Part shown: positions 1 through 47,543 of the stretch, piece after piece
Numbering within the stretch: position 1 is the stretch's first letter
How the letters are laid out: each line of letters starts with the position of its first letter
Origin: an uncultured Acidobacteriota bacterium
GTDB lineage: Bacteria; Acidobacteriota; CAIWXX01
Direction of reading: 5' to 3'
Length of the DNA stretch: 47,543 nt
Assembly (NCBI GenBank): GCA_903916735.1
Contig: CAIWXX010000093.1
Span: 1-47,543, forward strand
Translations under genes and position numbers: made by a program
The notes under the pieces: generated by a model
Database searches by the model: none
Told to the model about the DNA's origin: nothing
Seen by the model: the letters and a program-made list of their open reading frames with translations, nothing else

Positions 1-57
1 TCGAAAATACATATTGATGTTGAAACCGGAAGTGGCGATTGTGTGATTACTCCGTAG
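1..57 (+). CDS. Possible C-terminal end of a gene entering from the left edge
   Basis: The first frame is open from base 1 to a TAG at 55-57 and gives 18 residues ending in DVETGSGDCVITP. The VETGSGD motif resembles the repeating strands of DUF4097-type beta-solenoid proteins, but 18 residues cannot identify a family. A short stem (CTCCG at 49-53 with CGGAG at 64-68) straddles the stop codon. This could equally be chance. Confidence 0.3.
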   Translation, partial: SKIHIDVETGSGDCVITP

Positions 58-224
58 TTGCTTGCGGAGGATGAGGCGAGGAGCATTGTTGAAGGCTGAG
101 CATCATCGAGAGAATTGAAGGTGAATGATGGCCCGGCGCAACCCTGACGGCCCTGAAACCTCAGATGAGGCACGGCGGCTCTTTTCGTTGACAGCCGGTT
201 ATTTTTCTCTCACCCAACGACGCA

Positions 225-273
225 GTGGCACGAAGGCACAAACGAGTATGCATGCTCGGTGCCTTCGTGCCGC
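225..273. repeat. Long perfect-arm inverted repeat (hairpin/cruciform)
   Basis: GGCACGAAGGCAC at 227-239 is repeated in inverted form at 259-271. The stem continues inwards after an AAA bulge with CGAG (243-246) and CTCG (255-258), closing on a loop centred on the palindrome ATGCAT. That makes about 17 base pairs. No strong T-run follows on either strand, so a classical terminator is not supported. The core GACGAAGGCACGAACGG recurs imperfectly near 32930, suggesting a dispersed intergenic element. Confidence 0.75.
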
Positions 274-284
274 TTCTTTTCGCA

Positions 285-416
285 TCAGAAATCCCCTATC
301 AAATGGTATTTGTTTTCTGAAGCGATGGTGTCGATGGCGATGCGTCGTGTTTCTGTCGCTCCACCGATGCCTCCGAGCGATATGATCGTCACATCCCCAG
401 GATTTTCTTGTGCCAT
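285..416 (-). CDS. Small open reading frame of 43 residues, possibly a gene relic
   Basis: An ATG at 416 opens a 43-residue frame containing ISLGGIGGATETRRIAIDT and ending with LIGDF at a TGA (285-287). Composition is protein-like and free of the Arg/His/Ser bias of shadow frames. An in-frame stop lies two codons upstream and there is no good ribosome binding site. It sits downstream of adk on the same strand and next to the 225-273 hairpin. I do not recognise the family. It may be a decayed internal piece of a larger gene. Confidence 0.25.
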   Translation of the reverse strand: MAQENPGDVTIISLGGIGGATETRRIAIDTIASENKYHLIGDF

Positions 417-544
417 GAGTCAAAGATAGACGGCCAAATCGAACTCACGGCATTTGAATAGTTACCTGCCATTCTCATTGCAGGCATGGATGTCGACCTC
501 GATTGTCGGCCGTGACTTAACGGGATTCTTGGTCTTTTTTGCCT

Positions 545-1216
545 CTATCCATGCCCCGTGATTCTCGATAGTCCCTCCAGGATCGCTTTGCGGACATCAT
601 CAATGGATTGAGCTCCATCGACTTGGATGATGACCGGTGCATCGATAGATCCGCCGGCTGCCAGCGCTCCATAAAATTTTGAAAGGACTTCTGTCTGAGC
701 ATGATAGGCAATGAGCCTCTGGAGGACCGTCTCTTCTCTGTCGTCGGCTCTCTGGATCAGAGGTTCTCCTGTCAGGTCATCCTTTCCGGCTTCGCGTGGC
801 GGCTTGAAGATGATGTGATAGGTTCGCCCCGAGGCCGGATGGATCCGGCGCCCGGTCATACGCTTCAGGATTTCCTCATCGGGCAAGACAATTTCAACGA
901 TGGCCTCGATGGTCACCCTCGCGGCGCGCGTCGCTTCAGCCTGAGCCAGAGTGCGAGGGAATCCGTCGAATAGAAACCCGTTCATGCAATCAGGCTTGGC
1001 GATGCGTTCTTTGACCAGGCTGATGATGAGATCATCGGATACCAATTGTCCGCTGTCCATCACTGTCTTGGCCAACCGGCCGAGATCTGTTCCCGCAGCC
1101 ACCGCTGCGCGCAACATGTCCCCTGTTGAGATCTGTGGAATTGAATACCGGTCGCAAATGTACTGCGCTTGTGTGCCCTTGCCCGCTCCCGGAGGACCAA
1201 GGATGATGACTTTCAT
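545..1216 (-). CDS. adk: Adenylate kinase
   Basis: This cytoplasmic enzyme interconverts ATP + AMP and 2 ADP. The 223-residue product begins [16 protein letters not shown], the P-loop typical of the family. It has the AMP-binding stretch STGDMLR, the FPRTLAQA motif (FDGFPRT) and a long LID region (about residues 110-160) starting [13 protein letters not shown]. The LID lacks the four cysteines of zinc-binding forms. The frame is open 15 codons further upstream, but ATG 1216 matches the family start and has a GGGAG ribosome binding site. In many bacteria adk sits in the spc ribosomal operon; here it stands alone. Identification is secure. Confidence 0.97.
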
Positions 1217-1442
1217 TCGAATCTCCCTTATTAATGAAGTCGCATGCGAAAGCCCGCACAACCCTCAGAATGCATGGGGGTTCATTCTCTGTTTGTTGAT
1301 GCCGCCTTGTCGAAGGGCGGAGAAGCGACAGCGCCGTTTCACTCCGACACCCCTATCTCTCAGTAGCTCTGTATATACCAAAGCGATACCAGTCCTGCTC
1401 CTCATCATACTCAAATCAGACCCTTCCTGTCTTGCTGACAGA

Positions 1443-2561
1443 TCAGGGGGCTTTGTGCGGGAGCGCCTCGGTCTCGACAATACTCTCTCTTAAATCAAAG
1501 AGCAGCCATTCCCTCTCCATGATCTTGGCTCTTTCTTTCCGGATCAGAGTGAGAAAGCGCTTGATGCCGATGGGATCGTTCCCGTTGGCGTGGATCAGGA
1601 CAATGCTGCCGTCCTTAGGCCTTTGGTTTTTGCTCAACCATGCATCGCTGCCGACTGGTATCAGGCCGAAATTGGTAATTGTCTGGAATATCTTGCTGTC
1701 TGAGACAAGCCCCGGGAAGCGAAAAAAGACCGATGGGACGATTCCATGTTCGATCATTTTAGCTTCAGTCTGCAAAACTTCGAAATTGATGTTCGTTCCC
1801 TTTTCGAGAAGAAAATTCCGTTTCAACGGCAGATTACTGCCGGACCGGTGATGGTATGAATGGTTGATCCATAAGATGGAAATTCTGCCCTGCTTGACCA
1901 GATCGAGAAGCCACGCCAGATCATCGGGGTGCCCTTCCATCCAGACTCCCGTCAAGGACACTGCGATAGGAACCGGCGTTTCGACGACGCCAAATTCCTT
2001 GATGAGATCCATGAAAAGATTCCGGTCTAAAGGGCGAGCGGATGGGCACAAATCAATGGTCAGATTCACCCCGGTTTGGCGCGGGAGCGAACGCGTGATG
2101 CCGGCGTCCTGGAGCAGGTCCGAATGACGTTCGGCGTCGTCCACCGTCTTGGAAAAAAGAGAGTCCTTGTATGTCTCTTCGATCTTAACCAGAGGTGCTT
2201 CCGTGGCCTTCAATTCCTTGGAAGGCCTGATCTGTGTGATCAAGTCCTGGGGATTCACTGTCAGATAATAAGTCTGATTGCCCATCCGGAATTTTCTCAA
2301 AATCACGCATGTCTTTTTATCGATTTGCGACTGGCCGATTGCGGTGAACAGCCTATAATCAGAGACCGTTGTACCACCGGCCTTGATAGACGAAACGAAC
2401 GTGAGCAGGAAGAAAATCATGCTCGCGCCGGCCACCACCCATCCCCTTTCGCGATGGCGGGTGTGATTGAATGGGGTGGTTCTAACCGGAGCACTGGTGC
2501 TGCAGATTGCCGATCGAATTGTTTTTTCCGCTCTCCCAGCTGCATCCTCTCGGCCGTTCAT
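1443..2561 (-). CDS. Membrane-anchored polysaccharide deacetylase-like protein
   Basis: The 372-residue product has a cytoplasmic N-terminus, one membrane segment at about residues 41-61 and a periplasmic C-terminal half resembling the NodB (carbohydrate esterase 4) fold. Visible motifs are LTIDLCPS (168-175, motif 1), NHSYHH (233-238, the metal-binding H-S-x-x-H), FRFPG (280-284) and IVLIHANG (320-327). Motif 1 normally reads T-F-D-D; here the second aspartate is leucine, so a metal ligand is missing and activity may be altered or lost. ATG 2561 was chosen over one 7 codons upstream because an AAGGTG site precedes it. NodB-family membership is reasonable; substrate is unknown. Confidence 0.72.
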   Translation of the reverse strand: MNGREDAAGRAEKTIRSAICSTSAPVRTTPFNHTRHRERGWVVAGASMIFFLLTFVSSIKAGGTTVSDYRLFTAIGQSQIDKKTCVILRKFRMGNQTYYLTVNPQDLITQIRPSKELKATEAPLVKIEETYKDSLFSKTVDDAERHSDLLQDAGITRSLPRQTGVNLTIDLCPSARPLDRNLFMDLIKEFGVVETPVPIAVSLTGVWMEGHPDDLAWLLDLVKQGRISILWINHSYHHRSGSNLPLKRNFLLEKGTNINFEVLQTEAKMIEHGIVPSVFFRFPGLVSDSKIFQTITNFGLIPVGSDAWLSKNQRPKDGSIVLIHANGNDPIGIKRFLTLIRKERAKIMEREWLLFDLRESIVETEALPHKAP

Positions 2562-2618
2562 TCTTGCACCTTTTACAAACACGTCGTGGTTGCATTCTGT
2601 CTTTATGCTTGAGGCTTA

Positions 2619-5531
2619 TCAAATGGCCATGTTATCGAGGAGATCCCGGACAGCGCGGGTGAGGATATCCGAGAGGAACGGCTTTTGAAGAAATGCAGAG
2701 CCTGCTTTTAGTGTGCCGTGGCTGATGATGGCATCCCCTGTATGGCCGGACATATACAGGACGCGCATCTCCGGGCGGTCGACAGTCAGCCTTTTGGCCA
2801 ATTCCTGCCCATTCATTCCCGGCATGATGACATCGGTGAGGAGCATGTGGATGGTGCCGGGGTGCAGTTCATTGAGCCGAATCGCCTCATTGCCGTTCGC
2901 CGCCTCCAGCACTCTATACCCATTTTCCCTAAGAATCTCCACAGCCATGCGCCGGACTATATCCTCATCTTCCACAAGCAGGATCGTTTCAATTCCTCTT
3001 GTCTCGGTGTTCCGTTGGACGGCCGACCTCAAGGATTCCGCGGTGCCGGCGACAGCCGGCAGGCAGATGCGGAAGGTCGAACCATGTCCCAGTTCGCTGG
3101 TCATGCATATATGCCCGTTGCTCTGCTTGACGATTCCATAAACTGTGGAGAGGCCCAATCCGGTTCCTTTCCCTTTTTCCTTGGTTGTGAAAAATGGTTC
3201 AAATAGATGCGATCGTATCTCCGGATCGATTCCTGTCCCGGTATCGCTGATCGATAACATGACGTAGGTTCCCGGAGGCATTTCAGTGATGTCGCAGAGT
3301 GGCGCGTCATCCGCCCGGACCCGGTCAGTCCGGATCGTGAGCATGCCTCCCTCAGGCATGGCATCACGCGCGTTAACTGCCAGATTCATGATGACCTGTT
3401 CGATCTGGTTGGGATCCGCCCTCACGCAATCCAATCCCGGTTGGAGGCATGTACTAAGTTCGATGTCCTCTCCGATCAGGCGGCGGAGCATCTTTTCCGT
3501 GTCGGTGACAATGGCGTTGAGGTCGATGGTTTTCGGTTGAAGTATCTGCTTGCGGCTGAAAGCGAGGAGCTGTCGTGTAAGAGCCGCGGCTCGTTCGCCG
3601 GCGCGCCGGATCTCCTCGGCATGGCGCCTCATGGGGTCATTTTCAGGAATCCTTATGAGCATCAGATCGGAGTAGCCTGTAATGGCGGTGAGGAGATTGT
3701 TGAAATCATGCGCAATCCCGCCGGCGAGCCGTCCCACAGCCTCCATCTTCTGAGATTGACGAAATTGCTCTTCGCTCCGGTGGAGTGCCTCTTCAGAGCG
3801 CCTTCGCTCCAACTCGGCCGCTATTCGAGCGGCGAAAATGTTGAGCATGGATCGGGCGAGTTGCTCGTTTGGAAGCGTGCTTCTGTGGAGGATGGCGAGC
3901 ACCCCGAGCGGCCCGCCGTTCAAGCCGAATAAGGGAATCCCCATATAGCAGTCGACATGTAATTGCTCCAAGATGGCGCATCCCGGAAACTGATGACGAA
4001 CACCATCTGGATAGTACTTGATTTCCTGCCCGAAGACAGTATCGCACGGTGTTCCTTGTAAATCGTATTCGAAATTCTCGATGATCGTCCCGTCGCAGCA
4101 GGCGGCATGGATGACGATCTTCCGGGGTGCGTCTTTAATAGTCGTTCCAAAATAGGCAACATCCACCCTAAGGGCCTTTGCAAGTTGCTGGATGAGTGTG
4201 AGGAAGAAGGCCTCTCCAGTGCCGGCAGCGACTCCCTGTGCCATTTCTCGGATGGCATCATTCGCGCGCACACGATCCGTGATATCGCTGTAAATCGCAT
4301 AGCCTGCTTCCATCGTGCCTTCAATCCGGATCGGATATCCGAGTATGGAAACCGACACAAGGCTGCCGTCTTTTCGTTTCCGCACGGATTCCTTCCGTAA
4401 GATTTCACCCAAATAGATCCTGCGTGTCAGGTCTGATCCTTCTTCGGCAAGATGTTCGGGCACGATCAGATCATTGATGTATTTCCCGCGGATCTCCTCG
4501 GACGCGTACTGGAACATTCTGCAGAATCCCTGGTTCGCCCGGAGGATCCGGTCTTCCCGATCGAGGATGAGGATGCCGTTGGGTGAGCTTTCGAAAAGCT
4601 CCAGGAAAAAAGCAGTCTGCCGCTTGAGCTCGATTTCGGCGGTTTTGCGTTCGGTGATATCTCGCTGTGTCCCCCATGCGCGATAAAGGATTCCGTTCTC
4701 AACGATCCCAACTAAATTGTTCATGAAATATTTCGGCTTCCCATTCTTGTCCACTTCATGCGACTCAGCATCATTGAGGCAATAGCCGGAACGGATAAAC
4801 GTACGCAGATATTCGATGTTGTGGGGGTCCGATTGCGGCATGAGATCCGACAAGCGCGCTCCGATAATCTCCGCCGGGCTGCTCAGCCCATACATCCGTG
4901 CAAAGGCCGCGTTACATTCCGATAAAACTCCGTATTTGTAAATTGTGTTGATTTGATCATCTTCGGGAAGACGCACTGGGATGGGTTGAGCGCCTTCAAA
5001 GCACCAGATTCCATCCGAGCTCTGCTGGATAAAGGCCGAATAGCGTTCTTCACTCTCGCGCAAAGCCTGCTGTGTTTCGATCCGCTCCGTCATGTTCATC
5101 ATAACGCCACGGAGCCGGCGGGGCTTTCCAGAGGAATCTCGAATGACACGAACACGATCACGCACCCACACCACTCGCTTGTCGGCTGCGATGAGCCGAT
5201 ATTCGGCAGTGCTATCGCACCCCTCCATGAAAACTTCCCGATAGAGAGAAATGATGCGGTCGCAGTCCTCGGGATGCAAATTAGGAAACCAGACACCCGG
5301 TTCGGTCAGCCATTGGTCGCTGGTGTATCCCAGGAGGGACGCCGGTTGATGGCTAACAAAGGTGAATCGCAGTGGACTCTGTTGAAGATCAGCATCCAGT
5401 ACGAAGTCGGCTTCCCAGACAATCGAATCGGTGTCTTCGATGAGCTGACGGAACCGTTCTTCAGTGCCGGACTGCTCATCCTGCGGAACGCGCTGTCGTA
5501 CAGTATCCTGTGGATTCCGACCGTTCTCCAC
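2619..5531 (-). CDS. Hybrid sensor histidine kinase with three PAS, GAF and receiver domains
   Basis: This 970-residue kinase has no obvious membrane segment and is probably cytoplasmic. Order: PAS 1 (about 24-152), PAS 2 (160-295), PAS 3 (305-420), GAF (430-575), HisKA with phosphoacceptor His608 in GGIAHDFNN, a HATPase domain (G1 DTGTGID 763-769, G2 GKGTGLGL 787-794) and a C-terminal receiver (about 848-965) with Asp900 and Lys950. The HDFNN H-box plus terminal receiver is typical of large hybrid kinases that pass phosphate to a separate HPt or output protein. No partner is adjacent. The start is GTG with GAGGTG a few bases upstream. The sensed signal cannot be told from sequence. Confidence 0.93.
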
Positions 5532-5736
5532 GAACGCACCTCATCTTTCCAAGGAGCTCCCTCTTGAGTACACGATCCAGACAGCGGGCTCGCGAACACA
5601 ATCCATGAGCCCTGAAGTCATGCTTTATATTACAGAAATCGAGCAGTAAGTCCAATCGGAGTGCACGAAATCCGCGGATAAGGAATGGCGGCAAGCCATC
5701 ATATTGTCTCGATAGACCCGGCATGACGGCTCGGCA

Positions 5737-5770
5737 GGAGCCTCGCGAGCCGCCGTGCCGCAGAGGCTCC
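5737..5770. repeat. GC-rich inverted repeat upstream of the hybrid kinase
   Basis: GGAGCCTC (5737-5744) pairs with GAGGCTCC (5763-5770). Its loop contains GAGCCGCCGTGCC (5747-5759), the exact reverse complement of GGCACGGCGGCTC at 169-181. The shared 13-mer suggests a dispersed palindromic element. The rest of 5532-5899 shows no convincing gene and must hold the kinase promoter on the minus strand. Confidence 0.5.
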
Positions 5771-5899
5771 GAAGCCACTTTGTCGCAATAGGCGTGTGCT
5801 TACTCGCGGATTAGGGGAGTGCACGATAATATTGTTGCTGACGAGGAAAAAAGGCTCGAAACCAAGGATGGATACAGGTGAACACAGATCGGATATCGG

Positions 5900-6064
5900 G
5901 TTTCTGTAGGTGAATGTCACCCGCCCATTTTGCATCGAAAGCAACCGGGAATTGGAAATGGCGATGCGATAGGTGTACCGTCCCAAATAACTCAAGATTT
6001 GCTCGGCACCGCCGAATATCCTCCAACCCCAAACGCTGACTTTGCCGTTGCTGTGAACGATCCA
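5900..6064 (-). pseudogene. IS91-family transposase relic
   Basis: About 55 codons on the minus strand match the core of IS91-type (Y2, HUH-nickase) transposases: FGGAEQILSYLGRYTYRIAI, then SNSRLL and GRVTFTYRN. Intact members carry an almost identical FGGPEQVLxYLGRYTHRxAISN block. Before and after this block similarity stops. No start, zinc-finger region or catalytic tyrosines are present in frame, and no terminal repeats are visible. The relic ends about 100 bases upstream of the next plus-strand gene. Confidence 0.7.
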
Positions 6065-6166
6065 GTTCGAGGAAATCCGGGGATGCGTCTCGCTCCCTCC
6101 ATATGATTCATACAGCTCACTGTAGGTTCCTTGTGATAGCATGGGGATACTAATAGAGGAGTGAAC

Positions 6167-7777
6167 ATGCGTGAACTTGTGCGGCGTCTGGCACTTGCAG
6201 CATTCGTTTTGTCCGCCACTGCTCTTGCACTTCACACTCCCCGGTGGCTCATGAGTGTCAGGCCTGTTGACTGGTCGGCCGAACGCCGCACAAAGATCAA
6301 TCAGGGTGCCGCAGCTCTGGCGACGATCAGCCGACTCGTGGGTCGTGACCAATCCAAAGACCTGTCGCTGACCGCGGAAACTGATGGAAATATCGACGCC
6401 TTCATTGCGTCGGAGACAAAAGAACGGCTCATCACCGTCACCACCGGTAGATGGCGGACATTGCATGATGGAATCGATGCCACTCTGCGAGGAGTACCAC
6501 CGGACAAGGGCTGGAAATCAAGGATTGAAAGGGATTTTCTTCACCGCAGTCTCTATTTCCGCCCTGATGAATCTCCTCTCGACGAAATTTACCCTTCCTT
6601 CAGCGACACCTACCGCTTTTCTTACGTTCGTATCGATGGTCATTCGATCCCGCTGTACCTGGCTGTCACGTTGAGGGATCCCGCCGATAGCACGCATTGG
6701 GCGCCTGTGCAACTCGCCTACCCATATCTGCACTTCGCTCCGTGGCTCCTGCTGATGGCGCTTCTTGTCTATGGTCTGATGCCCTGGCCCGCAATTCCGG
6801 AACGCGGTGTCTATTATTCGCGTCTGGTCGGAGGAGTCCTGCCGGACCTCGTGGCTATCATGCTCATGACGCCATTTTTTGCCATACCGTTTGTTGTGAC
6901 ATCGGCCAATGCAGGCGGGGCTGGGCTTTTCGGAAACGGATGGGGATTCCTGACGCTGATCTGTTGGGGTTTGTCCCTTATGAGCGCTTCCATGTTGCCT
7001 TTTGCAGCCTGGTACACCTGGTATCGCCTGGATGTGCTCCCTGATGGTTTGTGCGAGCGCACGCTGCGTCGACGGAGAGAAATCACGTTTTCCGAAATCA
7101 AAGAGGTGACCGTCTCCGCCCACACTGCGCCTGCGTGGCTTAAAGGAATGCTCTGGCTTGCCGGGCTCCGAAACATGGGAGTCGCCGGGCAGGCGATGCT
7201 TCTTGGAAGCAGGTCTGATACGGCATTCGACATTGTTTTGAAAGACGGCGGAGTCATCAGATTATTCGAGAAAGGCTTGAAAGGACATTTCGGCCTCATC
7301 GATTCCCTTCGCACAGCGGGCGTGCCGGTTCACCCCGATGTTTACATGGCTCTGGATAAAGATGCCGGCAACAAGGCTTTTGATCGCAATGCCGTGAACA
7401 TTGTGGCGAAATCCCGGCTGCCGATCAGCATTTCCATTCTCGTCGCAATCGGATTGATTTATGCAATATTCATGACCAGAACTGTTCGTCCGCCCGCTCT
7501 GGAAGATGCCATTGTGGAAGAGGCAGCGAGAAAAGCGGATGGTTTGGTCAAACCCATCGAACGCGTGCCGTCCTTTGAACAAGTCCGCGAACAGAATGAG
7601 ATCCTGTCTGAAATGAAGCGGCAGAAAAATATGATGGACGAAGCGGCGCGGAGGATTCAGTTCGGCTCCGGCACAGAAAAATTGCAGGGACGGAAAGATT
7701 GGGAGGCGGCTCAGTCTGAATTCATTCGTCTGCAAGAGCGGTTTGAAAACGTACAGAGCGGCAAGACCCAAAAATGA
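6167..7777 (+). CDS. Multi-pass membrane protein with PH-like segment and C-terminal coiled coil
   Basis: I do not recognise this 536-residue protein. It has an N-terminal membrane segment (about 6-23), a soluble, presumably periplasmic region to about 185, three membrane segments (about 187-206, 224-246 and 259-285), a soluble block of about 110 residues (288-400) whose RLDVLPDGLCERTL and REITFSEIKEV pattern resembles bacterial PH domains, another membrane segment (417-436), and a charged helical tail (468-530) likely to form a coiled coil. The track-like GTG at 6161 is rejected for ATG 6167 because AGAGGAG lies five bases before it. Gene and topology are well supported; function is unknown. 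Confidence 0.82.
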   Translation: MRELVRRLALAAFVLSATALALHTPRWLMSVRPVDWSAERRTKINQGAAALATISRLVGRDQSKDLSLTAETDGNIDAFIASETKERLITVTTGRWRTLHDGIDATLRGVPPDKGWKSRIERDFLHRSLYFRPDESPLDEIYPSFSDTYRFSYVRIDGHSIPLYLAVTLRDPADSTHWAPVQLAYPYLHFAPWLLLMALLVYGLMPWPAIPERGVYYSRLVGGVLPDLVAIMLMTPFFAIPFVVTSANAGGAGLFGNGWGFLTLICWGLSLMSASMLPFAAWYTWYRLDVLPDGLCERTLRRRREITFSEIKEVTVSAHTAPAWLKGMLWLAGLRNMGVAGQAMLLGSRSDTAFDIVLKDGGVIRLFEKGLKGHFGLIDSLRTAGVPVHPDVYMALDKDAGNKAFDRNAVNIVAKSRLPISISILVAIGLIYAIFMTRTVRPPALEDAIVEEAARKADGLVKPIERVPSFEQVREQNEILSEMKRQKNMMDEAARRIQFGSGTEKLQGRKDWEAAQSEFIRLQERFENVQSGKTQK

Positions 7778-7890
7778 AGACCAGCTCAATTCCTCCCTTC
7801 AAAATTTATTTGTGTGGTAAACTTTTTCATATGCTGATCTCAACGCTAATGACCCGGAATTATCTCTGAATCATCCACAGGAGGCTGAGG

Positions 7891-9249
7891 ATGCTGTGCC
7901 CGGATTGTAAAACTGAAAATGAGTCCCAGGATGCATTCTGCATGTTCTGCGGGGTTCGATTGGCGGCCGTGGCGCGTGAATGCACTGATGCGGGCGCGCC
8001 ACCACAGACTGTGCCTCCACATCCGCCAGAGAGTAAGCCGCCCATAACGTGCCGGAGCTGCAAGACAGAAAACGAGTCGGACGATATCTTCTGTATTGCC
8101 TGTGGAACCCGATTGACCGCCGCGGAGCGCAACGGAGGCATTGAGCCTCTTCAGCCACCGCCAACCTCTCTGCCGCCTCCATCCCCCGCTTTCACTCAAT
8201 CCCAGGAAATTTCCACTGCCGGGCAGGCTCCTTCACCAGTGCCTGTCGTTGTACCCTCGCTTATCAGGCAGACTGATTCGGCAGGTGGACAACCTGCAGT
8301 GGACTCCTCCTTCAATATGCCCGTGCCGGTGGTCGTGCCATCGATTCATCATGGCTCTTCCGATGTGGCCCCGGCTACAGACAATCTGATGGACGAGGTC
8401 ACTCGGCCCCTCGTCCGAGCCGTTCCACATCCAGTTCCGGAACCGCCTGTCGATGCGGCATCGATCCAGAAGGCCGTTTCGATCATTCCGCCCGAACCGG
8501 CTCAACCCTCGGCGCAGGTCTCTGCACCGTCCGTAACATCGCTTCCACTACGAACAGTTATCGATTCTGAAAAAGAATCTACATCTCCAAACGTTGTCGT
8601 GACGGCTGCTCATGCAACCCCGGCACGCAAAGTTTTGAGCCCTCTACTATTGGTCGGTTCCATCGCCGTTATCGCTGTGGTGCTGTTGGGAGCCGGATTT
8701 CTGGCTGCGTATCTCTGGTTCAGACGTGGTGGTGAGCATGGCAGTGGATCGGCTGAACCCCCGACATCCTCAGTTCAAGCACCTCAGCCGTCGACACCGC
8801 CATCCGTGCAGCCGGCACCCCAGCCCGTCCAACCGCCTTCCAATACGGGTGCGGCCACTCCAACGCAGGAGCCTCAGGTACCTCCAGCCGCTGTCCAGCC
8901 CGCACAACCGGTGCCCACCCCTGCGGGAAAGACCGGGCCCCTGACCGTTCAAGCCTACGAATCGGTGTATGTGGATGTGCAGCCCAAGATCGTGCGCCAG
9001 GTCAAACCTGCTTATCCCCCACAGGCCAGAATCCGAAAAATCGAAGACACGGTGGTGTTGAAGATTCTGGTTTCTGAACGTGGGAATGTACAGTCCGTCA
9101 AAATTTTGCGAGGGTCGCAGAAGGATCCATCTTTCAACGCGGCAGCCATTTCTGCTGTGCGCCAATGGACATTCAAGCCGGCGCGCAAAGACGGCAAGAT
9201 CGTCAGTTGCTGGTACACAGTGGCTCTAACGTTTCGACTTAATTCCTGA
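7891..9249 (+). CDS. Double zinc-ribbon, single-pass membrane protein with TonB C-terminal domain
   Basis: The 452-residue product starts with two zinc ribbons, C3-x2-C6/C17-x2-C20 and C54-x2-C57/C68-x2-C71. A Pro/Val/Ser-rich linker (80-250) follows, then one membrane segment (about 251-276), a second Pro/Gln-rich stretch (290-350) and a TonB C-terminal domain (about 360-452) with the family features KPAYPPQAR, a beta strand with VVLKILV, and AVRQWTFKPA. The likely topology puts the ribbons in the cytoplasm and the TonB domain in the periplasm. An AGGAGG site lies about 7 bases before ATG. TonB proteins normally transduce ExbBD energy to outer-membrane receptors; no exbBD or receptor is nearby. 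Confidence 0.9.
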   Translation: MLCPDCKTENESQDAFCMFCGVRLAAVARECTDAGAPPQTVPPHPPESKPPITCRSCKTENESDDIFCIACGTRLTAAERNGGIEPLQPPPTSLPPPSPAFTQSQEISTAGQAPSPVPVVVPSLIRQTDSAGGQPAVDSSFNMPVPVVVPSIHHGSSDVAPATDNLMDEVTRPLVRAVPHPVPEPPVDAASIQKAVSIIPPEPAQPSAQVSAPSVTSLPLRTVIDSEKESTSPNVVVTAAHATPARKVLSPLLLVGSIAVIAVVLLGAGFLAAYLWFRRGGEHGSGSAEPPTSSVQAPQPSTPPSVQPAPQPVQPPSNTGAATPTQEPQVPPAAVQPAQPVPTPAGKTGPLTVQAYESVYVDVQPKIVRQVKPAYPPQARIRKIEDTVVLKILVSERGNVQSVKILRGSQKDPSFNAAAISAVRQWTFKPARKDGKIVSCWYTVALTFRLNS

Positions 9250-9596
9250 ATCTGAAGGGGTGGCACGTTCCGGTAATTCGAATTGAGGGATCTGGCACAT
9301 GTCCGCCATCTTGTCACTCAACCTGTGTGCAAATCGAACTCCGTTCTGTCCTCATCGGCCTGCTTTCCGACTGAGTGTGACAGTGATGGGTTTACGGCCT
9401 TTCTTGTCATCGATATGGCTCCACAATGACGCCCCAGACCAGTCTCGGCACATTGAGTTGGGTCGTAGCGGTTCTGGACATCTGAAAGTCGAGCGAGCAG
9501 GAGTCGGCTCCCTCCACTGGTTTTAATCAATTTAAAAACTTACGATCTCCGAGATCAGACTCCTATTGTTGCTTTCGCCGTCGCGACCTTGGGTGA
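9250..9596. other. Intergenic stretch without recognisable gene
   Basis: All frames are short or have shadow-like composition. I see no terminator with a T-run after the TonB-domain gene and no clear promoter. It leads into the decayed gene at 9597 and is best read as degraded DNA. Confidence 0.5.
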
Positions 9597-10060
9597 GTGC
9601 CCCAGCCGACCATCGACTTGGTCGTGCTTTTCACTGTTTCAGTTTGGGGACAGATCACCCCGAAAATCTCCGAGATCAAGGCGAACCCGAACCATTACGT
9701 GAACGAAGCCGTTTCAATCGATGGATTCGTCACGCAGTTTGTTGAAGACAGCGTTGCAACAGCCACGTCTCAGACACCACCGTCACCACCCCATCTTCAC
9801 AAGTGTCAAAGCAGGGCGACATATGGAAAGAGCCACGGACCGGCGTGGAGTTCGTGTACATCCCAGCCGGCACGTTCATGATGGGTAGCCCGGCCGGTGA
9901 AGAGGGGCGACATAATGACGAGCGACAGCATACTGTATCGGTAGGTGGGGTTTGGCTCGGAAAGTACGAAGTGACGAATGCACAGAATCGTCGATTCAAG
10001 GCTGGTCATGACAGAGGGGAGCTGGCTGGCAATTCGCTCAATTGTGACTCTATTCGGTGA
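9597..10060 (+). pseudogene. Decayed FGE-sulfatase (SUMF1-type) gene
   Basis: Two pieces in different frames belong together. The first (from 9597) has a hydrophobic leader and a small domain containing KISEIKANPNHYVNEAVSID. The reading frame then shifts near 9740-9790. The second (about 9775-10060) carries the hallmark start of the formylglycine-generating-enzyme fold: GVEFVYIPAGTFMMGSP, a His/Asp/Glu-rich bend, VWLGKYEVTNAQ and an RRFKAGHDRGE stretch. It stops after about 85 residues, whereas intact domains run to about 220-260. The catalytic cysteine region is missing. A frameshift plus 3' truncation makes this a relic. Confidence 0.62.
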
Positions 10061-10226
10061 GCTTAATTTGTTGTGTGCAGTTTTTCTGATACACAGATAT
10101 CTAATTGAATGCTCAGTCCTCAAACTCGCGAATCACGGGCCGATATTGATATGTCATGATCGGGCCGGTTTTTGATAAACTGCCTCCCGCGTTCCGTCTG
10201 AAATTGGAGTGAAAAGGGGCTCTATC

Positions 10227-11906
10227 ATGAACGAACCGAATAAAGTCATTTACTCGATGGTTGGGGTCGGCAAAGTCCATGGCAAGAAACAGGTTCTGAA
10301 GGACATTTACCTCTCGTACTTCTATGGAGCCAAGATTGGTGTCCTCGGGCTGAACGGCTCCGGCAAAACCACTCTTCTTAGAATCATGGCTGGGGTCGAG
10401 ACTGAATTCCTCGGGGAGACGGTCAAATCACCGGGATATTCAATCGGCTATCTGGAACAGGAACCTCAGCTGGACTCAGAAAAAACAGTTATCGAAGTCG
10501 TTCAGGAGGGTGTCCAGGAGACCGTTGATCTCCTCAAGGAATTTGAAGAGATCAGCGAGAAATTCGCCGAGCCCATGAGCGATGATGAGATGACGGAGCT
10601 TCTTGAGCGGCAGGGTGAAGTCCAGGAGAAGCTCGATGCCATCAATGCATGGGATCTTGAAAGCCGCCTGGGACTGGCCATGGATGCTCTCCGATGTCCC
10701 TCCGGTGAGACGCCGGTGAATGTCCTGTCGGGCGGGGAGTTGCGGCGTGTCGGGCTCTGCCGCCTGCTTCTCCAGAAGCCCGATATCCTGCTTCTGGATG
10801 AGCCGACGAATCATCTTGATGCCGAATCCGTTCAGTGGCTGGAACAGCATCTGCAACGATACGATGGCACCGTCATCGCTGTGACCCATGACCGATACTT
10901 CCTGGACAATGTCGCCGGCTGGATACTGGAATTGGATCGAGGCCACGGCATCCCATGGAAGGGGAATTATTCATCCTGGCTGGAGCAGAAGGCGGAACGT
11001 TTGAGACAGGAGGAAAAGACCGAAAGCGAACGCCGGAAGACGCTGGTGCGTGAACTCGAATGGATCCATATGTCTCCAAAAGGACGCCATGCGAAGGGCA
11101 AGGCACGCATCACCGCCTATGAGTCGCTGCTTGAACGTGAACATGAAAAAACGGCGAATGAGCTTGAAATCTATATAGCACCTGGATCACGGCTTGGGAA
11201 GGTGGTTGTCGAAGCCGACAACGTCAGCAAGGCATTTGGAGAGAAGCTGCTTTTTGAAAAAATGTCATTTTCACTCCCGCCTGGAGGGATCGTCGGTGTC
11301 ATCGGGCCAAACGGCGCCGGCAAAACGACGCTCTTCAAGCTCATGACCGGCGACGAGAAGGCGGATCGGGGGACACTGCGAATCGGCGAAACTGTGAAGC
11401 TGGCCTACGTCGATCAAACTCGCTCTGTTCTGAATCCGGAGGAGAGTGTATGGGAGGCCATCTCCGAGGGTGCCGACATTATTCAACTCGGGAAGGTCGA
11501 CGTGAACTCCCGTGCCTATGTCGGACGATTCAACTTTTCGGGTCAGGATCAGCAGAAGAAGGTGGGAACCTTGTCGGGTGGAGAACGGAACCGGGTGCAC
11601 CTGGCGAGGATGCTCAAGTCCGGGGCCAACGTTTTGCTCCTTGACGAGCCAACCAACGATCTGGATGTGAACACTCTGCGAGCACTCGAAGAAGCACTCG
11701 ACAATTTTGCCGGCTGCGCCGTCGTTATCAGCCACGACCGCTGGTTCCTTGATCGAGTTGCCACTCACATACTCGCATTTGAAGGTGAGAGTGCCGTTGT
11801 CTGGTATGAGGGGAATTTCTCCGAATATGAAGCCGACCGGCGCATTCGACTCGGCGCCGGCGCAGATCGCCCGCATCGTATCAAGTACAGGCCGCTGACG
11901 AGGTGA
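10227..11906 (+). CDS. ettA: Energy-dependent translational throttle protein EttA (ABC-F ATPase)
   Basis: A 559-residue soluble ABC-F protein that binds the ribosomal E site and gates entry into elongation according to ATP/ADP balance. It has two ATPase domains: the first with Walker A GLNGSGKTT (41-49), signature LSGGE and Walker B LLLDEPTNHLD; the second with GPNGAGKTT, LSGGE and LLLDEPTNDLD. Between them lie the charged P-site tRNA-interaction linker and the EttA arm insertion. The opening MNEPNKVIYSMVGVGKVHGK aligns with E. coli EttA, whose length is 555. ATG 10227 is preferred over GTG 10209 because of family alignment and the AAAAGGGG upstream. It forms a single-gene unit, convergent with the PilZ gene. 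Confidence 0.95.
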   Translation: MNEPNKVIYSMVGVGKVHGKKQVLKDIYLSYFYGAKIGVLGLNGSGKTTLLRIMAGVETEFLGETVKSPGYSIGYLEQEPQLDSEKTVIEVVQEGVQETVDLLKEFEEISEKFAEPMSDDEMTELLERQGEVQEKLDAINAWDLESRLGLAMDALRCPSGETPVNVLSGGELRRVGLCRLLLQKPDILLLDEPTNHLDAESVQWLEQHLQRYDGTVIAVTHDRYFLDNVAGWILELDRGHGIPWKGNYSSWLEQKAERLRQEEKTESERRKTLVRELEWIHMSPKGRHAKGKARITAYESLLEREHEKTANELEIYIAPGSRLGKVVVEADNVSKAFGEKLLFEKMSFSLPPGGIVGVIGPNGAGKTTLFKLMTGDEKADRGTLRIGETVKLAYVDQTRSVLNPEESVWEAISEGADIIQLGKVDVNSRAYVGRFNFSGQDQQKKVGTLSGGERNRVHLARMLKSGANVLLLDEPTNDLDVNTLRALEEALDNFAGCAVVISHDRWFLDRVATHILAFEGESAVVWYEGNFSEYEADRRIRLGAGADRPHRIKYRPLTR

Positions 11907-11951
11907 TTGTCTGGCAGGCGTGGCGTTCAAGGAATGATGTCATCGGTCGGC

Positions 11952-12641
11952 TCATCCAAAGGCGGCCAACTCGTCGCTCTGTTCTTGCGTGATGTGAACG
12001 ATTTCCGCGCCGAATCCCGGCAGGTGTCTGGTCGATTGGCCCCACCGTATGCCCCACTTGATGACGCTGAGAATTGGGGCCTTATTGATGAATTCATTGA
12101 TCACGACAGATGCCTGCCGGCCGACATCGACATCGTGCGTACATGCAATGAAGAAGCCGCGATCTGAAATGTTGATGATGTTCGCTCGACATGGCTCCTG
12201 TGCTTGCCGGTCCGGATCGAATGTCGCCAACACGTTGAGGATGGCTGGTCTTCGCTCGGAGGTGCGTAGGCCTCGTGGCTGAAACCCCGAGCAGGCTTCG
12301 TCGATGAAGAAATCGAAAATTCCATCCCCCGTAACAATTTGACCTGCGACGAGCCCCGTGAGCGGTGCAGCGCCTTCACCCTTGCGGATGCGCAGCACGG
12401 GAAAAACACTTGATATGTTCATGAAAACGCGCTTCTCTTCATTAGTCGAGCGAATGACGGTTCTAAGATCCACTATGAATCCGAAGAATCGTCGCTCTCC
12501 CGGGCCTTTTTGGAACTCTTCAATTCGGCCATACGACTCCAGAACGATATCCTGTCGGGCTCGCAGGATCTGGTTATAGAGTTCGCGTTCCCCCTCGTCT
12601 TGGATGATGAGCACGATTCGCCGAGGTTCGAAGTCCGTCAT
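11952..12641 (-). CDS. PilZ domain protein, putative cyclic-di-GMP-binding
   Basis: The 229-residue protein has an N-terminal half of unknown fold (about 1-115, starting RRIVLIIQDEGERELYN, reminiscent of a degenerate receiver) and a C-terminal PilZ domain (about 118-222). The second half of the PilZ ligand motif is seen as NISDRGFFI, close to D/N-x-S-x-x-G, with an arginine pair (SERRPAILNV) supplying the upstream R-x-x-x-R-like element. The later WGIRWGQ and GFGAEIVHI strands also match. GGGGAGG before ATG 12641 supports the start. It lies 300 bases beyond leuD on the same strand and is probably separately transcribed. Role (motility, exopolysaccharide or other) is not inferable. Confidence 0.83.
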   Translation of the reverse strand: MTDFEPRRIVLIIQDEGERELYNQILRARQDIVLESYGRIEEFQKGPGERRFFGFIVDLRTVIRSTNEEKRVFMNISSVFPVLRIRKGEGAAPLTGLVAGQIVTGDGIFDFFIDEACSGFQPRGLRTSERRPAILNVLATFDPDRQAQEPCRANIINISDRGFFIACTHDVDVGRQASVVINEFINKAPILSVIKWGIRWGQSTRHLPGFGAEIVHITQEQSDELAAFG

Positions 12642-12942
12642 GCCTCCCCTTCGAATTCATTCATCCTTAGTCGCATACAAGGAAATGACCCGCCTATTCC
12701 GCCCATACGAAGCCCACTCTCTGGAAGTGGAATTCGGAGATGCGGCCCTTCTTGACTGCATTTCGATTTTCGCTCCGTTGACCATGCCATAAAAGTCCGA
12801 TCGGAATCCATCGTGCCTTCATGCTATGAGAGAGCTCTCAGTCTGTCAATGGCGTGAGGCGCCAGCAGCGGTCCGCTCCCGGTGACTCCCGTGCAAGAGA
12901 GAGCCTCGTCCTATGTCTCTTGTGGCCGATCTCGCAATAACC
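12642..12942. other. 300-bp gap between leuD and the PilZ gene
   Basis: No open frame here looks coding on either strand. The only symmetrical element seen is a 10-bp palindrome GAGAGCTCTC near 12830-12839. No T-tailed hairpin for the leu operon was found. The PilZ promoter should lie here on the minus strand, but no clear -35/-10 pair stands out. Confidence 0.5.
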
Positions 12943-13527
12943 TCACATCCGTCGCTCGAATGCCGCGATGGCTGATTCATACTGAAGGATGTACCCGAGC
13001 TCGTCGACCCCTTCCAGAAGGCATTGTTTGGAGAACGGGTCGATCGGAAACTCGATGGACCGGCCCTCGGGCAGCATCAACTGCTGAGCGGCTAAGTCAA
13101 TCGTCACTATCGTGTTTGGATCCTGATTGACACATCTGCAGAGGCCTGAGTGATGTTCGGGTGTCACGGTGATTGGAAGCAACGCATTCTTAAATGCATT
13201 GTGTCGAAAAATATCGGCAAAGGATGTGCTGATGACGGCGCGGAACCCGAATTGCGTCAGTGCCCATGCCGCGTGTTCGCGAGAGCTGCCGCATCCAAAA
13301 TTATTGCCTGCCAGCAGTACCTGAGCCCCATCGGCACACGGCTGATTCAATACAAACTCGGGGCGCGGGATTCCATCCTCGTCGAAGCGCCAGTCATGGA
13401 ACAACGCCATTTTCATGCCGTCTTTACTGACTGTTTTAAGGAAACGAGCGGGAATGATCTGATCGGTATCGATGTTGTCGATCGGAAGTGAAACGATGCG
13501 GCTGGTGAGGGGGATAAAAGGTTTCAT
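12943..13527 (-). CDS. leuD: 3-isopropylmalate dehydratase small subunit
   Basis: The 194-residue subunit pairs with LeuC to isomerise 2-isopropylmalate to 3-isopropylmalate in leucine synthesis. Diagnostic motifs are NIDTDQIIPARFL near residue 19 and GNNFGCGSSREHAAWAL near residues 73-90. Length is normal for the bacterial two-subunit enzyme. It is last in the leuABCD order, starting 39 bases after leuC, with AGGA about nine bases before ATG. Confidence 0.96.
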   Translation of the reverse strand: MKPFIPLTSRIVSLPIDNIDTDQIIPARFLKTVSKDGMKMALFHDWRFDEDGIPRPEFVLNQPCADGAQVLLAGNNFGCGSSREHAAWALTQFGFRAVISTSFADIFRHNAFKNALLPITVTPEHHSGLCRCVNQDPNTIVTIDLAAQQLMLPEGRSIEFPIDPFSKQCLLEGVDELGYILQYESAIAAFERRM

Positions 13528-13566
13528 AATTTCAAGTCCTGGTTGCCATTGCCTGAGTTCTGCGCA

Positions 13567-14982
13567 CTAGAGTAATGTTCGGATGTCAGTGATAGCGCCA
13601 TTGACAGCGGAAGCGGCAGCAGTCAGCGGGCTCGCCAGGAAAGTGCGCCCGCCCTTTCCCTGGCGCCCTTCAAAGTTGCGATTGCTCGTCGATACGCAAT
13701 ACTCGCCCGGCAGGAGTCTGTCTCCGTTCATGGCGATACACATGGAGCATCCAGCCTCACGCCATTCGGCGCCTGCATCACGGAAAATAGTATCGAGTCC
13801 TTCGGCTTCGGCCCGCCTCTGCACGTCACGCGATCCCGGCACAATCAGGGTGCGAACTCTCGAATGTATCTTCCTTCCACGCAGAACTGAAGCCGCTGCG
13901 CGTAGGTCTTCGATGCGCCCATTTGTGCAACTGCCGATGAAAACCATGTTGACGTGCCGGCCCAGCAGTGGCTCTCCCGGCAGCAATCCCATGTACTCCA
14001 GCGCTTTCACCAGCGATTTTTTTTCGGCTGCGCCCTGAACGTCCGCCGGATCCGGGATCATGGATGAAATGGACATGCCCATTCCCGGGTTCGTTCCGAA
14101 TGTGATCATCGGCTCGATCTCAGCGGCAGTGAGTGAAATCTCTTGATCGCAGACACAACCGGCATCGCTCGGAAGGCTCTTCCAACGGCTTATGGCGGCC
14201 TCCCACGCAGCACCCTGCGGAGTGAATGGCCTGCCTGCCAGATATTCGTATGTCGTGTCGTCGGGTGCGATGAGGCCGGCTCGCGCGCCCGCCTCGATCG
14301 ACATGTTGCAGATGGTCATCCGCTCTTCCATTGAAAGCGAACGAATTGTCTCCCCCGTAAATTCGATGGTATGCCCTGTCGCTCCGCCGCTGCCGATCTT
14401 CGCGATCAGCGCGAGGATGATGTCTTTGGCCGTCACGCCCGCTTTGAGATCGCCATCGACACAAACCCGGCATATTTTGGATTTTCTCTGCAGAAGGCAC
14501 TGACTCGCCAGAACATGTTCAACTTCACTCGTGCCGATGCCGAATGCGAGAGCTCCGAAAGCTCCGTGCGTCGCGGTGTGGCTGTCCCCGCAGACAACCG
14601 TCATCCCGGGCTGCGTCAGCCCCAATTCAGGCCCGATGACATGGACAATTCCTTGCTTTTCGGAAAAGTAGTCAAAGCAGGTGATTCCGAATTCGCGGCT
14701 GTTGGCTTCGAGTGCGGCGACTTGGGTTTCAGCAACCGGATCTTCGAATGGGCGTGAGCGCGGAGTCGTCGGCGTGCTGTGGTCGACTGTCGAAAAGGTG
14801 AGATCCGGGCGGCGCACACGTAATCCGCGCCTCCTCAGCCCATCAAAAGCCTGTGGCGATGTCACTTCATGGACCAGATGCAGATCGATATAGAGCAATG
14901 CGGGCGCTCCAGGCTCTTCGGCAACCACATGCGAATCCCAGAGTTTTTCGATAATCGTACGAGGACGAGTTGTGTCTCTCAT
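13567..14982 (-). CDS. leuC: 3-isopropylmalate dehydratase large subunit
   Basis: The 471-residue catalytic subunit carries the 4Fe-4S aconitase-type cluster. Visible features are [12 protein letters not shown] at the N-terminus, the substrate-binding [14 protein letters not shown] motif, and cluster cysteines in GSCTNGR and in CSMCIAMN (separated by two residues there). The frame is open 21 codons upstream into leuB, but ATG 14982 aligns with the family and falls 22 bases after the leuB stop. Its ribosome binding site is weak, suggesting translational coupling to leuB. It acts with LeuD in the cytoplasm. Confidence 0.96.
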
Positions 14983-15004
14983 TTCATGTTCACTTGTATT
15001 GATG

Positions 15005-16099
15005 TCAGGACCGTGTTTCGATAGCGGCGCAGATGGCATCGCCAATTTCCGATGTTGTTGCCGGCCTGCCCGCCGGCCTCAGGTCGGCCGTCATGACGCC
15101 GCCACGCAATATCCGGTCGATTGCCGAATTGACAGCGGCGGATTCCGTTTTCATTCCGAAACTGCATTCGAGCATGATTGCAATCGAGCCGATGGCGCCG
15201 AGAGGATTCGCTTTTTCCTGGCCCGCGATATCGGGAGCCGAGCCATGAACAGGTTCGTAAAGACCGACGCGGAAACCGGATGCTTTGAGATCCCCGAGAG
15301 ATGCCGACGGCAGCATTCCAATCGATCCCGCCAGTACGGCCCCCTCGTCACTCAGGATATCGCCGAACAGGTTCTCTGTGAGGAGCACATCGAAACGGCG
15401 CGGATTCAGGATGAGTTGCATGGCACAGTTGTCGACAAGGAGGTGGTCGAGTGCCACATCGGGGAACTCGGCTGCGACTTCTTCAACGACCGCATGCCAG
15501 AGTTCCGAATTCTCCAAGACGTTCGACTTGTCGACGCTCGTTACCTTCTTCCGACGCCCGCGTGCGATCTCGAAGGCCATTCGCGCAACGCGTTCGATTT
15601 CCGGATATGTATAAGCCATCGTATTCACGGCGCGCCTGGCGGTCCCCACGCCGGAGCGTCCTCGCGGCGTCCCATAGTAAATACCGCCAGTCAGTTCGCG
15701 CACGATCACCATGTCCGTGCCTTCCACAACGCTGTTTTTCAAGGGCGACGATTCGATCAGTGATGGATGAATCCGAATGGGCCGTAGGTTGGCATAGACG
15801 CACAGCGCTTTTCGTAGCTGGAGGAGCCCCCATTCGGGGCGCTTCTCTGGAGCAGCCTTCTCATAGCCGGGCATGCCGACGGCGCCCATCACCGTCGCGT
15901 CCGCCGCCAGAGCATTCGCGAGAGTCTCCTCCGGGAGAGGCGTTCCTGCTTCACGAATTGCAACACCGCCGATCAAGCTTTCGACGATTTGCAGGTCATG
16001 TCCGTAAGTACGCGCAATATGCCGGAGCACTCGCACCGCCTCGCGCGTCACATCGACTCCGATTCCGTCTCCAGACAGAACCAAGATCTTCATCTTCAT
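15005..16099 (-). CDS. leuB: 3-isopropylmalate dehydrogenase
   Basis: A 364-residue NAD-dependent oxidative decarboxylase that converts 3-isopropylmalate to the precursor of 2-oxoisocaproate. It shows [21 protein letters not shown] at the N-terminus, the substrate arginine block around [23 protein letters not shown], the [19 protein letters not shown] helix, the metal-binding DNCAMQLI strand, and the [18 protein letters not shown]-binding signature. All key residues are present. It lies between leuA (28 bases upstream) and leuC (22 bases downstream) in one operon. Confidence 0.97.
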
Positions 16100-16127
16100 G
16101 TGCTATCTCTGAGCCTCTGAACGGATC

Positions 16128-17303
16128 TTACACAACATCTGTCGGCTGCAGATACTGCATTTCCGCCCGGACAATTTGAACGATTTCATCGTTTTGTATT
16201 CCTTTTTTCCGATCAGCCAGAGCCGTGAACTGCTGGTAGATTCTGTCGAGCTCATCGCGGCTGAGGGTGAATCCCATTTCCTGGCAGCGTTTGGCCAGAG
16301 CGTGCCGCCCGCTATGCTTGCCGAGCACCAGCCTGCTGTTGGGAACACCCACTGTCTTTGGATCAATGATCTCGTACGTCGATCTCTCCTTCAACACACC
16401 ATCCTGGTGAATGCCGGCTTCATGAGCGAAAGCATTTTCTCCGACGATGGCCTTATTCGGCTGCGGTCCGAATGCGATTATTTCGGAGAGCAGCAGGCTG
16501 GCAGGGTAGAGGTGCTCGGTCACTATGCCTGTCTGGTAGGGCACTTTGTCCTGGCGGGTCTTGAGGATCATGACAACCTCTTCCAAAGAACAGTTGCCGG
16601 CACGTTCGCCAATCCCATTGATGGTGCATTCGATTTGACGCGCGCCGGCGCGCACGGCTTCGAGTGAGTTGGCGACGGCCAGGCCGAGGTCGTCGTGGCA
16701 GTGGGCACTGATTGTAATGCTGTTGCCGACCGCTTTGACCATGTGCCTGATCAAGGCTGCATATTCAGCCGGCAAAGAATATCCGACGGTATCAGGCAGA
16801 TTGATGGTCCGCGCACCGGCAGCCGCAACAGCCCGGCAGACCTCTTCCAGATAGTTCCAGTCCGTTCGTGTGGCATCTTCGGCCGAGAACTCAACATCGC
16901 CGACCAACATCCGCGCAGTTTCGACGGCGGCGACGGCTTCGTCGAGTGCCTGTTGCCGTGTCTTTTTTAGTTTGAATTTAAGATGAATATCGCTTGTCGC
17001 AATGAAGGTGTGGAGACAGGGCTTTCGAGCATGATGCAGAGCTCGAGCTGCACGTTCAACATCCAGTGAACAGGCTCGAGCCAGCGCCGCAACTCGCACG
17101 GAAGTCACTTCGCGGCTAATGGCATCGACGGCGTCAAAGTCCCCTGAAGATGCAATCGGGAATCCGGCTTCAATTGTATCCACACCCAGCTCTATGAGCT
17201 TGTGCGCCATGCGGATTTTCTCAGAAACGTCCATGCTGCATCCCGGCGATTGCTCGCCGTCCCTCAGCGTTGTGTCAAAAATGTGCACTCGACTATTGAT
17301 CAT
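16128..17303 (-). CDS. leuA: 2-isopropylmalate synthase lacking the C-terminal regulatory domain
   Basis: Catalyses acetyl-CoA + 2-oxoisovalerate to 2-isopropylmalate, the first committed step of leucine synthesis. The 391-residue product has the TIM barrel with FDTTLRDGEQSPG (9-21; catalytic Arg14, metal ligand Asp15), the metal histidines in AHCHDDLGL (His201, His203), NGIGERAGN (229-237) and HEAGIHQDGV (294-303). It stops after KKGIQNDEIVQIV, just where the roughly 120-residue leucine-binding domain of usual 500-520-residue enzymes begins. No in-frame or shifted remnant of that domain is visible before leuB, 28 bases on. ATG 17303 fits the family; GGGGGAG precedes it. Citramalate or homocitrate synthase is less likely given leuBCD. 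Confidence 0.92.
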   Translation of the reverse strand: MINSRVHIFDTTLRDGEQSPGCSMDVSEKIRMAHKLIELGVDTIEAGFPIASSGDFDAVDAISREVTSVRVAALARACSLDVERAARALHHARKPCLHTFIATSDIHLKFKLKKTRQQALDEAVAAVETARMLVGDVEFSAEDATRTDWNYLEEVCRAVAAAGARTINLPDTVGYSLPAEYAALIRHMVKAVGNSITISAHCHDDLGLAVANSLEAVRAGARQIECTINGIGERAGNCSLEEVVMILKTRQDKVPYQTGIVTEHLYPASLLLSEIIAFGPQPNKAIVGENAFAHEAGIHQDGVLKERSTYEIIDPKTVGVPNSRLVLGKHSGRHALAKRCQEMGFTLSRDELDRIYQQFTALADRKKGIQNDEIVQIVRAEMQYLQPTDVV

Positions 17304-17362
17304 CTCTCCCCCGTCATGAAAAAAAGCATGGTCAACCATGCATCAGGTTGGGCATCACCAAT

Positions 17363-17391
17363 AAAATCGGGCATCTGATTCAATTTGTCAA
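17363..17391 (-). promoter_or_regulatory. Candidate leuABCD promoter
   Basis: On the minus strand TTGACA (17386-17391) is followed after 17 bases by GATTTT (17363-17368), a good -35 with a poor -10. The implied start near 17356 would leave a leader of about 53 bases before leuA. The -35 lies inside the AT-rich divergent region shared with the LysR gene, where that regulator would be expected to bind. Confidence 0.45.
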
Positions 17392-17433
17392 ATTTATAAT
17401 TATATTGTTTTGAATAAGAATTCTGAATATGAT
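17378..17433. promoter_or_regulatory. AT-rich divergent leuA/lysR control region with dyad symmetry
   Basis: ATTCAA (17378-17383) and TTGAAT (17410-17415) form an inverted pair about 32 bases centre to centre; GAATTC (17418-17423) and a TATAAT box (17395-17400) lie nearby. On the plus strand TTGTTT (17405-17410), a 17-base spacer and TATGAT (17428-17433) form a good promoter for the LysR gene, starting near 17440. The stretch 17340-17460 is strikingly AT-rich against its surroundings. LysR-type proteins typically bind such divergent intergenic dyads; the binding itself is inferred. Confidence 0.5.
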
Positions 17434-17465
17434 AATTACTATTAATATAGATCGCGAGGATGATA

Positions 17466-18374
17466 ATGGATTTACACTCTTTGCGGATTTTTCGAACTGT
17501 CGCGGAAGAGAGGAGTTTTTCGCGTGCGGCTGGAAAAGTTTTCCGGACTCAGCCGGCGGTTTCGTTGGCTGTCAGGAAATTGGAAGACGATCTCCATGAG
17601 CGATTGATCGACAGATCAGGAAAGGATGTTGTTCTCACGGATGCAGGCCGCCTCGTGTTGGATTATGCTCACCGGTTTGAGAGCCTGGAGCAGGATTTAT
17701 CGAACCTTCTCAATGAATTGAAGGATGTTTCGGCGGGGAGGCTTTCCATAGGCGCCAATGAAACGACGACGCTTTATCTGCTCCAACACATCGTGCGGTA
17801 CCGGCACCTCTATCCAAAGGTGCATGTGGAAATTCGGCGATGTCTTTCCAGTCAGATTCCCGCGCAGGTTATTGCCGGCCACCTCGAACTGGGTGTGATC
17901 AGCTTTGATCCTATGGATGATCGACTCACGGCCACAGTGATCTACTCCGATCATCTCGCCTTCGTCGTCTCGCCTCAGCACAGATTCGCGCAACGAACAT
18001 CGGTGTCGGTCACGGAACTTGGGATGGAAAATTTTATTGCGCACAATGTTCGATCGCCGTATCGGGAAGTTGTGTTGAAGGAATTTGCGCAGCGCAAAGT
18101 CCCGATCAATATCGAACTCGAGATGCCGACTGTCGAATCGATCCGAAAACTGGTGCAGCGCAATGAGGGTGTTGCGTTTTTGCCGAGGATGTGCGTTGAA
18201 CAGGAGCTGCAGCAGAGGACTCTGTGCGAAGTGAAAGTCGAGGAGTTGTCGTTTGAGCGGAACATCAGGTTGATTTATCCAAGTCGCCGACAGCTGAGTC
18301 ACGCGGCCGGCGCGTTTCTCGAAATCGTCCATTCGCGCCAGGGGTCGATCTCGGAGTCTTCCGAGGCAGGGTGA
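17466..18374 (+). CDS. LysR-family transcriptional regulator, likely of the leu operon
   Basis: The 302-residue protein has the LysR winged helix-turn-helix at the N-terminus (LRIFRTVAEERSFSRAA and QPAVSLAVRKLEDDLHERL, residues about 5-50), the linker helix to about 85 and a periplasmic-binding-protein-like effector domain (about 90-295). ATG 17466 is used because GAGGA ends five bases before it; the in-frame ATG at 17460 overlaps that site. It is transcribed divergently from leuABCD across a 160-base AT-rich region, the usual arrangement for a LysR protein controlling its neighbour. Family is certain; leu control and the effector are inferred from position. Confidence 0.9.
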   Translation: MDLHSLRIFRTVAEERSFSRAAGKVFRTQPAVSLAVRKLEDDLHERLIDRSGKDVVLTDAGRLVLDYAHRFESLEQDLSNLLNELKDVSAGRLSIGANETTTLYLLQHIVRYRHLYPKVHVEIRRCLSSQIPAQVIAGHLELGVISFDPMDDRLTATVIYSDHLAFVVSPQHRFAQRTSVSVTELGMENFIAHNVRSPYREVVLKEFAQRKVPINIELEMPTVESIRKLVQRNEGVAFLPRMCVEQELQQRTLCEVKVEELSFERNIRLIYPSRRQLSHAAGAFLEIVHSRQGSISESSEAG

Positions 18375-18497
18375 TTTCAGTTCAGCGCGAGGGAGATGAA
18401 TGGGTTGTCGAAAAGCAATGGACATGGTTGCTAAATCCAGGATAATATTCTGAACTGGATGAAGGCTTACTATAGGGAGCGGGGATCGGCGTCGCAA

Positions 18498-18532
18498 GCC
18501 GGTTGGCTCCGGCTCTTCGGATGCCGGTTTTT
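18498..18532 (+). terminator. Terminator-like hairpin with competing stem in the pit leader
   Basis: CCGGC (18509-18513) pairs with GCCGG (18523-18527). The stem is capped by T-C/G-A pairs and a TTCG tetraloop, giving about 7 pairs with one bulged T, followed at once by TTTTT. The same CCGGC can instead pair with GCCGG at 18498-18502, which would break the terminator. The T-run ends only 32 bases before the DUF47 start codon, leaving little room for a promoter downstream. It is either the end of the LysR transcript or an attenuator controlling the pit operon. Confidence 0.68.
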
Positions 18533-18564
18533 CTCAGCTCATTTGTTCTCGCACGGGGGTTGTC

Positions 18565-19194
18565 ATGGCTTTTAGTCTGTTTCCGAAAGACGTCAAATTT
18601 CACGAATTGTTCGCCGAACAGAATCGTATGATGATCGAGGCGGCGGAGATCCTGCAGGATATTTTCCAAAATTTTTCCGATGTTCCATCGAAATGCAATG
18701 CCATCGGGGAAGTCGAAAAGAAAGGAAATCATCTCTGTCGGGAGATCGGAAGGAAGCTCTCGCTCACCTTCATCACTCCACTCGACCGTGAGGACATCCA
18801 TGAGCTGAATCAGGCTCAAGAGGCTGTCATCAATGCCATCCGGAGTGTGGCGATACGTATTGCATTGTATGAATTGATGGAACTCAAGAAAGCGTCACTG
18901 GATTTGGTTTCAACACTCCATGCGATGGCCGACGGCACTGGAAAAATGCTCGGATGCCTGAAGCTGAAAAAAGATCCGGATGAATACACCAAGACCATCG
19001 AAACCCTCAAGCTCGAAGCCGACACGATTCTATTGGTGGCGCTGGGGGAGCTCTATGAAGGCCAGAATGGAAAGGCCGATGTGACGATGGGGACCATTAA
19101 GTGGACTCATATCTATGACCGTCTTGAAACGTCCATTAACCTGATGGACGACCTTACACATGTGATTGAAGGCATGATTTTGAAATATGTTTAA
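18565..19194 (+). CDS. DUF47 / PhoU-like Pit accessory protein
   Basis: The 209-residue all-helical protein belongs to the DUF47 group (Pfam PhoU_div), which is distantly related to PhoU and typically encoded next to Pit transporters. The pattern HELFAEQNRMMIEAAEIL, EVEKKGNHLCREIG, TPLDREDIHELN and DDLTHVIEGMILKYV is characteristic. Acidic E/D-rich turns (EKKGN, DREDIHE) correspond to the metal-binding positions of PhoU-type bundles. It overlaps the pit gene by 8 bases, indicating translational coupling and probable regulation or stabilisation of the transporter. A weak GGGGG lies before ATG. Confidence 0.92.
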   Translation: MAFSLFPKDVKFHELFAEQNRMMIEAAEILQDIFQNFSDVPSKCNAIGEVEKKGNHLCREIGRKLSLTFITPLDREDIHELNQAQEAVINAIRSVAIRIALYELMELKKASLDLVSTLHAMADGTGKMLGCLKLKKDPDEYTKTIETLKLEADTILLVALGELYEGQNGKADVTMGTIKWTHIYDRLETSINLMDDLTHVIEGMILKYV

Positions 19195-20194
19195 TACGCC
19201 TTTCCTGCTCATTGCCATCATCCTGGTGGCGCTGGTTTTTGATTTTACGAATGGCGCACATGACAGCGGCAATGCCATCGCGACAGTCGTTTCAACTCGA
19301 GTGCTCTCGCCGGTCGTCGCCGTCATCATGGCCGCGTCGCTCAATCTGGTCGGGGCCATTCTCGGACAAGAAGTGGCTCTCACAATCGGCAAAAGCATCG
19401 TCAATCCCGACGCTGTCATTGGCTGTCGGGCACTTGTTCTGGCGGCTCTTTTCGGGGCAATTGGCTGGAATATCCTGACATGGTGCTTCGGCTTGCCGTC
19501 ATCATCATCGCATGCGCTCATTGGCGGGCTGTGCGGAGCTGCCATGGCATGGGGTGGGTGGAATACGGTTAACTACATTTCGGTTGCCAAGAAGGTAATC
19601 ATCCCGCTGGTCGTCTCCCCCTTGAGTGGCTTTCTGGGGGGCTACTTTCTCATGGTCCTATTGGCCTGGATATGTCGCAGAGTCCGGCCGCGCCCGGCGG
19701 ACAGGCTCTTCCGAAAATTGCAGATACTCACATCGGCTCTCATGGCAACCGGCCACGGCCTGAACGATGCGCAGAAAACAATGGGGCTCATCACGCTCGC
19801 TCTCTTCACCTTCCACAAACTCCCGGCGGTGGAAGTTCCGCTCTGGGTGAAAATCGTCTGCGCACTAACGATGGCGGGCGGAACAGCCTCCGGCGGCTGG
19901 AAAATCATCAAGACGATGGGTCAGAAAATATTCAAGATAGAAGCCATACACGGCTTCGCCGCGACAACGTCGACCGCACTTGTCCTCTCCACAGCGTCCT
20001 TCTTCGGCGCGCCGATCAGCACTACCCATGTGTTTTCGTCGTCGATCCTCGGAGTCGGCGCGTCAAAGCGATTCTCGGCTGTGCGCTGGGGTGTTGCTGG
20101 AAATATGATCATTGCATGGGTTTTGACTCTGCCGGCATCGGCTCTGATGGGGGCACTTTTCATTTTCCTGCTGAAATTGGTGGGAGCTGCCTGA
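19187..20194 (+). CDS. pit: Low-affinity inorganic phosphate transporter (PiT family)
   Basis: The 335-residue integral membrane protein imports metal-phosphate using the ion gradient. It holds the two inverted PiT signature repeats, each with the FTNGAHD/GLNDAQK type core: DFTNGAHDSGNAIAT near residues 20-34 and ATGHGLNDAQKTMGL near 185-199. The matching GLPSSSSHALIGGLCGA and FFGAPISTTHVFSSSILG segments are also present. About ten membrane helices are visible. Start ATG 19187 lies inside the end of the DUF47 gene. The Pit-DUF47 pair is probably expressed from the leader carrying the 18498-18532 hairpin. Confidence 0.95.
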   Translation: MFNTPFLLIAIILVALVFDFTNGAHDSGNAIATVVSTRVLSPVVAVIMAASLNLVGAILGQEVALTIGKSIVNPDAVIGCRALVLAALFGAIGWNILTWCFGLPSSSSHALIGGLCGAAMAWGGWNTVNYISVAKKVIIPLVVSPLSGFLGGYFLMVLLAWICRRVRPRPADRLFRKLQILTSALMATGHGLNDAQKTMGLITLALFTFHKLPAVEVPLWVKIVCALTMAGGTASGGWKIIKTMGQKIFKIEAIHGFAATTSTALVLSTASFFGAPISTTHVFSSSILGVGASKRFSAVRWGVAGNMIIAWVLTLPASALMGALFIFLLKLVGAA

Positions 20195-20230
20195 CCGGGA
20201 ATTCTTGATCGCCCATGGATCGAAAATTCC

Positions 20231-20399
20231 ATGGTTGACACGCTACTCATCTCTGCAAGATCAGCCCGTCCGGGTCCAGTGCTCGTGGACATCTGCAAGG
20301 ATGCGCAAGCGGCAACGGCGGAGTACGATCCGGATTCGTCCCCGATCCGGCTGCCCGGGTATCGGCCGGATACTATTCCGTTGCGTGCGGCCGATCGAC
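20231..20399 (+). pseudogene. Acetolactate synthase (IlvB-type) gene fragment
   Basis: About 55 codons contain SARSARPGPVLVDICKDAQ followed by ATAEYDPD and RLPGYRPDT. This matches the conserved end of the N-terminal domain of thiamine-diphosphate acetolactate synthase, which normally reads TGRPGPVLVDIPKDVQ then a GYxP segment. The IPKD proline is changed to CKD. Nothing before or after in this frame belongs to the enzyme. The fragment overlaps the last 27 bases of the convergent RND permease gene. It is a relic, probably moved or left by rearrangement; an active acetolactate synthase must be elsewhere. Confidence 0.62.
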
Positions 20400-23300
20400 G
20401 AGATGCCCTGATTCTTCGGTTGAACTCTGCGGCCCACCCAACTTCAGCAATAAAACCGGAACGAAGATCAGGGTGACGAGCATGGAGAGCGAGAGACCGC
20501 CGATGACGGCCAACGCCAGCGGCTTTTGAAGTTCAGCGCCGGCGCCGAGGCCGAGAGCCAGCGGAAGCAATCCAAAGAGCGTGGCCAGCGTCGTCATGAG
20601 GATTGGTCGAAGACGAATCTTTCCGGCCTGCAAAAGAGCTTCTTGCAGGGACAGATTTTCGGCCCGGCGTATCTGGAATGTGCATTCAATGAGGATGATT
20701 CCGTTCTTGACGATTAAGCCGATCAACATGATCAGCCCCATGAATGATGAAACGTTGAACTCGGTTCCGGTGAGAAGCAGCATGATGAATGCGCCGATGA
20801 GGGAAACGGGGGCTGCCGAGAGGATGACGATTGCCGCCAAAAAATCACGAAATTGTACAACAAGAAGAAGGAAAACAAGCATGACGGCGATCAACAAAAC
20901 CAGGAGAAGCTGCCCAAATGAATGCTGCTGGGCTTGATACTGCCCGCCAAGCTCATAGGTATATCCAACGGGGAGTGCCGTGTGCGCCATGATGTCTTTG
21001 ACGCGTGGGATTACACTTCCCAGACTTGTCCCTGTGATCCTGGCTGTCACTGCAATCATCTGGCGTTGATTTTCACGGAGCAATTCGTTCTGACCGTTGA
21101 CTTCCTTCAATGTGGCAACCGCACTGAGCGGAACGATAGCCCCTGTTTTTTCATCCGACAAAGGAAACTGCTTGATAACGTCCGGATTAAATCGCTCGGC
21201 GTCCGAAAACCTGACGCGGACACCGATGAGCCGATCGAATTGGCGGATGTGTGTCACGACGGTTCCGAGCAGAGCCGATGAGACCTGTTTGGCGATGGAC
21301 TCCGCGTTGAGACCGGCGCGTTGTGCGCGAGTCGGATCGACGTCCACGAGAATCTCGGGATTTCCTCGTGTGACCCCATTATAAAGATCGACAAGTCCCG
21401 GAACTTTTTCGAGTTTTCCTGCGATCAGCTCGGCGCGATCCTGAAGCACCGCCGGATCGTCGCCGAAGATTTTGACTTCCACTGGTTCAGGCGAACCTTC
21501 CAGATCTCCCAGGATGTCCTGCAAAACCTGCACAAATTCGATCCGCAACGCCGGTTGAGTTGACTCAATTTGCGTTCGCAGATCATCCATGATCTCTTCG
21601 GCGTCGCGGCGGCGACCCTTTTTCAGTTTCACCAGGATATCTCCGGAGCTCTGTTCGGTGGCGAAAAGCCCGAGTTGAGCGCCGGTACGCCTGGAAAAGG
21701 ATGAGATTTCAGGAGTCGTCTTCAGAATCATCTCCACCTGATGGATGACGCGATTGCTTTCATCGAGTGATGTGCCCGATGGCATCCAATAATCCAGGAC
21801 GAAGGATCCCTCGTCCATCGTCGGCAAGAACCCGGAGCCCAGGTGCAGATAGATCAGCACTCCGATGCCGATACAGAGAACGGTTGTCGCGATGACCGTC
21901 TTTGTATGCCCGAGAGCCCATTGCGCCATTTGGTGATAGACGCGGATCAACCGGTTTAAGAAAAGATCCGATTGACCTTTCTTCTTTCGATGAAAATCCT
22001 CACGCAGGAACTGTTCCGACAGGAGCGGAATTAAAGTGAATGCCAGAACCAATGAGATCAGGACGGCGGTCGAGAGCGTTATGGAAAAAGCCGCGAAGAA
22101 TTGACCGACGACTCCTTCGACCAGCCCGAGCGGCAGAAACACGACGACGGTCGTCAATGTCGATCCTGCGACGGCGCCGAAAATCTCTTGTGTGGCTGTC
22201 CTGATGACCTCGCTTTTGGACTCGCCTGTCTCGGCGCTTCGCTGCAGGTGCCTGTGGATGTTTTCCACCACCACAATGGCGTTATCGATCACGAGCCCGA
22301 TGGCCACCGCCAGCCCTCCAAGCGACATCAGGTTCAGCGTCTGATTGAATTGCTTCATGAAAAAAAGCGTCATGATCACAGTTACGGGAATGCTGGAAGC
22401 GGCAATCAGCGTCGACCTCCACTCACGCAGAAAGAAGAATAAAATCAGAACGGAGAGAAGCCACCCGATTAAAATTGCATCTCGAACGCTGCTGATCGAA
22501 TCGCGGACGAACTCTGCCAGATCGTACACTATCGACAGATGCACATTCGCTGGCAATATTTTCTCCAATTCCTTTACCTTTTCGATTGCCTGCTGTTCGA
22601 TCCTGAGTATGCTCCCGCCGATCTGTCTGGTGAGATTGATCTGAGCCGCCGGTTCTCCGTTCCCGGTCGCCAGCATGAGCTTATCTTCCGTGCCTTCGAA
22701 AATTTGCGCGACATCACGCAGAGAGACAAGCGACACCGCCTTGTCCGGCCCGCTCTGCCGCGTTCCCACGACGATATTTCCGATGATGTCGATGCTTTTG
22801 ATCTCGCCCGACATCAGGATCAGGAATTGTTTGTAGTCCTTGCTGAGCCTCCCCACAGCTTCGATCGTGTTGGCGGCGTGGATAGCGTCCTGAATCTGTT
22901 CGAGTGTCAGATGGTTGGCCAGCAGTTTTTGGGAATCGACGACGACTTCGATCTCGCGGACCGTATCACCCAGCACTCGGACTTGCCCCACTCCCGAAAT
23001 GCGACTCAGCAGTGGACGGATGTCGTATTGCGCGGCATCACGCAAATCGGCCGGTGACACTCCCTTGCCGGTCAGATTGAAGCTAAGAACCGGAAAAACA
23101 GCTGGAGTCAACCGCTCCACAGTGAGCTGCGTTTCTGCGGGAAGCAACGGCCGGATTTCACTGACCTTGGCCTGGACTTGCTGCAACGCAAGTTGCATAT
23201 CGGTGTGAGGAAGGAAGCCGACCGATAGCTCCGACCCTCCGCGGATGGTACGGGACCTCACGCGGTAGACTCCGAGGACCCCCGACATCGCCTCTTCAAT

Positions 23301-23498
23301 CGGCCGTGTGACGCTCAGGAGCATGTTCCCTGTCGGCAGATCACCGGCCTCGGCTATGATCGCAATGCGAGGGAAGTCGACCTCGGGATAGATACCGCTG
23401 GGGAGTGTGAAGGCAGCATAGAGGCCTGCTGCCGCCAGAATCACAATGCCGAGGATCAGGGATTTCCGATGGGCAATGGCGCTTTCCGCGATGTTCAT
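20373..23498 (-). CDS. RND efflux permease (system 1)
   Basis: The 1041-residue inner-membrane RND pump has the duplicated layout: first helix (MNIAESAIAHRKSLILG), large periplasmic loop, helices 2-6, helix 7 (KTVIATTVLCIGIGVLIYLHLG), second loop and helices 8-12. The helix-4 relay reads GLVIDNAIVVVEN, with one aspartate where drug pumps usually have two, as in metal pumps such as CusA, though the classic CzcA DFG-x3-DG motif is absent. The gene order of its operon matches czcCBA. Substrate is therefore open. It begins 9 bases after the adaptor gene. The last codons (about 9) overlap the acetolactate synthase relic on the other strand, so its natural C-terminus may have been replaced. Confidence 0.95.
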   Translation of the reverse strand: MNIAESAIAHRKSLILGIVILAAAGLYAAFTLPSGIYPEVDFPRIAIIAEAGDLPTGNMLLSVTRPIEEAMSGVLGVYRVRSRTIRGGSELSVGFLPHTDMQLALQQVQAKVSEIRPLLPAETQLTVERLTPAVFPVLSFNLTGKGVSPADLRDAAQYDIRPLLSRISGVGQVRVLGDTVREIEVVVDSQKLLANHLTLEQIQDAIHAANTIEAVGRLSKDYKQFLILMSGEIKSIDIIGNIVVGTRQSGPDKAVSLVSLRDVAQIFEGTEDKLMLATGNGEPAAQINLTRQIGGSILRIEQQAIEKVKELEKILPANVHLSIVYDLAEFVRDSISSVRDAILIGWLLSVLILFFFLREWRSTLIAASSIPVTVIMTLFFMKQFNQTLNLMSLGGLAVAIGLVIDNAIVVVENIHRHLQRSAETGESKSEVIRTATQEIFGAVAGSTLTTVVVFLPLGLVEGVVGQFFAAFSITLSTAVLISLVLAFTLIPLLSEQFLREDFHRKKKGQSDLFLNRLIRVYHQMAQWALGHTKTVIATTVLCIGIGVLIYLHLGSGFLPTMDEGSFVLDYWMPSGTSLDESNRVIHQVEMILKTTPEISSFSRRTGAQLGLFATEQSSGDILVKLKKGRRRDAEEIMDDLRTQIESTQPALRIEFVQVLQDILGDLEGSPEPVEVKIFGDDPAVLQDRAELIAGKLEKVPGLVDLYNGVTRGNPEILVDVDPTRAQRAGLNAESIAKQVSSALLGTVVTHIRQFDRLIGVRVRFSDAERFNPDVIKQFPLSDEKTGAIVPLSAVATLKEVNGQNELLRENQRQMIAVTARITGTSLGSVIPRVKDIMAHTALPVGYTYELGGQYQAQQHSFGQLLLVLLIAVMLVFLLLVVQFRDFLAAIVILSAAPVSLIGAFIMLLLTGTEFNVSSFMGLIMLIGLIVKNGIILIECTFQIRRAENLSLQEALLQAGKIRLRPILMTTLATLFGLLPLALGLGAGAELQKPLALAVIGGLSLSMLVTLIFVPVLLLKLGGPQSSTEESGHLVDRPHATE

Positions 23499-23507
23499 GA
23501 CGAAGAA

Positions 23508-24602
23508 TCACTTTGCGCCGGCATGCTCATTTCCATTCATCACAGTGACTTTCATCCGATCCGCCAAACCGTAGCTACCTATCGTCACAACCATTTCGCC
23601 GGGTTTCACGCCCTCCAATATCTCCATATTCTCGCCGTCGCGCCATCCCGTTTTGACGCGACGCTCCTGAACCGTCGAATCCGGTCGGACCACAAACACC
23701 TTCGGCTCTTCGTTGGTCATGACCAGGGAACTGGTTGGAACGGAGATCGCATCATTCCGGACGGAGGTGATGATTCCGGCGGATGCGAACATGCCGCTGC
23801 GGAGTTGATGTGATCCATTGGCAATTCGAATTCGAACCGCCACGGCATTGGTTGCCGGATCGACGATCGGAAGAATGGCCACAATTTTGCCTTGAAAAAC
23901 GACGTTCGAAAAAGCGTCGGTCCGAACTTCCGCTTCCAACCCGACCTTGACAAGAGAGAGGAATGAAGTCTGGAGACTGGCCGTCAACTCGATGGGATTG
24001 TCATTGGCGACCTCCATGATGGGCTCATTGGACGTTCCATCAACCTGCTCGCCGACATTGACGAAACGCTTGACCACAGTGCCGGAGATCGGCGATCGGA
24101 CATGGGCGCGTGAAAGCTGAGTCTGGACGGTATCGTAAGCCGACTGCGCCGCAACCAACTCGTGATGGGCATCTTCCTTCTCTCGCCCCGCGGCAATTCC
24201 ACGTTCGAAAAGCTTCTCCGTCCTCACCTCGTTGGCGCGGGCACTTTCGAGAGCCGCCTGAGCCTCTTTGACCTGGTCCTCGAGCGTCGATGAATCCAGT
24301 GTGGCGATCACCTGGCCGTTCTCGACCGCATCGCCCTCCATGGCCAGCAGTTCATTCACTCGACCGGGAACCAGAGCGCTGATTTTCACATCCTGGTTAG
24401 GAAGAGCGTTGAGCACGCCGTTCGCCTGAATGATCTGCCGGATGAGACCCTTCCGAACAGGAGTGGTCTGCACGGTCACATTGACAGATGTTTCCTGTGT
24501 CTCACTCCCGGATTCGGCGCTCTTACCTCCGCATCCTGTCATGAACGGAAACAGGATCAGGGAAGCCGACAATAATGATATAAAATTTGCTGTCTGTTTC
24601 AT
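23508..24602 (-). CDS. RND periplasmic adaptor lipoprotein (system 1)
   Basis: A 364-residue membrane-fusion protein bridging the RND permease and the outer-membrane factor. The N-terminus is a lipoprotein signal ending FMTGC (lipidated Cys about residue 24). It is followed by a biotinyl-lipoyl half (VPGRVNELLAMEGDAVENGQ), a helical hairpin (about 105-165), the second half (ARVRSPISGTVVKRFVNVG type; seen as HVRSPISGTVVKRFV), a beta-barrel domain and a membrane-proximal domain. No His-rich metal-binding tail is seen. Its start overlaps the outer-membrane-factor stop by 4 bases (ATGA). Confidence 0.94.
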   Translation of the reverse strand: MKQTANFISLLSASLILFPFMTGCGGKSAESGSETQETSVNVTVQTTPVRKGLIRQIIQANGVLNALPNQDVKISALVPGRVNELLAMEGDAVENGQVIATLDSSTLEDQVKEAQAALESARANEVRTEKLFERGIAAGREKEDAHHELVAAQSAYDTVQTQLSRAHVRSPISGTVVKRFVNVGEQVDGTSNEPIMEVANDNPIELTASLQTSFLSLVKVGLEAEVRTDAFSNVVFQGKIVAILPIVDPATNAVAVRIRIANGSHQLRSGMFASAGIITSVRNDAISVPTSSLVMTNEEPKVFVVRPDSTVQERRVKTGWRDGENMEILEGVKPGEMVVTIGSYGLADRMKVTVMNGNEHAGAK

Positions 24603-25840
24603 TCGATATCGACTCCCGCTGCCTGTTCCAAATCGGCGAGTGCTGTTTGAAAGTTCATCAGAGTGTCCAGATACTCCAGCCTGACTTCATGCATGCTTCG
24701 CTGAGCATCCAGAGCGGCCAGGATCCCGGTTTTTCCTTCATGATAGCTCTCCTGCGAAAGCTCCTTGATCTCATCAGCTGCAGGCAGAATCTCCTTGCTG
24801 TAATTAACGGCTTGCTCATGTGCTGCCTGGTAGGTCAAAAAGGCCGCAACGATCTCAGATCGGGCCTTGAGCCTGGCGGATGCCTCTTCCGCGCGAAGGC
24901 TCTCCAGCAAGGCATTGGAACGATTGATCTCGCCCGTCTTCTGATTCAAGATTGGAAGTTCCATCTTCAGGGCGCCGCGCCATCCATACATGACATCGGC
25001 GTCGTTGATTTCAACGCCGGCTTCCACGTCCAGATCCGGAATTCGCCCGGCTCGCGCCAGCGCCAACCGCGCCTCTTCTGCCAGGATCTCTTGTTGGATC
25101 GCCATGACCTCGATCTTCTGAGCCACTGCGGCGTCGAGGAGGGTTTCAAGAGAGAGGTGCGGTGGATTGTCTTCCATTGAGCCGAGAAGCTCGATGGGAT
25201 CTTCGAGCGGGCGATTCAGGAGCGCGTTCAATTTCACATTGGCGCCTTTCATATCACTGTCTGCCTGTTTCAGTTCGTTTTCACGACGTTTCAGATCCAG
25301 AGCAGCTTGCAGCACATCGAATTTCGCGACATCTCCGGCATCGAATCTCTGTTGAGCAATTGTGAACAGATGTTCGGCGAGATCGCGGGAATCTGAGATT
25401 CGGAGGCGTCGTTCGCGTGACTGCAAGGCGCTGTAAAACGCGATTCGAACATCATGCCGCAAATCCCGGCGGCCGGCGGTCAGGTTGAAGCCGGCAATCG
25501 TTGCTTCATGCGTGGCGGCTTTGATTCTCTTTGAACGCTTCCCACCCAATTCGAAAACATAGCCGCCGCCGACGAAGTAGTGAGGCTGTGATCGCGTGTC
25601 CTCGACGATGAAGCTGGGATTATTCAGCTCCTGCTCGATTTTTGTCTCCGCCCTGGCGACATCCCCGCGCTTCATCAGAGCCACCAGATCCTGACTGTGT
25701 TGCATGGCGTAGTCGATGGCTTGGTGAATATCGAGCGCGAGCGCCCGTTCATCGGCGGTTGTCGGAATTTGTCCTGCAAGAGGAATCGACCCGTGGATAA
25801 TAAGAACCCCGATCGAGATAATCCACCTTAGGATAGTCAT
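24599..25840 (-). CDS. Outer-membrane efflux factor, TolC/CzcC-like (system 1)
   Basis: The 413-residue product begins with a signal peptide (MTILRWIISIGVLIIHG, cut near LAG). It then shows the duplicated TolC-type helical-barrel repeats; YVFELGGKRSKRIKAA and DLRHDVRIAFYSALQSRERR closely resemble CzcC/CusC-type members. It forms the outer-membrane exit of the pump. The frame is open to 25993, but no upstream ATG offers both a ribosome site and a signal peptide; ATG 25840 was chosen for the signal peptide although its ribosome site is also weak. Between 25841 and 26097 there is no gene, and the promoter of this three-gene operon is expected there. Confidence 0.9.
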   Translation of the reverse strand: MTILRWIISIGVLIIHGSIPLAGQIPTTADERALALDIHQAIDYAMQHSQDLVALMKRGDVARAETKIEQELNNPSFIVEDTRSQPHYFVGGGYVFELGGKRSKRIKAATHEATIAGFNLTAGRRDLRHDVRIAFYSALQSRERRLRISDSRDLAEHLFTIAQQRFDAGDVAKFDVLQAALDLKRRENELKQADSDMKGANVKLNALLNRPLEDPIELLGSMEDNPPHLSLETLLDAAVAQKIEVMAIQQEILAEEARLALARAGRIPDLDVEAGVEINDADVMYGWRGALKMELPILNQKTGEINRSNALLESLRAEEASARLKARSEIVAAFLTYQAAHEQAVNYSKEILPAADEIKELSQESYHEGKTGILAALDAQRSMHEVRLEYLDTLMNFQTALADLEQAAGVDIE

Positions 25841-26097
25841 ATCGAGGGCAAATCTATCACTTAATATGCCTGATCGCCACTCTGAAATCCTTGAGTTCAT
25901 TATTCTTTGCCGGCAGGTGTACTGGTGACTCGCTTCAGTGGCACGACTCTGGCCATATCGCAACCTGGCCTTGAATTGATGACATAGGTTCATTGACGCC
26001 GAGGATATTGTCGTCTACTGCTGATTCTGTTGCGAGGCGGTGCATATAGGAGGAAAAAGCCCCGTTGACTGCTTCCATTGCCTCATTTGTGCTACTT

Positions 26098-29000
26098 TCA
26101 TTCCAAGCTATCCGGCACATAAGGAGCGGCGGCTTTGCGACGGAAGGCACGCGAGAAACGAGTTTGCAGGGCGTCGAGGTATGTATAGAAAACCGGCGTC
26201 ACGTAGAGTGTGACGACTTGTGAGAACGCGAGGCCGCCGACGACGGCGAGGCCGAGTGGCCGGCGGGATTCGGAACCGGAACCCAGGCCGAGGGCGATCG
26301 GGAGTGTTCCCATGAAGGCCGCCATGGTCGTCATCATGATCGGACGGAAACGGATGCTTGCCGCTTTCTGAATCGCATCGGCCGGCGTCAGACCTTCACT
26401 CCGCTGCGCTTCGATCGCGAAGTCGATCATCATGATCGCGTTCTTCTTGACAACGCCGATCAGCATGACCAGCCCGACGAAGCTATAGACGTTCAGCTCG
26501 CTCCTGAAGATCATCAATGTCAGTAGCGCTCCAAATCCTGCAAACGGCAGGCCCGTCAGAATCGTGATTGGATGGACGAAGCTTTCATAGAGGATGCCGA
26601 GGACCATGTAGATCACCATAATTGCCAGAATGAGGAGCACGCCCAACCCCGCCTGCGACGATTGGAATGCCTGCGCTGTTCCAGCGAAATTTGACGTGAT
26701 CGTGGACGGCAGAACCTGTCGCGCCACTTTCTGAACTTGCGTGATGGCTTCTCCGATGGAGTAGCCGGGCTTAAGGTTGAAGGACATCGTCACCGACGGC
26801 GTCTGGCCCGAGTGGTTGATGAGGAGTGGTCCGACTCCGGTCGACAGGCGCGCGACAGTCGAAAGCGGCACGAGTTTGCCGGTATCCGAACGCACGTATA
26901 GAAGGTTGAGCGCTGATGGGTTGTTCTGGTATTGCGGCTGGAGTTGCATGATGACCCAATACTGGTTTGTGGCTGTATAGATCGTGGACACCTGCCGTGA
27001 TCCATATGCGTTGTAGAGCGCGCTTTCGATATCTTGCGCCGAAACGCCCATGAGCGACGCCTTGTCGCGATCGATTTCCACGTTGACCTGTGGGTTCTTG
27101 ATCAGCAGATCGCTCGCCACATCCGTCAAGCCGGGGAGGTCACGAATCTTCGTTTCCAGCGCCGGCACGACAGAATAAAGCATGCGGATATCGGAGGTTT
27201 GAAGTGTAAATTGATAGAGGCTCTTGGTTGATTGTCCTCCGATCGAGATCGGAGGAGGCACCTGCAAATAGACTTTGATCCCTGGAACCTGTGCCAGCTT
27301 CGATCGAACGTCTTCGACAAACTCCTGAGCGCTGAGTTCGCGCTGCGCCCTCGGTTTGAGGCGAATGAAGAAGCGGCCCTGGTTGTTGGTGGCATTCGGG
27401 CCGCCGGCGCCGACCGACGACAATAGCGCGTCGACGTTGGGGTCTTTTCTGATGATGTTGGCGATGACTTGCTGGTGTGTTTTCATCGAATCGAATGAGA
27501 TGCCCTCAGCGCCCTCCGTCGACCCCCTCACCAGTCCAATGTCCTCGCTCGGCAGGAACCCCGTATGCGCTTTGCCAAAGAGGTAGATGGTGCCGACGAG
27601 AATCAGCGCCGAAAAAACCAGGGAGCTCACACGGTGTCGCATTACCCAGGCCAGCGTGTCTTCGTAAAAAGTACGCGTCTTTTCGTACCAATTCTCGGTG
27701 ACCGCATAAAACCGACCATGATGTGCTTCCCGCGACGGCGTCAGGAAACGGCTGCACATCATCGGGGTGAGGGTGAGTGAAACGAAACCGGAGACGAGAA
27801 TGGCGGAACTGATTGTCACGGCGAATTCATGGAAGAGGCGCCCGATGATGCCTCCCATGAACAGCAGCGGAATGAAGACGGCCGCCAGCGAGAGTGTCAT
27901 CGAAATAATGGTGAACCCGACTTCGCGCGCGCCGTCAACAGCCGCGACAGGCGCCGCCTTGCCCATCTCCATGTGACGGACGATGTTTTCAAGCATGACA
28001 ATGGCGTCGTCGACGACGAAGCCGACCGAGAGCGTGAGGGCCATCAAGGAGAGATTGTCGAGACTGTAGCCGAGGAGATACATAATCCCAAAAGTGCCGA
28101 CAACCGATAGCGGCAAGGCAAGGCTTGGGATGATTGTTGCCGACAGATTTCTCAGGAAGAGAAAGATAACGAGGATGACGAGGAAGAGGGTGAGCAGCAG
28201 TGTGAATCTGACATCGTTAATCGACTGGCGGATGGAAACCGAACGATCGTAAAGAATCTGAACGTCCACCGATGCCGGGAGTTGCAGTTTGAGTTTCTCC
28301 ATCAGGCTCTTCACGGCCGTCGCCACGGCAACCGTGTTGGTGCCCGGTTGCCTCTGGATAGCCAGCATGATGGTTCGAGAATCGTTGTACCACGCCGCCA
28401 CTTTATCGTTCTGCACGCTATCGAGGACGTCGCCCAGGTCGCCCAATCGCACGGGAGATCCGTTGCGGTAGGTGACGATCAACGGTCTGAAGGCGCTCGC
28501 ATTTTGTAGCTGTCCGGAGGCCTGTACTGTAAACGCTTTGTTGGTGCCCCAGAGAATGCCTGTCGGCAGGTTGACATTGCCGTTGCTGATCGCATTGGCA
28601 ACCTCGTCGATGCCGATTCCACGCGATGCAAGGGCGTTTGGATCCAGCAGCATCCTCACGGCATATTTCTGCGAGCCGTAGACCTGGACCTGCGCAACAC
28701 CCGAAACCATCGAGATTCGCTGAGCCATGAGGGTCTGGCCGTATTCGTCGAGTGTCGACAGCGGCAGGCTCGGGGACATCAATGCAAAAAAGAGAATTGG
28801 GCTATCGGCGGGATTCACTTTCTGATACGACGGCGGGAGAATATTTTGGGGCAACTGGTTCATCGTCTTTGCAATGGAGGCTTGAACATCCTGCGCCGCT
28901 GCGTCGATATTCCGGTCGAGCGCGAATTGCAGCACGATGGACGTCGACCCCTGTGCGCTGCTGCTGGTCATGGAATCCAATCCAGCAATCGTGGAGAATT

Positions 29001-29208
29001 GTTTCTCGAGGGGCGTGGCTACGGCTGACGCCATGGTTTCGGGGCTGGCGCCCGGGAGGCTGGCGCTGACATTGATCGTCGGGAAATCCACTGTAGGAAG
29101 ATCGCTCACAGGCAGCTGTTTGTAGCCCAGAATCCCGAAAACGAGAATGCCTCCCATGACCAGCGTGGTTGCAACCGGTCGTCGTATGAAAAGATCCGAT
29201 ATGCTCAT
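26098..29208 (-). CDS. RND multidrug-type efflux permease (system 2)
   Basis: The 1036-residue pump belongs to the HAE1 (hydrophobe/amphiphile) branch, close to MdtB/MdtC-like proteins. It opens MSISDLFIRRPVATTLVMGG, has PVSDLPTVDFPTINVSASLPG, the LGxxNPKT-like porter elements and the relay motif SVGFVVDDAIVMLEN with both helix-4 aspartates. Helices 7-12 include the VGLVMLIGVVKKNAIMMIDFA signature. ATG 29208 has AAGGT upstream; a GTG immediately before it is in frame. It is separated from its adaptor by 114 bases of repeat-containing DNA (29209-29322) yet shares strand and order, so co-transcription is likely. Confidence 0.96.
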   Translation of the reverse strand: MSISDLFIRRPVATTLVMGGILVFGILGYKQLPVSDLPTVDFPTINVSASLPGASPETMASAVATPLEKQFSTIAGLDSMTSSSAQGSTSIVLQFALDRNIDAAAQDVQASIAKTMNQLPQNILPPSYQKVNPADSPILFFALMSPSLPLSTLDEYGQTLMAQRISMVSGVAQVQVYGSQKYAVRMLLDPNALASRGIGIDEVANAISNGNVNLPTGILWGTNKAFTVQASGQLQNASAFRPLIVTYRNGSPVRLGDLGDVLDSVQNDKVAAWYNDSRTIMLAIQRQPGTNTVAVATAVKSLMEKLKLQLPASVDVQILYDRSVSIRQSINDVRFTLLLTLFLVILVIFLFLRNLSATIIPSLALPLSVVGTFGIMYLLGYSLDNLSLMALTLSVGFVVDDAIVMLENIVRHMEMGKAAPVAAVDGAREVGFTIISMTLSLAAVFIPLLFMGGIIGRLFHEFAVTISSAILVSGFVSLTLTPMMCSRFLTPSREAHHGRFYAVTENWYEKTRTFYEDTLAWVMRHRVSSLVFSALILVGTIYLFGKAHTGFLPSEDIGLVRGSTEGAEGISFDSMKTHQQVIANIIRKDPNVDALLSSVGAGGPNATNNQGRFFIRLKPRAQRELSAQEFVEDVRSKLAQVPGIKVYLQVPPPISIGGQSTKSLYQFTLQTSDIRMLYSVVPALETKIRDLPGLTDVASDLLIKNPQVNVEIDRDKASLMGVSAQDIESALYNAYGSRQVSTIYTATNQYWVIMQLQPQYQNNPSALNLLYVRSDTGKLVPLSTVARLSTGVGPLLINHSGQTPSVTMSFNLKPGYSIGEAITQVQKVARQVLPSTITSNFAGTAQAFQSSQAGLGVLLILAIMVIYMVLGILYESFVHPITILTGLPFAGFGALLTLMIFRSELNVYSFVGLVMLIGVVKKNAIMMIDFAIEAQRSEGLTPADAIQKAASIRFRPIMMTTMAAFMGTLPIALGLGSGSESRRPLGLAVVGGLAFSQVVTLYVTPVFYTYLDALQTRFSRAFRRKAAAPYVPDSLE

Positions 29209-29322
29209 CACATTACCTTTGCAGTAAGGAAAAGGTAAGAAGCAAAAGGCAGAAATCCTCTCGCACGCCGAGTGCCTTATAAGAAGCTTTTGCCATACGC
29301 TTTTTAATTCTTGCCTGCATTA
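29209..29322. repeat. Purine-rich AAAAGG repeat spacer inside RND operon 2
   Basis: The spacer holds AAGGAAAAGG (29227-29236) and AGCAAAAGGCAG, with AAGCTTTTGCC further on as a partial inverted partner (GCAAAAG / CTTTTGC). The same AAGGAAAAGGT-type words recur in the inverted repeat at 32670-32747, the other end of this operon. It looks like a dispersed intergenic element rather than a regulatory site, but could affect mRNA processing between adaptor and permease. Confidence 0.45.
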
Positions 29323-30459
29323 TCATTGCCCGCTGGTTGCGTCGAGACTTTTCTTGATTTCCACCTTCGCTCCCGGCACAAGGCGGAGCTGGCCGTCGGT
29401 AACGACCGTCTCGCCCAGGATCAGGCCCTTTTCGACAACAGTGGTTTCGCCCGAAGTTCGGCCGGCGGTCACCGGACGCATGCCGGCGACTCCCGTCGAA
29501 TCGACGACATAGACATAGGTGCCTTGCTGACCGGTCTGAATGGCTTCAGATGGCACGACGACAGCATTATGAATCGTCTCGAGCCGAACCGTGGTATCCA
29601 CGAACTGGCCGGGCCAGAGTGCGTTTTCGGCGTTGGCAAAGCGCCCCTTGAGTATGATCGTGCCTGTGTCGGAATCGACGGCGTTGTCGATGAACACGAG
29701 TTCTCCTGGAACAGCCACGCGACCATCGCGCGATGGAAAGGCGGTGACAACCAGAGTTTTCGCGGCACTGAACTTCCGGATGTCGCTCAGGTATTGCTCC
29801 GGTATGGCGAATTTCACGAGGATGGGATGGATCTGGTTAATGATGACAAGAGGTGTTGTGTCATCGGCCTTGACGAGATTTCCAAGCTTCACCTGCAAAC
29901 TTCCTGTGCGGCCTGATAGTGGTGCTCTGATGGTCGTGTATTCAAGATTGAGTCGTGCCGATTCGACAGCCGCTGCGCCTGCGTCAAGGATCGACTTGTA
30001 CGAGTCTGCGGCGGCTCGTGCTTTCTCGAACTGTTCGCGCGTCACGTAATCCTTTTGCACGAGCTCCCCATAACGCTTGGCATCGCTTTCGGCATTGAGT
30101 GCCAGCACCCGATCGCGTTCCAGATTGGCTTTTGCCTGGTTCAGAGCGGCGTCGTATTCTCGCGGATCGATCTGAAAGAGGACTTGTCCCTCGGTGACAT
30201 CGTCTCCTTCTTGAAAATTAACCTGTTTAAGAATTCCACCAACCTGTGCGCGGACAGCGACACTCTGGAGCGGCTCGATGCTGCCGACCGCCCTCACTTC
30301 CACCGGCACTTCCGCGGCTTGAGCCTGCGCAACCGTGACAGGCACCACGGGCTTCGGCGGCGGTGGACTTTGTTGACAGCCCCACCCGATGAGGAGAGGT
30401 ACGAGGGCAAGAGAAAAGCGAAGAATCTGGCATTGAGAGAAATGAGATCTTATTTTCAT
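29323..30459 (-). CDS. RND periplasmic adaptor (system 2)
   Basis: The 378-residue membrane-fusion protein has an N-terminal hydrophobic signal ending LLIGWGC followed by QQSPPPPKP, consistent with a lipoprotein despite an unusual Trp in the lipobox. The lipoyl half (VGGILKQVNFQEGDDVTEGQVL), helical hairpin (about 105-160), YTTIRAPLSGRTGSLQV half and beta-barrel follow. It couples the HAE1 permease to the TolC-type factor. Its ATG overlaps the preceding stop by four bases. It is 378 residues, normal for AcrA/MdtA relatives. Confidence 0.95.
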   Translation of the reverse strand: MKIRSHFSQCQILRFSLALVPLLIGWGCQQSPPPPKPVVPVTVAQAQAAEVPVEVRAVGSIEPLQSVAVRAQVGGILKQVNFQEGDDVTEGQVLFQIDPREYDAALNQAKANLERDRVLALNAESDAKRYGELVQKDYVTREQFEKARAAADSYKSILDAGAAAVESARLNLEYTTIRAPLSGRTGSLQVKLGNLVKADDTTPLVIINQIHPILVKFAIPEQYLSDIRKFSAAKTLVVTAFPSRDGRVAVPGELVFIDNAVDSDTGTIILKGRFANAENALWPGQFVDTTVRLETIHNAVVVPSEAIQTGQQGTYVYVVDSTGVAGMRPVTAGRTSGETTVVEKGLILGETVVTDGQLRLVPGAKVEIKKSLDATSGQ

Positions 30460-31910
30460 TTGGATTCCTTTTCAGCAGGCTCGGTTTGGGGTGCGAGAGA
30501 AGACTCACCATGCAGGTCCAAGACTCCGGTGTCGTGGGCGAGCTGTGCGAGTGTGCTGTACCATTCCCACCGGGCTTGTATCTGCTGAGCGCGTGCTTCG
30601 GCAAGAGCCGTCTGCGCTGTCAGTAACTCGATGATCGTCCCAACCCCGACCTTGTATCGATCGCCGGCGACGGCTTCCGATTGTGTGGCGCTGGCAAGAA
30701 GGTCATCGGATGTTGTGATTTTTTGAGTGGCGGTTTTCAGGAGATAGTAGGAGCTGAACACCTGCGAGATGACCTGTCGCTCCATGACCCCGACCTGTTC
30801 CGTCGCCGCCTGAGCCTGTGCCTCGGCCTCACGTTCATCGTGAACTTGTGAGAAGCCGGTGAAGAGTGGAACATGCACATAAAGCCCTGCCGAATAACTA
30901 TCGCCGTGGTTATCAATACCGCCGAAGTATGTGCGGCCGACATTGCCGTTGAAATTCAGTGTGGGCCAGCGGCTGGATTTCACCTCTCTGATGTGAGATG
31001 TTGCCGCTTGAGCCTGTGCCTGCAACGCGGCCAGATCGGGACGTTCGATGAGTGCCCGTTGGATGAGGTTCTCTACCGTATCCATTGCTTGATTGGTCGG
31101 GAGTTCCTTGGGAATTCTTTCCAGATCAAAATCGACCGGCACGTAAGCGGGAAGCCCCATCGAAACGGCCAAAGAGCCTCGCGTTGTTTGAAGAGCACCT
31201 TGCAATGAATCGATTAAGAGCTGCGCCTGAGAAAGCGCGGTCTTCGCCAGCAGAACATCCGCGATTGTGGCGACTCCGGCCTCATGGCGGCGATTGGCCG
31301 AGTCAAGGTTGGCGGCGGCTTCCGCCAGCGTGGACTGCTCCGCGATGAGAGTGGCTTTCGTGGCGACATATTGGAAGAAGGCAAGCTCAACCTGCAGGAC
31401 CACCTCCTGGATGACGGCGTTGTGAGTCCAGTCGGCTGTGTATAATGCCTGCCGCGCCATTTCAATCCTGGCCGAGCGTCCGCCGAAATCGAGCAGGAGA
31501 TATGACAGGTTCAAGGTGCCGGTGTAGACGGTTTGCTTCGTCGCGATACGTCCCTGAGACGCTGTCGTCTTATATTTTATGGCGTTGACGTCGGCGGATG
31601 CCTGCGGCCAGAAGGCGCCTTTCTCCGACTCAAGATGCTCGGAGGCCGCCTTCGCATTCTCCCATGCGGCGCGTGTTGCGGGATTGTTGCTGAGGGCCAC
31701 ATCGATAACGTCGGCCAGCACCATCGATTGCAGGCGTTTCTCCAGGTCTGGAGGGATTGTCATCGGAGTCGCCGGTGACGCCGATGGCCGAGGTGGTGGC
31801 GTCCAGAAAGTATTGGGCGCGGTCGGCGTGCCGGGAACTTCGGCGCCGGAGGATCCGCCCGCCGAGATGAGCACCAAAAGTGCAGGAACGATGATCGTAT
31901 GCTTTTTCAT
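30456..31910 (-). CDS. Outer-membrane efflux factor, TolC-like (system 2)
   Basis: The 484-residue product has a signal peptide (MKKHTIIVPALLVLISAGGSSG), a proline-rich start to the mature chain, and two OEP repeats with long amphipathic helices and beta strands: LNLSYLLLDFGGRSARIEMARQ at about 130-150 and LYVHVPLFTGF at about 330-340. GGRSAR and the ALxxARAQQIQARWEWYSTL C-terminus are typical. It overlaps both neighbours by four bases (stop of the TetR gene upstream, start of the adaptor downstream), so the operon is tetR, outer-membrane factor, adaptor, permease. Confidence 0.94.
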   Translation of the reverse strand: MKKHTIIVPALLVLISAGGSSGAEVPGTPTAPNTFWTPPPRPSASPATPMTIPPDLEKRLQSMVLADVIDVALSNNPATRAAWENAKAASEHLESEKGAFWPQASADVNAIKYKTTASQGRIATKQTVYTGTLNLSYLLLDFGGRSARIEMARQALYTADWTHNAVIQEVVLQVELAFFQYVATKATLIAEQSTLAEAAANLDSANRRHEAGVATIADVLLAKTALSQAQLLIDSLQGALQTTRGSLAVSMGLPAYVPVDFDLERIPKELPTNQAMDTVENLIQRALIERPDLAALQAQAQAATSHIREVKSSRWPTLNFNGNVGRTYFGGIDNHGDSYSAGLYVHVPLFTGFSQVHDEREAEAQAQAATEQVGVMERQVISQVFSSYYLLKTATQKITTSDDLLASATQSEAVAGDRYKVGVGTIIELLTAQTALAEARAQQIQARWEWYSTLAQLAHDTGVLDLHGESSLAPQTEPAEKESK

Positions 31911-32563
31911 GATCCAACCTTCGGCGAATATTTCAATCCATTCAAGAAAATATCCGTGATCAGACGGGCATCCTCTTCAACAAGGCAGGGTGCATCCGAA
32001 CAGAGTCTCTGCTGGTTCATGGCAATCGTCGCCTCTAAAAGCACGGCGGCGACTTTCAAGGGATCACATTTTCGAAAAACCCGTTGGTGCATTCCCTTGT
32101 GCAGAACATCAGCGACCTTTTTTAGGATTGTCTGAAACAGACTCGACTGACGGCGCTTGAGCCGGAGCATCGCAATATCCCTATCATAGACCAGCACGCG
32201 AAAAAAATCCCGGCGCTGATCGAAATACCTCATGTGTTGAAAAACGAAGAGCCTGATTTTTTCTGCGGGCGGAAGATCTCCGTCAAGCAGGGTTCTCACT
32301 TCGCTGACAAGAGGCGACAAGCTGTTTTCCTTAAGGGCCTCCATGAGGATGTTCTTGGCCATGAAGTGGAGGTAAACCGTCCCTTTGGCCATGCCGGCTT
32401 CAGCGGCGATGTTGTCCATCGTCAGTTTCTGCAGTCCGTCATGACTAATGATGCGTGTCGCGGCCTCCAGAATATATCGGCGAGTCACGGCATTGAGAAG
32501 CTCCCGGCGAGCATGTCGGCCCTGGTTTGCTGCCGCTGTTCGCTTCTTGAACTGCCGAGTCAT
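31907..32563 (-). CDS. TetR-family repressor of RND operon 2
   Basis: The protein of about 218 residues has a TetR helix-turn-helix (about 27-72): YILEAATRIISHDGLQKLTM, then NIAAEAGMAKGTVYLHF, where the GxxxGTxYxHF recognition helix is clear. The ligand-binding domain follows. As the first gene of the efflux operon, overlapping the next by four bases, it probably represses its own transcription in response to a pump substrate. ATG 32563 is given; an in-frame GTG lies three codons earlier at 32572. Neither has a ribosome site, which fits the promoter only about 20 bases upstream. Confidence 0.9.
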   Translation of the reverse strand: MTRQFKKRTAAANQGRHARRELLNAVTRRYILEAATRIISHDGLQKLTMDNIAAEAGMAKGTVYLHFMAKNILMEALKENSLSPLVSEVRTLLDGDLPPAEKIRLFVFQHMRYFDQRRDFFRVLVYDRDIAMLRLKRRQSSLFQTILKKVADVLHKGMHQRVFRKCDPLKVAAVLLEATIAMNQQRLCSDAPCLVEEDARLITDIFLNGLKYSPKVGS

Positions 32564-32581
32564 TTTTCGCACAAGAGAGTC

Positions 32582-32610
32582 ATTTTGATGGGGGAATTAG
32601 AGATTGTCAA
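32582..32610 (-). promoter_or_regulatory. Promoter of the tetR-RND operon
   Basis: On the minus strand TTGACA (32605-32610), 17 bases, then CAAAAT (32582-32587) form a strong -35 with an acceptable -10. The predicted start is near 32575, leaving 3 bases to the GTG or about 12 to the ATG, with no Shine-Dalgarno sequence. Translation would be leaderless or nearly so. Confidence 0.6.
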
Positions 32611-32669
32611 GAGGCCGGCGTCGGTGATCCACGGCTTCGGCAAAGTCAGCGTGCGTGATTGAAAAGGCG

Positions 32670-32747
32670 AAGTAAAAAGGAAAAGGTGAAAAATAAAATA
32701 CCTCGCGCCCTGGCGGTGCCTGAAATTATCAATTTTCCTTTTTACTT
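32670..32747. repeat. 15-bp perfect inverted repeat with 48-bp centre
   Basis: AAGTAAAAAGGAAAA at 32670-32684 is exactly repeated in inverted orientation at 32733-32747. The left arm is flanked by more AAAAGG words. It shares the AAGGAAAAGGT motif with 29227-29240. The 48-base centre has no gene. It may be a miniature mobile element end pair or a processed hairpin; no target duplication was recognised. Confidence 0.7.
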
Positions 32748-33053
32748 TAAACTTTGCTTCAGGCCGGAAGCACTTTCCCCCATCATGTGCAGTGATCGAC
32801 TTTACCGCAGCCTTGGTCTGTACTCCGAAAATGCAAACCCATCACACCAATGGTATACGTGCCGGGCCTTGCCCGGGTTTCAGAGATAATGGAATATGCG
32901 CTTGACGACGAAAGCGGAAATGAGTGGGACGAAGGCACGAACGGTGCTGCGAGCAACATGTTTCATTTTTGTGTGACATTGAGTTCCTCTTTTGCTTGCC
33001 GTCTTTAATGCGGCCTTGAGCTGGCGACGAGGTGGAATTGAGCTTGTTTTGGC
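32748..33053. other. Gene-free stretch between ppx and the tetR operon
   Basis: No frame looks coding. It contains a compact hairpin CCGGGC-CTT-GCCCGG (32862-32876) without a T-run, and a partial copy of the GACGAAGGCACGAACGG word (about 32929-32945) seen in the 225-273 hairpin. A terminator for the minus-strand ppx gene would be expected here, but none is convincing. Confidence 0.5.
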
Positions 33054-34583
33054 CTATTGGCGCCGCGAAAAATCCGATAACTCTTCCACTCTTACCTTAT
33101 ACCCGAATACTTCCTGAAAAAGGCCGTCTTTACGTCCCATCGCCCATTTCTCCAAAGTCGAATCCCCGTACACTTTGATCTCTATCGTGACGGTCGACCC
33201 ATTGACCGTCACGTCGACGGGGTGAACGACGCCGATGTGGTCGCGATCCAGAGCGTCGGCGACACGCAAGATAGCCGCGAGTTTCTGCATGGCGGACCGG
33301 TCGGAACGATCGAGAGGCCGCAGATTTCCATGAGAAGGCTTTGGCGTGGCTTTTCTGTGATAGCGGGCCACATTGGCCACAATCCGGCGTTCATGTAAGG
33401 CGAGCCCGGGTAGATTTGAATTCATAATGAGATAAAACGAGTGCTTGTGATGCCGGCGTTCGTTCACAAAGAAGCCGATGTCATGAAGGATGGCAGCCGT
33501 GTCGAGGAGGGGCGCCCATTCCGGATCGAGTCGGTGTATGTGTTCCAGTTTTTCGAACAGTAGTTGAGCGTTATGCGCGACCCTCAACGCATGACTTTCG
33601 TCAAATTGATAACGCCGCCCCAGAAACAGCGCCGCGTCCCGAAGGTTTGCATGAGCGGGTTCGCTATAAGCGCTGTCGGCCAGCTCCTTCGCCACGCCTT
33701 CCTTCAATCCCACGAGAGGCGCGACGAGGCTCTCCATGCCGGTTGCTTCCATGACACCGTAAATAACGATTGCCGCCGGTAATATGACATCGGCGCGGTC
33801 GGCGTCGAGGCCGAGTTGAGTCATCCGGTCGTGGTAGCTCATGCTCGAAAGCTTCATCACCAAATCGCGTATCTCATCGCGAGTCACTTCGGGTGAGGGT
33901 GCATTTTCCGGCGCCATTTCTTGAGGCCGCAACAACGCCGTCATTTTTTCAACGTTTCCGCCCGTCGCGAAATAGTGATCAGCTTTGAATCCCTCAGTCG
34001 CCTTCTGCAGATGACCGCGAAGTCCGCCGATGTAATCTCTGACAAGAAGCGGGAAATTCGCTTCGTCTCCGCCTTCGCCGGCGAGTATTTCGAGGAGTCG
34101 AACGGCGCCGATTTTGTAAGTCTCGACCTTAGTGAGCTTGCCGTTTGTGACTAGCAGAAGTTCCATGGAGCCGCCCCCGAGCTCCGTGATGAGCGCATTC
34201 ATGCCGCTCATGTCGATCCGGCTCTGAATCGCCTGATGAATGAGCCGTCCCTCTTCCACGCCGGTGATCAATTCGAGTTCAATGCCGCTTTCTCTGCGAA
34301 TGCGCTCGATCAGCACATCACGATTGGATGCTTCGCGAGTGGCGCTCGTCGCGATCGTTCGACTCAGTTCAACATGGTGCTGCCTCTGAAGGTCGGCGTA
34401 ATAAGCAAAAGTCTTCACGACTCGGGTGATGGTCTCCCCGGAAATGCGACCTCTCAAAAAGACATCATGTCCGAGCCGTACGGGCTCACGATAATTTTCA
34501 ATTGGCGTGAATTTCCCGCCGGATGCAGTAGCCAGCAGCATTCTTAGCGCGTTGCTTCCGAGGTCAATGACGGCAATATTCAT
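33054..34583 (-). CDS. ppx: Exopolyphosphatase / Ppx-GppA phosphatase
   Basis: The 509-residue enzyme degrades polyphosphate (and possibly pppGpp) from the chain end. The actin-like fold shows the phosphate loop VIDLGSNALRM (5-15), the catalytic Glu in TGVEEGRLI (107-115) and the second loop ELGGGSMEL (134-142). A C-terminal HD-type domain follows, with AAILHDIGFFVN (363-374), RHHKHS (377-382) and RVADALDRDH (440-449), as in the long Ppx class. It is divergent from phoB across 228 bases. With ppk1 at 39.9 kb it completes polyphosphate turnover. Ppx versus GppA cannot be settled from sequence alone. Confidence 0.93.
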   Translation of the reverse strand: MNIAVIDLGSNALRMLLATASGGKFTPIENYREPVRLGHDVFLRGRISGETITRVVKTFAYYADLQRQHHVELSRTIATSATREASNRDVLIERIRRESGIELELITGVEEGRLIHQAIQSRIDMSGMNALITELGGGSMELLLVTNGKLTKVETYKIGAVRLLEILAGEGGDEANFPLLVRDYIGGLRGHLQKATEGFKADHYFATGGNVEKMTALLRPQEMAPENAPSPEVTRDEIRDLVMKLSSMSYHDRMTQLGLDADRADVILPAAIVIYGVMEATGMESLVAPLVGLKEGVAKELADSAYSEPAHANLRDAALFLGRRYQFDESHALRVAHNAQLLFEKLEHIHRLDPEWAPLLDTAAILHDIGFFVNERRHHKHSFYLIMNSNLPGLALHERRIVANVARYHRKATPKPSHGNLRPLDRSDRSAMQKLAAILRVADALDRDHIGVVHPVDVTVNGSTVTIEIKVYGDSTLEKWAMGRKDGLFQEVFGYKVRVEELSDFSRRQ

Positions 34584-34811
34584 CGGATCGTCACATTGAT
34601 CGGCGATGCGGATTCTCGATTGAGATCATGCATGGAGTTTCTCTCCTCAATCCGGATTATTGACGAATGTCTTCAACTTGGCAAATTCCCGCGGTGATAG
34701 GGTTATTTTTGCGTGGGTTTGTTATCGTCGGCTTATGAAACTCCCGCCAAATCGGAGCCGTTCTTAATCTGTATTGCAACATTCCCCTCTTTTAGAGTAT
34801 GTACGTTGTCG

Positions 34812-35498
34812 ATGCCAAAGCACATATTGATCGTCGATGATGAGAAGGATATCGTGGCTCTGCTTGTCTACAACCTGGAAAAAGAAGGGTACACGACCAA
34901 GACCGCACACACGGGCACCGCGGCACTGAAGGAAGCGCAGAATTTGCCCGATCTCGTCCTGCTTGATGTCATGATGCCTGAAGTGGATGGTCTTGAAGTG
35001 GCGAGGCGCTTGAAAAAAGAAACAGCCACTGCCGGCATTCCCATCATCTTTCTGACGGCCAAAGGAACCGAGATCGACGAAGTTGTCGGCCTGGAGCTCG
35101 GGGCCGAAGATTACATTGTGAAACCGATCAGCATCCCCAAACTTCTCGCCCGGATCCGCGCCGTGCTGCGCCGGCATGAAAACGTTGACACCCCGTCGTT
35201 GCTCCCCCTCCGATTCGGCGATGTCGAAGTTCATCCAGCCGGCTATCGCGCCATCATCGCCGGGAGGGAAGTTGGTTTCACAAAGAAAGAATTCGATATT
35301 CTTGTTCGCCTGGCGACCAAAGCCGGTACCGTCCTATCACGAGATGCTCTTCTGGACGCCGTTTGGGGAGATGATGTTCACGTCATCGACCGAACGATTG
35401 ATGTCCATATCAGGAAAATCCGCGAGAAATTGGGTTCTTCAGCCGATCTCCTGGAAACGGTGAAAGGGGTCGGCTATCGGATCCGGGAGCGGCGATGA
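34812..35498 (+). CDS. phoB: Response regulator, PhoB/OmpR family
   Basis: The 228-residue regulator has a receiver domain with acidic pocket Asp9/Asp10, phosphoacceptor Asp52 (LVLLDVMMP) and Lys in YIVKP (about 104), then a winged-helix DNA-binding domain (about 130-226) with KEFDILVRLATKAG, VWGDD and RTIDVHIRKIREKLG. ATG 34812 matches the family start. There is no Shine-Dalgarno sequence, and an in-frame TTG lies two codons earlier. It overlaps the kinase gene by four bases. PhoB identity is inferred from the adjacent phoR-type kinase and the Pho-box-like array upstream of the porin-pstS operon. Confidence 0.9.
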   Translation: MPKHILIVDDEKDIVALLVYNLEKEGYTTKTAHTGTAALKEAQNLPDLVLLDVMMPEVDGLEVARRLKKETATAGIPIIFLTAKGTEIDEVVGLELGAEDYIVKPISIPKLLARIRAVLRRHENVDTPSLLPLRFGDVEVHPAGYRAIIAGREVGFTKKEFDILVRLATKAGTVLSRDALLDAVWGDDVHVIDRTIDVHIRKIREKLGSSADLLETVKGVGYRIRERR

Positions 35499-36916
35499 AA
35501 AGCATTGGGACGAAGCTCGCTTTTCTGATTCTGACTCTCGTTGCTGCCGCTGCTGCATCAGTGGCTCTGATCTCAGGGCTGGAAATGGAGTCCTTTTATA
35601 AAGATCGGCTTGTCGATGACCTTCTCAGACAAGGACGGCAGTTTGAATATCTTTTCCGGCAGCCCACGCCACCAGGCTACGAAATCGTGGCCGGAATGGC
35701 ACAGCGGCTGAACGTGCGTCTGACGCTCATCTCCCCGACCGGGCAGGTTCTTTTTGATTCCGATGTCCAGGAAAGCCGGCTCGGCGCCCTGGAGAATCAT
35801 CTCAATCGACCTGAAGTACAGGAGGCTCGCGTCCATGGGCACGGCGTTGATATCCGCCACAGCAACACTATCGGTGTCGATATGCTGTATGTCGCTCGAC
35901 TTCTCGACTCACCCCTTCACGGCACTTCACCCGAATGCATTCGGGTTGCCATGCTCTATGCCGATGTTCAGGGGGCGATGAGAGGAATCAAACAAAAGGC
36001 CGCCATTGCCGGTCTCGTCTCGCTCATCCTGGCGGGAATTGCATGCTTCATCGTTTCGCGCCGAATTGTCAAACCCATTGTACAGATGGCCGCGGATGCG
36101 GATGAGATCAAGCGAGGCAATTTGGAGCGGCAGATCCGGACAGGAGGCGACGATGAGATCGGACAACTCGCCGTGGCTCTCCGCGAAATGGTCGATAAAT
36201 TGAAAACCGATATCGCCCAGATGAGGAAGCTGGAACGAATGCGAAGTGAATTCCTCGGAAATGTGTCTCACGAGCTTCGCACGCCGATTTTCGCAATCCA
36301 GGGTTTTATTGAAACGCTCCTCGGCGGTGCCGTCAATGATCCCAAGACCAATGTCGAATTTCTCCGGAAGGCTCTTGATCATACGGTTCGACTCAATACG
36401 CTGCTGAATGATCTGATCGAAATTTCGAGAATCGAAACCGGCGAGATGAAGCTCAGCTTTCGCTACGTCGATGTCAGGGAGCTGCTGGAGGATATTTTTG
36501 ACGAGATGAAACCGGTAGCGCTCCAGAAATCGATTTCAATTGAGCTGGCCCGCGGCCAGGATGGACGCGTGGAAGCGCTTGGAGATCGGGAACGGCTCCG
36601 GCAGACACTCACCAATCTCATCGACAATGCCGTCAAGTACACGGATCCGGGAGGCCGGGTGAGCATTGGGTTCAACAATGAACCGGGGCAGGTCAGAATT
36701 TTTGTCGTCGACACAGGTTGTGGGATTGCTGAGGAACACATATCGCGGATTTTTGAGAGGTTCTATCGAGTCGACAAGGACCGTTCGCGCGATGCCGGTG
36801 GCACGGGACTTGGACTGGCGATCGTGAAGCATATAGTCGAAGCACACGGGAGCCATGTTGATGTCGAGTCGACGCCCGGCCGCGGCAGCACATTCAGTTT
36901 TGCGCTGAAGTGCTGA
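35495..36916 (+). CDS. phoR: Phosphate-type sensor histidine kinase (PhoR/PhoP-R class)
   Basis: The 473-residue kinase has a first membrane helix (about 7-28), a periplasmic sensor region (29-165), a second helix (169-187), HAMP (188-243), HisKA with His259 in FLGNVSHELRTP, and HATPase with VDTGCGIAEE and DAGGTGLGLAIVKH. Unlike E. coli PhoR, which has a PAS domain and almost no periplasmic part, it has an extracytoplasmic domain, as in Gram-positive PhoR. An ATGA overlap with the regulator gene shows coupling. Signal assignment rests on context (ppx, porin, pstS, ppk). Confidence 0.92.
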   Translation: MKSIGTKLAFLILTLVAAAAASVALISGLEMESFYKDRLVDDLLRQGRQFEYLFRQPTPPGYEIVAGMAQRLNVRLTLISPTGQVLFDSDVQESRLGALENHLNRPEVQEARVHGHGVDIRHSNTIGVDMLYVARLLDSPLHGTSPECIRVAMLYADVQGAMRGIKQKAAIAGLVSLILAGIACFIVSRRIVKPIVQMAADADEIKRGNLERQIRTGGDDEIGQLAVALREMVDKLKTDIAQMRKLERMRSEFLGNVSHELRTPIFAIQGFIETLLGGAVNDPKTNVEFLRKALDHTVRLNTLLNDLIEISRIETGEMKLSFRYVDVRELLEDIFDEMKPVALQKSISIELARGQDGRVEALGDRERLRQTLTNLIDNAVKYTDPGGRVSIGFNNEPGQVRIFVVDTGCGIAEEHISRIFERFYRVDKDRSRDAGGTGLGLAIVKHIVEAHGSHVDVESTPGRGSTFSFALKC

Positions 36917-37251
36917 TGGCCGTGTGACCACCGACGAAGCCTTCGTCACTGCCGGCGACTATTCTTCTTCCCACCACCGGGCCATGTCGAATTCAACGGC
37001 TTCGAAGGGTTCCGGCCTGACGCGGTTGCATTACAATTATGATTGAGATGCCTTTTTAGTTTGTAGCTGTTTGAAGGAGTCGAGGGCGCAGAGGAATCAG
37101 TTTCCCTTCGCTCCTCTGCAGCAACCAATTCCTCGCACAACTGGCTAATGACGGCGCCAAAAATTCAATGAGATTTGTGATCACTGACAAATCTTATTTC
37201 GCGGGCTATTGATTGACTGGCACCTTTGTGCCCCCGCTGGAATAGGGATCG
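36917..37251. other. Intergenic region after phoR with two inverted repeats
   Basis: No gene is seen. GCAGAGGA (37088-37095) and TCCTCTGC (37112-37119) form an 8-pair stem with a 16-base loop and no T-run. AGATTTGT (37171-37178) and ACAAATCT (37187-37194) form an 8-pair stem with an 8-base loop (GATCACTG) followed by TATTTC. The second lies about 60 bases before the Pho-box array and could be an operator or a weak phoR terminator. Confidence 0.55.
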
Positions 37252-37306
37252 TTCATCATTTCTTAATATCCGCTTCATCAAGCGTTCACCATCCTCCCGG
37301 TAGACT
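37252..37306 (+). promoter_or_regulatory. Pho-box array and -10 of the porin-pstS operon
   Basis: Four 7-bp units start exactly every 11 bases: TTCATCA (37252), TTAATAT (37263), TTCATCA (37274) and TTCACCA (37285). The spacers are 4 bases. This is the geometry of PhoB/PhoP boxes, two tandem 22-bp sites. TAGACT (37301-37306) lies 9 bases after the last unit, as expected for a -10 where PhoB replaces a -35. An AAGGAGG ribosome site follows before ATG 37336. The unit sequence differs from the E. coli CTGTCAT. Confidence 0.78.
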
Positions 37307-37335
37307 TGGGTTTCAAACCATAAGGAGGTAATCGA

Positions 37336-38667
37336 ATGAGGTTTGATTCTAAGCAGATTGCGAAAGTTTTAATCGGGATGTTGGCCATCCTGATCTTTGC
37401 CGGGGCATTGGTTCCACGGCATCTCTCAGCGCAAGTTCTTTTCTATGAGGAAGTCGAAAAGGACGGCCGCATTTATGTTTTTAACACACCGGAACGATTG
37501 GCCATGTGGAAAGCATCCGGCGATATGGGGCAGGCCATAACCCTCGTCGGCCGCGGCCCTAACGGAGAAACAATCGTCGGTGAAAACGAAACGGCGATCG
37601 ACCTTTACAATTTCAAACATAATTTGCCCGGTTACGAACGGCCCACAGCACCACCTCCGCCGCCTCCGGCACCCTATCCGCAGGTCAAGGTCGGTGGAAC
37701 CGGCTACCTCTCTTATCAGAGCGGCACGACAAAGGGCGTTGACTACAACAAGTTCACAGTCAAGCGCGGCTACATCAATGTGAACGCCGCCATCTCATCC
37801 TATTTCTCCGCCCGATTCACTCCGGATTTGACGCAGGATGATACAGGCGATTACAAAGTGCGGATGAAATATGTCTATGGGTTATTCCAGGCGCCCAAGG
37901 CTGGATTCTTGACAAAACCGGCCGTGGAATTCGGTATGGTACATACGGCGTGGTTGGACTTCGAAGAAAAAATAAATCCCTACCGGATGCAGGACACAAT
38001 GTTCATGGAACGGGTCGGATTGTTCAGTTCGGCGGATGTGGGATTCACTTTCACATCGCTACTCGGGCCTGAAATGCCCGATGATTATCAGAAAACCGTC
38101 GGCAAGAATTATCCAGGACGATTCGGTTCAATCGCATTAGGTGTTTACAACGGCGGCGGCTACGCGGCGAAGGAAAACAACAAGAACAAACTCATGCAGG
38201 CTCGGTTCACCTTGCGGCCTCTTCCGGCCGTTCTTCCGGGTTTCCAGTTTTCCTACTTCGGCGTGACGGGGAAGGGCAATACGGATAAGGAACCGGATTT
38301 TACCCTTAATGCGATCATGGGAAGCTATGAACACAAGTATGTGAATGCGACCGCTCAATGGTTCGACGGAAAAGGCAGTGCCAATGGCGCTGCTGTCGAT
38401 GCCGCCGGCAAATCGCTTAACCGTAAAGGCTATTCTCTCTTCGCGGAATTCAAGCCGATTCCTAAATGGAGCGGTATGATCCGATACGACTTCTTTGATC
38501 CGAATAAGAATGTCGCCAATGACGCCACAAAGCGCACAATCGTGGGTGTCGCTTATCAGTTCATAAAAGGCAATTATCTCCTGGTCGACTACGACCGTCT
38601 CGCCTTCGAAAAGGACGGCGTCGACCCCGACACACGAACGCAGTGCACACTGCAAGTTAACTTCTAA
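37336..38667 (+). CDS. Outer-membrane porin, phosphate-selective (OprP/OprO) type
   Basis: The 443-residue protein has a signal peptide (about 1-32, cut near LSAQ), an unusual N-terminal extension (33-95) with RIYVFNTPERLAMWKASG, a polyproline hinge (APPPPPPAP) and a beta-barrel of about 330 residues with alternating aromatic strands. It ends in a C-terminal phenylalanine (LQVNF), the outer-membrane sorting signal. KRGYINVNAAISSYFSARFTP and the AxxEFGMVHT strand resemble the porin O/P family. It lies under a Pho-box array and 26 bases before pstS, so it probably admits phosphate under starvation. Selectivity is inferred from context. Confidence 0.86.
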   Translation: MRFDSKQIAKVLIGMLAILIFAGALVPRHLSAQVLFYEEVEKDGRIYVFNTPERLAMWKASGDMGQAITLVGRGPNGETIVGENETAIDLYNFKHNLPGYERPTAPPPPPPAPYPQVKVGGTGYLSYQSGTTKGVDYNKFTVKRGYINVNAAISSYFSARFTPDLTQDDTGDYKVRMKYVYGLFQAPKAGFLTKPAVEFGMVHTAWLDFEEKINPYRMQDTMFMERVGLFSSADVGFTFTSLLGPEMPDDYQKTVGKNYPGRFGSIALGVYNGGGYAAKENNKNKLMQARFTLRPLPAVLPGFQFSYFGVTGKGNTDKEPDFTLNAIMGSYEHKYVNATAQWFDGKGSANGAAVDAAGKSLNRKGYSLFAEFKPIPKWSGMIRYDFFDPNKNVANDATKRTIVGVAYQFIKGNYLLVDYDRLAFEKDGVDPDTRTQCTLQVNF

Positions 38668-38693
38668 CTCTCATCGTGAGGTAAAAAAATAGA

Positions 38694-39671
38694 ATGAATA
38701 TAAAAGCGACTGCTCGTGCTCTCGCACTGACCTTCATGGCCACCGGGGCCATATGGGCTCAGGCTGTGAAAGTTGATTCCTCGATTCCCACGTACCGACA
38801 AATACAGGGCATTTCCGGCAGCATCAAGAGCGTTGGGTCGGATACGATGAACAATGAGATGACCCTTTGGGCTGAAGGATTCCGCAAGTTGTACCCCAAC
38901 ATCAAGATCGAAATCGAAGGCAAAGGCTCGGGGACGGCGCCCCCGGCACTGACAGCCGGGACATCTCAGTTCGGTCCCATGTCGCGCACTATGAAAGACG
39001 ACGAGATCGACAAATTCGAAAAGAAATTCGGATATAAGCCGACGGCTGTGCGCACATCGATCGACATGCTCGCTGTCTATGTCAACAAAGATAACCCTAT
39101 TGCCTGTCTGTCGATGCAACAGTTGGATGCGATTTTCTCAAAAACCCGCCGGAGCGGCGCGTCCAAAGACATCAAGACATGGGGAGACCTGGGATTGACG
39201 GGCGAGTGGGCCAATAGGCTGATCAGCCTCTACGGCCGCAACAGCGCGTCGGGAACCTATGGCTACTTCAAAGAACACGCTCTCTTCAAGGGTGATTACA
39301 AGGATACGGTCAAGGAACAACCGGGCACATCATCCGTCGTTCAAGCTGTTGCCTCCGATCAGTTCGGGATCGGCTACGGTGGTATCGGATACAAAACCGC
39401 CGATGTGCGCGCTGTTCCAATCTCGGTGAAAAACGGCGGTGAGTGTGTTGACACAACCCCTGAGAACGGGTACTCCGGAAAATATCCGCTCTCCAGGTTC
39501 CTGTACATCTACATCAACAAATCGCCCAATGAGTCCTTGGATCCACTGCGTGCGGAGTATATTAAATACATTCTGAGCCAGGAAGGACAAGAGGCTGTGG
39601 TGAAGGACGGATATCTTCCTCTGACGAGAAAGCTTGATGATGAAGAGCGCCAGGCGCTCAAGCTCAATTAA
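38694..39671 (+). CDS. pstS: Periplasmic phosphate-binding protein PstS
   Basis: The 325-residue protein binds phosphate in the periplasm for an ABC importer. A signal peptide (1-22, ending IWAQA) precedes the mature chain with KSVGSDTMNN, EGKGSGTAPPAL, FGPMSRTM and GRNSASGTYGYF, the loops that contact phosphate. Spacing to the porin is 26 bases with GTGAGG upstream. pstC, pstA and pstB do not follow: a strong terminator comes 30 bases later, then ppk1. The importer must be elsewhere, or this protein serves another role such as delivering to the porin or a sensor. Confidence 0.95.
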   Translation: MNIKATARALALTFMATGAIWAQAVKVDSSIPTYRQIQGISGSIKSVGSDTMNNEMTLWAEGFRKLYPNIKIEIEGKGSGTAPPALTAGTSQFGPMSRTMKDDEIDKFEKKFGYKPTAVRTSIDMLAVYVNKDNPIACLSMQQLDAIFSKTRRSGASKDIKTWGDLGLTGEWANRLISLYGRNSASGTYGYFKEHALFKGDYKDTVKEQPGTSSVVQAVASDQFGIGYGGIGYKTADVRAVPISVKNGGECVDTTPENGYSGKYPLSRFLYIYINKSPNESLDPLRAEYIKYILSQEGQEAVVKDGYLPLTRKLDDEERQALKLN

Positions 39672-39702
39672 GCCCTACCTGCTCGATAAACCGCGACCCC
39701 CT

Positions 39703-39730
39703 GGGAGGCGCCTTTTTGTAGGCGCCTCCC
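39703..39730 (+). terminator. Intrinsic terminator of the porin-pstS operon
   Basis: GGGAGGCGCC (39703-39712) and GGCGCCTCCC (39721-39730) form a perfect 10-bp stem with an 8-base loop TTTTTGTA. It is followed by ATCTTT and a TTTTTT run at about 39746-39751. It lies 31 bases after the pstS stop. Confidence 0.88.
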
Positions 39731-39904
39731 ATCTTTAATGCAGGCTTTTTTAGCATTGCGGATGAGAGCCCTATGAGGCTTTGGGGTTCTGATCGAATGC
39801 TCATTCTGGAATCGATGAGATAAGTAGCGCCGTTGAGCTGTCGCTCGCAATCCGATCATGTATGATTAGAGGGTTCATTCCGCATACGTGAGGAGGCATT
39901 TGAG

Positions 39905-42034
39905 ATGGCGAAGGACACACCGAATCCCGGAACCGAACAGGCTTCGCAATCGATCGTGAATCTCAACGACCCGGGACTCTATATCGATCGCGAGTTAAGT
40001 CTCATCGAGTTTTTTTGTCGTGTGTTGGAAGAAGCGCGGGATGAGAGCAACCCGCTTTTGGAACGGGTGAAGTTCCTATCCATCGTGAGTTCCAACCTGG
40101 CTGAGTTCTTCATGGTTCGTGTCGCAGGACTCAAACAGCAGATCGATGCCGGTATTGTTGAACCGGCGCTGTCGGGATTGACACCTGCCGAACAGCTGGT
40201 GGCCGTCCATAAATCCGCTGTGCAATTACTGAAGCAGGCGAGGGTGTGCCTTCGCGATCTTCTGCCGCGGCTTGAGCAGTCGGGGGTCCGAATTATGGAT
40301 TATGCGGATCTCACTGAAGAGCAAAGGAGTGTTGTCAACCAATATTTCGAGGAGATTGTTTCTCCAGTGCTCACGCCTCTGGCGCATGATCCGGGAAGGC
40401 CCTTTCCGCACATCTCCAATATGAGCTTGAATCTGGCTGTCTCGATTCGCGATCAGGAGGGTGAGGAGCACTTTGCGCGTGTCAAAGTGCCCAACACGCT
40501 GCCTCGATTGGTGCCGGTCAAAACTCATCATGATGATGAGGAATCGGATACCTCCATGCATGTGACGCACTGCCTCGTCTGGCTGGAACAAGTGATCGCC
40601 GCCAATTTGAAATCGCTCTTCCCGGGCATGCACATCATAAGAGCTCATCCTTTCCGCATCACTCGCGATGCTGAAGTCGTGATCCAGGAGTTGGAAGCCG
40701 AGGATTTGTTGGAAACGGTTGAGCGAGGAGTGCGGCAGAGGCGCTTCGGATCGGTCGTACGCGTGACAATTGATCAGGCAATGCCGGCTGACATCCGCGA
40801 CATCCTGATTGAAAACCTCGGCATGGACGCGAATGACATCTATACGGTTGAACCACCGTTGGGCATGAGCGACTTGATGCAGCTATACGGCGTCGATCGC
40901 CGAGACTTGAAGTATCCGTCTTTTACGCCGGCGACTCCAGCCGTCCTGGACGAAAATGACGATGATATCTTTGCGGCCATCCGCCGCCAGGACATTTTGT
41001 TGCATCATCCGTACGACACTTTCACTCCTGTCGTTGAGTTCCTCAAGAAAGCGGCCCGTGATCCAAATGTATTGGCGATCAAACAAACCCTTTACCGAGT
41101 CGGTCGCAACTCGCCTGTAGTCGAAGCCTTGTTGGACGCAGCCGTTCGAGGAAAGCAGGTGGCTGTCCTCGTCGAGCTCAAGGCGCGCTTCGACGAAGAG
41201 AGCAACATTGAATGGTCGAGGGCGCTGGAGCGGGAAGGAGTCCATGTTGTTTACGGGTTGCTGGGTTTGAAGACCCATTCGAAAATCGCGTTGGTCGTCC
41301 GGCATGAGGGCGAACGCATCCGGCGTTACGTTCATTTGGCCACAGGCAATTACAATCCCGTGACGGCGCAGCTCTACACGGATCTGGGTCTCTTTACATG
41401 CGACGATGAGATCGGCGCTGATGCTTCCGATGTGTTTAATTTTCTGACCGGCTACTCAGCCAAGCATGACTATCGTAAATTTCTTGTCGCTCCAATCAAC
41501 CTGCGCAGCGGCTTCGAATCATTGATCCGGCGCGAGATCGAACATCAACAAAAGGGCGAGCCGGGCCATTTGATTTTCAAGGTCAATTCGCTGGTTGATA
41601 AGCAAATGATCCGGTTGCTCTATAAGGCGTCGCAAGCGGGCGTGAAAGTTGATTTATTGGTGCGCGGCATGTGTTGTTTGCGTCCAGGCTTGCCCGGAAT
41701 CAGCGACACAATTCGAGTGACGAGTGTGGTAGGACGTTTCCTGGAACATAGCCGCATCTTTTATTTTCGCAACGGCGGCAATGAACAGATCTACCTGGGC
41801 AGTGCCGATTTGATGATGCGCAATCTCGACCGGCGCGTCGAAATTCTTTTCCCCGTCCAGGATGTGCGGCTGATCCGGCAACTGCGAGATGAAGTCCTGG
41901 CGACCTATTTGGCTGATAACGTCAAGGCGCGTCATATGTCGTCTGGTGGAATCTATCAGCGCGCGGACTGCACGCCGGAAGGAGCGCCGCTGGACGCGCA
42001 GGCCACCTTCATCAACCGGCGTCAGGTTCGATAA
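39905..42034 (+). CDS. ppk: Polyphosphate kinase 1
   Basis: The 709-residue membrane-associated enzyme reversibly builds polyphosphate from ATP. The N-terminal domain begins YIDRELSLIEFFCRVLEEA. The phosphohistidine is His458 in GLKTHSK (E. coli His435), with HLATGNYN next to it. The second essential histidine is His615 in RFLEHSRIFYF. The ATP-binding ELKARFDEESNIEWSRALE and CCLRPGLPG segments are intact. An AGGAGG site precedes ATG at about 9 bases. A TATGAT box near 39861 may be its -10, but no matching -35 or Pho box was found. Confidence 0.97.
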   Translation: MAKDTPNPGTEQASQSIVNLNDPGLYIDRELSLIEFFCRVLEEARDESNPLLERVKFLSIVSSNLAEFFMVRVAGLKQQIDAGIVEPALSGLTPAEQLVAVHKSAVQLLKQARVCLRDLLPRLEQSGVRIMDYADLTEEQRSVVNQYFEEIVSPVLTPLAHDPGRPFPHISNMSLNLAVSIRDQEGEEHFARVKVPNTLPRLVPVKTHHDDEESDTSMHVTHCLVWLEQVIAANLKSLFPGMHIIRAHPFRITRDAEVVIQELEAEDLLETVERGVRQRRFGSVVRVTIDQAMPADIRDILIENLGMDANDIYTVEPPLGMSDLMQLYGVDRRDLKYPSFTPATPAVLDENDDDIFAAIRRQDILLHHPYDTFTPVVEFLKKAARDPNVLAIKQTLYRVGRNSPVVEALLDAAVRGKQVAVLVELKARFDEESNIEWSRALEREGVHVVYGLLGLKTHSKIALVVRHEGERIRRYVHLATGNYNPVTAQLYTDLGLFTCDDEIGADASDVFNFLTGYSAKHDYRKFLVAPINLRSGFESLIRREIEHQQKGEPGHLIFKVNSLVDKQMIRLLYKASQAGVKVDLLVRGMCCLRPGLPGISDTIRVTSVVGRFLEHSRIFYFRNGGNEQIYLGSADLMMRNLDRRVEILFPVQDVRLIRQLRDEVLATYLADNVKARHMSSGGIYQRADCTPEGAPLDAQATFINRRQVR

Positions 42035-42341
42035 AGGCTCGGCATACAGAAGTCGACGCGATACCGCACTGTTCTATCGACCTTCGGCCGATTGCGGATT
42101 TCAGGCGATTGATTTTGTCCATGCATCGTTGAGAAGCCGGATGTCTTTGGAAGGTGCGTTCACTTTGGTGAATGAGAAGCCTGTGGCCATGATGAATAAA
42201 AATGGATGCGCCGGCACCAAAGCAGCTTTCCACCGTTGTTGCAATGCCGCCCTTTTCGAAAAAAAGAGCACCCTGCCTCGATAGTCAAAAGTCGAATGGC
42301 AGTCCATCGACAGTGTGCTACAATCAGAGCAGGAGGGCCTC
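42035..42341. other. 307-bp intergenic region after ppk
   Basis: No convincing gene or terminator was seen. TACAAT at 42319-42324, 17 bases before the start codon, may be a -10 for the next gene but has no good -35. Minus-strand frames here have no start or family similarity. Confidence 0.45.
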
Positions 42342-43619
42342 ATGGCACTTGAAACTGCATTTACAATGGACACATCGAGCCTCAAATACGGGCTCGGCGT
42401 CACGCGGGAAATCGGGTTCGACATGAGGTCATTGGGAGCGAAGCGCGTGATGGTCCTGGTCGACCCCAAGCTGCGAAGTAGCCAAACCTTATCGACGGCC
42501 CTCGACGCTCTTTCTGACGAAAGTATGGATGTGGCTGTGTATGACCGGGTGCGCATCGAACCTAGCGATGCTTCCTTCAAAGAGGCTATCCATTTCGCTG
42601 CTGATGGAAAATTCGATGGTTTTGTAGCTCTCGGGGGTGGGTCAACGATTGACACGGCAAAGGCCGCCAACTTGTACTCCACCTACCCGGCGGATTTTCT
42701 GCAATATGTGAATGCTCCGATCGGCGAGGGGCGGCCGGTTCCAGGACATTTGAAGCCGTTGATTGCCATTCCCACGACGGCCGGCACAGGGAGTGAAACG
42801 ACGGGAACTGCCATCTTTGACCTGCTTGAGATGCATGTAAAGACCGGGATTGCTCACCGCGCCCTGCGCCCATCCCTGGGCCTAATTGATCCACATGTCA
42901 CGCGCACTCTGCCGCGCATGGTCGCCGCCTGCAGTGGGCTGGATGTGCTATGCCATGCGCTGGAGTCTCTCACTGCTCTACCCTATCATCAAAGGCCTGC
43001 ACCGGCAGGCCCCGCCGCGCGTCCTGCGTATCAGGGGGCAAATCCCATCAGCCACGTCTGGTCGGCAAAGGCAATTGAAATATGTTCTAAAAACCTGTTG
43101 CGCGTGCTGGAGGACCCTGAGGATGAAGAAGCGCGCGGCCAGATGATGCTCGCGGCCGCGTTTGCCGGGATCGGCTTCGGCAATGCCGGTGTGACCCTTC
43201 CGCATGGGATGTCTTACCCCATTTCAGGGAAGGTAAAGGATTACTTTGCCGAAGGGTATCCGCAGGATCACCCGATGATTCCACACGGCATGTCGGTGAT
43301 TCTTGGCGCCCCGGCGGTTTTTCGTTTTACCGCACCGGCCAATCCGGAACTGCACTTGTACGCAGCCGGCCTGATGGGTGTGGACACGAGAGAGGCCGTG
43401 CCCGATGATGCCGGTGAACTGCTTGCAGGCGCCGTCATTGAAATCATGAAAAAGACAGGGATGCCCAACGGTCTTGCGGCGGTAGGGTACGGTTCCGGAG
43501 ATATAGGAGATCTGGTGGCAGGCACTTTGCCCCAGCATCGGGTGACCAAGCTGTCACCGCGCCCTGCGGGCCCCGAAGACCTCGCACGGCTGTTCCGCGA
43601 GTCGCTTGCCATCTGGTGA
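42342..43619 (+). CDS. Hydroxyacid-oxoacid transhydrogenase-like iron alcohol dehydrogenase
   Basis: The 425-residue enzyme belongs to the type III (iron) alcohol dehydrogenases. It aligns along its length with animal ADHFE1, which swaps hydride between 4-hydroxybutyrate and 2-oxoglutarate: SSLKYGLGVTREIG, VALGGGSTIDTAKAANLY, IPTTAGTGSETTGTAIFD, GLDVLCHALESLTALPYH, SNPISH-type RPAYQGANPISHVW, GFGNAGVTLPHGMSYPISG and TLPQHRVTKLSPRP. Metal-binding histidines in CHALES, LPHGMSY and IPHGMSV are present. AGGAGG lies before ATG 42342. No 4-hydroxybutyrate pathway genes are adjacent. Substrate is inferred from unusually close motif agreement. Confidence 0.9.
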   Translation: MALETAFTMDTSSLKYGLGVTREIGFDMRSLGAKRVMVLVDPKLRSSQTLSTALDALSDESMDVAVYDRVRIEPSDASFKEAIHFAADGKFDGFVALGGGSTIDTAKAANLYSTYPADFLQYVNAPIGEGRPVPGHLKPLIAIPTTAGTGSETTGTAIFDLLEMHVKTGIAHRALRPSLGLIDPHVTRTLPRMVAACSGLDVLCHALESLTALPYHQRPAPAGPAARPAYQGANPISHVWSAKAIEICSKNLLRVLEDPEDEEARGQMMLAAAFAGIGFGNAGVTLPHGMSYPISGKVKDYFAEGYPQDHPMIPHGMSVILGAPAVFRFTAPANPELHLYAAGLMGVDTREAVPDDAGELLAGAVIEIMKKTGMPNGLAAVGYGSGDIGDLVAGTLPQHRVTKLSPRPAGPEDLARLFRESLAIW

Positions 43620-43689
43620 CACAAGCCACCCCGTAATCGCTCGGTGCCTGGTTCGAAATCACCCCAATGCGGGTGCGATGATCGCTCCA

Positions 43690-43990
43690 TGATTTCTTCC
43701 GTACGGTCCTCTTCCGAAACCCCTTCATGCATGCATACAGCTCACCATCCGCGACCTGCTCGAACAGCGCCTGAACGAGATCCCCCTGCCGGCTCCGCAC
43801 CGAGCAGTCGATCAGGAATGCGTCGTGCTGTACAACAAGCACGGTTTCGGTGCTGAGGCATGTGAGCGGGGCGCCGACGGGGCTGAGCCCCTCTTGCAGC
43901 GGGCCCAGTTGCAGCCAGCGTTCGACGCCTCCACGGCTTCGGATCTGCCGAACAAGCTCGGCTCGCCGGAGCCCGACGATAATCCCTTCC
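43690..43990. pseudogene. Coding-like relic of undetermined strand
   Basis: Both strands stay open in the same codon register over about 300 bases. The plus frame gives LTIRDLLEQRLNEIPLPAPH and VVLYNKHGFGAE; the minus frame gives GDLVQALFEQVADGELYACM. Third-position GC is very high in the plus frame. Neither has a start with a ribosome site, and I recognise neither. It marks the left edge of GC-richer DNA and may be a gene fragment. Confidence 0.3.
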
Positions 43991-44053
43991 TGCAGTCCTG
44001 GCCCGGGCGGGCCGGCGGCTCCGTTCGTTCAGATTCGGCCGGTGCGTGTGCTC

Positions 44054-45232
44054 CTAGTCGGTGGGGATGGAGATCGTTCCGAGATAGACATGCGTGTTGT
44101 GCGATGTCTCGGATACGTACTCCGTCCAGACAGCGAGCAGCCGCTGGGATTCCGCGTCCCACACCATGTCGGTCACGCCCGTCGGATGGCGGTAGGCGTT
44201 CTCCGTCACGGCGAGAGGAGTCCCGAGCGGGGTGCCGCTCGAATTGATTTTCTGGAGATAGACATGCCCGGCATTCGGATCGTCCCACGAGACCACGAAC
44301 GAATCGGTTCCGGTCAACGGGACGACGCGGTAGGAGGAGGTCCATTTCGACCCGCCGGCCGGGAACTTCTTGCCGGCGCCGGAAGGCTTGCCGTCGCTCT
44401 TCAGAGAGCGCCGAAATGCGGCGATCTCGGCCGACGACTTCTGGTGGTGATAGAACACCACGCCCGCCTTCCCATCGAATGCCGCGTCGACGCCGTTGTC
44501 CTCGCTGAAGAACGACGTGTCATATGCAAATACCTTCGCGGATGGGTCGAATCCGGACCGCACGGTGGCACCACCGGCCCTCGCGGCCGAGTAGTCGCTT
44601 TTCGTCTCGACCCCGGCGACCAAGTAGTCGCCGGAGGGAGTGGCAACGACCCGCCTCGGGTCGAAGAAGCTTTTCTTGTCCGCCGCGGTGATCGTGATGC
44701 GGTCCGATGCCGCCTGGCCTCGCGTGTCGATCATCTGAGCGTAGCAGGTCGAAGCCGGGCCGACCCACGAGATCACGAATCCGTAGCCGCCGGCCGTCAT
44801 CGCTGGGTCGAAACCGAAACCCAGCGAGGTCGTGGCCGGTCCCTGAGCGCGGAGTTTCTGGTCGAAGGGGCGCGTCGCGAGTGAGCCGGACTGCCAGTCG
44901 CTCCCCGCCAGCAAAAAGCCGCCGGTCGGCCGATGCCCCGTGGCGAACGACGTCCACCGGTAGTGGTGGGCACCAAGGAGATTGCTGCGTTGTGAGCCCT
45001 TCGTGGCGCCGTCCGTGCCGACCAACCGCCCGTAGATGACCGCCTTGTCATTCTTGACGTCGCGACCCCAGATGACGGCATAGTTCCCCCCTTCGGAGAG
45101 AACGATCTGCGGATCGTAGTCGATCCCCTTTCCATCATTGATGACACGACGAGTCAGGACCGTCTGTGCGTGCAGGCCTGACGCTGCTGCGGCCAGGAGA
45201 AGAACGAGCGCGAGTCGAGTTGTTTTCATCAT
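44054..45232 (-). CDS. Secreted repeat protein, possibly a beta-propeller, unknown function
   Basis: The 392-residue protein starts with a signal peptide (MMKTTRLALVLLLAAAASG, cut near LHAQ). The mature chain has about six loose repeats of 50-60 residues, each with a hydrophobic strand such as YAVIWGRD, FVISWVGP, FVVSWDDP or LLAVWTEY followed by a turn and a second strand (VYLQKINSSGTPLG). This spacing suggests a propeller. I do not recognise a family. Codon use is far GC-richer at third positions than in neighbouring genes, hinting at transfer. ATG 45232 has GGAGGGG upstream. It stands alone on its strand. Confidence 0.75.
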   Translation of the reverse strand: MMKTTRLALVLLLAAAASGLHAQTVLTRRVINDGKGIDYDPQIVLSEGGNYAVIWGRDVKNDKAVIYGRLVGTDGATKGSQRSNLLGAHHYRWTSFATGHRPTGGFLLAGSDWQSGSLATRPFDQKLRAQGPATTSLGFGFDPAMTAGGYGFVISWVGPASTCYAQMIDTRGQAASDRITITAADKKSFFDPRRVVATPSGDYLVAGVETKSDYSAARAGGATVRSGFDPSAKVFAYDTSFFSEDNGVDAAFDGKAGVVFYHHQKSSAEIAAFRRSLKSDGKPSGAGKKFPAGGSKWTSSYRVVPLTGTDSFVVSWDDPNAGHVYLQKINSSGTPLGTPLAVTENAYRHPTGVTDMVWDAESQRLLAVWTEYVSETSHNTHVYLGTISIPTD

Positions 45233-45405
45233 GGATCCTGCCCCTCCCTGCTGATGTGAAATATGCCACACCGAACCCCGCACGATGTCCGTGCCGATCC
45301 CGCGGACGTGAGCCGGAGCGGCGGTGGACTGCTCCCGTCTTGACGCTGCTCCAACCAATTCGTAGAATGCGCCTGTGCCGTCAGCAACACGCCACGAAAG
45401 CGCCA

Positions 45406-45448
45406 GTCACCCTCGCCCGGGTACACGCGCCCCCCAACCGGGGGTGAC
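45406..45448. repeat. Inverted repeat upstream of the secreted protein gene
   Basis: GTCACCC (45406-45412) pairs with GGGTGAC (45442-45448), and the centre contains CCCCCAACCGGGGG, which can form its own stem. It lies about 175 bases upstream of the minus-strand start codon, at the right edge of the GC-richer block. Function unknown. Confidence 0.45.
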
Positions 45449-45624
45449 AGAAGGCTGCCAGGAGAAGATATTTTCGGCGAAGTCATCTGAAACACGGGTT
45501 AAGAGTAGGGGGTTTTGTAGGTTGAGTCAATAAGCGCGGTTGGCGAGATGGCCGGCCATGCAGAAGTAGAACAACGCGGGCAGGCGTGATGCTGATCAGA
45601 AGCAGGAAGCGTCGGAGTAGGAAC

Positions 45625-46047
45625 CGTCGTCCCAGTCCTCTTCCGGCTCAGGGGGACGCGCTCGATATGTCTACTTACAGGGCCGGGAGATCGACTCCGA
45701 CATCGAGGCATTTGACGATTCAGGCATCGAGGTGATTCTCATGTCAGGGTTGCCGGGGTCGGGCAAAGATCACCGGATTTCGACAAATGCATCACATCTG
45801 CCCGCAGTATCGCTCGATTCGAGAGCAGTTAGGAGTCGGGCCTGAAAATGATCAGGGCATTGTGGTGACGGAGGCGATGCGCCAGGCCCGCGAATACCTT
45901 CGTGCGGGCATGCCTTTCGTCTGGAACGCGACCAATGTTTCCAGAAGTATCCGGCGCCTGGGGGATATGCATCAAGCCACAAGGTCCGTCACCATCCCCC
46001 ATCATTTCCACCAGAGACATCGCATCATCTATAAGGTTCGAGGATAA
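45625..46047 (+). pseudogene. Frameshifted P-loop (polynucleotide-kinase-like) ATPase gene
   Basis: The upstream frame reads VYLQGREID, then VILMSGLPGSGKD (P-loop, codons at 45747-45770) and LPAVSLD. After about 45818 homology continues one base over: SIREQLGVGPENDQGIVVTE and PFVWNATNVSRSIR. Together these match AAA-type kinases whose core reads GLPGSGKD, SLDxIRxELG and FVWNATN. The sequence at the junction, CGATTCGAG, suggests loss of bases from a short TCGAT duplication. No N-terminal start exists and the C-terminus is cut short. Confidence 0.66.
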
Positions 46048-46115
46048 GTGAATAATCCCATAACCAATTACCTGTCAAATTTCAGCAGTTGATAATCGTT
46101 CACCTTGATTTTTTT

Positions 46116-46331
46116 ATGAATGCCGATATCCAGAAAATACGCGACAAGATCGCAGGGGCACTCTATGGTCTCCTCGTAGGCGATGCGTTCGGCTGCCCGA
46201 TGGAAGGGTGGCCTCCATCCAAAATCCGCGCAGTCTACGGAACGCTGGAGGACAAAGATCAACACTGCCCTAATTTGGGACCCGGGAGCGTGGATGCAAC
46301 GCTTAATAGCTTGCCTTGGCCATTGAGTTGA
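46116..46331 (+). pseudogene. Truncated ADP-ribosylglycohydrolase gene
   Basis: About 50 codons match the N-terminus of ADP-ribosyl hydrolases (ARH/DraG type): KIRDKIAGALYGLLVGDAFG then PMEGWPPSKIRAVYG. Intact proteins begin with I-x-GALxGxAxGDAxGxPxE and run to about 300 residues. After LEDKD the frame continues for about 20 unrelated codons and stops at 46331. None of the later metal-binding motifs exists. The stop overlaps the -35 box of the vapBC promoter, so the toxin-antitoxin unit seems to have replaced the rest of the gene. Confidence 0.66.
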
Positions 46332-46356
46332 CATGCAGGCATGGGCTGCATACAAT
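46328..46356 (+). promoter_or_regulatory. vapBC promoter with embedded operator; leaderless start
   Basis: TTGACA (46328-46333), a 17-base spacer and TACAAT (46351-46356) are near-consensus. Transcription should begin about 7 bases on, at the ATG of the antitoxin gene (46363), giving a leaderless mRNA. Within the spacer, ATGCAG (46333-46338) and CTGCAT (46346-46351) form an inverted repeat centred between the boxes, well placed for autorepression by the ribbon-helix-helix antitoxin. Confidence 0.75.
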
Positions 46357-46362
46357 GAAGGC

Positions 46363-46623
46363 ATGAGTCAGAGGCAGTCAATTCAGTATACGATTCGCAA
46401 GGTCCCCCCTCGAGTAGACGCCGCTCTCAGGCGTCGTGCGACTGAGAAGGGGGTGAGTCTCAACGAGGTTGCGATAGAGGCGCTTAGGCAGGCAGTCAAT
46501 CTGGGAGATGAACCTGTGCGACACCATGACCTAGACGCGCTGGCGGGGAGCTGGGTCGAGGATCCGGAGTTCGACGCGGCTATCGCCGCTCAGGATCAGG
46601 TCGACCCCGAGGCCTGGAAATGA
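46363..46623 (+). CDS. Ribbon-helix-helix antitoxin (VapB/FitA-like)
   Basis: The 86-residue protein has an N-terminal ribbon-helix-helix DNA-binding domain (about 6-48: SIQYTIRKVPPRVDAALRRR, then KGVSLNEVAIEALRQAV). An acidic C-terminal tail (SWVEDPEFDAAIAAQDQVD) would neutralise the toxin. It overlaps the PIN toxin gene by four bases. It probably represses its own promoter by binding the ATGCAG/CTGCAT dyad. ATG 46363 begins the conserved domain; no Shine-Dalgarno sequence is needed if the message is leaderless. Confidence 0.86.
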   Translation: MSQRQSIQYTIRKVPPRVDAALRRRATEKGVSLNEVAIEALRQAVNLGDEPVRHHDLDALAGSWVEDPEFDAAIAAQDQVDPEAWK

Positions 46624-47003
46624 GAGTGGCCCTCGACACAAACAGGTACGTCGATTTCTGCCGCAGGGTCGAATCCGTCCTCAGAATCGTCCAGGAAGCC
46701 GAGCAGGTTTTCCTGACATTCGTCGTGCTCGCCGAGTTGCGAGCTGGATTCCTCTGCGGATCACGAGCGGCGGAAAACGAGCGGACGCTTGCTCTATTCC
46801 TGCAATCCGACAGAGTCACTATCCTCTACCCAGATGAAGAGACATCACATCACTACGCGCGTCTCTTTTTGCAGTTAAGAAGCCGGGGAACGCCGATCCC
46901 TTCGAATGATCTCTGGACATCGGCTCTTGTGATCCAGCATGGATTGACCCTCTGTGACCGTGATCGCCATTTCGACCACCTCCCGCAACTGCAGCGAGCG
47001 TAG
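46620..47003 (+). CDS. vapC: PIN-domain ribonuclease toxin (VapC-type)
   Basis: The 127-residue PIN protein has the acidic active-site set Asp6 (LDTNRY), Glu39 (VLAELRAG), Asp97 (PSNDLW) and Asp113/Asp115 (LCDRDRHF). These coordinate Mg/Mn for RNA cleavage in VapC toxins, commonly of tRNA or rRNA. Length is typical. The start overlaps the antitoxin stop (ATGA), ensuring the antitoxin is made first. All catalytic residues are present, so it appears functional. The RNA target is not predictable. Confidence 0.9.
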   Translation: MRVALDTNRYVDFCRRVESVLRIVQEAEQVFLTFVVLAELRAGFLCGSRAAENERTLALFLQSDRVTILYPDEETSHHYARLFLQLRSRGTPIPSNDLWTSALVIQHGLTLCDRDRHFDHLPQLQRA

Positions 47004-47390
47004 AATACTGAGAGCCAATCGGCTGATTCGTACGTCGACACATTGTTTGGAATCAAATCCTACTGATCTGCCTGAGCGACACAACAACCAGTTCTCAGAT
47101 TCCTAGCCCGCTGCATGAAATGCACCGTTCTCATCGGATTAAGCTATGGGAAATGGTTTTTCCGCAACTGGTGATGAAACGCGGAATCCAGCGGGGTTTC
47201 CATGGCAAGGATGGAGTCAGGAATCCGGATTGCGGCCAAAACCAAAATAATACACTCAGTGAGGAGAGTCGGGCACGGCGTGGAGAAAGACTCCACCCGC
47301 CGTAGCGCCCCAAGGTTAATCACTTGAGAGTACCGATTTCCGACGATCCGTCGATCAGGCGATGAGTCGGAATCCCTCCGTTCTTTATTC
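47004..47390. other. Gene-free right end
   Basis: No frame from the vapC stop to 47390 has coding character and no promoter or terminator stands out. It is likely degraded accessory DNA continuing from the relics at 45.6-46.3 kb. Confidence 0.45.
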
Positions 47391-47447
47391 ATGTCTAACC
47401 CCTTTACATATTTGTTATCATTATACCTTCTTATTTGTGGACTCATC

Positions 47448-47543
47448 TCACTGCAGGAGCTGTGGAGGAAGTTTCGCGCCCGGCTGACACTCATCGCACC
47501 AGTCCGGCTCAAACTGGCATTTGGATAGCTGTGGATGGAAACA
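47448..47543 (-). CDS. Possible C-terminal end of a gene entering from the right edge
   Basis: The minus strand is open from the window edge to a TGA at 47448-47450, giving 31 residues with CQFEPDWCDECQPGAK and ending PPQLLQ. The closely spaced cysteines suggest a zinc-binding tail. An overlapping plus-strand ORF (47391-47528, 45 residues, hydrophobic start MSNPFTYLLSLYLLICGL) is an alternative. Neither can be confirmed without flanking sequence. Confidence 0.28.
   Translation of the reverse strand, partial: CFHPQLSKCQFEPDWCDECQPGAKLPPQLLQ

Follow-up and report, generated by a model that had tools for sequence, protein, structure and literature searches.

The repeat upstream of the porin gene in the window (the whole 47,543-nt stretch of DNA analysed here, from an uncultured Acidobacteriota bacterium) is in all likelihood the operator of a PhoB-activated promoter, one that also replaces the -35 element and that is predicted to serve porin-pstS and perhaps ppk. 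It comprises four head-to-tail 11-nt units on the forward strand, whose heptamers are given here in a common register. Unit 1, TCGTTCATCAT (37249-37259), carries the conserved heptamer GTTCATC at 37251-37257. It is followed by TTCTTAATATC (37260-37270, heptamer CTTAATA at 37262-37268), CGCTTCATCAA (37271-37281, heptamer CTTCATC at 37273-37279) and finally GCGTTCACCAT (37282-37292, heptamer GTTCACC at 37284-37290), which covers the -35 region. The -10 element TAGACT, of the form TAN3T, lies on the same strand at 37301-37306, 10 nt past GTTCACC and 19 nt from the start of unit 4, and a Shine-Dalgarno sequence AAGGAGG (37322-37328, +) precedes the porin ATG at 37336.

The original prediction had placed four 7-mers, each 11 bp apart, at 37252 (TTCATCA), 37263 (TTAATAT), 37274 (TTCATCA) and 37285 (TTCACCA), followed 9 nt later by TAGACT and then by AAGGAGG and the porin start, and all of these were confirmed. 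Its reading of the repeat as a four-unit Pho box was also borne out, by profile score, shuffles and placement before phosphate genes. The spelling of the unit as TTCATCA is one base out of register, as judged by a de novo model from 79 pstS promoters, which gives a CTTAACA-type frame. In the former register unit 2, TTAATAT, has three mismatches to TTCAYCA; shifted one base to the left it becomes CTTAATA and matches the de novo consensus CTTAACA at 6/7 positions.

Unit model and genomic placement of the box

The unit model was derived from the 250-bp upstream regions of 79 pstS homologues, found in many phyla with the window PstS as query; the window site was excluded and a tandem-unit model was fitted by EM. 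The fit clearly preferred a spacing of 11 (LLR 309, versus at most 110 for spacings of 8, 9, 10 and 12-15). The resulting profile spans 11 columns around a core of [CT]-[TG]-T-[AC]-A-[CT]-A, and it was called in 65/79 of the promoters. All four window units score positive against this profile (3.7-9.7 bits), with unit 2 as the top scorer at 9.7 bits. Together they reach 24.1 bits, while the next non-overlapping place on either strand of the 47.5 kb reaches 6.9, and the window box gave no signal with the unit profile at spacings other than 11. By sequence, the units are classed with the widespread (C/G)TT(A/C)A(C/T)-type Pho box. A Pho box is defined by at least two direct repeat units at an 11-bp period, of which the window has four, and the element carries every Pho box feature that can be read from sequence.

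An alternative is that the repeat is a functionless periodicity arising by chance or from low complexity. This genome has many TCATCA-like words, and patterns that allow two to three mismatches reach background: strict TTCAYCA-N4-TTCAYCA has 226 matches at two mismatches, and the three-unit pattern at up to three mismatches has 51 matches versus 57 in the control. However, the score of the window box was never reached in 20,000 dinucleotide shuffles of the 419-bp intergenic region. The box is moreover conserved in a genome of another genus of the same family (G001, see below), the -10 lies in a fixed register across pstS promoters, and the only three exact sites of the genome all precede phosphate operons. 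A chance origin is therefore exceedingly improbable.

These three sites were obtained with the degenerate core KTMAY(N6)x4, which has 3 exact matches in 5.37 Mb and none for the reversed-pattern control. As a motif for finding the whole regulon, which the original prediction had hoped for in TTCATCA, this degenerate core serves well, whereas the strict TTCAYCA pattern does not: it finds the window site exactly and, with one or two mismatches, only chance-like sites. It is only at 0-1 mismatches that sites rise above background in the genome pattern searches. Four-unit sites with one mismatch on contigs C65, C133 and C183 were rejected, being without recognisable phosphate genes downstream. C65 carries, at 14935-14994 (minus strand, locus L212), a T-rich run with a near Pho-like 11-bp periodicity, upstream of a 451-aa secreted protein of unknown function that by eye is not encoded by a phosphate gene.

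All three exact sites, the window site, C36:2791 and C36:8316, precede phosphate-uptake operons, in keeping with the predicted enrichment (3/3 sites, control 0). The window site lies upstream of porin-pstS, then ppk1. Two pst operons lie on contig C36 (locus L187), where all PhoU matches of the genome are also found: C36:2791 is upstream of an operon that lacks a pstS of its own and consists of pstC (878 aa), pstA (611 aa) and pstB, and C36:8316 is upstream of pstS2-pstC-pstA-pstB-pstB-phoU. This PstC and PstA (L187 2862-5498 and 5477-7312) are unusually long, and in both the transporter domain is confined to a region near the C-terminus. A further three-unit box, CTTTATT/CTTAACC/CTTCATA, was seen in the same locus at C36:2733-2761 on the minus strand, pointing away from the pstC box. 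It is followed by TATAAAT, and the gene behind it begins MELGVIENSADLTHVALIGPLDMAG and afterwards seems frameshifted.

In G001, the sole exact four-unit match is located upstream of the porin homologue and reads GCCGTAATACA CACTTAACACC GCCGTCATTAG CCCGTCACCGC, then TACCAT, so that the 11-bp spacing is kept in the orthologous porin promoter. Together with the enrichment before phosphate genes, this means that the original prediction withstood those of its refuting checks that sequence can address. High-scoring boxes occur at the same three operons, the pstC box being followed by TACGAT and the pstS2 box by TAGTCT. G001 has its long pstC operon on the same contig (C70) as its porin gene. Since the porin promoters of distant relatives were not directly alignable, pst operons were used for comparison. 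The best three-unit score in 20 Acidobacteriota pst loci usually exceeded that of the reversed sequence by a wide margin. The phylum is Acidobacteriota: over 2.5 kb of the pst region, two genomes of this phylum have 79% DNA identity to named Geothrix/Holophagaceae contigs. Among 99 relatives, the exact four-unit core had 22 matches in 16 genomes, with 15 control matches, all from two genomes. The genes downstream of exact boxes include four PstS and Porin_5/Porin_O_P proteins. At about 7/17 exact sites in other Acidobacteriota, phosphate or porin genes were confirmed by tools; several of the remaining sites look like chance.

Promoter geometry, neighbouring genes and the candidate regulator

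On the porin strand, the window promoter has no sigma-70 -35/-10 pair and no recognisable -35, and no Rfam elements were found in the 419-bp intergenic region. In 53 pstS promoters, TAN3T peaks at an offset of 18-19, counted from where the last detected unit begins, or at 11 bp beyond this in promoters whose final unit presumably escaped detection. The offset is 19 for the window TAGACT at 37301 and for TAAACT at C36:2791, and 18 in all three G001 promoters; at the third box of this genome the -10 is imperfect (CAGAAT). The -10 is thus located at the distance typical of PhoB promoters, as had been proposed, and the geometry matches that of E. coli, where Pho boxes lie 10 bp upstream of TAN3T (PMC1906773).

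Downstream of the box, the outer membrane porin gene (37336-38667, +, 443 aa) is followed by pstS for the phosphate-binding protein (38694-39671, +; TIGR02136, 254.5 bits versus a cut-off of 206.6) and by ppk1 for polyphosphate kinase (39905-42034, +). With the threshold relaxed to E 10, the porin still matches no Pfam family, except for two meaningless weak matches, PF07396 (Phosphate-selective porin O/P) being unmatched at that threshold, and it has no sequence relative in the PDB. Its model (mean pLDDT 68) is a predicted beta barrel whose best PDB fold matches are general porins, with OprP (2o4v) at rank 11. The modelled fold thus supports the identity as a porin and leaves phosphate selectivity unsupported. 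Relatives in five other genomes are 44-56% identical over the barrel; matches in G001 and in one further genome cover mainly the N-terminal part ahead of it.

Upstream of the box lie a phoB-type response regulator gene (34812-35498, +) and a phoR/pnpS-type sensor kinase gene (35495-36916, +; HAMP, HisKA, HATPase), with a ppx/gppA exopolyphosphatase gene (33054-34583, -) as divergent neighbour. The window PhoB carries a PF00072 receiver and a PF00486 winged-helix domain, and its recognition helix RTIDVHIRKIREKL has a Lys aligned with E. coli Arg201. Its two best families are TIGR02154 (223.1 bits, cut-off 296.2) and NF053854 (235.8 bits, cut-off 270). Because the score lies below the cut-off, we call the regulator PhoB-type and keep it out of the NCBIfam equivalog; the TIGR02154 cut-off is reached in 0/25 other Acidobacteriota, and the window PhoR likewise scores below curated NCBIfam cut-offs. 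A window scan with the unit profile gave no convincing box for phoBR or ppk themselves. A two-unit Pho-like match, TTCATCGGATCGTCAC, was seen at 34576-34597, about 215 bp upstream of phoB and where the divergent ppx gene begins, with a chance-level score.

Other OmpR-family regulators also bind tandem heptamers about 11 bp apart, and this genome encodes several of them, so the box could in principle be the tandem operator of a different OmpR/PhoB-family response regulator. Exact boxes are found only before pst/porin operons, however, and phoB-phoR is adjacent to the window box. In addition, the window PhoB is 62% identical to its G001 orthologue, against 44% for the next paralogue in this genome, and its recognition helix fits the box identity as in other PhoBs. 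A different regulator is therefore unlikely, with a small residual probability, and the adjacent PhoB-type protein encoded at 34812, already favoured in the original prediction, is on sequence grounds very probably the regulator of all three boxes. When phosphate is scarce, PhoR would phosphorylate this PhoB, and phosphorylated molecules would occupy the four units in tandem, with the molecule at the -35 position (unit 4) bringing sigma-70 RNA polymerase to TAGACT.

Box type and PhoB residue 201

Like the window box, the Bacillus subtilis PhoP box, TT(A/C/T)ACA, consists of tandem repeats and has no G ahead of the core. The E. coli Pho box shares with the window the 11-nt direct repeats in the same promoter orientation, the TCA(T/C) core, and TAN3T 10 bp downstream without a -35. 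The window differs from it in having T instead of G ahead of the TCA/TAA core, four regular units, and a PhoB with Lys in place of Arg201. Window unit 4 is identical to the Streptomyces PHO unit, GTTCACC (PMC4415409), and the Streptomyces PhoP PHO box also has 11-nt units, with window units 1 and 3 within 1-2 bases of GTTCACC; the regulator there comes from another branch, and window unit 2 drifts towards CTTAATA. CTTAA-type units are known from cyanobacteria (PMC1906773). The Synechocystis SphR box (CTTAACCT, 8 bp with a 3-bp linker) has the same 11-bp period and a CTTAA-type unit as in unit 2, but a cyanobacterial regulator and three described units.

Could TTCATCA nevertheless be a lineage-specific Pho box dialect, as first proposed? 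In its favour, 12/12 units of the three boxes in this genome have T at column 3. However, the same unit type lies upstream of pstS in Planctomycetota, Thermodesulfobacteriota, Bacteroidota and others, the Streptomyces unit is identical, and G001 has mixed G/T units; the dialect as first stated is thereby refuted. The open-access literature, as far as it was covered, yielded nothing relevant on Pho boxes in Acidobacteria. The description of the unit as non-enteric holds in part: a T does replace the G at one column, but some of the difference is an effect of register, as unit 1 read in the E. coli register is CGTTCAT, which is 5/7 identical to CTGTCAT.

When the window heptamers CGTTCAT/TCTTAAT are aligned with E. 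coli CTGTCAT, the main difference lies at column 3, where E. coli has G and the window T. A guanine is hydrogen-bonded by Arg201 in the complex of E. coli PhoB with DNA (PMC3973317, PMC3264566). Among the base-contacting residues of E. coli PhoB (T194, V197, R201, R219), the window PhoB keeps T194 and V197 and has Lys at 201 and 219, while the G001 PhoB has T194, V197, Arg201 and Lys at 219. The T found where E. coli has G is most likely due to the window PhoB having Lys in place of the guanine-reading Arg201.

We paired PhoB with boxes in 62 genomes, using box calling that is neutral among C, G and T at column 3; PhoB was taken as the best family match per genome or as the copy in the locus, a choice that may be wrong in some genomes. 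Genomes with Arg201 had G in 59/86 units, and 20/26 of them were at least half G, whereas those with another residue had G in 5/110 units and 0/36 were at least half G (Fisher p = 2.5e-11 across the 62 genomes). Twelve further Acidobacteriota pairs mostly agree with this rule; the one that disagrees has an unsure PhoB assignment. In a Bacteroidota MAG, the recognition helix of PhoB (RTIDVHIRKIREK) is identical to that of the window PhoB, and every unit of a four-unit box has T at column 3.

The column-3 difference may also reflect genome composition or shared ancestry instead of residue 201, an explanation that we hold to be a real possibility, though the less probable one. Residue 201 switches few times on the PhoB tree (at least 4 times in 64 rows, 6 in 74 rows), and with some 4-6 switches the independent-pairs test is underpowered and cannot reach significance. 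On the other hand, the Arg effect persists when GC content is added to the model (t=10.6 for Arg, 1.1 for GC). An open scan over all PhoB positions puts residue 201 first for column 3, and of all box columns it is column 3 that this residue explains best. The known R201-guanine hydrogen bond and the orthologous promoters point the same way, with G in 0/12 units of this genome and 5/12 of those in G001 (Fisher p = 0.037), the predicted direction. The G-to-T difference from the E. coli box therefore appears to track one PhoB residue, as a correlation with few independent switches.

We lean towards the reading that, across bacteria, it is largely PhoB Arg201 that decides between the Pho box dialects, G-type (CTGTCAT/TGTAAC) and T/C-type (CTTAACA/GTTCAYC). 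It is likewise somewhat probable that the loss of Arg201 to Lys in this genus, with Arg in the same-family genus, went together with the absence of G from three orthologous boxes. Streptomyces GTTCACC has its G one column earlier, and residue 201 may therefore not explain that branch fully. The literature searched, itself incomplete in coverage, describes the R201-guanine contact and yielded no cross-phylum rule linking PhoB residue and box; the correlation between residue 201 and box base is new here.

For an Acidobacteriota lineage that has been little studied, the analysis provides the computed core of a Pho regulon, together with an 11-nt Pho box profile usable across many phyla. If the dialect reading is true, the box would be predictable from the PhoB sequence. 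Were the residue-201 rule to hold, the Pho regulons of uncultured bacteria could be predicted from PhoB sequence alone, and operator and regulator would form a clean case of co-evolution, testable by single substitutions.
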